Assembly: GCF_017571475.1 (NCBI RefSeq) | Contig: NZ_JAGETW010000002.1 | Location: 62,001-126,000, forward strand | Reading direction: 5' to 3' | From: Thiomicrorhabdus sp. 6S3-12 | Lineage (GTDB): Bacteria > Pseudomonadota > Gammaproteobacteria > Thiomicrospirales > Thiomicrospiraceae | DNA length: 64,000 nt | In this document: positions 1 to 64,000 of the stretch, one piece after another | Layout of the letters: the number at the start of each line of letters is the position of its first letter | How positions within the stretch are numbered: position 1 is the stretch's first letter | Position numbers and translations under genes: made by a program | The notes under the pieces: model-generated | Told to the model about the DNA's origin: nothing | Database searches by the model: none | The model's input: only the letters and a program-made list of their open reading frames with translations

Positions 1-1
1 G

Positions 2-886
2 ATTATCGCCACGGCATCACTGGTCGCCGCCTCCTGCGCCATGGTCGGTGTCTTTCTGATCCTGCGCCGTCAGGCATTGATGGGTGACGCCATTTCGCAT
101 TCCGTTCTGCTGGGAATTGTTCTGGCTTATCTGCTGGCCGGCACCAATACATTATGGGTTATGTTGACCGGCGCGGTGATTATCGGCTTGCTTACCGCCT
201 GGCTCAGCGAAAGCCTGCATAAGCTCAGTCGTCTGCAGAGCGATGCCAGTATCGGAATTGTCTTCACCCTTTTCTTCTCGATCGGTGTCATTCTGGTATC
301 GCTCTATACCGGACATATCGATCTCGATCAGGAGTGCGTTTTATATGGCGAAATTGCCTTCGTCCCTTTCGACACGGTGATCTGGGGGGATATGGAGACC
401 GGAACAGACTTGGGACCACGCGCTTTCTGGTTGATTCTGATCGTTTTTACCTTAGTCGCTCTAAGCATCGCGATTGGATTCGAACGTCTGAAAACGGTGA
501 CTTTCCATCCGAGTCTGGCGGTTTCTCTGGGCATCAACATCACCTTCTGGCATTACTTCCTGATGACGCTGGTGTCGATGACCACGGTCGCTTCTTTTGA
601 TGCCGTCGGCGCCATTCTAGTGGTCGCCCTGTTGATTATCCCAGCCAGTAGCGCCTACCTGCTTGCCACCTCGCTCAAAAGAATGCTCTGGCTGGCTATC
701 GCCTACTCGCAAGGTTCTGTCTGGATCGGCTACGCCCTTTCCTACTGGCTGGATAGCTCGATCGCCGCCTCGATTGCGGTCAGCGCCGGAGCCCTTCTGG
801 CATTGACGCTGATGGTAATTCAAATACGTAAATGGATTCAGCAGCAACACTACGCCAAACAACTCCAATCGGGAGAAAGTGCTTAA
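2..886 (+). CDS. Metal (Mn/Zn/Fe) ABC transporter permease, 5' partial
   Basis: Inner-membrane permease of the ABC-3 family (ZnuB/MntB/TroC type), which passes divalent metal delivered by a periplasmic binding protein. The reading frame is open to the left edge, so the true start lies outside the window; an internal ATG at 41 is not convincing because conserved sequence (IATASLVAASCAMVG) precedes it. The visible 294 residues hold about seven hydrophobic segments and the family motif RRQALMGDAISHSVLLG near the start. The stop overlaps the start of the DtxR-type regulator by one base (TAATG), so the two are translationally coupled. The ATPase and binding protein are presumably upstream. Family is secure; which metal is carried is not visible. 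Confidence 0.9.
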   Translation: MIATASLVAASCAMVGVFLILRRQALMGDAISHSVLLGIVLAYLLAGTNTLWVMLTGAVIIGLLTAWLSESLHKLSRLQSDASIGIVFTLFFSIGVILVSLYTGHIDLDQECVLYGEIAFVPFDTVIWGDMETGTDLGPRAFWLILIVFTLVALSIAIGFERLKTVTFHPSLAVSLGINITFWHYFLMTLVSMTTVASFDAVGAILVVALLIIPASSAYLLATSLKRMLWLAIAYSQGSVWIGYALSYWLDSSIAASIAVSAGALLALTLMVIQIRKWIQQQHYAKQLQSGESA

Positions 887-1569
887 TGTCTCAGGCACAG
901 AAAAACACGCCGTCGCAGGCATGGGAAGACTATCTCAAAATCGTCTATAAGCTGGAAGACAATACACGCGAAGACAAAGGCGTTCAGACCAAGGACATCG
1001 CCGAACGTCTGGCCGTATCGCAGGCTTCGGTAACCAATATGCTTAAAAAACTGGCCGAACAGGGGTATCTGGAATATGAACCTTACTACGGGGTGACCCT
1101 GACCGGACATGGCCGAAAAGTGGCGATGAAGATGATCCGCAATCACCGGATTCTCGAACTTTATCTGGTCGAGCGTCTGGGTTATCTGTGGGATGAAGTG
1201 GATGAAGAAGCGGAAACGCTGGAACATTACCTCTCCGACAAGCTGGTGGATCGTATGTGGCAGGACCTCGGCCAGCCGACGCAGGATCCGCATGGATCAC
1301 CGATTCCGAGTGTGGACGGCAAAATCGAACGCAAAAACCTGACGCCCCTGTCCGAGATCGAACTGCATCAACCGGTGACGCTGGAACGCATTAAAAACCG
1401 AAGCCCGGAAGAGCTACGCTATCTGACCTCAATCGAACTGCATATCGGAGCCCAAATCGAGATTAAAAACCGTGCCCCGCTCAACGGTCCTCTACTGATC
1501 GAGGTAGACGGCAAGGCGTTGCACGCCATCGACTACCGTCTGGCTATGGCTCTGCAAGTCAAAGCCTAA
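886..1569 (+). CDS. DtxR/TroR-family metal-dependent transcriptional regulator
   Basis: Cytoplasmic DNA-binding repressor, 227 aa, expected to sense Mn(II) or Fe(II) and control the ABC transporter it is coupled to. An N-terminal winged HTH (about 10-75; KDIAERLAVSQASVTNMLKKL) is followed by the dimerisation/metal domain (75-145) and a C-terminal SH3/FeoA-like domain (about 155-227) that short MntR proteins lack. By eye against Bacillus MntR, Asp8 (EDY), His77 (RNHR) and the Glu99/Glu102/His103 set (ETLEH) are kept, but the Glu11 position is Lys. The ATG at 886 is chosen over an upstream in-frame ATG at 832 because GGGAGA stands just before it and it overlaps the upstream stop. Metal specificity is open. 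Confidence 0.88.
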   Translation: MSQAQKNTPSQAWEDYLKIVYKLEDNTREDKGVQTKDIAERLAVSQASVTNMLKKLAEQGYLEYEPYYGVTLTGHGRKVAMKMIRNHRILELYLVERLGYLWDEVDEEAETLEHYLSDKLVDRMWQDLGQPTQDPHGSPIPSVDGKIERKNLTPLSEIELHQPVTLERIKNRSPEELRYLTSIELHIGAQIEIKNRAPLNGPLLIEVDGKALHAIDYRLAMALQVKA

Positions 1570-1580
1570 ATAGCTTTAGC

Positions 1581-1841
1581 CTAAGATTCTTTAAATATCT
1601 CCGGTTTAAGGCGGTAACACTCAATAATTCCCTGCACACGGCTCAAACAGTTACCGCACCCGGTTGATGCGCCGGTTGTTTTCTGTAGACAGTGCACCAT
1701 TTCCTCGACCGGCTCCAGCTGTGGATTTTCAGGAAGTTGCTGTAACAACTGATCCAGAGTGACATGATGACAGGTGCAGATCAGCGGGTTTTCGCCGACC
1801 AGCATCTGCACATAGCTTTTTTGACAGAGATGTAAATTCAT
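1581..1841 (-). CDS. Bfd-like (2Fe-2S) ferredoxin
   Basis: 86-aa protein resembling bacterioferritin-associated ferredoxin, which donates electrons to release iron from bacterioferritin. Four cysteines have the Bfd pattern: Cys22-x-Cys24 (CTCHHVT) and Cys62-x2-Cys65 (GCGNC). The spacing between pairs is a few residues longer than in E. coli Bfd, and about 18 extra residues lie at the N-terminus. It converges on the DtxR-type gene with 11 bases between the stops, which fits a metal-homeostasis neighbourhood. No bacterioferritin gene is in the window. No clear ribosome binding site precedes the ATG at 1841, so the N-terminus is less sure. An alternative is a generic BFD-domain protein with another partner. 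Confidence 0.8.
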   Translation of the reverse strand: MNLHLCQKSYVQMLVGENPLICTCHHVTLDQLLQQLPENPQLEPVEEMVHCLQKTTGASTGCGNCLSRVQGIIECYRLKPEIFKES

Positions 1842-1884
1842 ACAATTTGCCGGTTAAGAGTTTGTCTCAGCCCTGCGCCGTTCG

Positions 1885-4800
1885 TTATTTCTTCAAGGCT
1901 AATAGGCACGGCGTAACGATCAGGGTCAGCAGCGTTGAAAAGGTCAGGCCGCCGACAATCGCGCTGGAGAGCTGTACCCACCACTGTGACGACGGTGCGC
2001 CGAAAGCGATACTCTGCCCGGGAATATCAATAGTCATCGCCAGAACCATCGGCATGAGCCCGAGAATGGTCGTCGTGGTCGTCAGCAGCACCGGACGCAT
2101 ACGCTGTGACAGCGTCAGCTGAATCGCGGCAATTTTCTCCATCCCTTCTAACCGGTACTGATTATAAGTATCAATCAGCACGATATTATTATTGACCACT
2201 ATTCCCGCCAGAGCGATGACCCCGATTCCGACCATCACCACCCCGAAAGGATTCTGAGTAATCAAAAGTCCGAGCAAAACCCCGGCCGTGGAGAAAATGA
2301 TCGCCGTTAGGATAACCCCGGCCTGATAGAAACTGTTGAACTGCGTCACCAGAATCACAACCATCAAAAACAGCGCACTGGCAAACGCTTTCATCAGGAA
2401 ATCCGCCGCTTCCTTCTGATCTTCATCCTGCCCCTTGAAGCGAATGGCGACATCGGATTGCAAAGGCTTGTTCTCCAAAGACTGTTTCAGCAGATTCAGC
2501 TGCTGATCAACCTGAAATCCGGGAGGGACATCCGACTGCACACTCATTACTCTCTGTCCGTTGACCCGCTCGATCAAAGAAGTTTTCTGCCGCGGATGGA
2601 ACGCCGCAAAGTTGGAAAGCGGCACCGGTCCGTAAGCGGTCGGAATTTTCAGATTCATCATCTGTTCGAGATTACGCTCCTGCTCCGGAAAACGCAGACG
2701 TATATCCAGTTCTTCTTCGGCATCGTCCGGCTGATAGGAAGCGATCTTTATTCCGGAGGTCAGCATTTGAATGGTATTACCCAACGTGGCGATATCGACC
2801 TGATAACGGGCCGCCTGTTCACGATCGACTCTTAAATGCCATTCGATACCCGGAATCGGTCGCGAATCTTCAATGTCGATAAACCCGCCAATCTCCGCCA
2901 TACGCTGACGGACTTCCTCAACTCCGGACTTCAGCGACGCAAATTCCGTCGCCGAGAGCTCGACCTGAATCGGCTTACCGCTGGATGGCCCGTTATCCTG
3001 CTTGCGCACCTGCGCCTGAATCCCCGGTAGCAGAGCAAGCCGTTGGCGTATATCCTGAATCACCTGATCGGCTGCCGGGCGCTCTTGCCAATCGCGCAAT
3101 TCCAGCTGGATAATACCGATCAGATCCACCGGCACATTATGCAACTGACTGGCGTCATTATAGGTTTTGGCATACAACGTTTTATAAACCGGAATATCCA
3201 GAATCGCCGCTTCCACTCTCTTGAGCAGCTCGTCCTTTTCATATACCGACAGATCGCCTCTGGCCTGTACCTGAACCTGAATGAAGTCCGGTTCAACTTC
3301 CGGGAAAAACTCGACGCCCTTGCCGAATTGAGCATAGGCGACATAGGAAGCAGCCATAAACAGCGTCGCAATCAGCAGCACTTTTTTCGGATGACTCAAC
3401 AACGGCGTAATCGCCTTAATGTACAGTTTGGTCCAGCGACCGACAGAATGTCCCTGTACTGTCTCGCTTGCCACTGATAAATGCTCTTCAGAGTGACCTT
3501 CTAACGGCACTTTATCCGCATTGCCTGATACCACGGATCCGAGCACCGGAATAAAAATCAACGCCATTAACAAGGATGCGAGCAGTGTCAGAATCACGGT
3601 AATCGGCAAAAACTTCATGAACTCACCGACTACACCCGGCCAGAACAGAAGTGGAAAGAATACGCTCAAGGTTGTTGCCGTCGAAGCGATAATCGGCCAG
3701 GCCATCCGCTTCGCTCCTACGGCATAAGCTTCTTTCGGTGCCATCCCTTCGGCCATTTTGCGTTGCGCCAGCTCCACCGTAACAATCGCGCCGTCAACCA
3801 GCATACCGACCGAGAGAATCAGACTGAACAGAACGATAATATTCAGCGTGTAATCCATGCTTTGTAACGCCAGTATGCCGGACAGGAAAGCGCCCGGTAT
3901 CGCCAGCCCCACCAATACCGCCGGTTTGATTCCCAAAGCCGCGATCACGACCAGCATGACCAGAAAAATGGCCGTCAGCACATTATTCTCCAGATCTCCG
4001 AGCAGGGCTTTAATCTGCTCGGACTGGTCCTGCATAAAGTGCACGCTCAAAGCTTTCGGCCAATCCTTCTGCTTTTCCGCTACAACATTTTTGACTTGAT
4101 CGATGGTTTCAATGATATTCGCGCCGACGCGTTTGGTCACTTCCAGCACCAGCGCCGGTTCACCGCCGACTCGTGCGAAACCGTCCGGATCTTTATAGGT
4201 GCGTCGTACCTGCGCCAGATCGCTGAAAGTCACGACCGTTCCCTGATGCGTTTTGATCGGCAGCTCCAACACATCCTGAATATTTTCGATAACACCGGGA
4301 ACCTTAAAGACCATGCGCCCGGAACCGGTATCCATTGCACCGGCCGGCACCAGCTGGTTATTACGGCTCAGAAAACTCACCACTTCATCAAAAGAGAGGT
4401 GATAGGTTTCCAGCGTTTCCGGTTCGATAATGACTTCCATCATCTCTTCCCGGTCACCGCCGATCTCCACTTCAAGCACGCCGCTCAGAGATTCCAGTTC
4501 GTCTTTTAAATCCTGCGCCAGACGGACCATCTCTCTTTCCGGAATTGGTCCGGACAGGGAGAGTGAAATGACCGGAAACAGCGCCACATTAATTTCGTTT
4601 ACTGTCGGTTCAAGCGTATCGGGCGGCAAGTTGGCTTTGGCCAGATCGACTTTTTCGCGCACATCCAGAAGCGCCTGATCAATATCGGCACCGGCGGAAA
4701 ACTCCAGCAGAATCGAACCGTAATTTTCTGCCGCCGTCGCCGTCATCTCTTTTAAACCATCCAGAGACTGGAGTTCTTTCTCCATCGGTTTAATCAACAG

Positions 4801-4983
4801 CCTTTCCGCATCTTCCGGGGAAATTCCGTCATGTACCATCGAAACAATGAATATCGGGATCGGGACATCCGGAGAAGACTCTTTCGGTATCGACAGGTAG
4901 GCGTAAGCACCGGCGACGATCAGCATAATAAAGGTCAGCAGAACCACCCGGCTACGATTGAATGCGGCATCAATAAAACCCAT
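1885..4983 (-). CDS. RND efflux transporter, inner-membrane pump
   Basis: 1032-aa AcrB/HAE1-type proton-driven pump, normal length for the family. It starts MGFIDAAFNRSRVVLL, with the first membrane helix followed by the motif IPKESSPDVPIPI. It has two six-helix blocks and two large periplasmic loops. The TM4 motif reads GMLVDGAIVTVE, with one of the two usual proton-relay aspartates replaced by Gly, as in many pumps paired with a single adaptor. The ATG at 4983 is chosen because it lies 4 bases after the stop of the adaptor gene; an in-frame extension to 5052 would run into that gene. It forms an operon with the adaptor. No TolC-type channel is nearby, so an outer-membrane partner elsewhere is assumed. 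Substrate unknown. Confidence 0.92.
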   Translation of the reverse strand: MGFIDAAFNRSRVVLLTFIMLIVAGAYAYLSIPKESSPDVPIPIFIVSMVHDGISPEDAERLLIKPMEKELQSLDGLKEMTATAAENYGSILLEFSAGADIDQALLDVREKVDLAKANLPPDTLEPTVNEINVALFPVISLSLSGPIPEREMVRLAQDLKDELESLSGVLEVEIGGDREEMMEVIIEPETLETYHLSFDEVVSFLSRNNQLVPAGAMDTGSGRMVFKVPGVIENIQDVLELPIKTHQGTVVTFSDLAQVRRTYKDPDGFARVGGEPALVLEVTKRVGANIIETIDQVKNVVAEKQKDWPKALSVHFMQDQSEQIKALLGDLENNVLTAIFLVMLVVIAALGIKPAVLVGLAIPGAFLSGILALQSMDYTLNIIVLFSLILSVGMLVDGAIVTVELAQRKMAEGMAPKEAYAVGAKRMAWPIIASTATTLSVFFPLLFWPGVVGEFMKFLPITVILTLLASLLMALIFIPVLGSVVSGNADKVPLEGHSEEHLSVASETVQGHSVGRWTKLYIKAITPLLSHPKKVLLIATLFMAASYVAYAQFGKGVEFFPEVEPDFIQVQVQARGDLSVYEKDELLKRVEAAILDIPVYKTLYAKTYNDASQLHNVPVDLIGIIQLELRDWQERPAADQVIQDIRQRLALLPGIQAQVRKQDNGPSSGKPIQVELSATEFASLKSGVEEVRQRMAEIGGFIDIEDSRPIPGIEWHLRVDREQAARYQVDIATLGNTIQMLTSGIKIASYQPDDAEEELDIRLRFPEQERNLEQMMNLKIPTAYGPVPLSNFAAFHPRQKTSLIERVNGQRVMSVQSDVPPGFQVDQQLNLLKQSLENKPLQSDVAIRFKGQDEDQKEAADFLMKAFASALFLMVVILVTQFNSFYQAGVILTAIIFSTAGVLLGLLITQNPFGVVMVGIGVIALAGIVVNNNIVLIDTYNQYRLEGMEKIAAIQLTLSQRMRPVLLTTTTTILGLMPMVLAMTIDIPGQSIAFGAPSSQWWVQLSSAIVGGLTFSTLLTLIVTPCLLALKK

Positions 4984-4987
4984 AAAA

Positions 4988-6037
4988 TTACTGCTCCGCC
5001 GCCTGGATATTAACCGTTTGTCCGGCCTGTACAAATCCTTGCCCGGTGACAATCAGCTGCGCTTTCGGCGGCAAGCCGGTAATGTAAATACCGTCTTTTA
5101 CCGCCTGAATCACCTGAACCGGATAGAACTCGACTTCGCGGGTTGAATTGACGGTTTTCACCCCCATTACGCCCTTGTCGTTCAAGGTCAGCAATGCAGA
5201 GGAAATAAAATGCGCCTGCACCTGCATTTTCGGAATTTCCGCAGTGACGCTAATCCCGCTCGGAATATCCGCGGTATCCGGCAATAGAATCTCGACTCGG
5301 AAAGTTTTGGTATTTTCATCGGCTTTAGGCGAAATAAAACGCACCGTGCCATGCAGCACCTCTCCGGTCGCCAGTCTGACCTGTGCCGGCGATTGCAGTT
5401 TCAGATACGGATATTCGGTTTGCGCAACCGAAACCGATGCGACCATGGAGTGGGTATCGATCACTTCAAACAAAGGATTCCCTTTGAAGATATAATCGCC
5501 CAACTCGACCTTCTGTTCGGCAATAATTCCGTCGAAAGGGGCTCGGACTTCAAGTTGATCAATCTCCTGACGCAGAATATTCTCTTCCGCCTTCGCCGCC
5601 TCATACGAAGCCAGAAGCTCATCTATCTGTGACTGGGCACTGAAACCGCGATTCTTGAGATCTTTAGTCGCCTGGTATTTATTTCTGGTTTCCAGTGTTT
5701 TCGCCTTAGCGCGTTTAAGCTTAACCGCCCGATCTTCTATGCTCAGTTTGAGCAATAATTCACCGCTTGCGACCTTATCCCCTTCAAGTTTGAAAATTTT
5801 TTCCACCTTGCCGTAGGTTTCGGCCAAAACCTGAGTTTCGCGAAACGGCAGCAGATCACCGTGCGCCTTGATAAAACTGGTCACCACTTCGGCATTCGAC
5901 GTTCGGGTTTCAACGCTAGCAAGCGGGATCTTTTTCGCCTCGTCGGCAGCGGTTTGGTCATGATTCTGATAGCCGAGCGCCATCCAGACAATCATCAGCA
6001 ATAAAAGGCCCGCCGAAACGGTAAAGGAGTGTTTCAT
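4988..6037 (-). CDS. RND efflux periplasmic adaptor (membrane fusion protein)
   Basis: 349-aa HlyD/AcrA-type adaptor linking the RND pump to an outer-membrane channel. An N-terminal signal or anchor helix (about 5-22) is followed by a lipoyl half (LPFRETQVLAETYGKVEKI), a helical hairpin of about 60 residues rich in Lys/Glu (coiled coil), the second lipoyl half (VRAPFDGIIAEQKVELGDYI) and beta-barrel and membrane-proximal domains. No lipobox cysteine is seen, so it is probably anchored by the N-terminal helix. It is the first gene of a two-gene operon, with 4 bases to the pump start. About 135 bases of upstream DNA separate it from the SulP gene terminator; I see no regulator in the locus. Confidence 0.92.
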   Translation of the reverse strand: MKHSFTVSAGLLLLMIVWMALGYQNHDQTAADEAKKIPLASVETRTSNAEVVTSFIKAHGDLLPFRETQVLAETYGKVEKIFKLEGDKVASGELLLKLSIEDRAVKLKRAKAKTLETRNKYQATKDLKNRGFSAQSQIDELLASYEAAKAEENILRQEIDQLEVRAPFDGIIAEQKVELGDYIFKGNPLFEVIDTHSMVASVSVAQTEYPYLKLQSPAQVRLATGEVLHGTVRFISPKADENTKTFRVEILLPDTADIPSGISVTAEIPKMQVQAHFISSALLTLNDKGVMGVKTVNSTREVEFYPVQVIQAVKDGIYITGLPPKAQLIVTGQGFVQAGQTVNIQAAEQ

Positions 6038-6112
6038 GCAAAAAATTCCACAAAAATATTGAAAGGCATAAACAGCATAAGGAGTTCGCGAAAAATAGGC
6101 AAATCCTAATAC

Positions 6113-6150
6113 AAAAAAACCCCGCCGTCGGAGACTTTCGGCAGGGTTTT
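6113..6150 (-). terminator. Rho-independent terminator of the SulP gene
   Basis: On the minus strand CCCTGCCG pairs with CGGCGGGG (6139-6146 with 6120-6127, one G-U pair), followed by seven T (6113-6119). It lies 23 bases past the stop of the SulP gene and separates it from the efflux operon. Confidence 0.9.
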
Positions 6151-6172
6151 CAGCAGAACAGCTTATTGGAAA

Positions 6173-7756
6173 TTAAGCTTCTTTCTTACCGCTCATCGAA
6201 ACATGATAATGCGGATCCTCGGAGACATTGATTTCAATCAGGTCTCTGGCGTCATGCAGCAACTTCTGACATTCCGGACTCAGGTGTTTCAACACCAGCT
6301 TCTTGCCGGCCGCTTTGTACTTCTGCGTCAGGTTATCAATCGCTTCAATCCCGGTATGATCATAAACACGTGAATACATGAAATCGATCTGCACGCAATC
6401 CGGATCGTTCTTCGGATCGAAGCGGTCAATAAAGTTTTTCGCCGATGCAAAAAACAGCGGTCCCTGAACCCTGTAGGTTTTTACCAGTTTGCCGTCAATA
6501 ATCTCTTCCGAAGCATCCAGCAGGATACGTTGCGCATGCTGCCAGGCAAATACCAGCGCGGCAACGATGATCCCGGCAATAACCGCCACCGCCAGATCGA
6601 AAATCACCGTCAGCGCCGTAACCAGAATCATCACAAAAGCGTCCGCTTTGCTCATGCCGCGCATAATATTCCAGCTTGACCAGTTAAAGGTGGCAATAAC
6701 CACGAAGAACATCAGCCCGACCAGAGCCCCGATCGGCACCATTTCAATCAGCGATGAAGCGACCAGTACGATAACCAGCAGACCGGTAGCAGCGGTAATT
6801 CCTGACAGGCGTCCGGTACCGCCGGATTTGACATTAATCATCGACTGTCCGATCAGAGCACAGCCTCCCATGGTACCGAAAGTACCGGCAGTACAGTTTG
6901 CCGCACCCAAAGCGATACACTCTTTATTCGCTTTACCACGGGTTTCGGTAATGTCGTCAATCAGCGTCATCGTCAGCAGCGATTCAACCGAACCTATAAT
7001 GGTCAGGATAATTGCATACGGCAGGACAATCCACAGAGTCTCCAGCGACCAGAAACCTTCCGGAAGCGTGGTAAACCAGCTCATCCCCTGAAATCCGCCT
7101 TCGGTACCGTCACCGTAAACCAGTGACTCCAATGTACCGGAGACCGCCGCTCGATCGCCAACGGTCACGGCGTTGATATCAAACATCACGACCACAACGG
7201 AGACCAGAATAATCGCCGCCAGCGCGGATGGAATCGCTTTGGTCAGACGCGGCAGCAGATAGATGATCGCCATGGTCGCGGCAATAATCGCCACCATAAT
7301 ATTCAGACTCTCCCCGGTCAGCCACTGGCCGCTGGAATCCTTAAACTGGGTAAACTGCGCAATCAGAATAATCAATGCCAGACCATTGACGAATCCGAGC
7401 ATGACCGAACTGGGCACCATACGGATAAAGCGCCCCCACTTCATAATCCCGATAAAGATCTGCATGGCGCCCATCATAATGACCGCCAGGAAAAGATAAG
7501 AGGCGCCATGTTCCATTACCAGGTGCATCATCACGACAGCCAGAGAACCGGCCGCAGCAGTAATCATCCCCGGACGCCCGCCGAAAATCGCGGTAATCAT
7601 GCCGACGATAATCGCCGCGTACAAACCGACCAGCGGGTGTACTCCGGCGACAAAGGCGAAAGCAACCGCTTCAGGCACCAGTGCCAAAGCAACGGTAATC
7701 CCCGAAAGGGTATCGTTTTTATAGGTTCGCCAATCAAATGGCTGGGCTGAACTCAT
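6173..7756 (-). CDS. SulP-family anion transporter
   Basis: 527-aa SLC26/SulP permease. Members move sulfate, bicarbonate or other anions, often with Na+ or H+. The N-terminal about 400 residues form the multi-helix core, with the conserved start region LSGITVALALVPEAVAFAF. A cytoplasmic STAS domain covers about 430-515 (VQIDFMYSRVYDHTGIEAI). GAGGAGT lies just before the ATG at 7756. It is a single-gene unit with its own terminator. In autotrophic Thiomicrospira-type bacteria, SulP proteins are candidate bicarbonate importers. Sulfate or bicarbonate cannot be told apart from sequence alone, and no carbonic anhydrase domain is fused here. Confidence 0.9.
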   Translation of the reverse strand: MSSAQPFDWRTYKNDTLSGITVALALVPEAVAFAFVAGVHPLVGLYAAIIVGMITAIFGGRPGMITAAAGSLAVVMMHLVMEHGASYLFLAVIMMGAMQIFIGIMKWGRFIRMVPSSVMLGFVNGLALIILIAQFTQFKDSSGQWLTGESLNIMVAIIAATMAIIYLLPRLTKAIPSALAAIILVSVVVVMFDINAVTVGDRAAVSGTLESLVYGDGTEGGFQGMSWFTTLPEGFWSLETLWIVLPYAIILTIIGSVESLLTMTLIDDITETRGKANKECIALGAANCTAGTFGTMGGCALIGQSMINVKSGGTGRLSGITAATGLLVIVLVASSLIEMVPIGALVGLMFFVVIATFNWSSWNIMRGMSKADAFVMILVTALTVIFDLAVAVIAGIIVAALVFAWQHAQRILLDASEEIIDGKLVKTYRVQGPLFFASAKNFIDRFDPKNDPDCVQIDFMYSRVYDHTGIEAIDNLTQKYKAAGKKLVLKHLSPECQKLLHDARDLIEINVSEDPHYHVSMSGKKEA

Positions 7757-7865
7757 AATGACTCCTCAAATTTTTAATTATTCTAAACTGGCGCAAATTC
7801 TAACAAAAAGCCGCTAGAATTACCGGTTATTCAAAAACTTATCGTAAATTCTAAAGGGAGTTTTT

Positions 7866-7994
7866 ATGTGGATCGAGCATATCGGCACAATCGGACTGGT
7901 GGCGGTCGTCGTTCTGGTCGTGGCACACTTTGCCCTGCACCTGTTCTTCAAAGCGCAAAAGAAGAAGCAAAAAAACCGTAAACGGGAGCAATAA
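7866..7994 (+). CDS. Small single-pass membrane protein, 42 aa
   Basis: Short ORF starting MWIEHIGTIGLVAVVVLVV: one hydrophobic helix (about 7-28) and then a strongly basic tail of about 14 residues rich in Lys, Arg and Gln. AAAGGGAG lies 6 bases before the ATG, a strong ribosome binding site, and a terminator hairpin follows immediately. This is the arrangement of a real small gene. The positive-inside rule puts the basic tail in the cytoplasm. It is divergent from the SulP gene (109 bases between starts). No family recognised. Confidence 0.65.
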   Translation: MWIEHIGTIGLVAVVVLVVAHFALHLFFKAQKKKQKNRKREQ

Positions 7995-8028
7995 AAAAAC
8001 CGCATCCGGATTTGTTCCGGATGCGGTT
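7995..8028 (-). terminator. Terminator of ppnP, possibly bidirectional
   Basis: Perfect 13-bp stem 7998-8010 / 8016-8028 with loop TTTGT. The T-run is on the minus strand (A-run at 7993-7999), so it mainly ends ppnP transcription. The hairpin also directly follows the small plus-strand gene. Confidence 0.88.
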
Positions 8029-8053
8029 CGGACGGTGTCGCTACAAAGCGGAA

Positions 8054-8371
8054 TTATTCCGTAATGTAGGTACAGCAGTAGTCGGAAACTTCTTTAACTT
8101 TGATGCCGAACTTGGAGTTGGCAGGCACCTCGAAACTATCACCGGCTTTAATGGTTTTCCACTCGGTTTCCCCCGGAAGAAGAACGTCCACTTCGCCGGC
8201 CATAAATTCCATGATTTCCGCCGCTTCGGTACCGAACTCATAATCACCCGGCATCATAATGCCCAGTGTCTTGTAAGAACCGTCTTCGAAAACCACTTTG
8301 CGGCTGGTCACCTTACCGTCGAAATAGATATTCGCTTCACGCACGACGGTTACATTATTAAATTCAGACAT
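8054..8371 (-). CDS. ppnP: Pyrimidine/purine nucleoside phosphorylase PpnP
   Basis: 105-aa single-domain cupin of the PpnP (YaiE, DUF1255) family, which phosphorolyses several purine and pyrimidine nucleosides to base and ribose-1-phosphate. It resembles E. coli PpnP in the segments [42 protein letters not shown] and [14 protein letters not shown] good AAGGA site precedes the ATG at 8371. gloA lies 27 bases upstream on the same strand, so the two may be co-transcribed; a strong terminator follows. Cytoplasmic salvage role inferred from the family. Confidence 0.9.
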
Positions 8372-8398
8372 CTGTTTTTCCTTGTTGTCTTCGTTTGC

Positions 8399-8794
8399 TT
8401 AAGTACGGACGTGATCCGCACCGATAAATTCAATCTGATAGCCATCCGGATCTTCGGCAAAAGCGATAATGGTCGAACCGGCATTCATCGGCCCCGCTTC
8501 ACGGATAATTTTGCCGCCGGCGTTTTTGACATCTTCGGCCGCTTTATAGACATCCGGCACTTCAATCGCGATGTGTCCATACCCTTCGCCCAGATCATAA
8601 GAATCCACGCCCCAGTTATAGGTCAGTTCCAACACGGTATTTTCGTCTTCGTTGCCGTAACCCAGAAACGCTAGAGTGAACTCCCCTTGCGGATAATCCT
8701 TCTGACGTAGCAGCTCCATACCCAATACTTTGGTGTAAAACTCAATCGAGCGTTCCAGGTTCCCTACTCGCAACATGGTGTGTAATAGACGCAT
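8399..8794 (-). CDS. gloA: Lactoylglutathione lyase (glyoxalase I)
   Basis: 131-aa VOC-superfamily enzyme that isomerises the methylglyoxal-glutathione hemithioacetal to S-lactoylglutathione. With the start at 8794 the metal ligands fall at the E. coli positions: His5 ([10 protein letters not shown]), Glu in NTVLELTYN, His in GYGHIAIEV and Glu in [12 protein letters not shown] two codons upstream (8800) is rejected because the GGAGA site sits directly against it but 6 bases from the ATG. Histidine and acidic ligands of this type suggest a Ni-dependent enzyme. Likely first gene of a gloA-ppnP unit. Confidence 0.95.
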
Positions 8795-8871
8795 CTTCAA
8801 TCTCCAGTTCGATATCCAAAAAATAGCAGTGGCGTCATTGTATCAGCCTTATATCAGCAGTTGAATATTTC

Positions 8872-10023
8872 CTAGCGCACCCAGCGCCAGGCAATGACCA
8901 GCGCGAAAGTGGCGGATAACGCCATCAGCGCATAACTTAAAGGCGCGCCACCGGCCTGCCAGGCATAACCGGCAGTCAGCATTCCGACCGCGCCACCCAG
9001 GCCGTGACTGGACGCGGCAAACAAAGCCTGTCCTTTTCCATGGTGCGCACCGGTAAAATAACGATCGATCAAATGAATCGCCGAGGCGTGGAAAAGTCCG
9101 AAACTGGCAGCGTGCAGCAACTGAGCGAGCAGAATCCAGTACAGATAATGATCCAGCTGACCGGTCATCAGCCAGCGGATAACCGTCAACACGATCGCAA
9201 TCAGAATCAGGCTTCGCAACGCATATTGACGAAACAACGCTGCCATCCACCAGAAGACCGCAATCTCGGCAAACACCCCCAAAGCCCACAGCCAGGAAAT
9301 CAGCGTTTTACTGATACCCAACTCACTCATCTGAATGCTGAAAAAACTGTAATAAACGCCATGTGACGCCTGCACCAGAAAACTCACGATCAACAGGCTG
9401 AGTACTTCCGGACGTCGTACGATCGCCAAAAAGTGTTGCGAATGGTGTTCGGCATGCTCCGTAAACCGCTGTTCCTTGACTAAATAGGTAGAGAGCCAGA
9501 CAACCAACAGCAACAGGCTCATCGCCCAGGGCAGAATGGCGATACCGAAACGGTCGAACAACCAGCCGAGAGAAACTGCGGCGACGATAAAGCCAAGTGA
9601 ACCCCACAGTCGGATCTGCCCGTAACGGTGCTTATCTTCGCCAAGACGCTTGAAGGTATAGGATTCAAACTGCGGCAGCGAAGAGTGCCAGAAAAAGCTG
9701 AACAGCAGCAAGGTAAACAGCAGCGGCCAATAGGAATCAAACAGAATCAACCCGGCGGAAAGCACTAAAGCCCCAAAAGTGGCCACTCTGACCCAGAAGA
9801 CCGGTTTCCCGCTACGGTCGGAAAAAATTCCCCAGATATTCGGGGCAACCACTTTGGTCAGCATCAGCACCGCCAGCAGTTCGCCGATTTCGACCGGTGT
9901 AAACGCCAGAGAATTAAAATACAGCCCCAGATAAGGCAGAATCGTCCCCAGCAGGGAAAAGTAGAAAAAATAGTGCAACGACAAAGGCCAGCACTTGCAG
10001 GTATCGACACGCCCTTTATCCAT
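8872..10023 (-). CDS. MFS transporter, phenylpropionate/nucleoside permease-like
   Basis: 383-aa major facilitator protein with about 12 hydrophobic segments. The N-terminus (LHYFFYFSLLGTILPYLGLYF) and the loop WGIFSDRSGKPV are typical of the MFS_1-like group that includes E. coli HcaT and nucleoside:H+ symporters. AGAGGGG precedes the ATG at 10023. It stands alone between gloA and aroC. The substrate cannot be predicted from the sequence. Confidence 0.8.
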   Translation of the reverse strand: MDKGRVDTCKCWPLSLHYFFYFSLLGTILPYLGLYFNSLAFTPVEIGELLAVLMLTKVVAPNIWGIFSDRSGKPVFWVRVATFGALVLSAGLILFDSYWPLLFTLLLFSFFWHSSLPQFESYTFKRLGEDKHRYGQIRLWGSLGFIVAAVSLGWLFDRFGIAILPWAMSLLLLVVWLSTYLVKEQRFTEHAEHHSQHFLAIVRRPEVLSLLIVSFLVQASHGVYYSFFSIQMSELGISKTLISWLWALGVFAEIAVFWWMAALFRQYALRSLILIAIVLTVIRWLMTGQLDHYLYWILLAQLLHAASFGLFHASAIHLIDRYFTGAHHGKGQALFAASSHGLGGAVGMLTAGYAWQAGGAPLSYALMALSATFALVIAWRWVR

Positions 10024-10110
10024 TTCCCCTCTCTTAAACTAGAAAACCACGAAGCGGTTAAACTCCGTGGCTCGTTGAACTCTTTTAATATGCGAACCTC
10101 AAAACGAAAT

Positions 10111-10193
10111 AAAACCTTCTAGTTCACGGCGCTGAGGGACGAAGTTTACTAGAGGTAAATGAGTCACTCAGCAACAAAGAAATGGGAGGTTTT
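10111..10193. repeat. REP/MITE-like structured element at the end of aroC
   Basis: A long imperfect hairpin: 10131-10140 pairs with 10163-10172 (9 of 10), and TTTAC 10145-10149 pairs with GTAAA 10155-10159 around the loop TAGAG. It is bracketed by the perfect 7-bp inverted repeat AAAACCT (10111-10117) / AGGTTTT (10187-10193), the right arm of which runs into the aroC stop codon. There is no U-run, so it is not a normal terminator. It looks like a small dispersed repeat, but only one full copy is in the window. Confidence 0.5.
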
Positions 10194-11292
10194 AGACGTT
10201 TTTACTGGCAAGATCCATGATTGGCGGCACGACATCACCATTCTGCGCACGGTTACGCATAAAATGATCCAATAGAACAATCGCCATCTGCGCTTCGGCA
10301 ATCGGCGTCGCGCGGATACCGACACAAGGGTCGTGGCGCCCTTTGGTGACCATTTCAATATTTTCGCCAGCGGTATTGATCGAACGTCCCGGGGTCATAA
10401 TGCTTGACGTCGGTTTCAGAGCAAGATGCGCGATAATCTCCTGCCCGGTGGAGATTCCTCCAAGAATACCGCCGGCATGGTTGGACTGAAAACCGTCGGA
10501 GGTCATCTCGTCACGATGCTCGGTCCCCAACTGGCCGGCAACGGCAAAACCGTCGCCGATCTCCACGCCTTTAACCGCATTGATACTCATCAGCGCATGC
10601 GCCAGATCCGCATCCAGACGGTCAAAAATCGGTTCGCCGAGACCGACCGGGACGTTCTTGGCAATTACCGTAATTTTTGCGCCGACCGAATCTTTCTTCT
10701 TCAAAAGTTCATCCATGTACTGACGGATTTCTTCACGCTTGCCCTCATCCGGACAGAAATAGATATTGTCGTTATCGAACGGCCAGGAAACGTTTTCGAC
10801 CTTGATCGGACCCAATTGCGACAGATAGCCTTTGACCTCGACACCTAAACGCTCTTTGAGATATTTTTTGGCAATTGCACCGGCGGCAACACGCATCGCC
10901 GTTTCACGGGCCGACGAACGTCCGCCACCGCGATAATCACGCAAACCGTATTTCTGAGTATAGGTATAGTCGGCGTGTGCCGGACGGAAGGTTTCCGCCA
11001 CCTTGGAGTAATCTTTTGAACGCTGATCTTTATTGTGAATGATCATGCCGATCGGCGTTCCGGTCGTTTTCCCTTCGAAAACTCCGGACAGAATCTGCAC
11101 TTCGTCGTCTTCACGACGTGCCGTCGCATGCTTGGAAGTCCCCGGCTTGCGACGATCCAGCTCTTTCTGGATATCCGCTTCCGACAGCTCCAGCCCCGGA
11201 GGACAGCCGTCAACAATACACCCAAGGGCTAAACCATGACTTTCCCCGAACGTTGTGACTCGAAAATTTTGACCTAAAGTATTTCCTGACAT
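10192..11292 (-). CDS. aroC: Chorismate synthase
   Basis: 366-aa enzyme for the last common step of aromatic biosynthesis: 5-enolpyruvylshikimate-3-phosphate to chorismate, needing reduced FMN. It has the family signatures [37 protein letters not shown], and near the end the segment [19 protein letters not shown]. Length and start are normal. It is a single gene flanked by two copies of the 12-mer AGGTTTTAGACG (10187-10198 and 11371-11382), the first of which overlaps its stop. Cytoplasmic. Confidence 0.97.
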
Positions 11293-11350
11293 ACGCTAAC
11301 TTCTTTTTTAAAATGCTCTGATTGCGCGCTATTTTACTGTATTTAAACCC

Positions 11351-11382
11351 CGAAGACACGAAGAGCGCGAAGGTTTTAGACG
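11351..11382. repeat. Short tandem CGAAG repeats and aroC-flanking direct repeat
   Basis: CGAAG occurs three times at 8-9 base spacing (11351-11355, 11359-11363, 11368-11372), running into AGGTTTTAGACG (11371-11382), which also occurs at 10187-10198 on the other side of aroC. Meaning unknown; possibly remnants of a dispersed repeat. Confidence 0.35.
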
Positions 11383-11473
11383 ATAGCCGCTAATGTCGCT
11401 GCGGTTTGCCCGAATTTATAGCGAACTCGGCAAATCCCTCTTCACCTCTTCAAACCCCAGAGCCAAACTCACT

Positions 11474-11893
11474 ATGAATATCTATTCCGAAATTTACACG
11501 GTGCAAAAGTCCGATCTGGATTTTCTAGGACATGTGAACAACAAAAGTTATCTGGACTGGATGGAGAAGCTCGCCTGGGCGCACGCCGTCTCGGTCGGCA
11601 TCGATAAACCACTGCAGAAAAAACTGAACCGGATTCTGGCGATCTACGAACACCAGATGCGTTACCTGGCCAGCAGCTATGAAGGAGACAGAATTGAGTT
11701 GAAAACCTGGGTGGGCAAGCGCATCGGCTGCTGCCAGCGTGAGCGCTTTTTCGAATTTGTGCGTTTGAACGATAACAAAACCGTCTTTGAAGCCAACAGC
11801 ATTTATGTCTGTATTACCTTAGACAGCCATCGACCGAAAAAGATTCCACGGGAATTTATCGAGCCTTATTTTCAGAACCGGGCCGAACGCTGA
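11474..11893 (+). CDS. Acyl-CoA thioesterase, 4HBT hotdog fold
   Basis: 139-aa hotdog-fold thioesterase of the YbgC/FadM type, hydrolysing an acyl-CoA in the cytoplasm. The catalytic region reads DLDFLGHVNNKSYLDWME, with the family's Asp in the first strand and the GHVNN turn. A second core segment reads RIELKTWVGKR. The ATG at 11474 (MNIYSEIYTV) matches the family N-terminus; an upstream in-frame ATG at 11393 would add 27 residues with no similarity. No strong ribosome binding site is visible. It converges on the carbonic anhydrase gene (3 bases between stops). Substrate unknown. Confidence 0.8.
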   Translation: MNIYSEIYTVQKSDLDFLGHVNNKSYLDWMEKLAWAHAVSVGIDKPLQKKLNRILAIYEHQMRYLASSYEGDRIELKTWVGKRIGCCQRERFFEFVRLNDNKTVFEANSIYVCITLDSHRPKKIPREFIEPYFQNRAER

Positions 11894-11896
11894 CCG

Positions 11897-12904
11897 TCAA
11901 TAAAACTCATACATCGGCTGTTCGCCAAGCTGTTCCGACCAGGATTTCAAAACGTTACGCGCGTTCAAGTCCTGTACCGGACGGGCATTATCCCCCATCA
12001 CCTGATGCATCATCTGAATCTGCTCTGCCGACGCTTCGACCGGGTGTTTGAAGACCATCCAGTAAACGCCTTCGCTGCATGGCGGCGTGGTCAATGAACC
12101 GCTGTATTTGTAAAACTCGGTATTGCCCGGAATGAAATAGGCCGGATTCAGACTTAATCCCTTGTACAGTTTCTCTGCACCGGACTGCTTCGGTAAAACC
12201 TGCAGCAGCGTATTCAGATAATCGTTCTCTTCCCCTTCCTGAAAAATCACCGCGATTACCGCCAGATTTCCGTCGCCGTCTTTATGCACCAGATGCACTT
12301 CCATCGGGTAGTTGAAGCCCTCTTTTTTATGCTCGCTCGGAGTATGGAAGTGGAATTGCATCAGCTCATAACGTTTGCCGCCGACTTTGATATAACTGCC
12401 CAGCGGGTAATTCACCTGAACACTATGGCCGTTATTGATAACTTTCAGCGGAACATCGCGATAGAAAATATCCAGACTGCCCAGTCCCTGGGTTCCGATT
12501 GCAGTAGCATCGCGCAGATCGATCGGTGACTGATTTTTGCCGCCTTTACAGGTCGCGTAAGCCTGCGACAAATCACCCCAGTGCGCAGGTCCTTCAGTTC
12601 CGGCATATCCCCAATGCGGAGCCTGTTGCGCAGGTTCTTTTTGAGGTTCTGCCGCGGCTTTCTGCACGCTTTGCGGGCGCTCATGTTTGACTACAGGAGC
12701 CTGAACAGCCGGACGCGGGCTGGATTGTGCCGGTGTGGCCGGAGTTGTGGTTTGTTCCGTCTCCTGCAACTGTTCCAGCTCCGCGCCCAGATCAATCAGC
12801 GGAGCATCCTGCGCCTGCGACTGGAAAGGAACACTGCATAACACTGCCAGGGAGAGAGCCTGCAAAGAAACACCGAAAGACTGCTTAATTTTGAATGACT
12901 GCAT
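11897..12904 (-). CDS. Periplasmic alpha-carbonic anhydrase
   Basis: 335-aa zinc enzyme interconverting CO2 and bicarbonate. A signal peptide (1 to about 32, ending QSQAQ) is followed by a linker of about 65 residues rich in Pro, Gln and Ala (about 33-95), then the alpha-CA domain (97-335) starting HWGY. The zinc ligands are visible as His185 and His187 (QFHFHTPSEH) and His204 (EVHLVH). TTPPCSEGVYW carries the conserved C-terminal active-site segment; Cys119 and Cys276 probably form the usual disulfide. The ATG at 12904 gives a clean signal peptide and is preferred to 12940. In an autotroph it would help supply inorganic carbon at the cell surface; the unusual linker may tether it to the wall or membrane. 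Confidence 0.93.
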   Translation of the reverse strand: MQSFKIKQSFGVSLQALSLAVLCSVPFQSQAQDAPLIDLGAELEQLQETEQTTTPATPAQSSPRPAVQAPVVKHERPQSVQKAAAEPQKEPAQQAPHWGYAGTEGPAHWGDLSQAYATCKGGKNQSPIDLRDATAIGTQGLGSLDIFYRDVPLKVINNGHSVQVNYPLGSYIKVGGKRYELMQFHFHTPSEHKKEGFNYPMEVHLVHKDGDGNLAVIAVIFQEGEENDYLNTLLQVLPKQSGAEKLYKGLSLNPAYFIPGNTEFYKYSGSLTTPPCSEGVYWMVFKHPVEASAEQIQMMHQVMGDNARPVQDLNARNVLKSWSEQLGEQPMYEFY

Positions 12905-13058
12905 AGAACGCTCGTAAACCATCATGGATAAAAATGTCAAAAGACCGGCAATTGCGGCAATTTAGCCATTCACCGACCCGCTGGTCTAAAGATACAAGCG
13001 ATAAGCGTGCCAATAAATCGCGCTCAATCGCCGATTTTCAAACACCTGAAATACCCGA

Positions 13059-14000
13059 TTAGGCGGGATTGACTCGTTCGGCAATCTCGTTGGCAAACAA
13101 CTCCAACTCCGACTTCTGAATCGCAAACACCCCTTCGCCACCGTTCTCGAACTCGAACCAGTAGAACGGCAATTCCGGATACTCCTGTTCAAGATAATAT
13201 TGTGAGACTCCGACTTCGACGATCAGTACTCCGTCCTCTTTCAGATACTTAGGTGCCTCCAGCAGGATTTTCCGGACCAGATCCAGGCCATCTTTACCAG
13301 CAGCCAGACCTAATGCCGGCTCTCTTTGGAATTCTTCCGGCAGGTGATCCATTTCAATCTCATCAACATACGGCGGATTGGAAACGATCAGATCATACTG
13401 CTTTCCTTGCAAACCACTGAAAAGGTCCGACTGAATCGGATGCGCCACCCCTTCAAGGTGGTACAGTTCAACATTCTGTTGCGCGATCTGCAAAGCCTCG
13501 GTGGAGATATCCACCAGATCAACTTCGGCATTCGAGAAAGCTTTTAGCGATGCAATCCCGATACAGCCGCTTCCGGTACACATATCCAGAACATTCGTCA
13601 CCGAATCCGCATCCACCCAAGGCGCATAACGGTTCTCGATCAGCTCGGCGATCGGAGAGCGCGGCACCAGAGTCGCCTCGGATACAATAAAACGTAAACC
13701 GGCAAACCACGCTTCGCCGGTCAGATAGGCGGCCGGCTGACGGGTCTCGATCCGGCGACGGAAAAGCTCGACGACTTCTTCTTTTTCGGCATGCGTCAGA
13801 CGGGCAGTCCAGTAATTATCCGGAATATGCTGCGGAAGTTGCAGGACATGAAACACCAGAACTTTGGCTTCATCGAAGGCGTTATCGGTACCGTGACCAA
13901 AAAACAGATCATTCTTGCGGAACAGGCTGCCGCCCCAGCGCACGAAATCGATCACATTTTCCAGGCCGTCATACTGATAGTTAAAATTGGTCACGGTCAT
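13059..14000 (-). CDS. prmB: Ribosomal protein L3 N5-glutamine methyltransferase
   Basis: 313-aa class I SAM-dependent methyltransferase that methylates a glutamine of ribosomal protein L3. It has SAM motif I (VLDMCTGSGCIGIASL), the catalytic NPPY motif (IVSNPPYVDEIEMD), and the PrmB-specific segment ALGLAAGKDGLDLVRKIL that separates it from PrmC. The ATG at 14000 is directly next to AGGGG, while a GTG two codons later (13994) has the site 6 bases away, so the GTG may be the real start. It lies 7 bases after mogA on the same strand, forming a two-gene unit. Confidence 0.93.
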   Translation of the reverse strand: MTVTNFNYQYDGLENVIDFVRWGGSLFRKNDLFFGHGTDNAFDEAKVLVFHVLQLPQHIPDNYWTARLTHAEKEEVVELFRRRIETRQPAAYLTGEAWFAGLRFIVSEATLVPRSPIAELIENRYAPWVDADSVTNVLDMCTGSGCIGIASLKAFSNAEVDLVDISTEALQIAQQNVELYHLEGVAHPIQSDLFSGLQGKQYDLIVSNPPYVDEIEMDHLPEEFQREPALGLAAGKDGLDLVRKILLEAPKYLKEDGVLIVEVGVSQYYLEQEYPELPFYWFEFENGGEGVFAIQKSELELFANEIAERVNPA

Positions 14001-14007
14001 CCCCTAT

Positions 14008-14559
14008 TTATGCTTTTTTCTTGGCGTGTTTCGGACGGAAAGCTTTGACGAAACTTTCGTCGGTTTCCAAATAAGGACCGTCAATCAGGTCGACGCAATA
14101 CGGCACCGCCGGGAAAACCGCTTCCAGACACTCACCTATCGCTGACGGCTTGCCCGGCAGATTGATAATCAGACTCTCGCCGCGGATACCGGCAATCTGA
14201 CGAGACAGAATTGCCGTCGGGACATACTGGAGAGAAACCGCACGCATCTGTTCGGCAAAGCCATCCAAAATTTTATCGCACACCGCTTCGGTCGCTTCCG
14301 GGGTGACATCACGTTTTGCCGGACCGGTTCCGCCGGTGGTCAAAATCAGGCAGCAGCCCTCTTGATCAGCCAGCTCTTTGAGCGTACTTTCGATTAACGT
14401 CTGTTCGTCTTCAATAACCCGTGCCACCGGTTGCCATTCGCTGGTCAACGCCTTCGCAATCCATTCCTGCATGGCTGGGCCGCCGAGATCCTCGTACTCG
14501 CCGCGAGAGGCGCGATCCGATACGGTAACAAATCCGATTTTAATTGCTGAATTTTCCAT
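14008..14559 (-). CDS. mogA: Molybdopterin adenylyltransferase
   Basis: 183-aa MogA, which adenylates molybdopterin with ATP before Mo insertion in cofactor synthesis. Motifs: KIGFVTVSDRASRGEYED at the start and LTTGGTGPAKRDVTPEAT in the nucleotide/MPT site. AAGGAAA lies before the ATG at 14559; an upstream in-frame ATG (14658) is rejected. It is the first gene of the mogA-prmB pair and is divergent from lon. Its presence implies at least one molybdoenzyme elsewhere. Confidence 0.93.
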   Translation of the reverse strand: MENSAIKIGFVTVSDRASRGEYEDLGGPAMQEWIAKALTSEWQPVARVIEDEQTLIESTLKELADQEGCCLILTTGGTGPAKRDVTPEATEAVCDKILDGFAEQMRAVSLQYVPTAILSRQIAGIRGESLIINLPGKPSAIGECLEAVFPAVPYCVDLIDGPYLETDESFVKAFRPKHAKKKA

Positions 14560-14682
14560 CAATTTCCTTTGAACTTCTCTTGAATTCCAAAATTTCAGCC
14601 CCATATCATACCGTATTCTATGAATTACCTGAAAACAGCTTGCTTCTGGAGCAGGCAAATATACAAGGCAAAGTCAAAAGCT

Positions 14683-17361
14683 ATGAGCGATAAGCAAGAT
14701 TTACTGGAAACCACTGACAACGAAAGCGTTCAACAGAACGAGCCGGTATCGGAGGCGATCTCCGATGAGTCGTTACAGACCCATGAACACAGCGGCTCGC
14801 AGGAAAATGCGCAGAATCGCGAGCCGGTCATTATCGAAGTGGAAAACGACAATTCAGCTTCCGCAGATCCGGAGCTTGCCGAAAACCTGATCGATATTCT
14901 GACTCAGGCCAAGGAAAATGCCGAAGGCGGTTCCGACAAGCCTATTTTCGGACAGCTCGCCAAACCGGATCTGACTTTTCCGAACGAAATTTACCTCTTG
15001 CCGGTTAAAGAGCGTCCGTTTTTTCCGGGTCAGCAACTTCCGGTTCTGCTGTCGCGCGAAATGTGGGAAGAGACCTTCGAAGCCATTCAGGAACGTAAAT
15101 GTCAGTACATCGGCCTGATCTATGTCGATCACGAAGAGCATGACAAAACGCCGACCGACGATTTCAGCTCTGTCGGAACCCTGGTGCGCATCCGCAACCC
15201 GAAAATCCGGGAAGACTATATTCAGCTGGTAGCCGAAGGTATCTGCCGTTTTCAGGTAGATTTCTGGGTATCCGGAAAAGCGCCTTATCGCGCTGTTGTC
15301 AGCTATCCAAAAGATATTATCACCTGTTCCGACGATGTTCTGAAAGCGCACGGCATGGCCATTATGAACGCCTTCCGCGAGCTGCTGCCTCTGAATCCGT
15401 TATACAGTGAAGAATTAAAGTATTTCCTGAACCGCTACAGCGCCACCGAACCGTCCCGTCTGGCCGACTTTGCGGCCAGTTTGACGACCGCCGAAAACGA
15501 TAAACTGCAGGAAGTTTTGGAGACTTTCGATCTCGAGCGTCGTCTGGAACAAGTGCTGGCCTTGCTCAAGCACGAACAGGAAGTAACCAAACTCCAGTTC
15601 AACATCCGTGAGCGCGTCGAGGAAACCCTTTCCGAACATCAGCGCGACTTCTTCCTGCGCCAACAGCTCAAGGAAATTCAAAAAGAACTGGGCATTGTCA
15701 AAGACGACCAGACGATGGATCGCGACCGCTTCGAAGACCGTATCGAGAAGCTGGCGCTGTCCGAAGAGGCGATGAAAAAAGCCGAAGAGGAACTCAATAA
15801 ACTGAGCAGTCTGGATCCGCAGTCGCCGGAATACAATGTCGCCCGCAACTGGCTGGACTGGCTGACCCAATTGCCTTGGGGTCAGTACAGCGATGACAAT
15901 CTCGATCTGAAACGGGCGCGCAAAATTCTCGATAAAAAGCATGACGGTTTGGAAGACGTAAAAGACCGCATTCTCGAGTTTCTTGCCGTCGGTGCGCTGA
16001 AAGGCGAAGTTTCCGGTTCGATCATCTGCCTGGTCGGGCCACCGGGCGTCGGTAAGACCTCGATCGGTAAATCCATCGCCGAGGCACTGGATCGCAAGTT
16101 TTATCGCTTCTCGGTCGGCGGAATGCGCGACGAAGCCGAAATCAAAGGGCACAGACGCACCTACATCGGTGCCATGCCGGGGAAATTCATTCAGGCGTTG
16201 AAAGACTGCGAAACAGCCAATCCGGTGATTATGCTCGATGAGGTCGATAAGATCGGCGCATCCTATCACGGCGATCCGGCTTCCGCCCTGCTCGAGGTAC
16301 TGGATCCGGAGCAGAATCAGGAGTTCATGGATCATTTTATGGATCTGCGTTTCGATCTGTCCAAAGCGCTGTTTGTCTGTACCGCCAATACTCTGGACTC
16401 GATTCCCGGACCGCTGCTTGACCGAATGGAAGTGATCCGCCTTTCGGGTTACATCACCGAAGAAAAAATGCAGATCGCCAAACATCATTTGTGGCCGCAA
16501 CTGCTGGAAGAATCCGGCCTGAATAAAGATCAGGTGCAAATCACCGCACCGGCGATTCGTCATGTGATCGAAGGCTATGCCCGCGAATCCGGGGTACGCA
16601 ACCTGAAAAAACAGCTCGCAAAACTGGTGCGTAAACTGGCAATCAAGTTCGTCACCGGCGAATTGCAGGAAACCAAAATCCATGTCAATGAACTGGAGCA
16701 GATGCTCGGTCAGCCGCGCTTCCACCCGGAAAAAATCAACCAACAGATCGGGACGGTCACCGGCCTGGCCTGGACATCCATGGGCGGAGCGACTCTGACC
16801 ATCGAAGCCAGCCGGGTTCACACCCATAACCGCGGTTTCAAGCTTTCCGGTCAGCTGGGTGATGTCATGCAGGAGTCTGCCGGAATCGCTTACAGCTTTA
16901 TCAGCTCCAACCTGGAGAAATACAAAGCCGATCCGGAGTTCTTCGACAAAGCCTTTGTCCATCTGCATGTTCCGGACGGGGCGACGCCGAAAGACGGGCC
17001 GAGCGCCGGGATTACCATGGCAACCGCCCTGCTTTCTCTGGCGCGCAACGAATCGGTCAAAACGCCGCTGGCCATGACCGGCGAACTGAGTCTGACCGGT
17101 CAGGTTCTGCCGGTCGGCGGTATTCGCGAAAAAGTCATCGCGGCGCGACGTCTCGGCATCAAAGAACTGATTCTGCCGGAAGACAACCGCAAGGACTATC
17201 TGGAACTGCCGGACTACCTGCGCGAAGGGATGAACGTCCATTTTGCCAAACAGTTCGACGAAGTGGCTCGTCTGACATTCAATATCCGCTCGAAATCCAA
17301 TGCGCTTAAAACCTATCTGGCGCAAAAAGAGTCGGAAATCGAGCTCAGTACCCACCACTGA
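14683..17361 (+). CDS. lon: ATP-dependent Lon protease
   Basis: 892-aa cytoplasmic LonA, degrading misfolded and regulatory proteins. Domains: substrate-binding N domain (about 105-300), coiled helical region, AAA+ module with Walker A GPPGVGKT at 452-459 and Walker B MLDEVDKIG, then the protease domain with the catalytic dyad Ser774 (PKDGPSAG) and Lys817 (REKVIAARR), 43 residues apart as in E. coli. Numbering is about 95 ahead of E. coli Lon because of an extra acidic, low-complexity N-terminal tail rich in Glu, Asp, Gln and Ser. The ATG at 14683 is used; the upstream ATG at 14620 adds residues without similarity. Divergent from mogA; followed by a terminator. Confidence 0.96.
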   Translation: MSDKQDLLETTDNESVQQNEPVSEAISDESLQTHEHSGSQENAQNREPVIIEVENDNSASADPELAENLIDILTQAKENAEGGSDKPIFGQLAKPDLTFPNEIYLLPVKERPFFPGQQLPVLLSREMWEETFEAIQERKCQYIGLIYVDHEEHDKTPTDDFSSVGTLVRIRNPKIREDYIQLVAEGICRFQVDFWVSGKAPYRAVVSYPKDIITCSDDVLKAHGMAIMNAFRELLPLNPLYSEELKYFLNRYSATEPSRLADFAASLTTAENDKLQEVLETFDLERRLEQVLALLKHEQEVTKLQFNIRERVEETLSEHQRDFFLRQQLKEIQKELGIVKDDQTMDRDRFEDRIEKLALSEEAMKKAEEELNKLSSLDPQSPEYNVARNWLDWLTQLPWGQYSDDNLDLKRARKILDKKHDGLEDVKDRILEFLAVGALKGEVSGSIICLVGPPGVGKTSIGKSIAEALDRKFYRFSVGGMRDEAEIKGHRRTYIGAMPGKFIQALKDCETANPVIMLDEVDKIGASYHGDPASALLEVLDPEQNQEFMDHFMDLRFDLSKALFVCTANTLDSIPGPLLDRMEVIRLSGYITEEKMQIAKHHLWPQLLEESGLNKDQVQITAPAIRHVIEGYARESGVRNLKKQLAKLVRKLAIKFVTGELQETKIHVNELEQMLGQPRFHPEKINQQIGTVTGLAWTSMGGATLTIEASRVHTHNRGFKLSGQLGDVMQESAGIAYSFISSNLEKYKADPEFFDKAFVHLHVPDGATPKDGPSAGITMATALLSLARNESVKTPLAMTGELSLTGQVLPVGGIREKVIAARRLGIKELILPEDNRKDYLELPDYLREGMNVHFAKQFDEVARLTFNIRSKSNALKTYLAQKESEIELSTHH

Positions 17362-17375
17362 TTCCGTGACAACAA

Positions 17376-17404
17376 AAAAGCCGCATAATGCGGCTTTTCT
17401 TTTT
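17376..17404 (+). terminator. Terminator of lon
   Basis: AAAAGCCGCAT (17376-17386) pairs with ATGCGGCTTTT (17388-17398) in a compact hairpin followed by T-rich sequence to 17404, 15 bases past the lon stop. The A-run on the left lets it also work for the converging HDOD gene. Confidence 0.88.
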
Positions 17405-17430
17405 ACAGGCTCTAACTAAAAAACTGTCGT

Positions 17431-18264
17431 TTAAAGTTTCTGGTTATAGGTAATCAGATTGGCCCTTAATTCGGCAACAACGTCTTCGTCCAGCATCAGT
17501 TCTTCCATCGCCGTTTTTTCCATCATACGCATCTCTTCGCCGCGATAAGCTCCCAACGAAATTTCCGCCACAACCGCATTCGACAGCTGCAGCATGGCGA
17601 CCATCAGACGCACTTCTTCATTACTGATATTTCCCGGCCGCTGAGTATGGTGCAACATAATGGCGTTGATCATTACCGTCGGTAACTGCCACTTTTTGGC
17701 GACCAGTACACCGACCATACAGTGATCCGCACCCAAAATTTCGCGCTCCTTGAGCATAACCGAAAAAGGGTTGGCCAGGCTGGCACGAAACAGCGCATCA
17801 TAAGCTTCTTCGTCTTTTGCCGTCAGCATCAGGGAACCGGCATTATGAAACAGTCCCAGCATATACGCCTGATCGCGGGTCACACCATGAACGAACTCGG
17901 TCAGATACGCCATGCAGAAAGCCACATCGACACTGTGATCGAGAATATCCCGATGCAGCCCCTTACTGCTGAACAGGCGCTGGAAAGCGGCCGCTACGAC
18001 CAGGTTATAGAGGTTATCCAACCCCATCGCGAACACCGCTTCGCGAATGCCGTTCACCGGTTCTCTGAGTTTGATTACCGGAGAATTCACCAGCCGCATG
18101 ACCTCACCTGAAAGCGTCACGTTCTGTTCGAGAATCTCAACAATTCTTTGCGTATTCGACAGCGCACTGTTGATCTCTCGTTCCAGTTCAATCACTTCCT
18201 GGGGAAATTCCGGAATTTTTATACCGCGGATAGCATTCAAAGCGGCACGTAACTGCTCTTGCAT
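17431..18264 (-). CDS. HDOD-domain signalling protein
   Basis: 277-aa protein made of a single HDOD domain (about 10-215), the HD-related module of bacterial signalling proteins that lacks the full metal-binding HD set. Typical segments: SGEVMRLVNSPV, GIREAVFAMGLDNLYNLV, AYMLGLFHNAGSLML and IMLHHTQRP. No partner output domain is fused. It converges on lon. A second HDOD protein lies at 31799-32677, so the genome uses at least two. Function unknown; HDOD proteins elsewhere affect motility, stress or c-di-GMP pathways. Confidence 0.85.
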   Translation of the reverse strand: MQEQLRAALNAIRGIKIPEFPQEVIELEREINSALSNTQRIVEILEQNVTLSGEVMRLVNSPVIKLREPVNGIREAVFAMGLDNLYNLVVAAAFQRLFSSKGLHRDILDHSVDVAFCMAYLTEFVHGVTRDQAYMLGLFHNAGSLMLTAKDEEAYDALFRASLANPFSVMLKEREILGADHCMVGVLVAKKWQLPTVMINAIMLHHTQRPGNISNEEVRLMVAMLQLSNAVVAEISLGAYRGEEMRMMEKTAMEELMLDEDVVAELRANLITYNQKL

Positions 18265-18359
18265 GAAGGGACCCTCAACTCAACAATGCAGAGAATATAG
18301 CAGAACCCCTGTAAAGAGTGCGTAAAAAGGCCATAAAATTGACCGGCATCGTTATAAAT

Positions 18360-19073
18360 TTACGAAGCGGTTGAAAAATAGCGCTCCACTAGCGGCCAGA
18401 GACGTTCTAGAATCGGGGGCTGTCCCTGCTCGTTAGGATGCAGCGCATCGTCCTGCATCAAGTCCGGATCCAAAGCGACATCCTGCAGAAAGAAAGGGTC
18501 AAAATTAAGCTTATACTCTTGCGCCAAATCACGGTAAACCTTCATCAGCAGACGCTCGTAGGCCGGACCGTAATTGGTCGGCAGACGGATGCCCAAGAGC
18601 ATCGTCTGACACCCGAACGACGAGTCGCGGCAAAGATGAATCATCCGTTCAAGATTGGCCTTACTCTGCAGCAGATTCTGTCCGCGCAAGGCGTCGTTCG
18701 CCCCCAACTCCAAAATCAGCAGGCTCGGACGATGCTCCTGCAGCAGTTTCGGCAGACGCTGCAATCCGCCGGAAGTGGTCTCCCCGCTGATACTGGCATT
18801 CACCACCGACAACGCCTTGTCCGGAAAGCTCGCTTGCAGTTGACGGCGCAGCAGATTCACCCAACCGGACTCGGCATCAATGCCGTAGGCGGCGCTCAGG
18901 CTATCGCCCAGAACGAGAATTGTCGCCGGTGCAGAAATCGGCTTGACCTCTACGGTGATCGGCGCTTGCTGTTGCGCCCAGAGTAAATTAGGATGAAAGC
19001 CTAGCCATAGGCTGAAAAGCAGATAATAAAAGCTGTTTGCTTTTACAGGTAACTTATTGGAATTATTCGTCAT
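18360..19073 (-). CDS. tesA: Periplasmic GDSL esterase / acyl-CoA thioesterase I
   Basis: 237-aa SGNH hydrolase (TesA, thioesterase I / lysophospholipase L1 family). N-terminal signal helix (about 16-34), then catalytic Ser58 in LVLGDSLSAAYG, the GANDALRG block with the Asn of the oxyanion hole, and the DDALHPNEQG block with catalytic Asp and His. Secreted to the periplasm in E. coli. It is divergent from ybbA exactly as in E. coli; only 16 bases separate the two start codons. That conserved pairing supports the name. Confidence 0.92.
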   Translation of the reverse strand: MTNNSNKLPVKANSFYYLLFSLWLGFHPNLLWAQQQAPITVEVKPISAPATILVLGDSLSAAYGIDAESGWVNLLRRQLQASFPDKALSVVNASISGETTSGGLQRLPKLLQEHRPSLLILELGANDALRGQNLLQSKANLERMIHLCRDSSFGCQTMLLGIRLPTNYGPAYERLLMKVYRDLAQEYKLNFDPFFLQDVALDPDLMQDDALHPNEQGQPPILERLWPLVERYFSTAS

Positions 19074-19089
19074 TTAATCAAGGTCTTCC

Positions 19090-19788
19090 ATGCCGCAAGA
19101 AAATTCTTCATCCCCCATTATCGATTTACAGGATATCCATTATCAAGTCCCGAATGATGGACAGAAGCTGTCTATCCTGAATGGCTGTACTCTCAGTGTC
19201 CAGCAACAGCAAAGCATCGCCATCGTCGGACGTTCCGGTTCCGGAAAATCCACGCTGCTCTCGATTATGGCCGGACTGGAAAAACCGACATCAGGCTCTA
19301 TCCGCCTGCTTGGCGAAGAGATATCCCGCCTCTCCGAAGACGAATGCGCCCGGATTCGGGCGCGGCAAGTCGGTTTTGTCTTCCAGAATTTTCAGCTGCT
19401 GCCGAGTATGAATGCGTTGGAGAACATTCTTATGCCGCTGGAACTTTTCCAAATAGAGTTCGCCCGAGAAAAAGCGCTCGACGCCCTCGACAAAGTCGGT
19501 TTAAGCAACCGAGCCGATCACTTGCCATCCCAGCTCTCCGGCGGTGAGCAGCAACGCGTGGCCATCGCGCGCGCCTTTGTAACCACGCCGAAGATTCTGT
19601 TTGCCGACGAACCGACCGGCAATCTGGATGAGACAACCGCCATGCAGATACAGAATCTGCTGTTCGATCTGAAAGAGACGCACAACACCAGTCTGATCCT
19701 GGTCACGCATGATATGAACTACGCCAAGTCCTGCGATCAGCTCTGGCATCTGCAGCACGGTACTCTACTCCCGTGGCAGGCAGAGTAA
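19090..19788 (+). CDS. ybbA: ABC transporter ATP-binding protein YbbA-like
   Basis: 232-aa ATPase of the LolD/MacB-like group. Walker A is [11 protein letters not shown], the Q-loop [14 protein letters not shown], the signature [15 protein letters not shown], Walker [12 protein letters not shown] and the H-loop LVTHD. It partners with the permease 16 bases downstream. AAGG lies 6 bases before the ATG at 19090. In E. coli the YbbAP complex sits beside tesA; its substrate is not firmly established, and an extracytoplasmic lipid or hydrophobic-molecule role has been suggested. Confidence 0.93.
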
Positions 19789-19804
19789 ACGACGGAGTAG
19801 CTGT

Positions 19805-22285
19805 ATGAAAGAACGTTTGCTTGAAAGCTTGACCGCCTGGCGCTGGTTTATCCGCAGTTTCCGCAACGGCGACTGGTTATGGCTGTTTATCGCGATTACC
19901 ATTGCCAGCGCCAGCGTCACGACCATCACCTACCTCGGCGACAGCATTAAACATAGCATGCTGCAGAAAGCGGCCAATAACCTTGGCGCCGATCTGGTTC
20001 TGCGCTCGAGCCGACCGATTGAGCAGGAATGGGAAAACCAAGCCAAAGTATTCGACTTACAGAGCAACCGCAGTTTAAACCTGGTTACCATGGCCTTGAG
20101 CGAAAATCCCAAGGAAGTCTTTCAACTGATCAATCTCAAAGCGGTTGAAAAAGCACAGCCGCTGCGCGGACAGATAACTCAAGGCGACGAACTGCCTTTT
20201 GCGACTCTACACAAAGGCGCCGTCTGGATCGAGCCTAAATTGATTGATTTGATGTCCCTTAACGAGCACAGTGAATTACTGCTTGGAGAGCGTCATTTCA
20301 GCCTTACCGGCAGCGTCCAGTCGAGCAGTCTGATTAATCCGATGACGCAATTTGCGCCTCAGGTGACCATGCTTCTTGAGGATCTGCATGAGACCCGGCT
20401 GATCGGTCCCGGAAGCCGAGTTACCTATGAATTGGCTCTGGCCGGTAGCCAGAAGAATATCGAGGCTTTCGCCGCTTATTTCCACGACCGGGATCCATCC
20501 TTTATCGAATTAATTTCTGCCAAAGCACCTTCCGAAGATCTTGAAAAAACCCTCGATCGAGCCTGGCTGTTTCTCGATCTGGCGGCACTCTCGGCCGTAT
20601 TCGTTGCTGGTCTGAGCATTCTTATCGCCAGTCGTTTTTACTTGAGTCACTGGCGCAGCAGTCTGGCTCTGCTGCGCGCTTTCGGCGGCGAAGACCGACA
20701 ACTCAGACGTCTGTTTGCCTGGCAATTTTTATGGATCGGTATCAGCAGCAGTTTGCTCGGCCTGATCTTGGGCGTATTGCTGGTTCAACTGATTATTCCG
20801 TGGCTCGAATCCCTTTTTACACCTTATGTATCGGCCCCGCTATTTTCGCCGCTGGCGCTTGGTTTTATCAGCGGAATCCTGGTACTTTGGAGTTTTGCCT
20901 GGCAAGCTTTTCAAGAAGCGATGGGCACATCTCCGTTACAGGTGTTCAAGAGCGTCAGCCAAAAAACCTCCGTCGCACACTGGTTTGTCTCTTTTATCCT
21001 GATTCTTGTGCTGATCGGCATGATCGTGCAATTGGAATTTCTGCTATGGGTTTGCCTGGTCGGCATTGCTTTAAGCGTGACTTTCTACCTGTGCGCCACC
21101 CTGCTGCTGTCGGTATTGAAAAAAAGCCATGCGCAAACCCGTGGCTGGCTGCGCATCAGTATTGCCGGCATTCTGAAACAACCCGAACTGATCAAGATTC
21201 AGCTGATTTCGATCGGTCTGGTTCTGTTTGTCCTGATGTTGATGACGTTTGTCCGTCAGGATCTGCTGAATGCCTGGCAGCAAAGCTTGCCCGCCAAAAC
21301 CCCGAATACCTTTATTGTTAATGTTCAGCCATATCAACTGAACACCGTCACATCCCTTTTCGCCGAACAGACATTACAGCCGGATTTTGTCCCTATGGCT
21401 CGCGGTCGTCTGCTTCAGAAAAATGCCAAAGACCTGGATCCGGCGACGATGGCAACGCAAAGAGCCAAACGCCTACTGCAAAGGGAAGCTAATATTGCCG
21501 TTACCGGGGAACTGCCGCCTTACACCCAGATCACCCGGCAGCTGGAAAAGGAAAAATATCAGGGACTTGGAGTGTCGGTTGAAGAGGAGATCGCCCAGCT
21601 TTTCGGGATCCAGATCGGCGACAAACTGACCTTCAACTTTGCCGGAGCAACAAAAACTTATCAGGTTCGTTCCCTTAGAAAAGTGAACTGGCAGAGCTTC
21701 CGTTTGAACTTCTTCTTTATTGTCGAGCCCGATCCATCCTCGCCCCTGAATATCAGCTATATCAGCAGTCTGTATATCGACAACAAGCAGGTAACCGGCA
21801 CGCTTACCCAACAGATGGCACAACAGGCTTCCGGCGCGCTGTTGATTGATGTCGAACAAATCATCCAGCAGATCCGGCAAATTATGCAGCAGGCCGCCAG
21901 CGGCGTCAGCGCTCTGTTCCTCTTCACCCTGATCGCCAGTATTGCCGTACTCTTCAGCGCAACGCTCGCCAGTCAGGAAGCTCGAATCCAAACCTGGTTA
22001 CTGCTGCGGACAATCGGCGCGACTAATCGTCAGATACGACTGATCGGATTGACGGAATTTATTCTGCTCGGCCTTCTTTCGGGAATACTCGCCGCCAGCT
22101 TTGCCCAGCTGGTCAGTTTTCTGGTTGGCTACCAGCTTTTGGAAACCACGCCGCAATTCTCGTGGCCACTCTGGCTGGGAACCTTTATTCTCAGTATCGG
22201 CATTCTGTTTTCGGTCGGCTGGTTTTCGCAAAAGCCGTACCTGAAAATGTCCGCCAATCAGCTAAAGCGCCACTTAACCTCCTAA
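19805..22285 (+). CDS. ybbP: ABC permease YbbP-like, double FtsX domain
   Basis: 826-aa inner-membrane permease, close in length to E. coli YbbP. It has an N-terminal transmembrane helix, a periplasmic domain (about 55-255), a first FtsX-type block of three or four helices (about 260-390), further helices around 400-510, a second periplasmic domain (about 520-690) and a second FtsX block (about 700-815). It forms a mechanotransmission-type ABC transporter with the preceding ATPase. A GGAG-type site lies before the ATG at 19805. Substrate inferred to be a lipid or hydrophobic periplasmic molecule, not shown here. Confidence 0.9.
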   Translation: MKERLLESLTAWRWFIRSFRNGDWLWLFIAITIASASVTTITYLGDSIKHSMLQKAANNLGADLVLRSSRPIEQEWENQAKVFDLQSNRSLNLVTMALSENPKEVFQLINLKAVEKAQPLRGQITQGDELPFATLHKGAVWIEPKLIDLMSLNEHSELLLGERHFSLTGSVQSSSLINPMTQFAPQVTMLLEDLHETRLIGPGSRVTYELALAGSQKNIEAFAAYFHDRDPSFIELISAKAPSEDLEKTLDRAWLFLDLAALSAVFVAGLSILIASRFYLSHWRSSLALLRAFGGEDRQLRRLFAWQFLWIGISSSLLGLILGVLLVQLIIPWLESLFTPYVSAPLFSPLALGFISGILVLWSFAWQAFQEAMGTSPLQVFKSVSQKTSVAHWFVSFILILVLIGMIVQLEFLLWVCLVGIALSVTFYLCATLLLSVLKKSHAQTRGWLRISIAGILKQPELIKIQLISIGLVLFVLMLMTFVRQDLLNAWQQSLPAKTPNTFIVNVQPYQLNTVTSLFAEQTLQPDFVPMARGRLLQKNAKDLDPATMATQRAKRLLQREANIAVTGELPPYTQITRQLEKEKYQGLGVSVEEEIAQLFGIQIGDKLTFNFAGATKTYQVRSLRKVNWQSFRLNFFFIVEPDPSSPLNISYISSLYIDNKQVTGTLTQQMAQQASGALLIDVEQIIQQIRQIMQQAASGVSALFLFTLIASIAVLFSATLASQEARIQTWLLLRTIGATNRQIRLIGLTEFILLGLLSGILAASFAQLVSFLVGYQLLETTPQFSWPLWLGTFILSIGILFSVGWFSQKPYLKMSANQLKRHLTS

Positions 22286-22345
22286 GAAGCATAAGCATGA
22301 CAAATAGACAAAATTGCAGATCGTTATTACTCTTTTGAATGAGTC

Positions 22346-22354
22346 TGGTATAGT
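22346..22354 (+). promoter_or_regulatory. Putative extended -10 promoter
   Basis: TGGTATAGT is a good extended -10 element 36 bases before the ATG at 22390. The -35 region is poor. It would drive the small membrane-protein gene. Confidence 0.4.
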
Positions 22355-22389
22355 AAATTTAATTTACAAAATAATTGAGGAGTAACCTC

Positions 22390-22617
22390 ATGACAGCAAC
22401 ATTCTTTTTTAAACTTGGACGTTTTATAAAATATTTCGGCGGCTTAAGTGTACTAGGTCTGTTTTTGTTCGGTGTTCACACCTTGATTACGCACGACCTG
22501 ATGCAAGGAATCGCTCTGATCGCCTTAAGCGCCATCAGCGCCTGGTCGGTATCTCTGCTTGCCGGAGGCTGTCGTTTAGCGGCTGAAACCTATCGTTACC
22601 AGTTTTTGAGTGACTAG
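22390..22617 (+). CDS. Small two-helix membrane protein, 75 aa, unknown
   Basis: Starts MTATFFFKLGRFIKYFGGLS. Two hydrophobic segments (about 17-33 and 38-62), a GG pair before the first and LLAGGCRLAAETYRY at the end. GAGGAG stands 8 bases before the ATG at 22390; an in-frame ATG at 22375 overlaps that site and is rejected. Flanked by a putative promoter and a terminator-like hairpin, so it is probably a single gene. No family recognised. Confidence 0.65.
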   Translation: MTATFFFKLGRFIKYFGGLSVLGLFLFGVHTLITHDLMQGIALIALSAISAWSVSLLAGGCRLAAETYRYQFLSD

Positions 22618-22627
22618 GATGCAGTTT

Positions 22628-22658
22628 CCGAAGTTCCTCTGAATATCGGGAACTTCGG
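22628..22658 (+). terminator. Terminator-like hairpin
   Basis: Perfect 10-bp stem CCGAAGTTCC (22628-22637) / GGAACTTCGG (22649-22658), 11-base loop, followed by CCTCTTCTT, a weak U-rich tail. It lies 10 bases past the small membrane gene. Confidence 0.6.
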
Positions 22659-22761
22659 CCTCTTCTTAGAGAATTTTCTGATCAATCTTCTCTCCACCAG
22701 AAGTTCCTGGAATAGACCCGTCACTGAAAGATCACTCTCCCAACCTGAGTAAAATTACTAA

Positions 22762-22790
22762 GTGAATTTTAATTTCGCTCTCGCTATAAT
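22762..22790 (+). promoter_or_regulatory. Putative promoter for the 72-aa gene
   Basis: Consensus -10 TATAAT (22785-22790) with a weak -35 (GTGAAT, 22762-22767) at 17 bases. The start codon of the next gene lies 72 bases downstream. Confidence 0.45.
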
Positions 22791-22861
22791 CGTCAAAACC
22801 CTAAAAACATACGCCTTTGCTAGGTTTTTAAATTTCTCGGCTACAAATTGGGAATAAACAA

Positions 22862-23080
22862 ATGAAAGTAACAAAACAAAATATTGAAAACTTTTCAGTC
22901 ATTGATGAAATTCATGCCGGTTTTATTGAACGCCCAAACTCTGCAAAACTGGTCCAGGCGGTCGAAAAAGCAGGCGGTGAACTGGCTTTGAAACCAATCA
23001 ACCTCATCAAGGCAGACATGCAAAAACAACTGGTCTTAAAATGCAAACATTCGGGTAACACCTACTCGATCAATGCTTAG
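22862..23080 (+). CDS. Hypothetical protein, 72 aa
   Basis: Small soluble protein, MKVTKQNIENFSVIDEIHAG at the start; mixed charged sequence with no signal peptide or membrane helix, one Cys (LKCKHSG). It has its own likely promoter and is followed by a 12-bp hairpin. Upstream of the ATG only an A/T-rich GGGAATAAACAA can serve as ribosome binding site. I do not recognise the family. Coding status rests on the regulatory signals and on protein-like composition. Confidence 0.55.
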   Translation: MKVTKQNIENFSVIDEIHAGFIERPNSAKLVQAVEKAGGELALKPINLIKADMQKQLVLKCKHSGNTYSINA

Positions 23081-23088
23081 TAAAGTCC

Positions 23089-23117
23089 GGACAGAAAAAG
23101 TACCGCTTTTTCTGTCC
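23089..23117 (+). terminator. Strong hairpin after the 72-aa gene
   Basis: Perfect 12-bp stem 23089-23100 / 23106-23117 with loop TACCG, 8 bases past the stop. No U-run follows, so termination is probable but not certain. Confidence 0.5.
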
Positions 23118-23204
23118 TCCTAAAGCCCCCTTTCTCTTATCCGCTCATGTAAAATCGCTTTATAGGACAAGACATCTTGTCAAAGCACACAGCGGATAGC
23201 CCAT

Positions 23205-23615
23205 ATGAATTTTCGAGAAGCCACAGAAAATCTTAAACAGGAAACCGAAGAAAAGTTTCTCGGCCTGTATTTGGAAGAAGAAAAGCAGTACCTGCATTTT
23301 TTTGTGCTCGAAGCTCTACCCGAAATTCCGCAACAGATCGACCTCTTCTACTCAGGATGCCGACTCTTCGAAATGCATGGTGAAGAAGGCAACTATGCAT
23401 TGACAGATATTCCGAGCGAGCTTGAACAATCTCTGATGCAGGCCCGTTTCAGACGATATGACGATATCGCCGATCTTTACTACATGATCCCTGCCCAGGT
23501 GCTTTACACCCTTTTTCCGGAAATGCCGAATCCATCGCGTGAACAGCTCTGCCCGTCGAGCAAACAGTTTTTCGCCTATCATGCCGGCGAACTTATCCGT
23601 AAATACTGGAAATAA
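23205..23615 (+). CDS. Hypothetical protein, 136 aa
   Basis: Acidic soluble protein starting MNFREATENLKQETEEKF, with aromatic-rich segments (LHFFVLEALPEIP, DDIADLYYMIPAQVLY) and no signal peptide or helix. It ends in ELIRKYWK. No strong ribosome binding site; the first in-frame ATG is used. It stands alone upstream of tRNA-Pro on the other strand. Not recognised; composition looks like a genuine protein. Confidence 0.6.
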   Translation: MNFREATENLKQETEEKFLGLYLEEEKQYLHFFVLEALPEIPQQIDLFYSGCRLFEMHGEEGNYALTDIPSELEQSLMQARFRRYDDIADLYYMIPAQVLYTLFPEMPNPSREQLCPSSKQFFAYHAGELIRKYWK

Positions 23616-23746
23616 TTTTCACAAGGATCTCATCAGGCTCTTTTAAGAGCTGGCGAAACAACCTACATACCTGATTACAATCGAGTTACAGGTCTGAAAA
23701 GGCACTTCTCTGTAGAAGGGGATTTAAAGGGGATACAAAAAGAAAT

Positions 23747-23823
23747 TGGTCGGAGTGACAGGATTTGAACCTGCGACCACCACACCCCCAGTGTGGTGCG
23801 CTACCAGACTGCGCTACACCCCG
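23747..23823 (-). tRNA. tRNA-Pro (anticodon GGG)
   Basis: Cloverleaf on the minus strand. The acceptor CGGGGTG pairs with CACTCCG, the D-arm is GCGC-AGTCTGGTA-GCGC, and the anticodon stem CCACA/TGTGG encloses loop CTGGGGG (anticodon GGG). The T-arm carries GGTTCGAATCC. Discriminator A at 23750 and an encoded CCA at 23747-23749. It decodes CCC (and CCU by wobble). Confidence 0.96.
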
Positions 23824-23840
23824 AATTCGGAAGAGTGACT

Positions 23841-23869
23841 ATTATAAGAAAAAATCGTCGCTTGAAAAC
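23841..23869 (-). promoter_or_regulatory. Putative promoter of tRNA-Pro
   Basis: On the minus strand a consensus TATAAT (23841-23846) lies 17 bases after GTTTTC (23864-23869), starting 18 bases before the first base of the tRNA. The -35 is poor. Confidence 0.5.
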
Positions 23870-23927
23870 AGCGATTTACCGCTTCACAGGAAGAAAAACA
23901 ATTTGCTGATGGGATAATGGCGGCTAC

Positions 23928-24368
23928 TTAGTAGTTGTCTTTAAGATGCTTCTGGAAAGCGTCAAGCTGATGGCAGATAACATCGGCGATCTGCAGGGCT
24001 TGCTGAAGTTCTTGAACAGAGATATCGGAAGGCTCTTCAACCTTATCGAGTTGCAGAGTTTGCTGAAGCGAATCGGAAGAAGATTCTGGCTTGCTTTTGG
24101 ATTTCTTGGCCAGACGGTTCTGCGCACCGGGAATCGTCAGCCCTTCTTCGTTGAGCAGACGGTTGATTTCGATAATCAATAGAACGTCTTCCCGCTGATA
24201 GTAACGGCGACCGCTGCGTTTACTCGGCGTCAGCTGATCAAAATGCTGTTCCCAGTAACGCAGTACATGGTCTTTGATTCCGGTACAGCGAGACACCTCA
24301 CCGATGGTGAGGTATTTTTTTGCCGGAATCGAATCGATATCGATAACTTTATTTTTAGTTGTCACCAT
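23928..24368 (-). CDS. MerR-family transcriptional regulator
   Basis: 146-aa protein with an N-terminal MerR-type winged HTH (about 17-85): [26 protein letters not shown], then [14 protein letters not shown]. The C-terminal part is short, polar and helical, with no metal- or drug-binding cysteines. It overlaps the 3' end of ihfA by 14 bases, the arrangement found after pheT-ihfA in many gammaproteobacteria. Target unknown; translational coupling to ihfA suggests it is made along with IHF. Confidence 0.9.
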
Positions 24369-24675
24369 CGAAGCTGTCTATCTGTGCGCGTAATTTTTGA
24401 CCTGGCTTAAATGTTACCACTCTTCGCGCGGAAATGGGAACATCTTCTCCGGTTCGCGGATTACGCCCAGGGCGTGAAGCCTTGTCGCGCAGTTCAAAAT
24501 TCCCGAAACCGGAAAGCTTGATCTGCTCACCTGACACCAATACATCGCTAATCTCGTCATAGAACTGTTCGACCAGCTCTTTAGACTCGCGCTTATTAAA
24601 CCCGAATGTATCTGAAAGTTGCTGCGCAATATGCGCCTTTGTTAAGGTATAGCCTTCAGCTGCATCCACAGTCAT
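24355..24675 (-). CDS. ihfA: Integration host factor alpha subunit
   Basis: 106-aa HU/IHF-family DNA-bending protein, the alpha half of IHF. It has the family signature region [21 protein letters not shown] and the C-terminal [19 protein letters not shown] precedes the ATG at 24675. It lies 33 bases after pheT in the usual gammaproteobacterial order and overlaps the merR-type gene. The extra six or so N-terminal residues before the first helix are normal variation. Confidence 0.96.
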
Positions 24676-24708
24676 AGTTACTTCCTACCCTATTTTAATT
24701 TTATTGTT

Positions 24709-27096
24709 TTAACGTAAAACAGCATTCACTGCAGTTTTCGCGGATTCCAGAATCTGTTCGACCAGAGCGTCGACTTCAGCGTCTTCCAAAGTACGCGCCT
24801 GATGCTGAATTTTCAGCGTCAGAGCGATACTCTTCTGGTCAGGTTCGATTCCTTGCCCGCGATAAATATCAAAAATCTCAATCGACTGTAAAATGTCTGC
24901 CTCGACATCAATCGCATCCAACAGCTTCTGTACAGGCAACGCCTGATCGACAACAAAGGCCAAGTCTCGCTGTACTTCAGGGAATTTCGAAATTGCCTGC
25001 GCGGCCGGAATATCCATTGTTAAAATCGCATCCTGACGAATCTGGAACATGAAGATGCTGCCGGAAACACCGAGCGTTTTAACCAGTTGCGGATGCAGTT
25101 GTCCCATAATCCCGACCTCTTTGCCGTCTTTAATTAAAGACGCCGCCTGGCCCGGATGCAACGCTGGATTGCTACTGGCTTCAAAGCGAATTTTGCCCAA
25201 CTGATGGCTCATACGCAGCAAGGTTTCGACATCGCCTTTAAGGTCGAAGAAATCGACATTACGACTCTCTTCGTCCCAACCGGATGCCGCCACCGAACCG
25301 ACAATCGCACCGGCCAGCATTGGAACCTGAGTCGCCCCGGTCGGATCCTGTTCGTTCTTGTAGAACACCAGACCGGATTCAAACAATCGAACACGCGACT
25401 GCTGACGGTTCTGGTTGTAAGCGATCGCTTGCAATAAGCCCGGGAACAAAGTGGTACGCATCGCTTTCATATCTTCCGAGATAGGGTTCTGCAATAAAAC
25501 ATACGGCAGATCCGGAGCCAAAGCATTCTGCTTCTTCTCTTCGACAAACGAATAGGTCACTACCTCGTTATAACCACGTTGCACCAAAGCATTTTTAAGC
25601 GCCATCAACTCCTGTTCGGATTCAGGCAATTCGCGCAAAGTTATCGGCGCCATAACCGGATCTTCCGGCAGATTGTTATAACCGTAGATACGACCGACTT
25701 CTTCAACCAGATCCATTTCGATTTCCATATCGAAACGGTACGAAGGCGCACTCATCACCCAGCCGGAAGCGTTTTGTTCAACGCCAAAACCAAGACGTGT
25801 AAAGATGTCTTCAATCTGCGCATTTTCAACCGCAACACCGAGCTTGTCACCAACGGTTTTTGCTCGTAATTCGATTTGCGCAGACTCAGGCATATGCTGC
25901 TCACTGACTTTCTCTTCGATCGCACTGACCTCACCGCCGGCGATTTCGACCAGCAGGCTCAAGGCGCGATTTAATGCACGTTCCGGAAGCTGCGGATCGA
26001 CACCACGTTCAAAACGCATCGAAGAATCCGTGTGCAGCCCGTATAGGCGCGCTTTACCGGTAATTGCCAGCGGCGCAAAATGCGCACACTCAAAGAAGAT
26101 GGAAGTTGTTTCATCGGTAACGGAAGTCGAAAGTCCGCCCATGACGCCGGCCAGAGCGATCGCTCCGGAATCATCGGCGATGACCAGAGTACCGTCTTTA
26201 AGGGAGACTTCTTTCTCGTCCAGAGTGACCAGTTTCTCGCCGTCCTTAGCCATGCGCACCTGAATTCCGCCCTGAAGCTTATCCAGATCAAACGCATGCA
26301 TCGGCTGGCCCATTTCCAACAAAACATAGTTGGTTATATCGACCGTCAAACTCAACGGACGCAACCCGGAACGTTCAAGACGCTGTTTCATCCACAGCGG
26401 CGTTTCCGCCTTGGCATTGAAACCGGTCACAACGCAGCCTAGGTATTTAGGGCACGCCTGTGGTTCGGTGATCTCGATCTGCACCGAGCAAGGCGTATTT
26501 CCAGCCATGCTCTCCTCTGTAAACGGAACCTTAAGGTCCGCACCGCTGATGGCGTGTACGTCACGCGCAATTCCCATCACGCTGAAGCAGTCCGCACGGT
26601 TAGGCGTCAAGTCGACATCGATCGACATATCGTTCAGTTGCAGATATTCACGGACATCCATACCGATCGGCGCATCTTCCGGCAAAACATGCAGACCGTC
26701 TACACCGTCATCCGGCAAACCGATTTCAGTTGCCCCACACAACATACCGTTGGATGGAACGCCGCGTAGTTTGGCTTTTTTGATTTTGAAATCGCCCGGC
26801 AGGACTGCACCAACTTTGGCGCAGCAAGCTTTCATGCCTTCAACGACGTTTTTCGCGCCGCAAACGATCTGCAGCGGTTCGATTTCACCGACATCCACCT
26901 GAGTGACATTCAGTTTGTCGGCATCCGGGTGTTTTTCCACCGAGATTACTTTACCGACAACAACATTATTAAAGTCCCCTGCTACCGGCTCGACATCGTC
27001 AACTTCCAGACCGGCTAGGCTCAATGCCTCGGCCAATTCGTTGGTGTTCCATTCAGGGTTGGTCCATTGGCGTAACCAATTTTCACTAAATTTCAT
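24709..27096 (-). CDS. pheT: Phenylalanyl-tRNA synthetase beta subunit
   Basis: 795-aa beta chain of the (alpha-beta)2 synthetase, full length. N-terminal EMAP/OB-type tRNA-binding domain (about 40-150; [20 protein letters not shown]), B3/B4 editing domain (about 210-380), B5 (about 405-475), catalytic-like core and C-terminal ferredoxin-fold anticodon-binding domain (about 700-795, starting near [17 protein letters not shown]). Follows pheS at 39 bases; co-transcribed. Confidence 0.98.
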
Positions 27097-27135
27097 CTTT
27101 TCAGTGCCTTTTTTCTTAGTCGCTCGGAGCAGAAA

Positions 27136-28167
<1,032 letters not shown>

Positions 28168-28181
28168 TTATAAAACAACAG

Positions 28182-28232
28182 ATTATATCGCACATCCCCG
28201 GCGATAATCTTACAAAAACAGATTAATCTGTT
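28182..28232 (-). promoter_or_regulatory. Putative pheST promoter and palindrome
   Basis: On the minus strand a consensus -10 TATAAT lies at 28182-28187, 48 bases before pheS; no good -35 at standard spacing. About 30 bases further upstream is the perfect 16-base palindrome AACAGATTAATCTGTT (28217-28232) followed by a short T-run. It could be an operator or a weak attenuator. No Phe-rich leader peptide was found. Confidence 0.4.
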
Positions 28233-28266
28233 CTTTTATAACGGATTGGTTCGGAAAGAAATAAGA

Positions 28267-28298
28267 CGAAAAAAATAGGGGACCTAAGCCCCCTATTT
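28267..28298 (-). terminator. Terminator of the infC-rpmI-rplT unit
   Basis: AAATAGGGG (28273-28281) pairs with CCCCTATTT (28290-28298), followed on the minus strand by a T-run. A second small hairpin TAACTGC/GCAGTTA (28302-28308 / 28313-28319) lies between it and the rplT stop. Confidence 0.87.
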
Positions 28299-28328
28299 AG
28301 ATAACTGCTTGCGCAGTTAAGAATACGC

Positions 28329-28685
28329 TTACGCTAGAGCCGCTTTTGCTTTTTCAGCAATCGCCGCAAATGCTGCTGCGTCGTGAACCGCGATATCCGC
28401 AAGAACCTTACGGTCTACTTCGATACCTGCTTTGCTCACACCGTTGATGAAACGGCTGTAAGTCATACCGTTCATACGAGCCGCTGCGTTGATACGAGCG
28501 ATCCATAGACGACGGAATTGACGTTTACGTTGACGACGGTCACGGTATGCATATTGACCAGCTTTGATCACCGCTTGACGAGCAACGCGGAAGATCTTGC
28601 GACGAGCACCGTAGTAACCTTTCGCTTGTTTAAGTACTTTGTTATGACGACGACGTGCGATTACGCCTCTTTTAACTCTTGCCAT
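28329..28685 (-). CDS. rplT: 50S ribosomal protein L20
   Basis: 118-aa basic ribosomal protein that binds 23S rRNA early in assembly and, in E. coli, represses its own operon by binding a leader structure. Starts [19 protein letters not shown]; the [19 protein letters not shown] segment is typical. AGGGGAG precedes the ATG at 28685. It lies 17 bases after rpmI. Confidence 0.98.
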
Positions 28686-28702
28686 CTTTCAATCTCCCCT
28701 AA

Positions 28703-28900
28703 TTAAGCGTAAGGCAACATGCGGCGAACCATTGCCACATCGTTATCGTGAATCATGCTACCAGAACGTAGCTGACGTTTACGCTTAGTCGTTTTCTTGG
28801 TCAGAATGTGACGAAGGTGAGACTGTTTGCACTTAAAACGGCCTGAACCGGTTTTCTTGAAGCGCTTAAGAGCGCTGCTGTTAGATTTCATCTTTGGCAT
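28703..28900 (-). CDS. rpmI: 50S ribosomal protein L35
   Basis: 65-aa basic protein of the large subunit: [20 protein letters not shown] at the start and [20 protein letters not shown] near the end. GGAG lies 11 bases before the ATG at 28900. Second gene of infC-rpmI-rplT, with an unusually long 174-base gap after infC. Confidence 0.97.
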
Positions 28901-29074
28901 GAAATAAAACTCCGCATTTAAGTGATTGCTTTAATGCATCACTTGATTTCTCTATCAGCCCCCCGAAAATCGGGAGGCCACCGGGAAACAACGAACAGCA
29001 CTGAGGGAGCTGCACCGGAAGCGACGCTTACACGAACGCCCCAGCTGTTGTGTTTGAAATAAGTCTTTTAGGGC
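28901..29074 (-). promoter_or_regulatory. Structured leader between infC and rpmI (possible L20 control region)
   Basis: 174 bases with several hairpins on the minus strand. They are: AAATAAG/CTTATTT at the infC end (from about 29080); CCTCCCGA/TCGGGGGG near 28963-28978; and AAGTGAT/ATCACTT (about 28918-28946), which lies just before the rpmI ribosome binding site. In E. coli and Bacillus the rpmI-rplT leader is the site of L20 autoregulation. Here this role is inferred from position and structure only. Confidence 0.45.
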
Positions 29075-29632
29075 TTATTTCTTTTTGATTGGAGCGACCA
29101 TCATTTGCATTTGACGACCTTCCATTTTCGGCATCTGTTCAACAGTACCAAATTCCTGGATATCCTCGCGAACGCGCTCCAATACTTTCAATCCCAGTTC
29201 CTTATGGGTAATCTCACGACCACGGAACCAGATGGTTACCTTGACGCGATCCCCTTTTTCCAAGAATTTCACCAGGTTGCGTAGTTTGACCTGATAATCT
29301 CCTTCCTCAGTTCCTGGGCGAAACTTAACTTCTTTTACCTGGACTTGCTTCTGCTTTTTCTTCGCTTCATGCTGCTTTTTCTGTTGTTGGTACAGATACT
29401 TGCCGTAGTCCATGATTTTACAAACCGGAGGATTTGCTTTGGCAGTGATTTCAACCAAATCTAACCCCGCATCGGCTGCCTGTGCTAAAGCATCTTGAAT
29501 AGATACAACACCAGCTTGCTCACCTTCGGCATCAATTAATCTTACTTCAGGTGTTCCTGTGATTGCTTTGTTAATACGATCTTTAGGTGCTTCAGGTTGT
29601 TGTGGTCTGCCTCGACCTCTACGAATTGCGAT
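29075..29632 (-). CDS. infC: Translation initiation factor IF-3, probable AUC start
   Basis: 185-aa IF-3, which binds the 30S subunit and checks the start codon. No ATG, GTG or TTG fits the N-terminus: homologous sequence ([20 protein letters not shown]) runs well upstream of the first TTG (29458). A clear GGAGG at 29641-29645 lies 8 bases before an ATC at 29630-29632, giving (M)[17 protein letters not shown]; an ATT two codons later is 14 bases away. Rare start codons (AUU in E. coli) are the basis of infC autoregulation, so an AUC start fits. It lies 15 bases after the thrS stop; the C-terminal domain ends MMVAPIKKK. Confidence 0.93.
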
Positions 29633-29647
29633 AGCAAATTCCTCCAG

Positions 29648-31594
29648 TTAATTATTTTGTACATCAGGTGATTCAACAACTCGACCAAGGTTTGCTACGT
29701 CATCCTGTAGCAATTTCACCATTTGATCCATGTCAAATGACCCTAAGTTATTACCGCCACGAGCGCGCACGTTGATTGTGCCCTGTTCCATCTCTTGATC
29801 ACCAACAACCAGAATGTATGGAACGCGCTGCATAGTATGCTCGCGAATTTTAAACCCAACCTTTTCATTTCTCAAGTCTGTTTCGACTCTAAACCCATGT
29901 TTTTTCAATTTTTTCGCAAAATCAGCCACATATTCGTTGTGAACTTCAGAAATCGATGCGATTACCACCTGGGTCGGCGCCAGCCAAGTCGGGAATTTGC
30001 CTTCGTAATGTTCGACCAGAATACCGACAAAACGTTCCAGAGAACCAAGAATCGCACGGTGAATCATCACAGGGTGCTTCTTCTCGTTATCCGAATCCAC
30101 GTAAACCGCATTCAAACGCTCTTCCTGAGTCATCGAGAAGTCCAGCTGAATAGTTCCGCACTGCCAGACACGACCGATACAGTCTTTCAACTGGAATTCA
30201 ATCTTAGGACCGTAGAATGCCCCTTCACCCGGCTGTAACGCATACTCAAGACCGGCATCTTTCAACGTCTCTTCCAGGGCCGCTTCGGCCAGATCCCAAA
30301 CTTCGTCGGAACCGACGCGCATTTCAGGGCGGGTCGAGAATTTAACCGCGATATTATCGAAACCGAAATCGTTGTAGGTTTCATAAACCAAGTCGATACA
30401 GCCTTGTACTTCGGCTTTAATCTGCTCAGGTGTACAGAAGATATGCGCATCATCCTGAGTAAAGGAGCGCACACGCATCAAACCGTGCAGAGTTCCAGAC
30501 GGCTCGTTACGGTGTACGGTACCGAATTCGGCGATACGCGCCGGAAGATCGCGGTACGAACGCAAGTGCTGGTTATAAACCTGAATATGCCCCGGACAGT
30601 TCATTGGCTTAACGGCGTAGTCGCGGTTATCGGTTGCGGTAGTAAACATGTTCTCTTTGAACTTATCCCAGTGCCCCGACTTCTCCCACAAAGAACGATC
30701 CATAATAAACGGCGTACGAATCTCATCGTAGTCGTTGGCAACCAACTGACTGCGCATATACTCTTCTACCACGCGGTATAGAGTAGTCCCTTTCGGATGC
30801 CAGAAAGCCATCCCCGGAGCGACTTCGTCGACATGGAACAGATCCAGCATTTTACCGAGTTTACGGTGATCACGCTTTTCGGCCTCTTCCATCATTTTCA
30901 GATAGGCTTTCAAGTCATCTTTATTGGCAAAAGCGACCCCGTAGATACGCTGCAGCATTTTATTATCTGAATTCCCGCGCCAGTATGCACCGGCAACATG
31001 GGTCAGCTTGAAGGCTTTAGTGAAAGACATATTCGGTACATGCGGTCCGACACACATATCGACATACTCTTCATGGAAATAGAAACCGAACTGCGTTTCA
31101 TCCGGAAGGTCACGAATCAATTCCAGCTTATAATCTTCGCCACGCTCTTCAAACGTCTTGACTGCTTCGTCGCGCGGAAGCATTTTTTTGATGACCGGAT
31201 ATTTGGTTTTAGCCAACTCCTGCATGCGCTTTTCGATCTTTTTCAGATCTTCCGGCGTAATTTTGTACTCCATATCGATGTCGTAGTAGAAACCGTTATC
31301 GATAACCGGACCGATCGCCATTTTAACATCCGGATACAGCTGTTTTAACGCATGCCCCAACAGGTGCGCGCAGGAGTGGCGCATAATGTGAATGCCGTCT
31401 TCATCCTTCATGGTCACGATCTCAAGCGTCGCATCTTCCGTGATTAAATCACTGGCGTCTTTCAGCGTGCCGTTAACACGACCCGCTACCGTTGCTTTGG
31501 CAAGACCGGCACCGATGCTTTCGGCAACCTGCATCACCGAAACCGCTTGATCAAACTCTTTCTTAGACCCGTCAGGTAAAGTAATGATTGGCAT
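29648..31594 (-). CDS. thrS: Threonyl-tRNA synthetase
   Basis: 648-aa class II synthetase, full length. TGS domain (1-61), N2 editing domain with the zinc-type motif [17 protein letters not shown] (about 73-89), catalytic core (about 240-530) with motif 2 region [14 protein letters not shown] and the zinc-binding cysteine in [12 protein letters not shown], then the anticodon domain (about 535-640). Classical order thrS-infC-rpmI-rplT. No clear operator for autogenous control was identified in the leader. Confidence 0.98.
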
Positions 31595-31643
31595 AAAAGG
31601 TAATCTCTTTATAAAATTATGCGTTTAAAATTGGAAACACATA

Positions 31644-31672
31644 ATATTAGCATTTTCTTACCTTGAGGAAAA
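31644..31672 (-). promoter_or_regulatory. Putative thrS promoter
   Basis: On the minus strand an extended -10 TGCTAATAT (31644-31652) with TTTTCC (31667-31672) 17 bases upstream. It would give an mRNA leader of about 40 bases before the thrS ATG at 31594. Confidence 0.4.
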
Positions 31673-31737
31673 AGATATTTCATATTGAATCGATAGGATT
31701 TGTCTATCACGAAAAACTGAATCGACAGGTCTTTCAG

Positions 31738-31760
31738 CCCCTTGCAAGCGTTTCAAGGGG
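31738..31760 (-). other. Hairpin between the HDOD gene and thrS
   Basis: CCCCTTG (31738-31744) / CAAGGGG (31754-31760) with a 9-base loop. No U-run in either direction. It may mark the 3' end of the HDOD transcript or be part of an upstream leader; role uncertain. Confidence 0.35.
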
Positions 31761-31798
31761 CGATATTCTGACTGAAACAGAAATCAGCCTGACGGCTT

Positions 31799-32677
31799 TT
31801 AAGCGGAAGGCGAGCTTGTTAGATGAGTGTATTCGGTCATGGATTTTTCCAAAATCTCTTCAAACTCGCCCTGAGCGATCTTCAATTCAGCCAGAGACTC
31901 ATTGATTTTCTGATCGACCAACGGCCATTTATCCGGCGGAACTTCGCCGATTCCATTATCCAGACCAAGTTTAAATGCCCCTACTTCGCTTAAATAGGTC
32001 AGATAGGCATAACCTTTGAAGTCGCCTTTCATCTTGTCCGGAATATGGTGATAGGCCACGCCCATAATCACCTCTTGCGAGAAGTTCCAAAGTTGCAGAA
32101 GACGCGCGCTCATCAAGGCGTGATAGGTACCGAAATATTTGTTTTCCATCACGGCCAGTTTCAGAATATTAAAATCGACTTTGGTTAAAACTTCCTGATA
32201 CTTTTCGCGGCTTTCAAGCGCCAGCAGGTAAATCCCGATGTCTCTCAACAAACCGCACAAAAAACCTTCACCGACTCGAAGACCACAGGCCGACGCGATA
32301 TTGTGACCGATAAGCGCACTGAGCATCGCCTGCTGCATAAAACGCTCTTCACTAAACGGAGGTTTACGGTTAAAGGTCTGCTGGTAACTGATCGCGTAAG
32401 CGAGCATTCTGACATCGTGCAGGCCGATACGAATGACCGCTTCAAACAGATCGGTTACTTTTGAACCCAAGGAGTATTTAGCCGAATTGGCCATAAAGAT
32501 AATCCCCGCCGTCAGGCGAGAATCCATCGCGATCAAATTAACGATATCGGTAATCTCGGCCTGCGAATCATCCGCCAGAAGCTTTTCCAACTTAATCAAC
32601 GCATCCGGAACATGGGGAAGATCACCAAGCTCAGCTAAACGCTCAACAATTTCTTTCGTTACACTCGCCTCAGACAA
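31799..32677 (-). CDS. HDOD-domain protein (second copy type), TTG start
   Basis: 292-aa HDOD protein, divergent from the one at 17431-18264. Segments: ITDIVNLIAMDSRLTAGIIF, LFEAVIRIGLHDVRMLAY, GLLRDIGIYLLALES and GVAYHHIPDKMKGD. The only start that covers the family N-terminus is a TTG at 32677 (MSEASVTKEIVERLAELG), with AAAGG 8 bases upstream. No output domain. It lies about 200 bases upstream of thrS on the same strand and is divergent from the thiamine locus. Function unknown. Confidence 0.83.
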   Translation of the reverse strand: MSEASVTKEIVERLAELGDLPHVPDALIKLEKLLADDSQAEITDIVNLIAMDSRLTAGIIFMANSAKYSLGSKVTDLFEAVIRIGLHDVRMLAYAISYQQTFNRKPPFSEERFMQQAMLSALIGHNIASACGLRVGEGFLCGLLRDIGIYLLALESREKYQEVLTKVDFNILKLAVMENKYFGTYHALMSARLLQLWNFSQEVIMGVAYHHIPDKMKGDFKGYAYLTYLSEVGAFKLGLDNGIGEVPPDKWPLVDQKINESLAELKIAQGEFEEILEKSMTEYTHLTSSPSA

Positions 32678-32856
32678 AACCAGACCTTTACTTTCTCAAT
32701 GAGCCCCACTTTTTAACTAGCGAGGGGCATAAGATACAATTCATAATGCATTACATGACTTTAATGCACACTTGTCAGACAAATTTCAATTTTGTCACAA
32801 ATCAGAGTAAAATCACCGCAGATTTTTAACAGTTTAACATTTAATTAATTCAAATC

Positions 32857-32955
32857 ATGCCTAGGGGTGGCCATTTATTTCGGCCTGAGATTTCTTGAGA
32901 TATCAAGATAAACCCTTTGCACCTGATCCGGGTAATACTGGCGTAGGGATGGCAA
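32857..32955 (+). promoter_or_regulatory. TPP riboswitch (THI element)
   Basis: All conserved blocks are in order: P1 TGCC/GGCA (32858-32861 / 32951-32954), AGGGGTG, GGCCTGAGA (32883-32891), a variable P3 arm, AACCCTTTGCACCTGATC, GGGTAATACTGGCGTAGGGA. It binds thiamine pyrophosphate and normally shuts down the downstream genes. The gene it precedes, at 33047, is a TonB-dependent receptor. No clear terminator follows; a CTCCC stretch near 33012-33017 could pair with the GGGAAAG ribosome binding site, suggesting control of translation, but this is only a by-eye guess. Confidence 0.95.
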
Positions 32956-33046
32956 TCGAAATTGTTCATGGGGCTTTAATCTTCCCGTCTTTTTAAGTTG
33001 CATTCACACGTCTCCCGATCAACCTTGATAATTTGGGAAAGACAAG

Positions 33047-35068
33047 ATGCAAAAGAAACTCCTTATCAGCGCCCTGCTCTCTTCACTGGCCGCCAGCGCG
33101 ATGGCCGCCGAAGAATTGGAAACCGTTACCGTTAATGCCGACCTTCGTAATGCCGAAGTGCAGGACGTTGCCGCCAGCGTTGCGATTCAGACACAAAGCG
33201 AACTTCAGGATCAGGGTGCGACGCATTTTGACGACATCCTACTAAAAACGCCAAACGTCAATTTTTCAGGGGAAACCTCCCGCCCACGCCATATTCAAAT
33301 TCGCGGCCTGGGTGAACGCGAAGAATATACCGGCGCACCGAATGCCAGTGTCGGATTTGCAATCGACGGCATCGATTACAGCGGAATCGGAATGGCGGCC
33401 AGCCTGTTTGACGTTAAACAGGTCGAAGTCTTAAAAGGTCCGCAGAACGTCCGTTACGGACAGAGCGCCATCGGCGGTTTGATTCTGGTAGAGAGCAATG
33501 ATCCGACTGCGCACAGAGAAGGCATGGTAGAAGCGTCCCGCGCCTCAGACAATCTGACCGAAGTCGGTCTGGTTCAGAGCGGACCTCTCGGTTCGGAACC
33601 CTTGGCACCGCAATATCGCTTCTCCCTTTTCAAACATTCGAGCGATGGCTTCCGCAAAAACTGGACCCTTGATCGTAACGATACCAATGGCAAGGACGAA
33701 TTCACCGCGAAGGCCGCCCTGCGCCTTTTCCCGGATGATAAAACCACCGTCGACCTGAAACTGCTGCACGCGAATTACAACAACGGCTACGACATGTGGG
33801 CCACTGACAACGATTATGATGTTTATAGCAATCAGCCGGGTAAAGACACCCTGAAAACAGACGGTCTGTCATTGAAAGTCGCTTCTCAAGCCAACCCTAA
33901 TTTCACCTTTATGTCCAAAACCAGTTTGGCCATCAGCAAAATGGAAAAAAGCTACGACGGTGACTGGAATGATTCCGGAGCATGGGACTGGTTCTATCAG
34001 AACTTCAAAGAGCGCCAGACTCTGGATCAGGAAATCCGCTGGACATCAACCGAAAACAGTCGTCTTTTCAATGATTCTACCGACTGGCTGTCGGGGGTTT
34101 ATGCCTCATCGCTAAACGAATCGAATGAGAATACCTCTTACGGTACGCGTAGCGATTTCACGCATAATAAACTGGCCGGTTTTGCGCAGCTGGATTTCCA
34201 CAGCACGCCGAAAACCACAATTTCCACCGGTTTGCGTGTCGAGCACAACAAGCTGGATTACGACAATCAGGTCAACAACTTCACTCCAAACGAAACGCTT
34301 TGGGGCGCACATCTTACCTACAGCTATCGCTACAATAATACCCATACCGCCTATACCGGCGTCACCCGAGGGTTTAAAGCCGGCGGTTTCAATGCGGACT
34401 TTGCCGGAGAGTCAAATGAACAGTTCGACTCCGAAACCCTGTACAACTATGAGATCGGACTTAAATCCGATTACCGTCAGTTCGGTCTGAAAACGTCACT
34501 GGTCGCCTTCTATATGGATCGCTACGACGCGCAGTTTGACGGATACACCGCACCGGAGACGGATCTTGACCCTTGGCTTTTCTATACCGAGAACTTTGAC
34601 CGTGCGCAAAACTATGGTTTGGAAGGAAGTTTTGACTGGCAGGCCGCGGCAAACTGGAAACTGTACGGCTCCCTGGGTCTGATTAAAACCGAGGTCGACG
34701 GCACCAGTACGAACTATTATGTCGTTTCCGGTCGTGAACAGGCTCATGCTCCGAGTTATCAGCTGAACCTTGGCTTCAAGTATCGCAACCCGACCGGTTT
34801 CTATGCGCAAGCCGACGTGACTGCCGTCGACAGCTTCTATTTCGACAATGTTCATAACTTTGAATCGGACGCTTACGAACTGGTTAATGCCCGTCTCGGT
34901 TACGAAACGGATGATTATGAAATCTACTTGTGGGGCAAAAATCTGACCGATAAAAACTACGCGGTGCGTGGCTTCTATTTCGATATGGATGGCGATAACT
35001 TAAACGATAAATTCTATGGATTAGGCAGCCCGCGTCAGATCGGCGTGACCGCTCGAGTCTACTTTTAA
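33047..35068 (+). CDS. TonB-dependent outer-membrane receptor, thiamine-regulated
   Basis: 673-aa receptor with a signal peptide (1-20, ending SAMAA), a likely TonB box near ELETVTVNA, plug domain (about 35-150; QIRGLGEREEYTGAP, VEVLKGPQNVRYGQSAIGG) and a 22-strand-type barrel ending in RVYF, a C-terminal aromatic residue as required for barrel assembly. GGGAAAG lies before the ATG. The TPP riboswitch in its leader and the PnuT-like and YkoF-like genes downstream make thiamine, a phosphorylated thiamine or a precursor the likely ligand. Iron chelates or B12 are the usual substrates of this fold but do not fit the context. Confidence 0.92.
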   Translation: MQKKLLISALLSSLAASAMAAEELETVTVNADLRNAEVQDVAASVAIQTQSELQDQGATHFDDILLKTPNVNFSGETSRPRHIQIRGLGEREEYTGAPNASVGFAIDGIDYSGIGMAASLFDVKQVEVLKGPQNVRYGQSAIGGLILVESNDPTAHREGMVEASRASDNLTEVGLVQSGPLGSEPLAPQYRFSLFKHSSDGFRKNWTLDRNDTNGKDEFTAKAALRLFPDDKTTVDLKLLHANYNNGYDMWATDNDYDVYSNQPGKDTLKTDGLSLKVASQANPNFTFMSKTSLAISKMEKSYDGDWNDSGAWDWFYQNFKERQTLDQEIRWTSTENSRLFNDSTDWLSGVYASSLNESNENTSYGTRSDFTHNKLAGFAQLDFHSTPKTTISTGLRVEHNKLDYDNQVNNFTPNETLWGAHLTYSYRYNNTHTAYTGVTRGFKAGGFNADFAGESNEQFDSETLYNYEIGLKSDYRQFGLKTSLVAFYMDRYDAQFDGYTAPETDLDPWLFYTENFDRAQNYGLEGSFDWQAAANWKLYGSLGLIKTEVDGTSTNYYVVSGREQAHAPSYQLNLGFKYRNPTGFYAQADVTAVDSFYFDNVHNFESDAYELVNARLGYETDDYEIYLWGKNLTDKNYAVRGFYFDMDGDNLNDKFYGLGSPRQIGVTARVYF

Positions 35069-35082
35069 GCCATAATAAAATC

Positions 35083-35112
35083 GGGCTCGGAGAAAATCTT
35101 CGAGCCCTTTTT
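35083..35112 (+). terminator. Intra-operon terminator/attenuator
   Basis: GGGCTCG (35083-35089) pairs with CGAGCCC (35101-35107), followed by five T, 15 bases past the receptor gene and only 16 bases before the next ATG. It probably lowers expression of the downstream genes rather than ending the unit. Confidence 0.8.
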
Positions 35113-35127
35113 ACAAGGAGTTTACGG

Positions 35128-35376
35128 ATGAACGTTTCCGTCGATATCAGTCTCTACCCTCTTAAGAGTTCTTACCGGGAACCGATTAAAGAGTTTATCG
35201 ACCGTCTGAGTTCCTATACCGACTTGGAAATCTCTTACGGCAGCATGAGCACCGTCGTTTACGGCGACTATGCCGAGATTATGTCCATGCTGGAGAAAGA
35301 GATCGCGACGACGCTTCACGCATTGCCGAAAAGCGTCTTTATTATCAAATTGTCCGGCGGTTGTCGCGAACAGTAA
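35128..35376 (+). CDS. YkoF-like thiamine/HMP-binding domain protein (copy 1)
   Basis: 82-aa single-domain protein with the YkoF-type pattern: VSVDISLYPLKS, then SYGSMSTVVYGDYAEIMS and FIIKLSGGC. Bacillus YkoF, which has two such domains in one chain, binds thiamine or its pyrimidine part and is encoded with an ECF-type thiamine transporter. This protein and the 36036-36302 product are paralogues (SVDIS-YPL, SMST--YG-YA, F-IKL shared). AAGGAG precedes the ATG. No signal peptide, so cytoplasmic. Ligand inferred from family and operon. Confidence 0.75.
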   Translation: MNVSVDISLYPLKSSYREPIKEFIDRLSSYTDLEISYGSMSTVVYGDYAEIMSMLEKEIATTLHALPKSVFIIKLSGGCREQ

Positions 35377-35388
35377 AGGATACGCAAC

Positions 35389-36021
35389 ATGCCTAAAACA
35401 CAAGGATACGAATCCCACGCGGATACTTACGATCAATGGTTTGACGAAAATCCGCACGCCTACCAGGCGGAAATCGCCGCGATCAAACAACTTCTGCCGC
35501 AAGGTAAAGGGATCGAAATCGGTGCAGGCAGCGGGCGTTTCACCAAACCGTTGGCCATCGATACCGGCGTCGAACCGGCCAAAGCCATGCGCGAACGCGC
35601 CAGACAGGAACGCGATCTGGAAATGATTGAAGGCGTTGCCGAAGCCCTGCCGTTTGCAGAAGGCCTGTTTGATTTTGCCGCCTTTATTACCTCGACCTGC
35701 TTTCTGGACGATCCGGCCAAAGCCTATAAAGAAGCGGCTCGGGTGACAAAAGAGAACGGCTCCATTGTCGTCGCCTATCTGGAACGCAATTCCGAACTGG
35801 GACAAGTGTACGAAAAACACAAGCATGAAAGCCCGTTCTATTGCGACGCGACCTTTTACACTTTCGAAGAAATCGAATCCATGCTGACCCAGGCCGGTTT
35901 CGCTAATATTCAAAGCGTACAAACAGTTCTTCCGGAAACCTCCGGGCACGACACCAATGACATTCTTCCCGGACATGACAAAGGCACATTCATTGTCGTC
36001 AAGGCAGAGAAGGCACTGTAA
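35389..36021 (+). CDS. Class I SAM-dependent methyltransferase in thiamine operon
   Basis: 210-aa UbiE/type 11-like methyltransferase: motif I GIEIGAGSGRFTKPL, acidic-loop region IDTGVEPAKAM, then IEGVAEALPFAEGLFDFAAF and a C-terminal half with two nearby cysteines (TSTCFLDD, FYCDATF). It is sandwiched between the two YkoF-like genes (12 and 14 bases away) and so is almost certainly part of the TPP-regulated unit. Its substrate is unknown; no methylation step is known in thiamine uptake, which makes it the odd member of the operon. It could modify a vitamer or an imported analogue, or act on a protein. Confidence 0.85.
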   Translation: MPKTQGYESHADTYDQWFDENPHAYQAEIAAIKQLLPQGKGIEIGAGSGRFTKPLAIDTGVEPAKAMRERARQERDLEMIEGVAEALPFAEGLFDFAAFITSTCFLDDPAKAYKEAARVTKENGSIVVAYLERNSELGQVYEKHKHESPFYCDATFYTFEEIESMLTQAGFANIQSVQTVLPETSGHDTNDILPGHDKGTFIVVKAEKAL

Positions 36022-36035
36022 CCTCAGGAGAAGCT

Positions 36036-36302
36036 ATGAAAATTTCCGTTGATATCAGCATGTATCCCCTTAACGAGGATTATTGCCAACCGATTATCGA
36101 TTTTATTGAAGCGCTGGATAAAATCGACTCGGTTTCCATCCAACGTAACAGCATGAGCACGCAAATTTACGGTCAATACGCCGATGTCATGAGTGCAATG
36201 AACTCGGAAGTCGAGCAGGTTTTGCAAAAACTTCCGGAAACGGTTTTTGTGATCAAATTGATCGGAACCGATCGCGAGAAAGCGAATATCCATGCCTGCT
36301 GA
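36036..36302 (+). CDS. YkoF-like thiamine/HMP-binding domain protein (copy 2)
   Basis: 88-aa paralogue of the 35128-35376 product, starting KISVDISMYPLNEDYCQPI, with NSMSTQIYGQYADVMSAM and FVIKLIG. CAGGAG precedes the ATG. Its last 11 bases overlap the start of pnuT, so the two are translationally coupled. The two YkoF-like proteins could form a heterodimer equal to the two-domain Bacillus YkoF. Cytoplasmic; ligand inferred. Confidence 0.75.
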   Translation: MKISVDISMYPLNEDYCQPIIDFIEALDKIDSVSIQRNSMSTQIYGQYADVMSAMNSEVEQVLQKLPETVFVIKLIGTDREKANIHAC

Positions 36303-36927
36303 ACCACTTGAAACCCATTGGCTTGAACAGGCATTCTACGCGCTTCTGGCTCAGTCCGGATGGGAGTGGCTTGCCGTCGCTCTAGGCATCGGCTACGTAA
36401 TACTGGCGGCTAACAACAGTAAATGGGCTTGGCCGAGCGCCTTCTTCAGCACCTTGATTTATACGTTTCTGTTCTGGGATGGTCAACTGCCGATGCAGGC
36501 ACTGCTCAATGCCTACTACCTGCTTATGGCGGTGTATGGATTCTGGCTCTGGAACCATTCGGAAAAGCATCCATCAAGCAAACAAACCGCAGACAGTGTC
36601 AGCATTCATCGTAAATCGCTGTTTTTCCACCTCTCGTTTATTGCGATCGGCATAACCTTGAGCGCTCTGGCCGGCATCTACCTGCAAACCAATAACTACA
36701 GTCAACTGCCTTATCTGGATGCGTTTGTCACGGTATTTTCGGTCATGAATACCGTGTTAATGGCGCGCAAAGTCATTGAAAACTGGCTGTACTGGATTGT
36801 TATCGACTCCCTAGCCATCTATCTGTACTGGGAGAGCGGCTTCTACGTCACGATTGTGATGTTCGGCCTCTATCTGGTACTGGCACTGTACGGCTATCGC
36901 GAGTGGAAGCTTCTAGCCAACAGGTAA
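36292..36927 (+). CDS. pnuT: PnuC-family vitamin transporter, PnuT-like
   Basis: 211-aa inner-membrane protein of the PnuC family, about seven helices. Conserved aromatic blocks: WLAVALGIGYVILAANNSKW, LMAVYGFWLWNH, and the WxYWIVIDSL-type motif (NWLYWIVIDSLAIYLYWESG). PnuC members carry nicotinamide riboside, riboflavin (PnuX) or thiamine (PnuT) by facilitated diffusion with trapping by phosphorylation. The upstream TPP riboswitch and YkoF-like genes point to thiamine. It starts inside the end of copy 2 of the YkoF-like gene. Confidence 0.85.
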   Translation: MPAEPLETHWLEQAFYALLAQSGWEWLAVALGIGYVILAANNSKWAWPSAFFSTLIYTFLFWDGQLPMQALLNAYYLLMAVYGFWLWNHSEKHPSSKQTADSVSIHRKSLFFHLSFIAIGITLSALAGIYLQTNNYSQLPYLDAFVTVFSVMNTVLMARKVIENWLYWIVIDSLAIYLYWESGFYVTIVMFGLYLVLALYGYREWKLLANR

Positions 36928-36937
36928 GCTTTAGCGA

Positions 36938-37918
36938 CTAAGGCAAGCGGATCGGCCGAGACGCCCACCAGGCCCACGGCTGATCGCCCAGCAATTCCAT
37001 GGCATAAAACAGTGCCCGATATAATTCGCGGCTCTGTGAAACCCGCGGAATCGTCCCCCGGTAGGAATCCATCACCCATTCCAGTTGTTGCGGCGTAAGC
37101 ACCAGCTCCAACATCAGCCAATCCATTTCAATCGGCGCAAACAGAGCCGCATCCAGATCCAGCAAATACAGCCTTCCATCTTCGTCAATTCTCAACTGGT
37201 CCCAGCGGAAGTCGATCAGCATCGGTACAATTTTGTGCCACTCGAGACATTGCAATTGCTGTCGAATCTGCTGAAAATCCTGCGGATGACACTCGCGAAG
37301 TTGTCGAATACGCGGATGCCGATTTAAAAATGCCTCGATCTTCTGCCTGAACTGGGAAACATCCAATACCCGGCCTGGTAGCAGTTCGCTTTGGTCAAGC
37401 GCTCCGGCCAAATAAGACACCCCCTTTCCCGTCTCGGCGTGCATCGAATCCAAGTGCGCGGCCAACTGAGCGCAGATGTCACGGGTAACCGTTTCAGCGC
37501 ACAGATCTTTGCCATTAACGGTCTGCGTCAGTATCCAGCGCACCGGACTTTCCTGAGACTCGCTGATCGCCTCAAGATCCGGTACCTCAAAAACGGAAAA
37601 ACGGCTGAAATAACGATACGCCCCCGCCAAAGCCTGATAGTCCCTGGTCAAGGAGGCATCAAACAGCGCCTGCATCGCACTCCAGAAGCCGGCATTTTCC
37701 ACTTCGCCACACTGACACAGCTTAAGCACTTTCTGACTAAGATCGCGGTAGGCAATCGACCAAATCTGATGCGTACTGTCTTCAAAAAGTGCCGGCATCA
37801 GCCTGGCCGAAACCGCACCCTGCAAACAGCTGTCGTCGGCATTGATCAGTTGTAAACGAAGAGAAGACAAAGCGTTTTTGTCGGCAGAGAAACATGGATT
37901 ACTTAGATTAGGCGGCAT
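36938..37918 (-). CDS. Aminoglycoside-phosphotransferase-fold protein, divergent; possible vitamin kinase
   Basis: 326-aa protein resembling the APH/choline kinase fold: an N-lobe region (RWILTQTVNGKDL) and a C-lobe with PMLIDFRWDQLRIDEDGRLY followed by LLDLDAALFAPIEMDW, which matches the metal-binding LIDxE block. The usual HGDxxxxN catalytic loop is changed (IDFRWDQ), so activity is uncertain. It converges on pnuT with 10 bases between stops and may be the kinase that traps imported thiamine (compare ThiK), but convergent placement is weak evidence. It could also be an inactive or unrelated kinase-like protein. Confidence 0.6.
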   Translation of the reverse strand: MPPNLSNPCFSADKNALSSLRLQLINADDSCLQGAVSARLMPALFEDSTHQIWSIAYRDLSQKVLKLCQCGEVENAGFWSAMQALFDASLTRDYQALAGAYRYFSRFSVFEVPDLEAISESQESPVRWILTQTVNGKDLCAETVTRDICAQLAAHLDSMHAETGKGVSYLAGALDQSELLPGRVLDVSQFRQKIEAFLNRHPRIRQLRECHPQDFQQIRQQLQCLEWHKIVPMLIDFRWDQLRIDEDGRLYLLDLDAALFAPIEMDWLMLELVLTPQQLEWVMDSYRGTIPRVSQSRELYRALFYAMELLGDQPWAWWASRPIRLP

Positions 37919-38166
37919 GACACTTTAAGTAGGTGTAATTTCAATAAGAGATATAGTGTAGCGTTTTTTGCGACTTCGATTCGATTAGACACGCCCTACA
38001 GGCGCAAACTTCTCCGTTTTGCCAATAAGCCAGGCATCGGCTTAGGCAAAATCTTTTTATTAAATCCAAATAATTCGCTATAATCTTGCAGTTAAATTTT
38101 TCGGTCGTAGCGAATCTGGATACGCTTGAAAGCCAGCGCTAGCGACGTAACTTAAAGGACTTTCTT

Positions 38167-38814
38167 ATGAATTTAGATCAAGCCCGTTTTTTTATGGTTG
38201 AACAGCAAATCCGTCCATGGGACGTCTTAGACCCTAAAGTTCTTGATCTGTTGATGGACACTCCTCGCCACCATTTCGTCAGCGAGTCGCAGCAAGCCCT
38301 GGCTTACAGCGACATCGAACTTCCGATCGGCGAAGGCGAATTCATGATGGCGCCTAAAGTGGAAGGAAAAATTCTTCAAGCCCTTGAAATCAATGAAGAC
38401 GACAGAATTCTGGAAATTGGTACCGGCAGCGGTTACCTGACCGCTCTTCTGGCCTCTCTGGGCCGAGAAGTCACCACCGTTGAACTGCATAAATCACTGC
38501 AGGAAACCGCAAAGACCCGTCTTAAAGAATTCGACAACATCAATTTCCATATCGGCGACGCCAGTCAGGACTGGGCCGACAACAAACAATACGATGTCAT
38601 TGTTTTAACCGGTGCGGTTGCAGAGGTTCCGGAAACCTTCAAACAGAAACTGAATATCGGCGGTCGTCTGGCTGTTATCAGCGGTAAATCTCCAGCGATG
38701 GAAGCCGTTGTCATTACCCGTGTCAGCGACAACCAGTTCAACACGGAATCGCTTTTCGAAACGGATATGCAATATTTAAGCAACAGCCAGCCGAAAAAAT
38801 CTTTTAATTTCTAA
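38167..38814 (+). CDS. pcm: Protein-L-isoaspartate O-methyltransferase
   Basis: 215-aa SAM-dependent enzyme that repairs isoaspartyl residues in aged proteins. MVEQQIRPWDVLDPKVLDLL at the start, the PCMT signature FMMAPKVEGKILQALEI (the usual 'IS.P.M.A' site reads MAPKVEGK) and motif I ILEIGTGSGYLTALLASLG. Single gene ending in a terminator that isolates it from the respiratory operon. Shorter than the TolC-linked pcm copies but of normal length. Confidence 0.88.
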   Translation: MNLDQARFFMVEQQIRPWDVLDPKVLDLLMDTPRHHFVSESQQALAYSDIELPIGEGEFMMAPKVEGKILQALEINEDDRILEIGTGSGYLTALLASLGREVTTVELHKSLQETAKTRLKEFDNINFHIGDASQDWADNKQYDVIVLTGAVAEVPETFKQKLNIGGRLAVISGKSPAMEAVVITRVSDNQFNTESLFETDMQYLSNSQPKKSFNF

Positions 38815-38825
38815 ACGCCTTCCTC

Positions 38826-38858
38826 GCAAAAAGACCCTGATAAACCGGGGTCTTTTGC
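38826..38858 (+). terminator. Terminator of pcm
   Basis: GCAAAAAGACCC (38826-38837) pairs with GGGTCTTTTGC (38848-38858) with one bulged A. The hairpin shows that the downstream operon has its own promoter. Confidence 0.88.
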
Positions 38859-38859
38859 C

Positions 38860-39150
38860 AAGTAAACTAAATTTACTTAGCAAAAACCCTTAAAAAATAC
38901 CTTTTTTTTTGACCTGACACAGGTTTCTCTCCGATTTATTCGCAACAACTCAATTACTCTCTCTTCCTGTATTGCATAAATCAGATACTTTTGTCTAAAC
39001 TCAGGCCTTAAAGTGTCGTAATTTTACGCATTTACGTAAGTAATGCCTACCATATAAGTTTACTTATATGCGCATCAATAAAACTTTTTAGTTTTAAAAA
39101 CTAGGTACAGCACTTTTACAATAGCCTCCTCAATAGTGCACTTTGCACTA
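38860..39150 (+). promoter_or_regulatory. Palindrome-rich control region of the sulfide respiration operon
   Basis: 367 gene-free bases lie before 39182 and contain four inverted repeats. These are AAGTAAA/TTTACTT (38860-38866 / 38872-38878), CATATAAGT-TT-ACTTATATG (39051-39070), TAGTTTT-A-AAAACTA (39089-39103) and TAGTGCA-CTT-TGCACTA (39134-39150). A likely -10 TACAAT is at 39117-39122, with a weak -35 inside the third repeat. The half-site TTACTTA or its complement recurs (38872, 39036, 39059). None matches an FNR, Crp or ArcA site I know. Confidence 0.55.
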
Positions 39151-39181
39151 AATTGTAAACTTTGACTCAAGGATAAATATC

Positions 39182-40636
39182 ATGGACTTGATTAGCCTCT
39201 ATCCGACTTGGTATGAACCAACAGTGGGATCCGGTTGGGTTGTTGCATTGATTGCAACTTTCCACGTACTGGCCTCCCACACTTCTGTTGGCGCAGCCAT
39301 GCTCTTCGCTTATCTTTCTCATAAAGCCTACCGCGAAGACCGTGAAGACCTTCTGGACTTCGTTAAGAAATACGGTCTTTTCTTACTGGTCTTCACCTAT
39401 GTTGCCGGTTCCATTACCGGTCCGGGGATCTGGTACTCTACAACCGTCGCCAGCCCGAACGGAATCGGCGCTCTAATTCACTCATTTGTATGGAAATGGG
39501 CGACTGAGTGGGTCTTCTTCGTGATCGAGGTTGTCGGGGTCTACATGATTGTTTACCTGGTTGGCCGCGTCGACAAACGCACGCACATGAAAATCTCCGT
39601 GATTTTCGGTATGGCGTCACTGGCAACCATGTTGATTATCGTCGGTATCCTGTCGTTCATGATGGTACCTGGTAAAGAACAATGGTTCGCAGACGGCGGT
39701 TATCTGAACGGTTTCTACGGCACTAACACCTTCGCACAACTGGGTATGCGTATGGCATTCATGTTCACCATGACAGCAGTTGTCGGTGGTATCGTCATTG
39801 CCGGCATCAAAGACCCTGCTTTCAAGAAAGAGATGGCGCGTAAACTGGGTTGGCTGGGGATTATCTCAACCCTGATCGGTGCCGCGATGTTCCAGTGGTA
39901 TCTGACTTCCGTTCCGGATCAGGCACTACTGGTTATGGAAAACCGTCTGCCGGATTACTTCGTACCAAGCATCATGATTGTGCTTGCCGGTACGCTTGCT
40001 TATTTCATTATCACCATGCTTCGTCCGCAAATGATCGTTCAAGGTTTTGCCGGCGCGATGACTATCATTATCCTGGTCGCAGGTCTATGGCCTGAAGAGA
40101 CCGCACGTGAATCTATGCGTAAGCCTTGGGTCGCTGGTCAATATGTGTACTCAAACCAGGTAATCGGTAAAGACGTTCCAGGTATGGATATCAAATCTCA
40201 GCTTCCGACAATCGAGAAAGTCGGTATTCTGAAAGCACATCCATTTACCCCTGACCACCTGAAAGAAGTGAACAACGGCAATATGATTCAGGCAGGTGAA
40301 TTCATCGCGATGACCTACTGCTCGAACTGTCACTCTCCAAGCGAAACCGGTATTCGTCCGTTACACCGCTACTTCCCTGAAGGCGTATCTCAGGAACGTG
40401 TTGCACAGTACGTTAAAGGTGTTCTGACAACCGGTAATATCGCTTATATGCCGAAAATGCCGATGCTGGATTCCGAAGCGGAAGCTTTAGCCGCCTATCT
40501 GGTACTGAACAATGACGGTGGTCAAGCGGCAGTAACCGCAGCTATCGATACTGAAATTGAACAACGCGAACGCGCTCTGGCCGAGCAAAAAGCTCAAGAC
40601 AAAGTTGCTGCCGTTGATCTACAGGAGGGCAAATAA
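39182..40636 (+). CDS. CydA-like (cytochrome bd superfamily) subunit with fused haem c domain
   Basis: 484-aa membrane protein. About nine helices (1-305) resemble CydA: His28 (ATFHVLASHTSVG) matches the b595-ligand region, Met265 (YFVPSIMIV) sits where CydA has FRIM with its b558 Met ligand, and MRKPW (312-316) stands at the GRQPW position. The Q-loop is missing and the second b558 His is not evident, so quinol oxidation is unlikely. The C-terminal about 120 residues are a cytochrome c domain with CSNCH (Cys380, Cys383, His384). This fits the cytochrome-c-linked (OR-C-like) branch of the bd superfamily. AAGGA precedes the ATG. It opens a six-gene operon; the stop overlaps the next start by one base. 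Confidence 0.82.
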   Translation: MDLISLYPTWYEPTVGSGWVVALIATFHVLASHTSVGAAMLFAYLSHKAYREDREDLLDFVKKYGLFLLVFTYVAGSITGPGIWYSTTVASPNGIGALIHSFVWKWATEWVFFVIEVVGVYMIVYLVGRVDKRTHMKISVIFGMASLATMLIIVGILSFMMVPGKEQWFADGGYLNGFYGTNTFAQLGMRMAFMFTMTAVVGGIVIAGIKDPAFKKEMARKLGWLGIISTLIGAAMFQWYLTSVPDQALLVMENRLPDYFVPSIMIVLAGTLAYFIITMLRPQMIVQGFAGAMTIIILVAGLWPEETARESMRKPWVAGQYVYSNQVIGKDVPGMDIKSQLPTIEKVGILKAHPFTPDHLKEVNNGNMIQAGEFIAMTYCSNCHSPSETGIRPLHRYFPEGVSQERVAQYVKGVLTTGNIAYMPKMPMLDSEAEALAAYLVLNNDGGQAAVTAAIDTEIEQRERALAEQKAQDKVAAVDLQEGK

Positions 40637-41883
40637 TGGATGCTCAACAAGTCGCTCAAGTTACTGAGATGATGTATGCCCTGCGCAACCCTGCAGGGAT
40701 CCCGACCTTTCCGATTATCTTTATCGGTCTAGGTGTTCTAACCTTTGCCCTGCATATTCTGTTTGTGCAGTTAATGCTGGGAACCTCTGCCATTACGCTA
40801 TATGGCGCTTTCAATAACAATGCATACTGGCGTCGCCTGGGTGCAGCTATGCTGGAAATCTCGAAAGTATCGGTTTCCGTTGCCATCGTCGTCGGTGTTG
40901 CACCCCTGCTGTTTGTTCAGGTTGTCTACGATCCGCACTGGTACACCTCAAACGTACTGTCTGCAGACTGGGTTATCGCCTTTATCGTTATTCTGATTCT
41001 GGCCTACTGGGCAATGTACTACTACTATTTCCAGAACGGTAAAAACCAGGATAAAACGCTTCAACCTAAATCTCGCTGGTCGATGATTACCAGCCTGATT
41101 CTGATGTTGGTCGTCGGTTTCATTATGCACAGCCTGACTTCGCAGATCCTGCACCCTGAACTGTGGAAAGAGTGGTACATGCAAAACGGTAAACTGGACT
41201 ATTCCGGTACCCAACTGCATGCCTACAATATCTGGCGTTATGCGTTCTTCATCAGCATGGCAATTCCGGTAACAGGAGCAATGCTGGTTACTTACCGTCG
41301 CTTTAAGTCGGTTCGTGAAGATGCCGATCACGACTACCTGAACTGGGCCGCTGAAGTCGGTAAAAAATGGATCAAAGTCGGTTCTGTTATCTCAACGGTT
41401 CTGTATGTTGCATGGATGGCGACACTGCCTGAAACAGCAGGTAACTTCGCAACTTCTGTATGGGGCATCCTGGGTGGCGTTGCCGTAATCGGTTACGCAC
41501 TATGGGCTCAACTGCGTCTGAAAGGCGAAGCGCGATTCTGCAGCTACATGGCTCTACCTATGGCGCTGGTTATCGGCCTTATTGTCGCAATCTCCCGCGA
41601 GATGCTTCGTTACGACATTCTTAACGGCTTCTTTAACTACAACTTCATGGACTACAAGATTGTTATGGACTGGTATTCCACCGGCCTGTTCTTCCTGACT
41701 TTCGCGATCGTTGGCGGTGTTGTACTTAGCTACTTCCTGACCATCGCATGGAAATCCGGACAGACCGTCGGCGTCTATACACCAGGTGCAACGGTTAACA
41801 AACTGGGTACCCTTTCTATCTGGATCGTAGCACTATGGATCGTTCAGTTCTTCGTAGTCGGTTTCTACGTCTGGGCACAATAA
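40636..41883 (+). CDS. Second CydA-like membrane subunit (CydA')
   Basis: 415-aa protein with about ten helices. The region LTFALHILFVQLMLGTSA aligns by eye with the first helix of CydA (AMYHFLFVPLTLG), so His39 could be a haem ligand. The GRQPW motif is absent (SREMLRYDIL in its place), and no haem c motif is present. This suggests a paralogous, non-catalytic partner of the preceding subunit, as in the CydAA' type complexes described in the bd superfamily, rather than a CydB. It is translationally coupled to the first gene (TAATG) and followed 12 bases later by the monohaem cytochrome. GGAGGG before the ATG. Confidence 0.75.
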   Translation: MDAQQVAQVTEMMYALRNPAGIPTFPIIFIGLGVLTFALHILFVQLMLGTSAITLYGAFNNNAYWRRLGAAMLEISKVSVSVAIVVGVAPLLFVQVVYDPHWYTSNVLSADWVIAFIVILILAYWAMYYYYFQNGKNQDKTLQPKSRWSMITSLILMLVVGFIMHSLTSQILHPELWKEWYMQNGKLDYSGTQLHAYNIWRYAFFISMAIPVTGAMLVTYRRFKSVREDADHDYLNWAAEVGKKWIKVGSVISTVLYVAWMATLPETAGNFATSVWGILGGVAVIGYALWAQLRLKGEARFCSYMALPMALVIGLIVAISREMLRYDILNGFFNYNFMDYKIVMDWYSTGLFFLTFAIVGGVVLSYFLTIAWKSGQTVGVYTPGATVNKLGTLSIWIVALWIVQFFVVGFYVWAQ

Positions 41884-41895
41884 AGGAGCAAATAC

Positions 41896-42282
41896 ATGAA
41901 AAAATCGCTAATGATCGGACTCATCACTGCTTCAGCATTCTTCGGTGTGACATCAGCCCAGGCTTCTGGAGCACTGATTCCCCCGGAAGAATTTGCAAGT
42001 GATCCACAGATTCCTGGAAAAATGCTGGGCGACAACTGTTCAGCCTGTCACGGTACGCTTGGACGTTTCTATGATGAATCCATGCCACCTCTAGCAGGGA
42101 TTCCTCGTGATGTTTTTATCAAGTTGATGCAGGACTTCAAAAACGAAGTTCGTCCATCCATTGTTATGAACCACGTTGCTAAAGTCTTTACGGATGCTGA
42201 AATCGAGCGCATGGCGGATTATTTCGCAGCGCAAACAGACCGCCCATGGAAAGAAGAAGATGTCCTTAAAGGAGGCCAGTAA
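41896..42282 (+). CDS. fccA: Monohaem cytochrome c, probable FccA-type subunit
   Basis: 128-aa periplasmic class I cytochrome c. Signal peptide (1 to about 23, ending AQA), haem site CSACH (Cys48, Cys51, His52), and the segment MPPLAGIPRDVFIKLMQDF; a Met in the C-terminal half (MADYF or VMNH region) would be the sixth ligand. Its stop overlaps the fccB start by one base, the normal fccAB order, so it is the likely haem subunit of flavocytochrome c. The dihaem cytochrome downstream is the alternative partner. Confidence 0.85.
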   Translation: MKKSLMIGLITASAFFGVTSAQASGALIPPEEFASDPQIPGKMLGDNCSACHGTLGRFYDESMPPLAGIPRDVFIKLMQDFKNEVRPSIVMNHVAKVFTDAEIERMADYFAAQTDRPWKEEDVLKGGQ

Positions 42283-43580
42283 TGAATAACCTAACACGCC
42301 GTGAATTAATGAAGCGTTTTGGTGCTGCAGGTCTGAGCTTAGGACTGTTCGGGGCATCAAAAGAAGCCTGGTCAAAATCGGCTCCGCATATCGTCATCGT
42401 TGGTGGCGGTATCGGTGGGGTTTCGGCCGCTAAATATCTGCGTATCTTGGACAAGAACGTCAAGATCACCATTATCGAACCGAATAAAGAATATATCTTC
42501 TGCCCGGGTTCAAATGAAGTTTTGAACGACTTCACGTCGATCGAAGAACTAACGGTGAACTACGAAAACATTAAGTCCCGTTACGCCGTCAATGTTATCG
42601 AAGATCTGGCAACAGACATCGATTACAGCGCGAAAAAGGTCAAGACCAAAAACTCCGGCACAATCGCTTATGACAAGCTGATTGTTGCACCGGGGCCTGA
42701 CTATAAGTTCAGCGATATCGAAGGTTACAGCAAAGACTTGGCGGAAGGTGATTTCCCGCATGCATGGAAAGCCGGTCCGCAGACTCTGAAACTGCGTGAG
42801 CAGATTCACTCTATGCCGCAAGGTGGTGTTGTTGCAATCTCCTCGCCTCCGATGCCGTATCGTTGTCCGCCGGCACCTTATGAGCGCGCCAGCTTCATCT
42901 CTGAGTGGCTGACACGTCATAACCCGACGGCAAAAATCCTGATCTTGGATTCCAAAAACAGCTTTACCTTCCGTAAACACTATCTGGACTACTGGACCAA
43001 AGCCCGCGGTTACGGAACCAAAGATGCCATGATTGAGTGGATTCCAATGGAAAAAGGCGGCAAGGTAACTCAACTGGACGCCGCGAACAATACGCTTGTG
43101 ACCGCTGACGGTGAACGCATCAAAGCCGATGTAATCAATATCATTCCGGCGCATACGGCGGGTAAATTCGCACATGCCACCGGCCTGACTCAAGGCAATG
43201 AATGGGTACCGATCGATCCTATGGATTATCGCTCCACCCTTGATAAAGATGTATTTGTTGTCGGTGACGCGACCGAGTCCTCGCCAATGGTTAAAACCGG
43301 TTATCTGGCATCTAACCACGCCAAAGCGGTTGCACAATCGATTGTTAACGAGCTTGCAGGCAAGCCGCCTGTTCAGCCTCTGTATACCAATAACTGTGTC
43401 GCTTTGACGGGTGAAGACTACGGTATGACCATTACCGATACTTTCCGTGTTAAGGACGGCAAGATTATCAAACAGTATGGACACCAGTCGACTGAACTAG
43501 ACAACGATGCACTTCACCACATCCGTGCATCACTGGCCATGAACTGGCAGCGCGCTTTCCGTCGCGACATCTTTGAATAA
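42282..43580 (+). CDS. fccB: Flavocytochrome c sulfide dehydrogenase, flavoprotein subunit
   Basis: 432-aa FAD protein that oxidises sulfide and passes electrons to cytochrome c in the periplasm. A twin-arginine signal TRRELMKRFGAAG is at residues 5-17. FAD-binding motifs: IVIVGGGIGGVSAAKYL (37-53) and VFVVGDATESS (324-334). The two redox cysteines of the family are present, Cys195 in MPYRCPPAPYERA and Cys372 in TNNCVAL. Length is normal. It follows the monohaem cytochrome with a one-base overlap and precedes the dihaem cytochrome. Compared with SQR enzymes, the Tat signal and the YRCPP block favour FccB. Confidence 0.95.
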   Translation: MNNLTRRELMKRFGAAGLSLGLFGASKEAWSKSAPHIVIVGGGIGGVSAAKYLRILDKNVKITIIEPNKEYIFCPGSNEVLNDFTSIEELTVNYENIKSRYAVNVIEDLATDIDYSAKKVKTKNSGTIAYDKLIVAPGPDYKFSDIEGYSKDLAEGDFPHAWKAGPQTLKLREQIHSMPQGGVVAISSPPMPYRCPPAPYERASFISEWLTRHNPTAKILILDSKNSFTFRKHYLDYWTKARGYGTKDAMIEWIPMEKGGKVTQLDAANNTLVTADGERIKADVINIIPAHTAGKFAHATGLTQGNEWVPIDPMDYRSTLDKDVFVVGDATESSPMVKTGYLASNHAKAVAQSIVNELAGKPPVQPLYTNNCVALTGEDYGMTITDTFRVKDGKIIKQYGHQSTELDNDALHHIRASLAMNWQRAFRRDIFE

Positions 43581-43598
43581 TGGTACAGGAGACGATTC

Positions 43599-44315
43599 AT
43601 GAAAATTAAAGCTTTATTAATCGCCACTGGATTAAGTGTTCTAAGTGTCAGTACGGCATTTGCGAGTGGACATGGTCCACAGTCGGAACCTTGGACAATG
43701 AAAGAGTGGTTGGATACGAAAAACCAGATGCCTGAAGGCAGTGTTGAAGCCGGTCAAAAACTGGTCGAACAGGGTTACTGCTATACCTGTCACGGCGTTG
43801 AAGGTAAAAACATGACTCAGGCGACGCCAAGTCTTGCGGGACAGAACCCGGTTTATACCTACAAAATGTTGAAAGACTATAAATCAGGCCGTTTCAATGT
43901 CGATCATAAATCGGATGTCATGGTTCACCTGATGCAGATCTATAGCGATCAGCAGATGGCGGACATGGCGGCTTACTATGCGGCGCAACCTCTGCCTTAT
44001 GCAAACTATGTGACTAAAGACACCGAAGTAGAGCCGGGCATTGTTCGCTTGGCAAACAAAGGCGACAACTCACGTATGATCGTTCCATGTGCTTCATGTC
44101 ACGGTGCTCACGGTGAAGGCGGCTTGAACGAAACGCCTGCCCTGACCAATCTGAGCCCACGCATGTTTGTACGCTACATGGAAGCTTACCGTGACGGTTC
44201 ACGTCATAACGACGTGGTTTCGGGCATGGCGCAGTTTGCCAAAGACCTGACGGATGAAGAAATTCAGGGACTGGCTGATTACTACGCACAGCTTAAACCA
44301 AGAGGAGTGGAATAA
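43599..44315 (+). CDS. Dihaem cytochrome c (c4-like)
   Basis: 238-aa periplasmic protein with a signal peptide (1-22, ending AFA) and two class I cytochrome domains: CYTCH (Cys61, Cys64, His65) and CASCH (Cys164, Cys167, His168). Each half has an internal repeat of the MADMAAYYAAQ / IQGLADYYAQL type, as in c4 and FccA cytochromes. GGAG precedes the ATG at 43599. It could carry electrons between FccAB and the CydA-like complex, or be the true FccA. The stop overlaps the start of the last small gene (TAATG). Confidence 0.9.
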   Translation: MKIKALLIATGLSVLSVSTAFASGHGPQSEPWTMKEWLDTKNQMPEGSVEAGQKLVEQGYCYTCHGVEGKNMTQATPSLAGQNPVYTYKMLKDYKSGRFNVDHKSDVMVHLMQIYSDQQMADMAAYYAAQPLPYANYVTKDTEVEPGIVRLANKGDNSRMIVPCASCHGAHGEGGLNETPALTNLSPRMFVRYMEAYRDGSRHNDVVSGMAQFAKDLTDEEIQGLADYYAQLKPRGVE

Positions 44316-44410
44316 TGAATGGTAAAACAGCAATTATTTGGGGGCTAATCCTGACTTTTGGCTCCGTAGCACTCATGTGGTTATTAAGCACTATTACCGT
44401 GGTTAACTAA
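44315..44410 (+). CDS. 31-aa single-helix membrane peptide, CydX-like position
   Basis: MNGKTAIIWGLILTFGSVAL begins the chain: a short polar start, then one hydrophobic helix (about 6-28) ending TVVN. Its ATG overlaps the preceding stop by one base and AGAGGAG lies about 7 bases upstream, and a strong terminator follows 20 bases after its stop. Small single-helix subunits such as CydX, CydH or CcoQ are regular parts of terminal oxidases, so this is probably a structural subunit of the CydA-like complex. The sequence itself does not match CydX by eye. Confidence 0.75.
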   Translation: MNGKTAIIWGLILTFGSVALMWLLSTITVVN

Positions 44411-44429
44411 GTTACCCTCGGCAACTTAC

Positions 44430-44472
44430 AAAAAAGCACCTTTGGAATATTTCCTCAGGTGCTTTTTTTTAT
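44430..44472 (+). terminator. Terminator of the fcc/CydA-like operon
   Basis: AAAAAAGCACCT (44430-44441) pairs perfectly with AGGTGCTTTTTT (44457-44468), followed by more T. Works in both directions and also serves the converging pirin gene. Confidence 0.93.
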
Positions 44473-44490
44473 TTCTGGATATACGGTGTT

Positions 44491-45336
44491 TCAGGATTTA
44501 ACCAGAGTACCGTCCCGGTAAGCCTGCAACGTCTCCTCGATCTCCTGATTACTGGTCATGACGAAAGGCCCGCGATGGACAATCGGCTCACCGACCGGCT
44601 TCCCTTTGAAAAGCAAGGCCCGGCTGGAAGCTTCTCCCGAAAGGCTTATTTCGCCGTCACCGGCAACAACATCGGAAAACTGCACCAACTGCCCCGCAGG
44701 GATTTCACTGTCACCGTTAACCAGCACTTTACCACCAATCACATACAATGCCAGACTGGCTTCATTTGCCGTGACCGAAAGCGTTGCCGCCCCCTGCCAT
44801 TTCAAATCCGCCAAAGCGGCGTTGCCACTGAGCTTTTGAAATTCAGAACGATATTCCTGACCGTTGAACTGCCAGTTTCCGGCAACGACTTTGACCGCCA
44901 GATCGTCAAGCTGTAGCCATGGCAGACGCGACGCGTCCATATCCTGATACTGCGGCGCCTGATATTTCTCTTCACGCGGTACATTCAACCAGAACTGAAA
45001 ACCCCAAAGCCCGTTCGCATCGACTTTCGGGATTTCCGCATGTTCGATCCCCTGTCCGGTATGCATCCACTGCAAACCTCCGGACAGGACTTCAGAAGCA
45101 TTACCCATCGAATCTTTATGCGCCATACCGCCGTCGATAAGATAACTCAAAGTCTGAATTCCTCTATGCGGATGCACCGGAAAAGCGCCGACGTCATCCT
45201 GTGGAGAAGCCTTTAGCTCATCTAACATTAAAAACGGATCCAGACGCCCGTCGAATAATGCATTACGCTGCAAAGCGACACCCTCGCCGTCCATCGCTGG
45301 TCGAGCCAGAGTCACTTGTCGAATTTTTCTAAGCAT
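44491..45336 (-). CDS. Pirin-family protein
   Basis: 281-aa bicupin of the pirin family. The N-terminal cupin holds FPVHPHRGIQTLSYLIDG and MHTGQGIEHAEIP, with the His/Glu metal set of pirins (iron site; some members have quercetinase activity). The second cupin is degenerate. The C-terminal segment ALLFKGKPVGEPIVHRGPFV is typical. The gene overlaps the end of azoR by 8 bases, forming an azoR-pirin pair often seen under LysR control; a LysR gene is nearby on the other strand. Physiological role uncertain. Confidence 0.92.
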   Translation of the reverse strand: MLRKIRQVTLARPAMDGEGVALQRNALFDGRLDPFLMLDELKASPQDDVGAFPVHPHRGIQTLSYLIDGGMAHKDSMGNASEVLSGGLQWMHTGQGIEHAEIPKVDANGLWGFQFWLNVPREEKYQAPQYQDMDASRLPWLQLDDLAVKVVAGNWQFNGQEYRSEFQKLSGNAALADLKWQGAATLSVTANEASLALYVIGGKVLVNGDSEIPAGQLVQFSDVVAGDGEISLSGEASSRALLFKGKPVGEPIVHRGPFVMTSNQEIEETLQAYRDGTLVKS

Positions 45337-45943
45337 GCTGTTCCCTCCTTAATTGCGGCAAAACCGTCAGGATATCGTCTTTCGCCTGCTGAACGATCTG
45401 CTCTGCATCGCCTTGAGCCAGACCGGCGGCATGAATAAAATACAGCTCTTTCAAACCGATAAAATTCAGCATGGTTTTCAAATGCCCGTCAAGATAATTC
45501 ATCGTCTGCGCTTCGCCCTGTCGATAATCTCCGCCGGAACTCAGAATAATAAAGACCGGTTTATCCTCGACTAGTCCTTGCGGTCCCTGTTCAGTATAGC
45601 GGAAGGTCTTTCCGGCTCTAAGCACCTGATCAAAAAAGCTTTTTAAATTGGCTGGCACCCCGAAATTATACATAGGCGCCGTAATGATGACGGCATCCGC
45701 CGCCTTGAGCTGTTCAATCAAGCGGTCCGAAAGACTCAAAAGATCCAGTTGTTCCGGTGTCGGTTCTGGGTTGAACGCCGCCGCAAGATATTCGGAATCA
45801 ATCGGCCGAATAGAGGATTGCGCCAAATCCAGATGATTAAGTTCCTTCGGAGCAAGATAAGCCGTCAAAAAATCTCCCAACTGTTTTGAACTGGACTGTT
45901 CAACCGGCTGTAGACTGGCATCGATGCGCATAATATTGTTCAT
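45329..45943 (-). CDS. azoR: FMN-dependent NADH-azoreductase / quinone reductase
   Basis: 204-aa flavodoxin-fold enzyme of the AzoR family, reducing quinones and azo compounds with NADH and FMN. Motifs: the FMN-phosphate loop near SSSKQLGDFL, and ITAPMYNFGVPANLKSFFDQ, characteristic of the family. AGGAG lies 7 bases before the ATG at 45943; a GTG two codons upstream (45949) is closer to the site and less likely. It overlaps the pirin gene and is divergent from the methyltransferase-LysR pair. Confidence 0.92.
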   Translation of the reverse strand: MNNIMRIDASLQPVEQSSSKQLGDFLTAYLAPKELNHLDLAQSSIRPIDSEYLAAAFNPEPTPEQLDLLSLSDRLIEQLKAADAVIITAPMYNFGVPANLKSFFDQVLRAGKTFRYTEQGPQGLVEDKPVFIILSSGGDYRQGEAQTMNYLDGHLKTMLNFIGLKELYFIHAAGLAQGDAEQIVQQAKDDILTVLPQLRREQHA

Positions 45944-46010
45944 TTTCACTCTCCTGTTTAATTCGGTGACAGTTTCAGTCTAAACAGAGCGTAGATGAAT
46001 AAAAAGCAGG

Positions 46011-46042
46011 TTAGACGCATCTAAATACTGCGTAATTTGCAG
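46011..46042. promoter_or_regulatory. Candidate LysR-type operator
   Basis: In the 164-base divergent region, TTAGA-CGCA-TCTAA (46011-46024) and CTGC-GTAATTT-GCAG (46028-46042) lie side by side. The second fits the T-N11-A motif of LysR-type regulators, and a LysR gene is two genes away. Confidence 0.4.
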
Positions 46043-46107
46043 CAATAAGCAATTTATATTCGCGTAAAATTATCCCAAACACAATAACCTTTAGCGGAGT
46101 TTGCGCA

Positions 46108-46716
46108 GTGGCCACAATATGGGACAAACGGTATTCAAGCGAAGAGTATCAATATGGAACCGAAGCCAACGACTTCCTTAAACAGAGCGTACACCACCTG
46201 CCGCAAACCGGTACAGGCAAAATCCTCTGCTTAGGCGAAGGAGAAGGCCGTAATGCGGTCTTTCTTGCCGAACAGGGGTTTGACGTCACTGCAGTTGATG
46301 CTTCCGAAATCGGTTTGCAGAAAGCTCTGGCGCTGGCAGAATCCCGAGGCGTCAGGATTTCTACCCAGGTTGCCGACTTGGCGAATTATGACTTGGGAAC
46401 AAACCGCTGGGACGGCATTATCTCGATTTTCTGCCATCTGCCCGAAGCCCTGCGTCTGAATCTGCATCAGAAAGTCGCTCTGGCACTTAAACCGCAAGGC
46501 GTATTTATTCTCGAAGCCTACCGACCCGAACAATTGCTCTTCGCCACTGGCGGGCCACCTCAGGTCGAACTGATGATGACGCTTGAAGGCCTTAAAAATG
46601 AACTGGCCGATTTGGAACATCGCCATCTGTGTGAACTGGAACGCGAAGTGAATGAAGGCGTACTGCACAACGGAATGGCGGCGGTAGTACAGCTGATTGC
46701 AACCAAAGAAGACTGA
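46108..46716 (+). CDS. SAM-dependent methyltransferase, TehB/thiopurine-like
   Basis: 202-aa class I methyltransferase starting with GTG at 46108 ((M)ATIWDKRYSSEEYQYGTEAN), GGAG upstream. Motif I is KILCLGEGEGRNAVFLAEQG, motif II region VTAVDASEIGLQKA. The W-D-x-RY-x(6)-Y-G start is typical of a family annotated near TehB and thiol/thiopurine methyltransferases. One base separates its stop from the LysR start, so they are co-transcribed. Substrate unknown; detoxification is plausible next to azoreductase. Confidence 0.82.
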   Translation: MATIWDKRYSSEEYQYGTEANDFLKQSVHHLPQTGTGKILCLGEGEGRNAVFLAEQGFDVTAVDASEIGLQKALALAESRGVRISTQVADLANYDLGTNRWDGIISIFCHLPEALRLNLHQKVALALKPQGVFILEAYRPEQLLFATGGPPQVELMMTLEGLKNELADLEHRHLCELEREVNEGVLHNGMAAVVQLIATKED

Positions 46717-46717
46717 A

Positions 46718-47638
46718 ATGCAAATTGAGCAACTGGAAATTTTCACCGAAGTTGTCCGTCTTGGCAGTTTTGCCGCTGTAGCCGAAAAACGCCAACTCAA
46801 CGCCACATCAATTTCCCGCAGCATTCAAGCATTGGAAACAGAACTTGGCGTCAAACTGTTACAGCGCAGTACCCGTAAACTGGATCTTACCGAGGCGGGC
46901 GACACCTATTACCAGCAGATACTTCCCATTCTGGATCATCTCGACCAAGCCAGACATAAAGCTCTGGATATTAAACAGGAACTCAAAGGAACTTTACGGG
47001 TCACCTTGCCGCTGGGCTTCGCCGAAGCTCAGGTCGTTCCGCTTATCCCGGAGTTTCGCCGAGACCATCCGGAATTGAAACTCGAACTTCTGATTACCGA
47101 CGAATGTCTCGATCTGGTTCAGGAAAAAATCGATATGGGCGTGCGCATCGGAAAAGTCTCCGAAGAAAACTGGGTCGCCAGACCATTAAAAACGCTACGT
47201 TTCGTGGCCTGCGCCAGCCCTCAGTTCTTACAAAATCACCCGATCTCTGAACCCGATGCGCTTGAACGGCTGCCATGCCTGAATTTCATAGCTAAGGCCG
47301 AAGCTAAACAATGGCGTTTTCATCACCGTCACAGCGGAAAAACCGAAACCATCTGGATCAATCAAGTGCTTCTGGCAACCCACGAACAGGCCGCCAAGAG
47401 TCTCTGTCTGGCCGGGGAAGGCGTCGCCCTGCTTCCGGATTGGCTGGTGCAGGAAGAGCTGCAAAGCGAACGTTTACTGGAAGTTTTTCCGGAACACGAT
47501 GTTCTCTATCTGCAAGCCGACAATCAGATCTGGTGCACTTACCCTAACCGCGAATACGTGCCCGCCAAAACCCGTGCTTTTCTCGACTTTCTGCAAGAGC
47601 GGCTGGGAAATAAAAAAGCCGGCAAAGCGCCGGCTTAA
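46718..47638 (+). CDS. LysR-family transcriptional regulator
   Basis: 306-aa LTTR: N-terminal HTH (about 1-60; FAAVAEKRQLNATSISRSIQALE) and a periplasmic-binding-protein-like effector domain (about 90-300). The ATG at 46718 (MQIEQLEIFTEVVRLGSF) is the family start; an earlier in-frame ATG at 46697 lies inside the preceding gene. It probably controls the divergent azoR-pirin pair, the common arrangement for this subfamily, from the operator-like repeats at 46011-46042. Its last codons form one arm of the hairpin that ends the converging gene. Confidence 0.9.
   Translation: MQIEQLEIFTEVVRLGSFAAVAEKRQLNATSISRSIQALETELGVKLLQRSTRKLDLTEAGDTYYQQILPILDHLDQARHKALDIKQELKGTLRVTLPLGFAEAQVVPLIPEFRRDHPELKLELLITDECLDLVQEKIDMGVRIGKVSEENWVARPLKTLRFVACASPQFLQNHPISEPDALERLPCLNFIAKAEAKQWRFHHRHSGKTETIWINQVLLATHEQAAKSLCLAGEGVALLPDWLVQEELQSERLLEVFPEHDVLYLQADNQIWCTYPNREYVPAKTRAFLDFLQERLGNKKAGKAPA
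47611..47636 (-). terminator. Terminator of the 106-aa secreted-protein gene
   Basis: AAGCCGGC (47616-47623) / GCCGGCTT (47629-47636), with a T-run on the minus strand (A-run 47612-47617). It is encoded inside the last codons of the LysR gene. Confidence 0.85.
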
Positions 47639-47655
47639 TTTACGCCAAAAGGATC

Positions 47656-47976
47656 TTAATCAATATCCGCGAAACCTGCGCTCAGCTGAGGCGTCGCTTT
47701 AATCAAATCATAGCTGGCACCGATTGCCGCATTATCAAAGGTAAAAGCGCCACCCAAATCAATCCCGACCTGTTGCCCATAAGAATAAGGGTAATAGGTC
47801 GCACCTATAGTCGCCACCACCTCTTCTTCTTTATCATTGGAAAGAATTTTTCCGGTAAAGCCTAACTCTCCACTAAACGTATAAGAAACTCCGACCATAA
47901 AAGTAGCGTCAGCCTGCGCCGAACCCGCCAGGGTGGCCGCTGACAAAAAAGCTGCCAGAATTAACTTCTTCTTCAT
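47656..47976 (-). CDS. Small exported protein, 106 aa, possible beta-barrel
   Basis: Signal peptide (1-22, ending AQA) followed by about 84 residues with alternating hydrophobic and polar residues and many Gly/Tyr (FMVGVSYTFSGELGF, GIDLGGAFTFDNAAIGASYD). It resembles a fragment or miniature of an outer-membrane beta-barrel, though it lacks a terminal aromatic residue. A GAGG-type site precedes the ATG at 47976. Convergent with the LysR gene. Family not recognised. Confidence 0.7.
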   Translation of the reverse strand: MKKKLILAAFLSAATLAGSAQADATFMVGVSYTFSGELGFTGKILSNDKEEEVVATIGATYYPYSYGQQVGIDLGGAFTFDNAAIGASYDLIKATPQLSAGFADID

Positions 47977-48125
47977 GTTTTTACCTCTAATTGAAATCCA
48001 ACTTAGTGTTGTTAAAAAACTATAGCCCGCTTAGTGCCGGATAAGTCTACCACGAAGTTTTCTGTTACACCTTTCAAATTCGCCTTTATAACCGGATTAT
48101 TGAGACCAACCGAATTTCGTCGCAA

Positions 48126-48153
48126 AGCAAAAAGCCGGCTCAAGGCCGGCTTT
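48126..48153 (-). terminator. Terminator of the 97-aa exported-protein gene
   Basis: AAAGCCGGC (48131-48139) / GCCGGCTTT (48145-48153), loop TCAAG; T-run on the minus strand. It is 55 bases past the stop at 48208. Confidence 0.8.
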
Positions 48154-48207
48154 CAACTCGATCACATCGCTCATGATTCAAAGATGTATGGCACTACACC
48201 ATTTAAA

Positions 48208-48501
48208 TCAATTCAGCTCATTCTGTACGAAACTGTTCCATTCTCTGATGGCACTGGCTGCTGCCTGCTGATGGACATCGATAGCGGCATTCTGCGCTTT
48301 GACATAATCACTGATGCACTTGTGATATTTTTGCTTGGCGTAATTGAACTCCCCCCATTCCGTCACGGAGTCGAACTTCGCCGGCTTCATCGGTTTGACG
48401 CATGAATGTTTAGGGGCATTAATATCGGCGGCAAAGGCAGGCGCTGCGACAATTGAAAAAGCAAATACCGCCAGCAGGGCTTTTTTTACAGGAAAAATCA
48501 T
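48208..48501 (-). CDS. Small exported protein, 97 aa, unknown
   Basis: Signal peptide MIFPVKKALLAVFAFSIVAA with cleavage likely after AFA, then a mature part of about 75 residues with two cysteines (HSCVKPMKP and YHKCISDY) that could form a disulfide, and a helical Ala/Gln-rich end. GAGGG lies about 10 bases before the ATG at 48501; the in-frame ATG at 48576 would bury the signal peptide. Own terminator. Family not recognised. Confidence 0.65.
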   Translation of the reverse strand: MIFPVKKALLAVFAFSIVAAPAFAADINAPKHSCVKPMKPAKFDSVTEWGEFNYAKQKYHKCISDYVKAQNAAIDVHQQAAASAIREWNSFVQNELN

Positions 48502-48850
48502 CGATCGAATTACCCTCGGAGTTGTCAGTGTTACTGAATATGCACCCAATATTATCAGCCTTAAAGGATAATTCAATCAAAAACATAATGTTATGTATAT
48601 AAAACAACTGAATAATATCAAAATTATTACGTTTTCCATCATCCCTTCACAAAGCACACGCCGTTTTACCGGGAGCTCGACGATCAATCAGTTCCCCCGG
48701 CTTTGATTGGCCGGACGCAAGCCGCAAACACGGTTCGAATCAAAATAATTTATCGCGCAAATTTCTGTATAGTAATCCTATCGATGTTCCAAATACCCCC
48801 TTCTCACTTTTTCGTGAAAGCGGTCATTATCGATGTGCAAGGAGACCATT
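48502..48850. other. Gene-free divergent region
   Basis: 349 bases between two divergent genes. The left half is A/T-rich. TGTATAGT at 48766-48773 is a possible extended -10 for the phosphodiesterase gene, without a good -35. Nothing else recognised. Confidence 0.4.
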
Positions 48851-51226
48851 ATGCTAACCGTACTAGGGGCTTCCGGCAGTCTGGATCAGGGCCGAAGCTG
48901 TACCTCTTTCCTTGTGGGAGAACATATTCTGATCGATGCCGGCAGCGTAATGCAGCCCTTGGGCAAAAAGAGCCTGCGTATCGAACATGTTCTGCTGACC
49001 CACTCTCATTTCGATCATATTGCGGACCTTCCTTTCCTGATCGAAACCCATTTTGCAGAACGTCGCCGACCGGTAAAACTGTACGCTTCCCGCGATACCC
49101 TGCAAGCGGTTAAAGAACATCTTTTCAATGGCATAATCTGGCCGGCGTTTCAAACCATCGAGCATCCCAAGCATAAAACACCTATGCTCGAATTCGTGGA
49201 AATCGAGGAAGATGTCTCCTTTCGGATCGGCGCCTACCAATTTACGCCAGTTGCCGCCAAACACACAGTGCCCACGTTCGGATTCATCATAAAAAAAGGC
49301 AAACGAGGCTGCGTGATCAGCGGTGATACCTATTTAAATCCGGCTCTGACACAACGTATCAACCGTGACCCGGAAATAAACAGTCTGCTTATCGAAACCT
49401 CTTTCCCTTCCAGCCTGAATACGATTGCCGAAAGAAGTCTGCACCTGACGCCCGACTTGTTAAAACAGCAACTCAACGACCTGAACCGCCCTTTAGCCAT
49501 ATATCTGTACCACCTTAAACCGGCCCATGAAACCCAGATCCGTCAGGAACTGCAAAACCAAGGGCTGCCAATCGGCAAAATTCTCGCGACCGGTGACAGC
49601 TTCAGCCCATTTGCACAACAGAGCACTTTTCGCGAACGGATCTTCTCGGAGAGCAGTGAAAAGAAACAGTTGCGCTCCCTGCTTCGTATCGCACAATCCC
49701 TTTCGGCCCAGACCAACACCGACCGTCTGATCGAGTCGATCCTTAAGGAGGCGATGGACTTCTCGGGTGCCGATGCCGGAACCCTGTACACTCTGTCGGA
49801 AGACAAACAAAAGCTGCAGTTTACCGTCGTGCAAAACCGCTCCCTGAAGATCAAAATGGGCGGCACGCAAAACCCCATAAGTTGGGAGCCGCTGCCGTTA
49901 TATCATCACGACGGCACGCCGAACTGCAAAATGGCGGCCGTTCTGTGCGCCCTGAGCAAGGAACCGATCAATATCCCCGACGCCTATTCCAATACCGATT
50001 TTGATTTCAGCGGAACCCGAGCGTTTGACGACAAAACCGGCTACCACTCGCAGTCTATGCTGGTAATTCCTCTTCTGGACCGGGATCAGCGGCTGCTCGG
50101 TGTACTGCAATTAATTAATAAACACGACAAATCAGGACAGGTACAGCCCTTTAATCAGCAGGATCAGCAAAACAGTATGGCGCTGGCATCGCAAGCCGCG
50201 ATCTCTCTGAACAACAGCTTATTGATCAAACGAATGGAAGAGCTGTTTGAAGCTTTCGCCCACGCCATCACAAAAGCGTTTGACGAGAAAAGCAGTTTCA
50301 CCGGTATCCATATCCGTCAGGTCGCAAAACTCGCCACTCTGATCGCCAAAGCGATTGACGAAGATGATACGATCTACAAAGACATCAACTATACGCCGGA
50401 AATGCACCACACCATCAAGATCGCCGCTCTGGTTCATGATGTCGGTAAAATCGCGACACCGGAATCGATTCTGCAGAAAGCGACAAAACTGGAAGCGATT
50501 TACGACCGTATCGAAAGCGTGCGTCTGCGTTTTGCCATTCTGGAACGCGATCTGCACCTGCAAGCCTTGCACAAACGAATTGAAAACCCCGAACAGACTC
50601 CTGACAGAGATGAGCAGGAACTACACGCCGGAATTCAGGAACTGCAAGACCAGTTCGACTTTCTCAAGAGCATGAATACCGGTCGAGAGTTTCTGGAACC
50701 GGATCATCTGCAAAGAATCCAGCAACTGGCTCAGATCTCTTTCGAGTTGGATGGCAAGCAGCACCCGCTACTGAGTGAAGACGAGGTGATCAACCTGAGC
50801 ATCCAACGAGGAACCTTGAATGACGCCGAACGCGAGACGATTATGGATCACGCGCGCATCTCGCTTGATATTCTGCAGACTTTACCGTTTCCCGAACAGT
50901 ACGAACGAATTGTCGACATTGCCGCCAACCATCATGAAAAACTCGACGGTAGCGGTTATCCGCGCGGACTGACCGCCAGTGAACTGACTCTGGAAGATCA
51001 TATTATGATTCTGGCGGATCTGTACGAGGCGCTTTCGTCACCGCAGCGCCCATACAAACAGCCTTTAAGCCTGCGACAAATCGCCGATATTCTCGGCGCC
51101 ATGGCCAACCACGGAGAAATCGACAAAACGCTACTGCGCTTCTTCTTCGAAAGCGGAACCTATCAGGACTACAACGCGGAACTGAATCCGGAACAGCTGA
51201 CCGATTTCGAATTAAAACTGAACTAA
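48851..51226 (+). CDS. Class II cyclic-nucleotide phosphodiesterase - GAF - HD-GYP fusion
   Basis: 791-aa cytoplasmic signalling enzyme. Residues 1 to about 255 are a metallo-beta-lactamase-fold domain of the class II 3',5'-cNMP phosphodiesterase type: THSHFDHIADL (His51, His53, Asp55, His56), AAKHTVPTFGFII, CVISGDTY and YLYHLKPAHETQI. About 275-440 is a GAF domain (SGADAGTLYTLS, MLVIPLLDRDQRLLGVLQLI). About 455-780 is an HD-GYP c-di-GMP phosphodiesterase with ALVHDVGKIATPES and HHEKLDGSGYPRGL, split by an insert of about 100 residues. AAGGAG precedes the ATG at 48851. The DUF3095 gene follows 12 bases later. It could link a cyclic mononucleotide to c-di-GMP. Confidence 0.88.
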   Translation: MLTVLGASGSLDQGRSCTSFLVGEHILIDAGSVMQPLGKKSLRIEHVLLTHSHFDHIADLPFLIETHFAERRRPVKLYASRDTLQAVKEHLFNGIIWPAFQTIEHPKHKTPMLEFVEIEEDVSFRIGAYQFTPVAAKHTVPTFGFIIKKGKRGCVISGDTYLNPALTQRINRDPEINSLLIETSFPSSLNTIAERSLHLTPDLLKQQLNDLNRPLAIYLYHLKPAHETQIRQELQNQGLPIGKILATGDSFSPFAQQSTFRERIFSESSEKKQLRSLLRIAQSLSAQTNTDRLIESILKEAMDFSGADAGTLYTLSEDKQKLQFTVVQNRSLKIKMGGTQNPISWEPLPLYHHDGTPNCKMAAVLCALSKEPINIPDAYSNTDFDFSGTRAFDDKTGYHSQSMLVIPLLDRDQRLLGVLQLINKHDKSGQVQPFNQQDQQNSMALASQAAISLNNSLLIKRMEELFEAFAHAITKAFDEKSSFTGIHIRQVAKLATLIAKAIDEDDTIYKDINYTPEMHHTIKIAALVHDVGKIATPESILQKATKLEAIYDRIESVRLRFAILERDLHLQALHKRIENPEQTPDRDEQELHAGIQELQDQFDFLKSMNTGREFLEPDHLQRIQQLAQISFELDGKQHPLLSEDEVINLSIQRGTLNDAERETIMDHARISLDILQTLPFPEQYERIVDIAANHHEKLDGSGYPRGLTASELTLEDHIMILADLYEALSSPQRPYKQPLSLRQIADILGAMANHGEIDKTLLRFFFESGTYQDYNAELNPEQLTDFELKLN

Positions 51227-51238
51227 AGGCTCCTTCCG

Positions 51239-52399
51239 ATGGCGACTTTTTTCGAAGAACAAATCCCTGTTTTCAAACGCCTTGAAGAGACGCTGTCAGC
51301 GCAATCCTATGTCGACATCCCGGCAGACTGGACAATCGTTATTGCCGACGTAATCGATTCAACGCGTGCCATCCAGGAAGGACGCTACCGTGACATCAAC
51401 GCCCTTGGCGGCAGTATTATCGCCGCCGTTTTAAACGCCGCCAAACCGAGACAGATTCCTTTTGTATTCGGCGGAGACGGCGCCAGCTTCTGCGTTCCTC
51501 CGCAAATGCTGGATCAAGTAAAACAGGCATTAAAAGGATGTCAGGAACTGGCTGAGGAAAACCTTCAACTGCAGCTGCGCGCAGGGCTGGTACCCTGTTC
51601 CGACCTGAGCTTACCGGTCCGTGTCTGTCGTCTGCAGCGAGCCGATCATCTAACGCAGTTTTTCTTTATCGGTAACGGTTTGCAGGAAGCCGAACACAAA
51701 ACCAAACAGGATCAACGCTATCTTTTGCCGGAAAACATTCAAGCCAATGCCGATTTTACCGGATTTGAATGCCGCTGGAATCTGGTTCCGTCCGCCAAGG
51801 AGATCACATTCAGTCTACTGGTTCAATCGCGCCTGCCGGAACAACCCGACTCTCTGGCGCTGTTTAGAACATTAACCGGCAAGCTGGATGAACTGATCGG
51901 CGCCGAGTCCGAACACCACCCGCTCGCAAGCGGGGAACTGACCATGTCTTACCGGACAGACAAACTTCGCGCCGAAGTCGCTGCCAAAGGACTGCATGCT
52001 TCGCCTCTGAAGCGCTTCTGGATCGGAATAAAAATCCGTTTGGAAAATATGATCGGCGAGTACTGGATGCGAAAGCATGTCAGTATCAACGGATACAATT
52101 GGGGAAATTACCGCAAAGAGTTAATCGAAAATGCCGACTACGAAAAACTGGACGATATTTATCGCTGCGTAATGAGCGCAGACAAAAAGGAACTGAAACA
52201 GTTAATCGGATGGCTTGAGAATGCCCACCGACAGGGAAAACTCTATTACGGTCTGCACCAAAGCGACGCCGCAATCGTGACCTGTCTGGTTTCGCAAAAC
52301 CACAGCAAACATACTCACTTTATCGACAGCTCAAAAGGCGGTTACGCCCTGGCTGCCAGACAACTGAAAGAGCAGATCCGACAAGACGAGAAACCATAA
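51239..52399 (+). CDS. DUF3095 protein, class III nucleotide-cyclase-like
   Basis: 386-aa soluble protein of the DUF3095 family, some members of which are annotated as adenylate cyclase. The N-terminal part looks like a class III cyclase: IVIADVIDSTRAIQEG (Asp37 and Asp40) for the first metal aspartate and VFGGDGASFCVP (Asp80) for the second, with LRAGLVPCSDL later. The C-terminal half has no motif I know. It lies 12 bases after a gene with a cyclic-nucleotide phosphodiesterase domain, so a make-and-break pair is an attractive reading. Activity is unproven, and it may instead only bind nucleotides. Confidence 0.75.
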   Translation: MATFFEEQIPVFKRLEETLSAQSYVDIPADWTIVIADVIDSTRAIQEGRYRDINALGGSIIAAVLNAAKPRQIPFVFGGDGASFCVPPQMLDQVKQALKGCQELAEENLQLQLRAGLVPCSDLSLPVRVCRLQRADHLTQFFFIGNGLQEAEHKTKQDQRYLLPENIQANADFTGFECRWNLVPSAKEITFSLLVQSRLPEQPDSLALFRTLTGKLDELIGAESEHHPLASGELTMSYRTDKLRAEVAAKGLHASPLKRFWIGIKIRLENMIGEYWMRKHVSINGYNWGNYRKELIENADYEKLDDIYRCVMSADKKELKQLIGWLENAHRQGKLYYGLHQSDAAIVTCLVSQNHSKHTHFIDSSKGGYALAARQLKEQIRQDEKP

Positions 52400-52485
52400 T
52401 CCGCTTACGCCTTCGACCGCACCTCTTTCAGTGTAAAAAAACCGGATGGAACAATACTTTTCCGATCGGGCAGGAGCCGTCAAAG

Positions 52486-52515
52486 GAGTTCACGAGAAAC
52501 GCCTCCTGTGAACTC
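52486..52515 (-). other. Hairpin between convergent genes
   Basis: GAGTTCAC (52486-52493) / GTGAACTC (52508-52515), 14-base loop, overlapping the stop of the SYLF lipoprotein gene. No U-run; possible 3'-end structure for either transcript. Confidence 0.35.
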
Positions 52516-53077
52516 AATTGAGTTCGTCATCTTTCCAGAACTTGGTACCCTTAACCGTCGCCTGTAAAGCTAAGCCGCTTTTGGTAAAGGTATACACGGT
52601 TACATCGCCGAAGTAGGCCTCGCCTTCCACCGAAGCGCCTTTATCGGTCACTTTAGCCGCCGCATCAGCATTGCCGCCGAACGTCCAGCCGCTGTCGATA
52701 AAGCGCTTCATCGCTTCCGGGGTATGAAAAACCATCACAATCCGATAATCTTTCACCCCCAACCCTAAACCGACGCCGCCTTCAGCCATATTCATATAGG
52801 TTCTTTGACCGCTGTGACGATTTGTCACCACTCCGTAACCGGTTCCGGCCGCCAGCAAAAACAGATTTACATTTGCGTTAGAGAAGACAGCATAGCCAGG
52901 CGACGCATTGATTTGCGTCCGGGCATGCGGCTTGATCGAATAGAGTTGCGTCAGCGTTTCGCTTTTCATTTTGAGGATCGCCTGCTGCTTATCGGCTTTA
53001 GAGCCGCTGCCCATAGAGGCGCAAGAAGCCAGGATAAAACTCAGAAAAAGCACCGAAAATAATCTTAAAAACAGCAT
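52514..53077 (-). CDS. SYLF/Ysc84-domain lipoprotein
   Basis: 187-aa exported lipoprotein. A type II signal ends in the lipobox LASC (Cys19), followed by a SYLF (YSC84-related) domain: INASPGYAVFSNANVNLFLL, GTGYGVVTNRHSGQRTYMNM, GLGLGVKDYRIVMVF and FGGNADAAAKV. SYLF domains bind lipids; bacterial lipoprotein members have unclear envelope roles. The ATG at 53077 fits the signal peptide. Single gene, convergent with the signalling module. Confidence 0.88.
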   Translation of the reverse strand: MLFLRLFSVLFLSFILASCASMGSGSKADKQQAILKMKSETLTQLYSIKPHARTQINASPGYAVFSNANVNLFLLAAGTGYGVVTNRHSGQRTYMNMAEGGVGLGLGVKDYRIVMVFHTPEAMKRFIDSGWTFGGNADAAAKVTDKGASVEGEAYFGDVTVYTFTKSGLALQATVKGTKFWKDDELN

Positions 53078-53265
53078 GATTCACCTCGCTTTGAATTCAA
53101 TGACGTCGATAAAAATTATAAACTGCCTCAATCCGCAATATGCGTAACGCCGTATGAAAGTTTTTTATGCTTCAACAGTCTGCTTAAAACAGCCCCCGAA
53201 AACCCGTAAAGATGAGCCCCTGAAGATTTTTTTCGCATAGAGTGAAAAAAATTCATTATCAGCTA

Positions 53266-53293
53266 TTGACGACGGCGCAGAAATGTCTAAAAT
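53266..53293 (+). promoter_or_regulatory. Promoter of tRNA-Leu
   Basis: TTGACG (53266-53271), 16-base spacer, TAAAAT (53288-53293). The mature tRNA starts 12 bases later, so transcription begins almost at its 5' end; the discriminator (CACCGC) is GC-rich as in stringently controlled promoters. Confidence 0.75.
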
Positions 53294-53305
53294 TCACCGC
53301 ACCAA

Positions 53306-53389
<84 letters not shown>

Positions 53390-53394
53390 TATTC

Positions 53395-53430
53395 AAAAAC
53401 CCCAGATCGGGAAACCGACCTGGGGTTTTT
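53395..53430 (+). terminator. Terminator of tRNA-Leu
   Basis: AAAAACCCCAG (53395-53405) pairs with CTGGGGTTTTT (53420-53430), with an inner TCGG/CCGA helix, directly after the tRNA. Confidence 0.9.
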
Positions 53431-53553
53431 CTGTATTTAGCGGACGGAAACCCGCACCGCATTTCCAAAGTCCTTCTGTTCTCGGCGATCAGATGCTCTG
53501 CAGAAAGCACTTTATCACTCTTACTAGCCCTCTCCTGAGTAAGATTCACCCGG

Positions 53554-54537
53554 TTACGGACAGGACGGAACCCGACAATCCGTTCCGCTGTCCTGTCCAA
53601 GTGCTTGAATTTCCTGGAAACTCTGGCGGATATTTTCGCTGTCAGGATTTAACTTTAAAGCGCACCGGATTGCCTGCCTAGCCTGCGCAGAACATTTTCT
53701 GGCCACAAAATTATAGGCCAGATTATTCCATGCATCGGCATTCTCCGGTCTGAGCTCGATTTCGCGCTTATAAAACCTTTCCGCCGCCTGAAAATGCTTG
53801 GCGGCATATTCGCTGTTTGCCAGTGCCATCAGAACAATCGAGTTTTTAGGCCAGCGCTTGACTGCGGAACGATAACCTTGAAGAGCCTCGTTTGAGAAAC
53901 CGACCTCTTCAAGCGCATGATTTGCCAATACATAGGACGCCGCATCAGCCGTTGCCGGAATCTCGCCCGGCTTCACAATGACATAAGCCCAATATTTCGC
54001 GCGCTGCCAGGTTCTTTCGAAAGTCGCCATACTGATCAGATGGCGTTCAATCTCGCCAGAGCGCAAAATCAAATGCTTTTGATCAAGGTCGTAACCGACC
54101 ACGACCGCATAATGCCATTGCGGCCAGGCGGCAAGCGAAAGATTCTGAAAGACCAGCACCGGATTGCCCCGATTGAGTTCCAGAAGAATATTTTTAAGAT
54201 CTGCTTCGAGCGGATAGCTCAACATACCGTAACTGCGTGCCGCGGCAAGCATTTCAATCTGCAGACTTCCTTGACGATGCGGTAAATAGACTTGGTTTGC
54301 CAATGCCTCATCCGCAACGTCAATATCCCGATAAGACAAGATGGTGGCCAAAGCTGCCGGGCCGCACTGGTATTCCCGCTGAGGGAAAAACGGCACCTCC
54401 GATAATTCCATATGCCGGGCAATCGAGACATCCACAAGTTTCGACAAGGCGTTAGTTTGCGGCGTACTTGAACAGCCGCTGAGAGTCAGGAAAAAAACAA
54501 CGCCAGACAAAAGCCTGGCGCAGATTCGATCAAACAT
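53554..54537 (-). CDS. C39-like cysteine peptidase lipoprotein with TPR (PA2778 type)
   Basis: 327-aa exported protein. Lipobox LSGC (Cys22), then a papain-like C39-type domain (about 45-190) with catalytic Cys58 in REYQCGPAALATIL and His142 in WPQWHYAVVVGYD. TPR repeats follow (about 205-315; NSEYAAKHFQAAERFYKREI, NADAWNNLAYNFVARK). It matches the PA2778-family peptidases, always found beside a PA2779-family membrane protein, as here (13 bases upstream). The substrate is unknown; C39 domains usually cut after GG motifs. No ribosome binding site is visible at the ATG, so it may depend on coupling. Confidence 0.85.
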   Translation of the reverse strand: MFDRICARLLSGVVFFLTLSGCSSTPQTNALSKLVDVSIARHMELSEVPFFPQREYQCGPAALATILSYRDIDVADEALANQVYLPHRQGSLQIEMLAAARSYGMLSYPLEADLKNILLELNRGNPVLVFQNLSLAAWPQWHYAVVVGYDLDQKHLILRSGEIERHLISMATFERTWQRAKYWAYVIVKPGEIPATADAASYVLANHALEEVGFSNEALQGYRSAVKRWPKNSIVLMALANSEYAAKHFQAAERFYKREIELRPENADAWNNLAYNFVARKCSAQARQAIRCALKLNPDSENIRQSFQEIQALGQDSGTDCRVPSCP

Positions 54538-54550
54538 TGCTTAGAGAGGA

Positions 54551-54949
54551 TTATTTATTAATGTTATTCACAAACGGGAATACATCGGTAGCGCCCAGCA
54601 TATCGGTAATCACCAGCACCACAAAAACAAATAACAGCGCGCTAACAATACCGCTTCCGGCCGGTAACTCATCCAGTTTATGATTCAGCGCAACCAGCTC
54701 CTGATCGGTCATTTGGCTGACGCGCGACTTGGCATCTTCCGGGTCAACGCCCATTGCAACCAGCTGATCCTGTACATCACTTCGATCCAGTCCGGCAAGG
54801 ATTTCCTGCACCGTCAGATCGTGACTGACTTCGGCGACCAATTGATCATTAGTTACCATCCCGGCATAAGCATAACCAACGTAACCGTTTAAAAAAGCAA
54901 ACAGGGACAGAAAAGAAACCAGTTTGGTAAACCTTTGCGATAGTCTCAT
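54551..54949 (-). CDS. PA2779-family small membrane protein
   Basis: 132-aa protein. An N-terminal hydrophobic segment (about 8-28) is followed by an acidic helical middle (VSHDLTVQEILAGLDRSDVQ, then MGVDPEDAKSRVSQMTDQEL), a GSG turn and a C-terminal helix (about 103-122) before FPFVNNINK. AGGTG precedes the ATG at 54949; the in-frame ATG at 55057 adds a region without protein character. Pairs with the C39-like peptidase and may be its substrate, given a Gly-containing turn before a hydrophobic helix, or its anchor. Function not known. Confidence 0.8.
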   Translation of the reverse strand: MRLSQRFTKLVSFLSLFAFLNGYVGYAYAGMVTNDQLVAEVSHDLTVQEILAGLDRSDVQDQLVAMGVDPEDAKSRVSQMTDQELVALNHKLDELPAGSGIVSALLFVFVVLVITDMLGATDVFPFVNNINK

Positions 54950-55297
54950 TATTAACACCTCATTGTTAGTTGAAAACAGCGTGTTTTTATTGTAGCCACA
55001 GCCCAATCCAGATAGCAAACGAAAAAGACGCCCTGTAGCAGACAGAATAGAGCTCAACGACTCCGATCCGGTCTTCTTTTACTTCGGCCACACGAGTGCA
55101 CCTTACTTCAGGCATCAGCCTTTGCACCACTCCATGCACCATTTTGGCGAAAAACGCGAACCTATTACCCTCGCTCAAAAGGCAATAAATACATAACTTA
55201 TTCATATGAATAAATTTATTTGATACGGAATCAAAATTGTTAAATAGCCCGTATTTCAAAAATTATGGTTCATCACTTATTTTCGGGGGCACTAAGA
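54950..55297. other. Gene-free divergent region
   Basis: 348 bases between the PA2779-type gene and the chemoreceptor gene. The right end is A/T-rich and must hold the chemoreceptor promoter. No repeat, RNA or clear promoter was recognised. Confidence 0.4.
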
Positions 55298-57943
55298 ATG
55301 AATGACTCTTCATCAATACAAGAATCGAATGAATTTGATATTTCACACCTGACCACTCTGGTTTCAAAAACAGACTTACAGGGTACGATTCTGGAAGCCA
55401 ATGACGCCTTTGTCGCGGCAAGCGGCTATTCTCGGGAAGAGCTGATTGGACAACCGCATAACATCATTCGCCACCCGGATGTTCCCAAAGAAGTATTTGC
55501 CGATATGTGGCACACCCTGCAACAGGGAAACCCTTGGGTGCAGACCGTAAAAAACCGTCGCAAAAACGGACAGTTCTACTGGGTCGAGTCGCACGTCACG
55601 CCGATCCTGCAAAAAAATCAGATTGTCGGCTTTCTTTCCGTTCGCCGCCCGATTTCCAACGAGCAGAAACAACAAGCGGCCTTACTCTACCAGCAAATAC
55701 GCAACAGGAAGCGTTCGTTGAAAAACGGGGTCGTAATGAATTTCCGGGAACGCTTCTGCGTCTTCCATCGCATCCACCCGATCAATCTCATGGTCAGCAC
55801 AATTGCCTTACTGGGCGTTCTTATGACGCTTATTCAAGCGCAGATTCTCACTCTGCCCGTTCCCGTTGCGGGATTGCTGGCAGCCGCGCTGTTCCTGTAT
55901 GCACTTGCCGGCCGAAAATATGCCTTCAACCGTTTAGGGAAAGCCAAAGTGCTGATCGATAAAATGCGCCAATCCGACTTTACCGGCAACCTGCCCTTTT
56001 ACGGTAATCACTCGCTCAGCCGTCTGGTTGCCGCGGTAAAAATGATGCAGGTACAACTTGGCGCCGAAGTCGAAAAGTCGATTGCCGACCTTAACCGCAG
56101 CACACGCTTGAAATCCGCGTTGGACAGCGCTTCGGCCAAAGTAATGATGATCGACCCAAAAGGATCGATTCTGTATTGCAACGACGAACTCAAAGCGTTT
56201 TTTGAATCCAATCATGCCGCCCTGGTTCAGAGTTGTCCGCTGTTCGATATGCACAACCTGATTCAGCAGCCGCTGCACGCAATCTTCCCGCTTGCCAGTT
56301 TCGAGAATCTTAACGAAGCGACGACAACACAAGAGAATATTGCCAATCTGCATATCGTATTCAAAATCAAACCGGTTCTGAACAATCATCAGCAACGCAT
56401 CGGTACGGTCATTGAATGGAACGACATCACGCAGGAACATAAAATCGAGAGCAATCTCAAAGCGACTTTGGCCATGGCGGCGCAAGGTCATACCGCATTG
56501 AAAATTGAAACCCGAGAATTAAGCGGCTTCTATCTGGACACCTCACAAAACATCAATGCTCTGTTAACCGAAATTAACCAGATTATCGAAAGCATGGTTC
56601 TGGTGATGACAAGACTGGCTACCGGCGACTTGAAAGGCCGTATCGATCAGGATCTTCAAGGGGCTTTAGCGGCTATGAAAGGCTCGACCAACGTTTCTCT
56701 GGATAACCTGTGTACGATTGTGTTCTATATCAAACAGGCCGTGGATTCGGTCAACACCTCGGTCAATGAATCGGCCAAAGCCTCTCACGATCTCTCGGAA
56801 CGTACCCAGCAGGCAGCAGCGACTCTGCAAGAAATCAATGCAACCATGCAGGAAGTTCACTCGCAGCAAACCCAAAACACTCACGAACTGATCGAAATCA
56901 GTCAACTCTCCGAGCAGACCATTACCGAAAACCGTCGTGCGAAATCGTCGCTGGATAAAACCGTCACCGCGATTGACGAGATTCGCAGCACCTCGGAGAA
57001 AATCGCCAGCATTATTTCACTTATTGATGGCATCTCATTCCAGACCAACTTGCTGGCGCTCAATGCAGCCGTCGAGGCCGCCCGCGCCGGAGAACACGGG
57101 CGCGGCTTTGCCGTCGTCGCCGGAGAAGTACGCAGCCTGGCGCAGAAATCTGCGGAAGCTGCTAAAGAGATTAAGGATCTGATCGATGAATCCGTACAAA
57201 AGGTACACGAAGGTGTCGAACAGGTACAACAAACTGATCAGGCTTTTGAAACGGTTAACCACAGCGTTGTTAAGATCGGCGAAGCCTTGAAGCACATTGA
57301 ACACTCGATTCAGGATCAACAGGAAGCGATCTCCAATACCGCTTCGGCGATTGGTCACCTCGACCAAAACATCCAGAGCAATGCCACTCTGGTTGAACAG
57401 ACCTCTGCCGCTGCACAATCCTTGAAAGAACAGGCCGAACTTCTGGCCCGGGAAACCAATAAGTTCAGCATCGATGAACGCAAAACCGAACAGCTGGTGC
57501 AAAATTTCAGTGAAATCGGCGGCATTCGCATGAACGACCTGCGCCAATCGATGCGTATCTGGCGTGCCAATGCGCAATCATTCCTTAACGGCGTCAATGT
57601 CCCGATTGAGCAGGATAAACTGACGGACTCTGCAAGATCCGACCTGGGACGTGCTCTAGCGCAAATGCAGCAGCACAATCCGCAAATTCAATATTTAAAA
57701 GAGTTCACTCGCACTCAACACTTACACCAGCAGCAACACCAGCTGGTTAAAAATGTACTCGAACTGATGCACGGTTCTTCCGAAGATCTGGAACACTTGA
57801 AAGATAAGGACTACTTAATGGATCAACTTGTGGTCATTTCCGACCAGCTTGATGAATCCTTAAGATCACTGGATCTGGCGCTGTTTGAACAAAACTCTGC
57901 GGGAAGAGTGGACGACTCTCCTTACCTGCTTGCCTATGGTTAA
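55298..57943 (+). CDS. Aer-like PAS chemoreceptor with C-terminal degenerate CZB domain
   Basis: 881-aa methyl-accepting-type receptor. PAS 1 (about 15-115) is close to E. coli Aer, which binds FAD ([20 protein letters not shown], then [16 protein letters not shown]). Two close hydrophobic helices (about 160-205), a second PAS (about 260-390), then the chemoreceptor signalling domain with the hairpin tip [20 protein letters not shown]. About 744-850 fits the CZB zinc domain pattern in spacing, but the first His and the Cys are replaced (RIW 753-755, SDLG near 781); HQQQH (810-814) is kept. The ATG at 55298 is preferred to 55265. Likely redox or energy taxis for a microaerophile. Confidence 0.9.
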
Positions 57944-57974
57944 TCGCGTCCAAAAACATTAAAACAAGCCCAAA

Positions 57975-58010
57975 AAAGAGGCGGTGAAATCCTTCACCGC
58001 CTCTTTCCCT
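57975..58010. terminator. Bidirectional terminator, chemoreceptor and OFA transporter
   Basis: Perfect 14-bp stem 57975-57988 / 57993-58006 with loop ATCC. T-rich on both strands. It sits between the two convergent genes. Confidence 0.9.
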
Positions 58011-58082
58011 TCTCGCGAGCTTCGTCTTCAAGCTCACTGACTACGTCAATTTAGCGCAGTTTCGGGGTTATCATGATCCACT

Positions 58083-59330
58083 TCATGACTCAGTTGCGAG
58101 CTGTTTTTTCTGAATGGTTTTAATATTTGCCAGCATCGCAATGGAAATCACCAGCGCCACCACAAAGAAACCGGAAAAAACATACAGGGTTTCGGCATAA
58201 GAACCGGTTGCGTCTTTAACCATCGAGATAATCAGCGGTCCAACCAGACCGGCCGCGGCCCATGCGGTCAGAATATAACCGTGAATCGCCCCCAGCTCTT
58301 TGGTTCCGAAAATATCGCCGATATAGGCCGGAATTGAAGAAAAACCACCGCCGTAGCACGACATAATGAAATACAAAATAATCTGGAAAATGATAATTTC
58401 AGTGATCGACGGCAACATATAAAAAGCGACCGCCTGCGTCGCGAAGAAGGTGATATACACGATCGGACGGGTCATGTAATCTGACAGCGAAGCCCAGAAA
58501 ATACGCCCTGCGCCATTGAAAATCCCCATAAGGCCTACTGCCGCAGCCGCTGCAATCGCAGATAAGCCCAAGACCTCTTGCAATAACGGAGAAGCCACAC
58601 CGATTATCGCAATCCCGCAGGTTACGTTAATGAACAGCATCAGCCACAGACCATAGAAACGCGGAGTTTTGACTGCTTCATGCACGCCCAGCATGGCCAA
58701 ATCCGGTTTAATTTTCTTGTGCCCGGCTTCGACCTTTTTCTTAAAGCCTTCCGGCAGATAACCTTCTTCGGGTTTTTGCAGATACAGAGCCGACGAGAAC
58801 ATAATGACAAAGTAGGCCGCACCCAGAATCATAAAGGTTGACGCTACACCGACCTCGGAGATCAGAACCTTGATTGTCGGCCCCCAGATGGCCGAAGCAA
58901 AACCGAATCCCATAATCGCCAGACCGGTCGCCATACCGCGTTTGTCCGGGAACCATTGCACCAGTGTCGATACCGGCGAAATATAACCGATCCCCAGACC
59001 GCAACCGCCTAAAACGCCGTAGAAGAAATACAGCAACAGTTTCGATTCCATCATAATCGCCAAACCGGAACCGGCCGTACCCAATCCGAACAGAACCGCC
59101 GCGATAATCGCAGAAGCTTTCGGGCCGTTACGCTCGACAAATTTTCCCATCAGAGCCGCCGAAAGCCCCAAGAAGAAAATCGCAATACTGAACGCAATAG
59201 TGACATCCGTCAAAGTCCAGTTCATCGTTTCTTTAATCGGATTAACGTACACGCTCCAAGCATAAACTGAACCGATACAGATATGAACGCCTACAGCCGC
59301 CAAGGCCATCAGCCATCTATTTTTTCCCAT
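58083..59330 (-). CDS. OFA-type MFS transporter (oxalate/formate antiporter family)
   Basis: 415-aa permease with 12 helices: NRWLMALAAVGVHICIGSVY at the start, WSVYVNPIKETMNW typical of the OFA family, and the MFS loop VQWFPDKRGMATGLAIMGFG. OFA members exchange small carboxylates such as oxalate/formate, or import other monocarboxylates; the substrate here is not predictable. The ATG at 59330 is preceded by a GGACT-type site. About 290 gene-free bases separate it from the divergent DUF2339 gene, where a direct repeat TGAAATTGT occurs twice (about 59348-59366). Confidence 0.88.
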   Translation of the reverse strand: MGKNRWLMALAAVGVHICIGSVYAWSVYVNPIKETMNWTLTDVTIAFSIAIFFLGLSAALMGKFVERNGPKASAIIAAVLFGLGTAGSGLAIMMESKLLLYFFYGVLGGCGLGIGYISPVSTLVQWFPDKRGMATGLAIMGFGFASAIWGPTIKVLISEVGVASTFMILGAAYFVIMFSSALYLQKPEEGYLPEGFKKKVEAGHKKIKPDLAMLGVHEAVKTPRFYGLWLMLFINVTCGIAIIGVASPLLQEVLGLSAIAAAAAVGLMGIFNGAGRIFWASLSDYMTRPIVYITFFATQAVAFYMLPSITEIIIFQIILYFIMSCYGGGFSSIPAYIGDIFGTKELGAIHGYILTAWAAAGLVGPLIISMVKDATGSYAETLYVFSGFFVVALVISIAMLANIKTIQKKQLATES

Positions 59331-59620
59331 ATAGAGTCCTTCGTCCTGTGAAATTGTCTGAAATTGTATAGAAGTTACCGAGACACAATATCGTAGAAAA
59401 CACCCCCTCTGTCCATAGAGCGGCGTAACATTTCGAACCAGTAATTCTTACACCCTCATAAGGAGTAACCAAGGGCTTTCTCCGTACCTGAAGCCGGCAT
59501 GGTGTTTCATTGAACCATTCAGTCTGCGACGTAGAGACACCAGAATAAAACACTAAACAGCATACGAAGATGGCGGTATGATCTTGAATACGCAATACGG
59601 CTAAGATTCGAGGAATACTT

Positions 59621-62401
59621 ATGGCGGAGCTGGTTCTGTTTCTCACCCTCATCATTTTCGGACTCTATTCAGAGGAGTTTTTCGCAACCCTGCTGGCCGG
59701 AATCATCATATGGATACTGTTGCAGAAGAATAACCAGTTACAGAATCAGTTGGATAAATTACTGGCCGAATTCGAAACTTTTAAGCAATCAGCAAATCAT
59801 CCCGATCAGTTCGACAAAAAGGATTCGCCGCACAGAAAATCCTCCAAAGAGGCTGCAAGCCACGCCGCTATCCAACCGACGAGTTCGGTAGAAGCGGATG
59901 CAAACCGTGAACCGCAAGCGGCACAAAACCAAACCTCTGCGCCACTGGGCGCATGGAGAAGCGTCTCTCCATGGAACAAGAACTCCGACGGCCAGCGGTC
60001 GGCCAATGCAAAACCGCTTATCACCTCGCTTCAACAATACTTGAGTTCCGGCAGCTTGCCGCCTTGGCTTAACTGGTTTATCGAGAGTAACGTCACCACC
60101 AAAATCGGACTGTTTGTGCTCTTTTTCGGACTGGGGTTTCTGCTCAAATACGCCGCCGACGAGGGGCTGCTGCCGATCGAGCTGCGCCTGATGACAATCG
60201 CGCTACTTGGCCTCATACTGTTGCTTATCGGCCTCAAATTATTCACTAAACAGAAGCAACAAAACTTCGCTCTTCTGCTCCAGGGTGGCGGGATAGGCAT
60301 CCTTTATCTGACCACCTATTTCGCCTTTAAGTTTTACAATGTTATTCCGCTGAGCGCCGGCTTTTTTATTCTCCTGCTGGTGATGGCGAGTTCTATCTAT
60401 CTGGCGGTAAAACAGGATGCACAGCCGTTGGCCTTTATGGGCGCTCTCGGCGGATTCCTCGCCCCGATCTTAGCCTCGACCGGACAAGGCAGCCACATCA
60501 TCCTGTTCAGCTATTACATCGTTTTAAACCTGAGTATTTTTGCCATCGCCTGGTTCAAAGCCTGGCGCCATCTCAATCTGCTCGGTTTTGTCATGACCTT
60601 CTGGATTGCTATCTTCTGGGGCTGGTTCCGCTATACGCCGGAGGATTATCTCAGCGTTCAGCTGTTCCTGATCGCCTTTTTCCTGCTGTATACGGCAATT
60701 GCCGTGCTTTTTGCACTCAAACAACCGCCCAATCTGAAAGGTATGGTGGACGGTACGATCGTATTCGGAACCCCGATCATCAGCTTTGTTATCCAGACGG
60801 ATTTGATGCGCCCGTTTGAAGACGGTCTGGCAACCAGCAGTCTTGTCCTCGGCCTGTTTTATCTGACACTGGGATTCGGCCTAATGAAAAAGGCCGGCAG
60901 TAATCTCAAACTGCTGTATCAGGCATTTTTTGCGCTCGGCGTTATCTTTCTAACCATTACCGTGCCGCTGTTCTTCGACGACCATGTCGTCTCGGCAATC
61001 TGGTCGATTGAAGCCAGCGGAATCATCTGGCTTGCCTTGCGCCAGCGACAAAGTTTCGGGCTCTTCTTCGGTATCCTGTTGCAACTGCTCGCCTCGCAGT
61101 TCTTTTATATTGCGCAATTCGCCCTTATCGGTTCGGCCGAAACGGCCATCTTCAACGCGTTTTACTTGGGCGGCCTGCTGGTCGGCCTTGCCAATCTGTT
61201 GAGCAGTTTCATGCTCTATAAAAGTCGAAGCCTGCAATCGCTGGAGATTCGCGCGGCTTCTATTCTCCTGCTGGTCATCGGCACCCTCTGGTGGTTCAGC
61301 GTCCACTGGCTCGAGATCGAACGCTTTGTCTCCTACGACTGGCAAACCTTCGCTATCCTTGCGCATTTGCTGATCACCTCTGTGCTCGTAACCGCCATCG
61401 AAGTGCGTTTTAACTGGCAAGATCTTCGTTATTACCGCCCACTGTGGCTTATCTTTTTGCTTCTGTATGCGCTTTATACTTTCGACCATAACAGCCATCC
61501 GTTTGCCCATCACGCCTGGATCATGTGGCTGTTCAACGGTGCCGCTTTCTACGCTATTCTCAAATGGCTGGAAAACCATGCGCCGGAGAACATCGTCTTT
61601 GGCAAGCAGCTCCACGCTCTGAGCCTGTATCTGTTTGTGGGAATTCTCGCTCTGGAAGGACAGCACTATGCCATCCACCATTATCTGGATTGGATTTCGA
61701 CCAGTCTGTTGCTGTTTATGTTGCCGGTTATTCTCGGACAAAGTCTGATCAATCAGCGAAGATTCTGGCCGTTCAAGGCGCATGCCGAACTGTATCTCAA
61801 CACCCTTGCACTGCCGCTGTTATTGATAATATTTGCGTGGCTGATCAGTTTTAATCTCGCCTCCGCCGGAGAAGCTTTGGGGCCGCTGTATTTACCTCTG
61901 CTCAACTATGTCGATCTGATTGCACTGGCCGGTTTCAGCGTACTGTATCAGTGGCTCAAGAGCGATACGCAAAACGCACGCTTGATGATTGATAAAGGCG
62001 CATGGTATCTCTTCGGTATTGCGCTGTTTGCCTTTGCCAATGCGGTCATTTTGCGCCTGTTGTACCATTGGTACGACATCTATTACTCGCTGCATACCTG
62101 GCTGAATTCCTCGACCACGCAAACAACACTTGCCATCTTCTGGAGTCTGCTCGGCGTCGCAATTATGAAACTGGCGCAAAAATCCGCCAACCGCACGTTG
62201 TGGCTGGCCGGTTCGGCTCTGTTAGCACTGGTGGTCATTAAACTGTTTATCTTCGATCTCGCCAACTCCGGCACCGTTGCCAGAATCATCAGCTTTATCG
62301 GTGTCGGCGGAATCCTGATCACCGTCGGTTATTTCTTCCCGATTCCACCGCAAAGCAAACCGCCAACAGAAACACCGGAAGAATCGCCGAAAAAAGCCTG
62401 A
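59621..62401 (+). CDS. DUF2339 polytopic membrane protein
   Basis: 926-aa inner-membrane protein of the DUF2339 family. An N-terminal hydrophobic region and a coiled coil (NQLQNQLDKLLAEFETFKQ, about 37-55) lead to a disordered polar stretch (about 60-140), then more than 20 hydrophobic segments to residue 910. Family landmarks include LFFGLGFLLKYAADEGLLP, ALGGFLAPILASTG and LFIFDLANSGTVARIISFI. AGGA precedes the ATG. No function is established for the family. It stands alone and has its own terminator. Confidence 0.88.
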   Translation: MAELVLFLTLIIFGLYSEEFFATLLAGIIIWILLQKNNQLQNQLDKLLAEFETFKQSANHPDQFDKKDSPHRKSSKEAASHAAIQPTSSVEADANREPQAAQNQTSAPLGAWRSVSPWNKNSDGQRSANAKPLITSLQQYLSSGSLPPWLNWFIESNVTTKIGLFVLFFGLGFLLKYAADEGLLPIELRLMTIALLGLILLLIGLKLFTKQKQQNFALLLQGGGIGILYLTTYFAFKFYNVIPLSAGFFILLLVMASSIYLAVKQDAQPLAFMGALGGFLAPILASTGQGSHIILFSYYIVLNLSIFAIAWFKAWRHLNLLGFVMTFWIAIFWGWFRYTPEDYLSVQLFLIAFFLLYTAIAVLFALKQPPNLKGMVDGTIVFGTPIISFVIQTDLMRPFEDGLATSSLVLGLFYLTLGFGLMKKAGSNLKLLYQAFFALGVIFLTITVPLFFDDHVVSAIWSIEASGIIWLALRQRQSFGLFFGILLQLLASQFFYIAQFALIGSAETAIFNAFYLGGLLVGLANLLSSFMLYKSRSLQSLEIRAASILLLVIGTLWWFSVHWLEIERFVSYDWQTFAILAHLLITSVLVTAIEVRFNWQDLRYYRPLWLIFLLLYALYTFDHNSHPFAHHAWIMWLFNGAAFYAILKWLENHAPENIVFGKQLHALSLYLFVGILALEGQHYAIHHYLDWISTSLLLFMLPVILGQSLINQRRFWPFKAHAELYLNTLALPLLLIIFAWLISFNLASAGEALGPLYLPLLNYVDLIALAGFSVLYQWLKSDTQNARLMIDKGAWYLFGIALFAFANAVILRLLYHWYDIYYSLHTWLNSSTTQTTLAIFWSLLGVAIMKLAQKSANRTLWLAGSALLALVVIKLFIFDLANSGTVARIISFIGVGGILITVGYFFPIPPQSKPPTETPEESPKKA

Positions 62402-62414
62402 AACATCACCTGTC

Positions 62415-62437
62415 GGCGCTTCACAAGCGCCCGTTTT
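62415..62437 (+). terminator. Terminator of the DUF2339 gene
   Basis: GGCGCTT (62415-62421), loop CAC, AAGCGCC (62425-62431), then CGTTTT, 13 bases past the stop. Confidence 0.7.
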
Positions 62438-62602
62438 CAGTACTCACAAGGAAACCTGTGAAAATGGTTGCAGAACAATTTTTGCCGCCGCTTATCCCCG
62501 AACGCGGTTTGCAGAATCGACTTCAAGTCATTACTATTGGTAGTGATTTATTGCCATCACAGGCGATAAATCCTTTTTAAAAGCAATTTAAGGAAGCTAA
62601 AA

Positions 62603-62803
62603 ATGGCGAAAGAAATCAAGAAAAAAGCGATCAAGAAAGCCTCAACCAAGGCCGCTATGAAACTTGTTAAGAAAAACGACCTTAAAAAGAAAAAAGCCGC
62701 CGGAGTCATTAAGAAAGCAACCAAGAAAGTCGCCAAAAAAGGCCTGACGAGTAAAAAGAAAATGAAAACCGCGGTCAAGAAAGCCGTTAAAAAAGCCGCC
62801 TGA
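62603..62803 (+). CDS. Lysine-rich histone-H1-like small protein, 66 aa
   Basis: 28 of 66 residues are Lys by my count and most of the rest Ala, Thr, Val or Met; only two acidic residues after the start. KKAxKK-type repeats (KKKAIKKAS, KKATKKVAKK, KKAVKKA) resemble the tail of eukaryotic H1 and of bacterial H1-like proteins (AlgP, BpH1, Hc1). AAGGAA lies 6 bases before the ATG and a terminator follows. A nucleoid or RNA-binding role is inferred from composition. No cysteine or aromatic residue is present. Confidence 0.8.
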   Translation: MAKEIKKKAIKKASTKAAMKLVKKNDLKKKKAAGVIKKATKKVAKKGLTSKKKMKTAVKKAVKKAA

Positions 62804-62825
62804 TCCTCTCCTTGTCAAAATGACA

Positions 62826-62850
62826 AAAGCCAGCTAAATGCTGGCTTTGT
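62826..62850 (+). terminator. Terminator of the lysine-rich gene
   Basis: AAAGCCAGC (62826-62834) / GCTGGCTTT (62840-62848), loop TAAAT. T-rich to 62851 on the plus strand and A-rich on the left, so it also suits the converging DMT gene. Confidence 0.87.
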
Positions 62851-62883
62851 TCTATCCACTCTTCATATACAGGAAACGCCTGG

Positions 62884-63762
62884 CTATCGGGCTGAAATCC
62901 GATTTTTGCTGACAATAAACAACGCGACCCCGCCAAGAATCGTGACCGAAGCCACTGCCAAGCGCAAGGTAATCGACTCGTCCAGAAACAGTACCGCCCC
63001 CAAGGCAGTCAAAGGCGGCACACTCAACTGCAGAATCGCCGCGCTGGCGGCACTTAAAAAAGGCACCACCGCATACCAGACGGCATAACCGATTCCCGAC
63101 GCCAAAGCCCCAGAAGCGATCGCTAAAACAACACCGGTTTGGTCAAGACGGCTGCTTTCAATCCAGAGTAAACTCAACAGCACGGCCAACGGCACTGAAC
63201 GAATGAAATTACCGCTGGTATCGTGATGAGCATTTTGCGCATTTCTTCCACGCAGCGAATAAATGCCCCAGGCAATCCCGGCAACCGTCATCAGCACGGC
63301 TCCCGAAAGTGACGGTGACGACGCGCCCGGCAAAAGCAGAACCAGCATACCGATTACCGCCAGTGCAAGTGCAACCAACTGCACAACGTTCAATCTCTCA
63401 CCCTTATATAAACCATAACCGATCATTGTAAGCTGCACAGCTCCGAACAATAACAGCGCTCCCGTCGCGGCAGATAATTCGATATAAGCAAACGAGAAAC
63501 CGGCGGCATAGACAAACAATGCCAGAGCCGACCAGGAATTTCCGCCTAATTTGGTCTTCTCGACAGAGGGAGAGATTTTCCGGCGATAATTCAGCAACTG
63601 CCACAAAATAAATAACGTCACCGCGCCGGACACCAGGCGAATCGTCGTAAAAGACGCGGCATCAATCATCGTTTCCGTCAAGGCGATGCGACAGAAAAGC
63701 GAATTCGCGGCAAAAGCGATCATGGCCAAAGCCGCCAGCAGTAACACTCGAATTGAAATCAT
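62884..63762 (-). CDS. EamA/DMT-family permease
   Basis: 292-aa membrane protein with ten helices in two EamA repeats (about 5-130 and 145-285). The first begins LLLAALAMIAFAANSLFCRI with ASFTTIRLVSGAV; the second holds LSVPPLTALGAVLFLDESIT, the family's C-terminal signature. The ATG at 63762 (MISIRVLLLAA) is taken; a TTG at 63774 is an alternative with AGGA close upstream. Members export amino acids or metabolites; the substrate is unknown. Confidence 0.9.
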   Translation of the reverse strand: MISIRVLLLAALAMIAFAANSLFCRIALTETMIDAASFTTIRLVSGAVTLFILWQLLNYRRKISPSVEKTKLGGNSWSALALFVYAAGFSFAYIELSAATGALLLFGAVQLTMIGYGLYKGERLNVVQLVALALAVIGMLVLLLPGASSPSLSGAVLMTVAGIAWGIYSLRGRNAQNAHHDTSGNFIRSVPLAVLLSLLWIESSRLDQTGVVLAIASGALASGIGYAVWYAVVPFLSAASAAILQLSVPPLTALGAVLFLDESITLRLAVASVTILGGVALFIVSKNRISAR

Positions 63763-63774
63763 CTTATGCGGCAA

Positions 63775-64000
63775 GATCCTAGAAATTCAGACAAGAAACC
63801 GGATCAGTTTACCGAAATTCAGGCAAGCAGGATAACAATAAAAAGCCGGTGAAGTTACCGGCTCTGATTTCACCAATCTGCGGTTAGGGAATGACCGGTA
63901 ACTCACTCAGGTTCAGATTTGCTTAATACACTCTTCATAAGTTTCTCATATTCGCAAATAAATATATCTTATAATAAGATCAACTCAGTTAATAAACACA
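63775..64000. other. Right-edge region with a minus-strand terminator
   Basis: AGCCGGT (63844-63850) / ACCGGCT (63857-63863), loop GAAGTT, with a T-run on the minus strand. It points to a minus-strand transcript entering from the right. No convincing gene is seen in the last 140 bases; a 21-codon minus-strand open stretch ending at 63907 is too short to call. Confidence 0.45.

Follow-up and report, generated by a model that had tools for sequence, protein, structure and literature searches.

A Thiomicrorhabdus operon pairing flavocytochrome c sulfide dehydrogenase with two CydA-like proteins: a candidate for quinone-independent sulfide respiration

Introduction

Sequence data have revealed branches of the cytochrome bd superfamily that have no quinol site. 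Two of them, OR-C and OR-N, were reportedly defined by Murali, Gennis and Hemp in 2021, and OR-C presumably carries haem c. The available excerpts of one paper on OR-N (PMC10839748) describe an uncharacterised family in which CydAA′ consists of two CydA-like partners and cytochrome c is a likely but unproven donor; a second paper states that the oxygen affinity of OR-N is unknown. In the accessible part of another study (PMC3578206), a bd-like oxidase of Nitrospina and Nitrospira is located near NXR, also without quinol-binding residues and with mono- and dihaem cytochromes.

Here, we describe six genes (ORF1 to ORF6) of Thiomicrorhabdus sp. 6S3-12 in which a sulfide dehydrogenase and an oxidase-like pair are combined. 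We refer to the whole stretch of DNA analyzed, 64,000 nucleotides in length, as the window. Like OR-C and OR-N, the ORF1/ORF2 pair has a CydA core, no quinol site, and cytochrome c as its likely donor, and it shares with OR-N the use of two CydA-like partners; it differs in being linked to a sulfide dehydrogenase. It differs from the Nitrospina/Nitrospira oxidase, for which the same part of PMC3578206 describes 14 transmembrane helices, in having FccB rather than nitrite oxidoreductase as the neighboring donor. The operon is therefore built from known kinds of components, flavocytochrome c and the non-quinol bd branches, and what is new is their pairing. A literature search, which did not reach the study defining the non-quinol branches, found no description of such an operon. 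We estimate a probability of roughly 0.6 that it encodes quinone-independent sulfide respiration, in which electrons would pass from sulfide through FccB and c-type cytochromes to a haem-c-bearing bd-type O2 reductase without involving quinol.

Results

ORF calls in the window placed all six genes on the same strand and at the coordinates given by a preliminary description of this DNA, and verified the three TAATG overlaps that it had reported (40634-40638, 42280-42284, and 44313-44317; Table 1). The terminator that it had placed at the end of the set corresponds to a strong 3′ hairpin (-23.6 kcal/mol, z -6.4). A simple scanner missed this hairpin and returned 5 terminator-like sites against 6.1 expected by chance; promoter-like sites were also at chance level (8 found, 8.5 expected). 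Upstream regions had no one palindrome in common, but aligning those of eight Thiomicrorhabdus-type loci revealed a common AT-rich block.

Table 1. Features of the operon and its flanks (positions within the window).
Feature	Position	Strand	Evidence
ORF1, CydA-like membrane protein with C-terminal haem c domain	39182..40636	+	Fold, profile comparison
ORF2, second CydA-like protein, ORF1 paralogue, no haem c motif	40636..41883	+	Fold, hhalign to ORF1
ORF3, cytochrome c with one haem, FccA-type from its position	41896..42282	+	CSACH motif
ORF4, FccB, predicted sulfide dehydrogenase flavoprotein	42282..43580	+	Pfam domains, C195 and C372
ORF5, cytochrome c with two haems, proposed to shuttle electrons to oxidase	43599..44315	+	Cytochrom_C, two stretches
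ORF6, 31-aa single-helix protein	44315..44410	+	Recurs in relatives' loci
Terminator-like hairpin with T run	44430..44468	+	RNA fold of 44405-44475
AT-rich upstream block including palindrome CATATAAGTTTACTTATATG, possible regulatory site	39048..39090	+	Alignment of 8 upstream regions

The likeness of ORF1 and ORF2 to CydA is invisible to single-sequence searches and rests on structure and profile comparison. As single sequences, ORF1 matched only haem c in Pfam, with no CydA family, and ORF2 matched no Pfam domain; PDB searches with either protein matched no bd oxidase. The 10 best fold matches of the ORF1 model (moderate confidence, pLDDT 71.3, pTM 0.59) are all CydA chains (Z 19.9 to 23.1, rmsd 3.8 to 4.1, 292 to 301 residues). 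By hhalign, ORF1 matched CydA with P 5.9e-7 (probability 92) when a wide alignment was used and more weakly with a narrow alignment lacking distant homologues (P 5.8e-4, probability 29), compared to control values of 0.0033 for CydB and 0.0096 and 0.063 for reversed comparisons. The model and the profiles together identify ORF1 as a CydA homologue and member of the bd superfamily. The genome itself has no PF01654 match, and nine sub-cut-off matches to it in 58 genomes, including this one, are all orthologues or paralogues of ORF1. A separate search returned one more sub-cut-off PF01654 match, in G121, outside the family.

The 10 best fold matches of the ORF2 model are also all CydA chains (Z 22.4 to 25.5, rmsd 4.2 to 4.5, 342 to 353 residues), and Foldseek ranked CydA chains on top with CydB chains close behind. 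ORF2 aligned with ORF1 at P 1.2e-10, weakly with CydA directly (P 0.0036, probability 9), and with CydB at P 0.18 or 0.025 (wide or narrow alignment, respectively), so that its predicted homology to CydA runs mainly via ORF1. The preliminary assignment of both proteins to the bd superfamily is thus borne out, with no profile result placing them outside it. Its proposal that ORF2 is a CydA′ in place of CydB holds in part: ORF2 is somewhat nearer to CydA than to CydB, but its direct sequence match to CydA is weak.

We compared the residues of ORF1 with those of canonical CydA. ORF1 has eight predicted transmembrane helices, and a topology derived from charge places its haem c domain on the periplasmic side. 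The single CSNCH motif (C380/C383/H384) and M423, a further haem c ligand, are invariant in aligned homologues, and H28, E109, E310, and R313 are present in all 27 alignment rows. H28 and E116 (the latter kept in at least 90% of rows) align to CydA H19 and E107, which we take to be a haem ligand and an acidic residue, respectively. E99, and E445/R448 of the ExGRQPW motif, presumably also functional in CydA, possibly have equivalents: E109, compared with E99, sits in an alignment gap, and E310xxR313KP matches E445xxR448QP weakly (P 0.03). Beyond these likenesses and the shared fold, ORF1/ORF2 are unlike canonical CydAB in their added haem c, their CydA-like partner, and the loss of two elements. 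An equivalent of the b558 ligand H186 is absent, with no conserved His in helices 4 to 8 of ORF1; H135, conserved in 90% or more of the 27 rows, lies within a predicted cytoplasmic loop. The Q-loop (K252/E257) is also absent, with just 19 residues separating the helix 6 core from that of helix 7, in agreement with the earlier claim of no quinol site. As for the b558 ligand M393, the profile match stops short of it, and ORF1 has no invariant Met past M160 other than M423 of haem c, although M194 is conserved in 90% or more of 44 rows.

The absence of a Q-loop and the retention of H19 and E107 equivalents argue against ORF1/ORF2 acting as a cytochrome c:quinone oxidoreductase, in which FccB electrons would enter at haem c and be driven uphill into quinone for CO2 fixation. 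In its favour, reverse electron flow is needed by autotrophs, and subunits of alternative complex III are the next fold matches of ORF1 and ORF2 (Z 15 to 18). The same idea appears, in the part of PMC3578206 available, for the Nitrospina bd-like oxidase, which likewise has no quinol-binding residues. Given also the operon-clade FccB that adjoins a haem-copper oxidase (see below), we regard this role as quite unlikely.

ORF4 is, by sequence, a genuine FccB of flavocytochrome c sulfide dehydrogenase, with the corresponding predicted activity. Its FCSD_central (2.4e-37) and FCSD-flav_bind (2.3e-9) domains both exceed the Pfam cut-off, all 57 aligned FccBs share the two redox cysteines noted earlier (C195 and C372), and a twin-arginine motif lies near its N-terminus. 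ORF3 has one CSACH motif and shares 42% identity with a monohaem cytochrome whose gene precedes a different fccB of this genome. Because genes with one haem c motif directly precede each of the three other fccB genes of this genome (two of them clearly ORF3-like), the FccA-type partner is more probably ORF3 than ORF5, a correction to the preliminary interpretation. ORF5 has the motifs CYTCH and CASCH, and Cytochrom_C matches it in two stretches (8e-19); the haem motifs of all three proteins are as originally reported. Relatives of ORF5 occur directly after ORF2 in L139 and after COX1 in L203. The small helix protein ORF6 also recurs: of 50 loci whose dihaem gene spans at least 200 codons, 18 have a helix protein of 30 to 33 aa near the end of that gene. 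ORF6 and CydX are alike in size only. Overall, the operon resembles FccAB in its FccB domains, redox cysteines, and haem c partner gene, and is unlike it in that its FccB belongs to a clade of its own and shares an operon with the oxidase-like pair and a dihaem cytochrome.

Across genomes, fccB accompanies ORF1 in 53 of 59 public loci, and the other six end at contig ends <1.8 kb from ORF1; because peptides from ORF1 of the window served to find these loci, distant relatives are under-sampled. In a set of 58 genomes, 26 of the 27 orthologues of ORF1 have fccB as a neighbor, but in an evenly drawn class sample the same is true of only 5 of the 8 genomes in which ORF1 is matched in full. The linkage is far beyond chance, and gene order is preserved across many genera.

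An absolute linkage is rejected. L134 and L139 have ORF1/ORF2 and an ORF5-like gene with no fccB; L204 (at the same site as the window's operon) and L205 have the ORF3-FccB-ORF5 set but lack ORF1/ORF2 in the DNA fetched; and L052 has a second, separate FccB cluster ~4 kb from its operon. In L203, an operon-clade FccB occurs with COX1, COX2, and a dihaem cytochrome where ORF1/ORF2 would stand. The idea that any FccB will do is weakened by ten other FccB loci (L193-L202) with no ORF1/ORF2 in the stretches fetched. The co-occurrence anticipated in the preliminary description therefore exists as a coupling of two separable modules, as indicated by ORF1/ORF2 without fccB and a few clade FccBs without ORF1/ORF2.

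The replacement of ORF1/ORF2 by a haem-copper oxidase in L203 is the best hint that the pair is a terminal oxidase. Together with the CydA residues kept in ORF1, this swap makes it very unlikely that the acceptor is NO, peroxide, or another small molecule instead of O2, even though sequence cannot tell the acceptor and the related OR-N family is termed uncharacterised in the excerpts of PMC10839748.

We built ORF1 and FccB trees, all by a quick method. With L134 and L139 included, a single branch with support of 87 (95 when both are left out) divides the ORF1s linked to fccB from the others, and one change suffices to account for the linkage. These ORF1 trees omit 13 of the 59 loci, namely L021-L028, L034, and L076, whose sequences are duplicated under L001-L020, and the short L069, L077, and L079; L158 and L159 (27 to 28% identical, no fccB) are outside every tree. 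Operon-clade FccBs are split by one branch from 32 or 33 other FccBs, which suggests a dedicated version. The 33 others comprise the 30 loci with the best PF21706 scores, so that divergent FccBs are under-sampled, and 3 from this genome, with one double (L131 = L180); can_L132, on a very long branch, was omitted from one tree.

This separation and the gene order retained in many genera argue against the view that the operon reflects co-regulation only, with FccB feeding the general cytochrome c pool and the haem-copper oxidase, and ORF1/ORF2 oxidising cytochrome c in general when copper is scarce or sulfide is present. In favour of that view, FccB alone and ORF1/ORF2 alone both occur, and the neighbors of fccB-less ORF1/ORF2 include haem-uptake, CobW-type, and FUR-family genes in one setting and feoB and methanobactin genes in another. 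On balance, we consider co-regulation alone unlikely. The genome also encodes a haem-copper oxidase, to which FccB electrons could go instead.

Discussion

Under our preferred reading, quinone-independent sulfide respiration, FccB would oxidise periplasmic sulfide, and the electrons would travel through ORF3, its haem c partner, and the dihaem cytochrome ORF5, in that order, to the haem c domain of ORF1. This haem c may stand in for the lost low-spin b558 as the electron entry point, and O2 would be reduced to water at an active site with two haems within the CydA-type core of that protein. ORF2 would be a structural or electron-sharing partner, where other bd oxidases have CydB or CydA′, and ORF6 may act as a small stabilising subunit. 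The genes, the folds of the models, the kept and lost residues, the predicted topology, and the co-inheritance are results of the analysis, whereas we infer the direction of electron flow, O2 as the acceptor, the haem types, the formation of a complex, and the independence from copper and tolerance of sulfide considered next.

The likely gain would be a copper-independent, sulfide-tolerant oxidase, which would allow sulfide to be burnt while the haem-copper oxidase of the genome is inhibited. According to the part of PMC4815019 available, canonical bd oxidases withstood 58 µM sulfide, compared to an IC50 of 1.1 µM for bo3. A further step, in which a copper-free, sulfide-tolerant, cytochrome c-fed bd-type oxidase would be physically joined to its own FccB as a sulfide:O2 supercomplex bypassing the quinone pool, is a tentative proposal to which we give somewhat less than even odds.

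By encoding a donor enzyme and two cytochromes along with the oxidase-like pair, the operon offers a concrete donor to test. If the reading is true, sulfide would have a third path to O2, in addition to those of SQR with quinone and of flavocytochrome c with cytochrome c and haem-copper oxidase, and sulfur oxidisers could, by inference, respire where sulfide inhibits haem-copper oxidases.

Organization of the operon

The six ORFs, encoding a CydA-like membrane protein with a haem c domain (ORF1), a second CydA-like protein (ORF2), a monohaem cytochrome (ORF3), FccB (ORF4), a dihaem cytochrome (ORF5) and a 31-aa helix protein (ORF6), lie on one strand of the 2.55-Mb genome. We re-read in the window sequence the gene junctions, haem motifs and cysteines claimed by the preliminary description, and all agree. 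The hairpin and T run 3' of the operon fold at -23.6 kcal/mol, compared to a shuffled mean of -8.2. An AT-rich block is common to eight Thiomicrorhabdus-type operons, and its window copy contains a palindrome with 9-base arms. Both diagnostic FccB domains are present in ORF4, identifying it by sequence as FccB. The genome encodes three further FccBs, each directly preceded by a gene that carries a single haem c motif (clearly ORF3-like in two of the three). The operon stands as real, conserved and unusual. A search of titles and abstract openings found no published account of it; the OR-C-defining paper may mention it.

Features of the window and of compared loci (L-handles)
Sequence	Position	Feature
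Window	38167-38814	PCMT-type methyltransferase gene, upstream (5') boundary of operon
Window	39048-39090	AT-rich block 5' of operon
Window	39182-40636	ORF1
Window	40636-41883	ORF2
Window	44430-44468	Hairpin and T run
Window	44491-45336	Pirin-family gene, downstream (3') boundary of operon, convergent
L018	252-1495	ORF2, two separate matches
L022	3996-13450	Operon in tandem copies (Thiomicrorhabdus heinhorstiae)
L077	2817-4009	ORF1, two separate matches
L139	4170-7403	ORF1, ORF2 and ORF5-like dihaem gene
L141	3247-19365	ORF1/ORF2 pair between feoB and methanobactin gene cluster (Methylosinus plasmid)
L203	2192-7797	FccB and ORF3-like gene, divergent from COX2, COX1 and ORF5-related dihaem cytochrome
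L204	3033-8404	ORF3-FccB-ORF5 cluster

ORF1 and ORF2 resemble CydA

Single-sequence search found no CydA match for ORF1 or ORF2. We built AlphaFold models from alignments of 44 and 43 sequences, respectively, and both best match CydA chains (ORF1, Z 19.9-23.1 across 292-301 residues; ORF2, Z 22.4-25.5 across 342-353 residues), followed by alternative complex III subunits (Z 15-18). Against 27 CydAs, the ORF1 profile scored P 5.8e-4 when built from close homologues alone and 5.9e-7 after distant homologues were added (27 rows); controls gave 0.0033 (CydB) and 0.0096 and 0.063 (reversed). In 58 genomes, including this one, all nine sub-cut-off matches to the CydA profile PF01654 fell on ORF1 orthologues or paralogues. 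The claim of two CydA-like membrane proteins is thus borne out by structure for both and also by profile for ORF1. ORF1 and ORF2 are, judging from their profile comparison (P 1.2e-10; reversed control 0.024), paralogues.

In E. coli CydA numbering, taken from alignment to 6rko, the profile alignment pairs H19 with ORF1 H28, E107 with E116 and the WMQxP motif with M160xxP163. E445xxR448-Q-P aligns weakly (P 0.03) with E310xxR313-K-P, which is kept in 27/27 rows and has the ORF2 counterpart E322xxR325. Homologue alignments hold no conserved His in helices 4-8 of ORF1, which therefore lacks an H186 equivalent; H135, which 90% or more of the 27 rows keep, is in a loop. The Q-loop is missing, with only 19 residues between the helix 6 and helix 7 cores. 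The haem ligands, whose conservation had been singled out for checking, are invariant in ORF1 homologues (C380, C383, H384 and M423). Because charge distribution predicts an N-out protein with eight helices, the haem c domain would be periplasmic. We read this haem as taking over from b558 as the point of electron entry.

Linkage with fccB

Relatives of ORF1 were found at 59 loci in Thiomicrorhabdus (closest in the named collection, Thiomicrorhabdus marina, 92% identity), Hydrogenovibrio, Thiomicrospira, Sulfurivirga, Halothiobacillus, Guyparkeria, Thioalkalivibrio, Thiothrix, Thiomonas, Thiobacillus, Marinobacterium, Rubrivivax, Roseospira and others. ORF2 was detected at 57 of these loci and FccB at 53; at the other six, sequence ends within 1.8 kb of ORF1. 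FccB lies 3' of ORF1 in 44 loci and 5' in seven (six Halothiobacillus-type records and Guyparkeria), and two loci (L022 and L052) have two FccBs. Comparing two result lists by eye for 58 genomes, we found a same-strand FccB within 5 kb of 26/27 ORF1 orthologues (the contig of the 27th ends 735 bases away from it) and beside none of four paralogues (49-52%). ORF1 matched 13/274 genomes of a class sample, five over the haem c domain only; the cluster includes fccB in five of the remaining eight (this genome, G093, G181, G227 and G304) and not in three (G169, G171 and G284). In a phylum sample, 14/398 matched, 11 over the haem c domain only; in the two others besides this genome, no fccB was found with ORF1 in the short stretches covered. 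Co-occurrence of fccB with both CydA-like genes holds at most loci, but ORF1/ORF2 without fccB exist.

The tandem ORF1s of L022 are each 91% identical to the window's, and its FccBs differ (47% and 58%). Four loci (L049, L056, L058 and L077) have a different hydrophobic ORF of 57-59 aa starting 131-143 bases 3' of the dihaem cytochrome gene. The split matches in L018 and L077 perhaps reflect decay or sequencing error. A Thioalkalivibrio study reports that, among the genomes compared there, no genes surrounding fccAB are conserved (PMC6382920).

A quick tree built from 87 FccBs puts the 54 sequences labelled as operon-linked on one side of a single branch (support 98); in a corrected, extended tree, the 32 others still form one side of a branch (support 100), but four FccBs outside such operons nest on the operon side. 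A second quick tree, covering 55 ORF1s, places the 42 fccB-linked sequences on one side of a single branch (support 95). Adding L134 and L139, counterexamples to the linkage, left that side intact at support 87, with L139 just outside it. These loci and the lowered support are in keeping with separable modules and do not shift our estimate for the respiratory chain. L139, sister to the fccB-linked ORF1s, combines ORF1 (54%) and ORF2 (47%) with the ORF5-like dihaem gene and has no ORF3 or fccB, a hint that ORF1/ORF2 had the dihaem cytochrome as their earlier partner and that fccB was recruited later.

FccB without ORF1/ORF2, and the reverse

At L204, identified as the window's site by the preceding genes for an NMN transporter (61% identity to the window's) and PCMT (65%), the cluster lacks ORF1 and ORF2. 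At L203, FccB (54% identity to the window's) nests inside the operon clade (support 97); UbiA-family and CtaA-family genes lie downstream. Here the dehydrogenase module has a haem-copper cytochrome oxidase as its neighbour, suggesting an equivalent role for ORF1/ORF2. L203 is possibly a natural swap of terminal oxidase, a single case in a genome that also carries the usual operon.

Four congeners carry ORF1/ORF2 without fccB, as do plasmids of Methylosinus, Thermus and Agrobacterium. L135, L136, L137 and L138 hold such paralogues (49-52%), adjoined in L136 by haem-uptake, CobW-type GTPase and FUR-family genes. ATP-binding/response-regulator pairs lie near ORF1/ORF2 in L137 (a two-component pair), L141 and L144. 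From such neighbours we infer that ORF1/ORF2 would form a copper-free oxidase, of use under copper scarcity.

A probable respiratory chain

In this genome COX1 is matched once and PF01654 not at all. In a vent study, proteomics found Thiomicrorhabdus to respire via a bb3 oxidase (PMC9563475), and canonical bd oxidases tolerate sulfide (PMC4815019). OR-N enzymes, a non-quinol branch of the bd superfamily, are, according to published accounts, probably CydAA' oxidases that take electrons from cytochrome c, a role still to be proven by experiment (PMC10839748; also PMC12342949); for the Nitrospina bd-like oxidase, reverse electron flow has been proposed as an alternative (PMC3578206). We consider a sulfide-to-O2 respiratory chain the best explanation of the operon, with a probability of about 0.6, and are less sure of a physical supercomplex.
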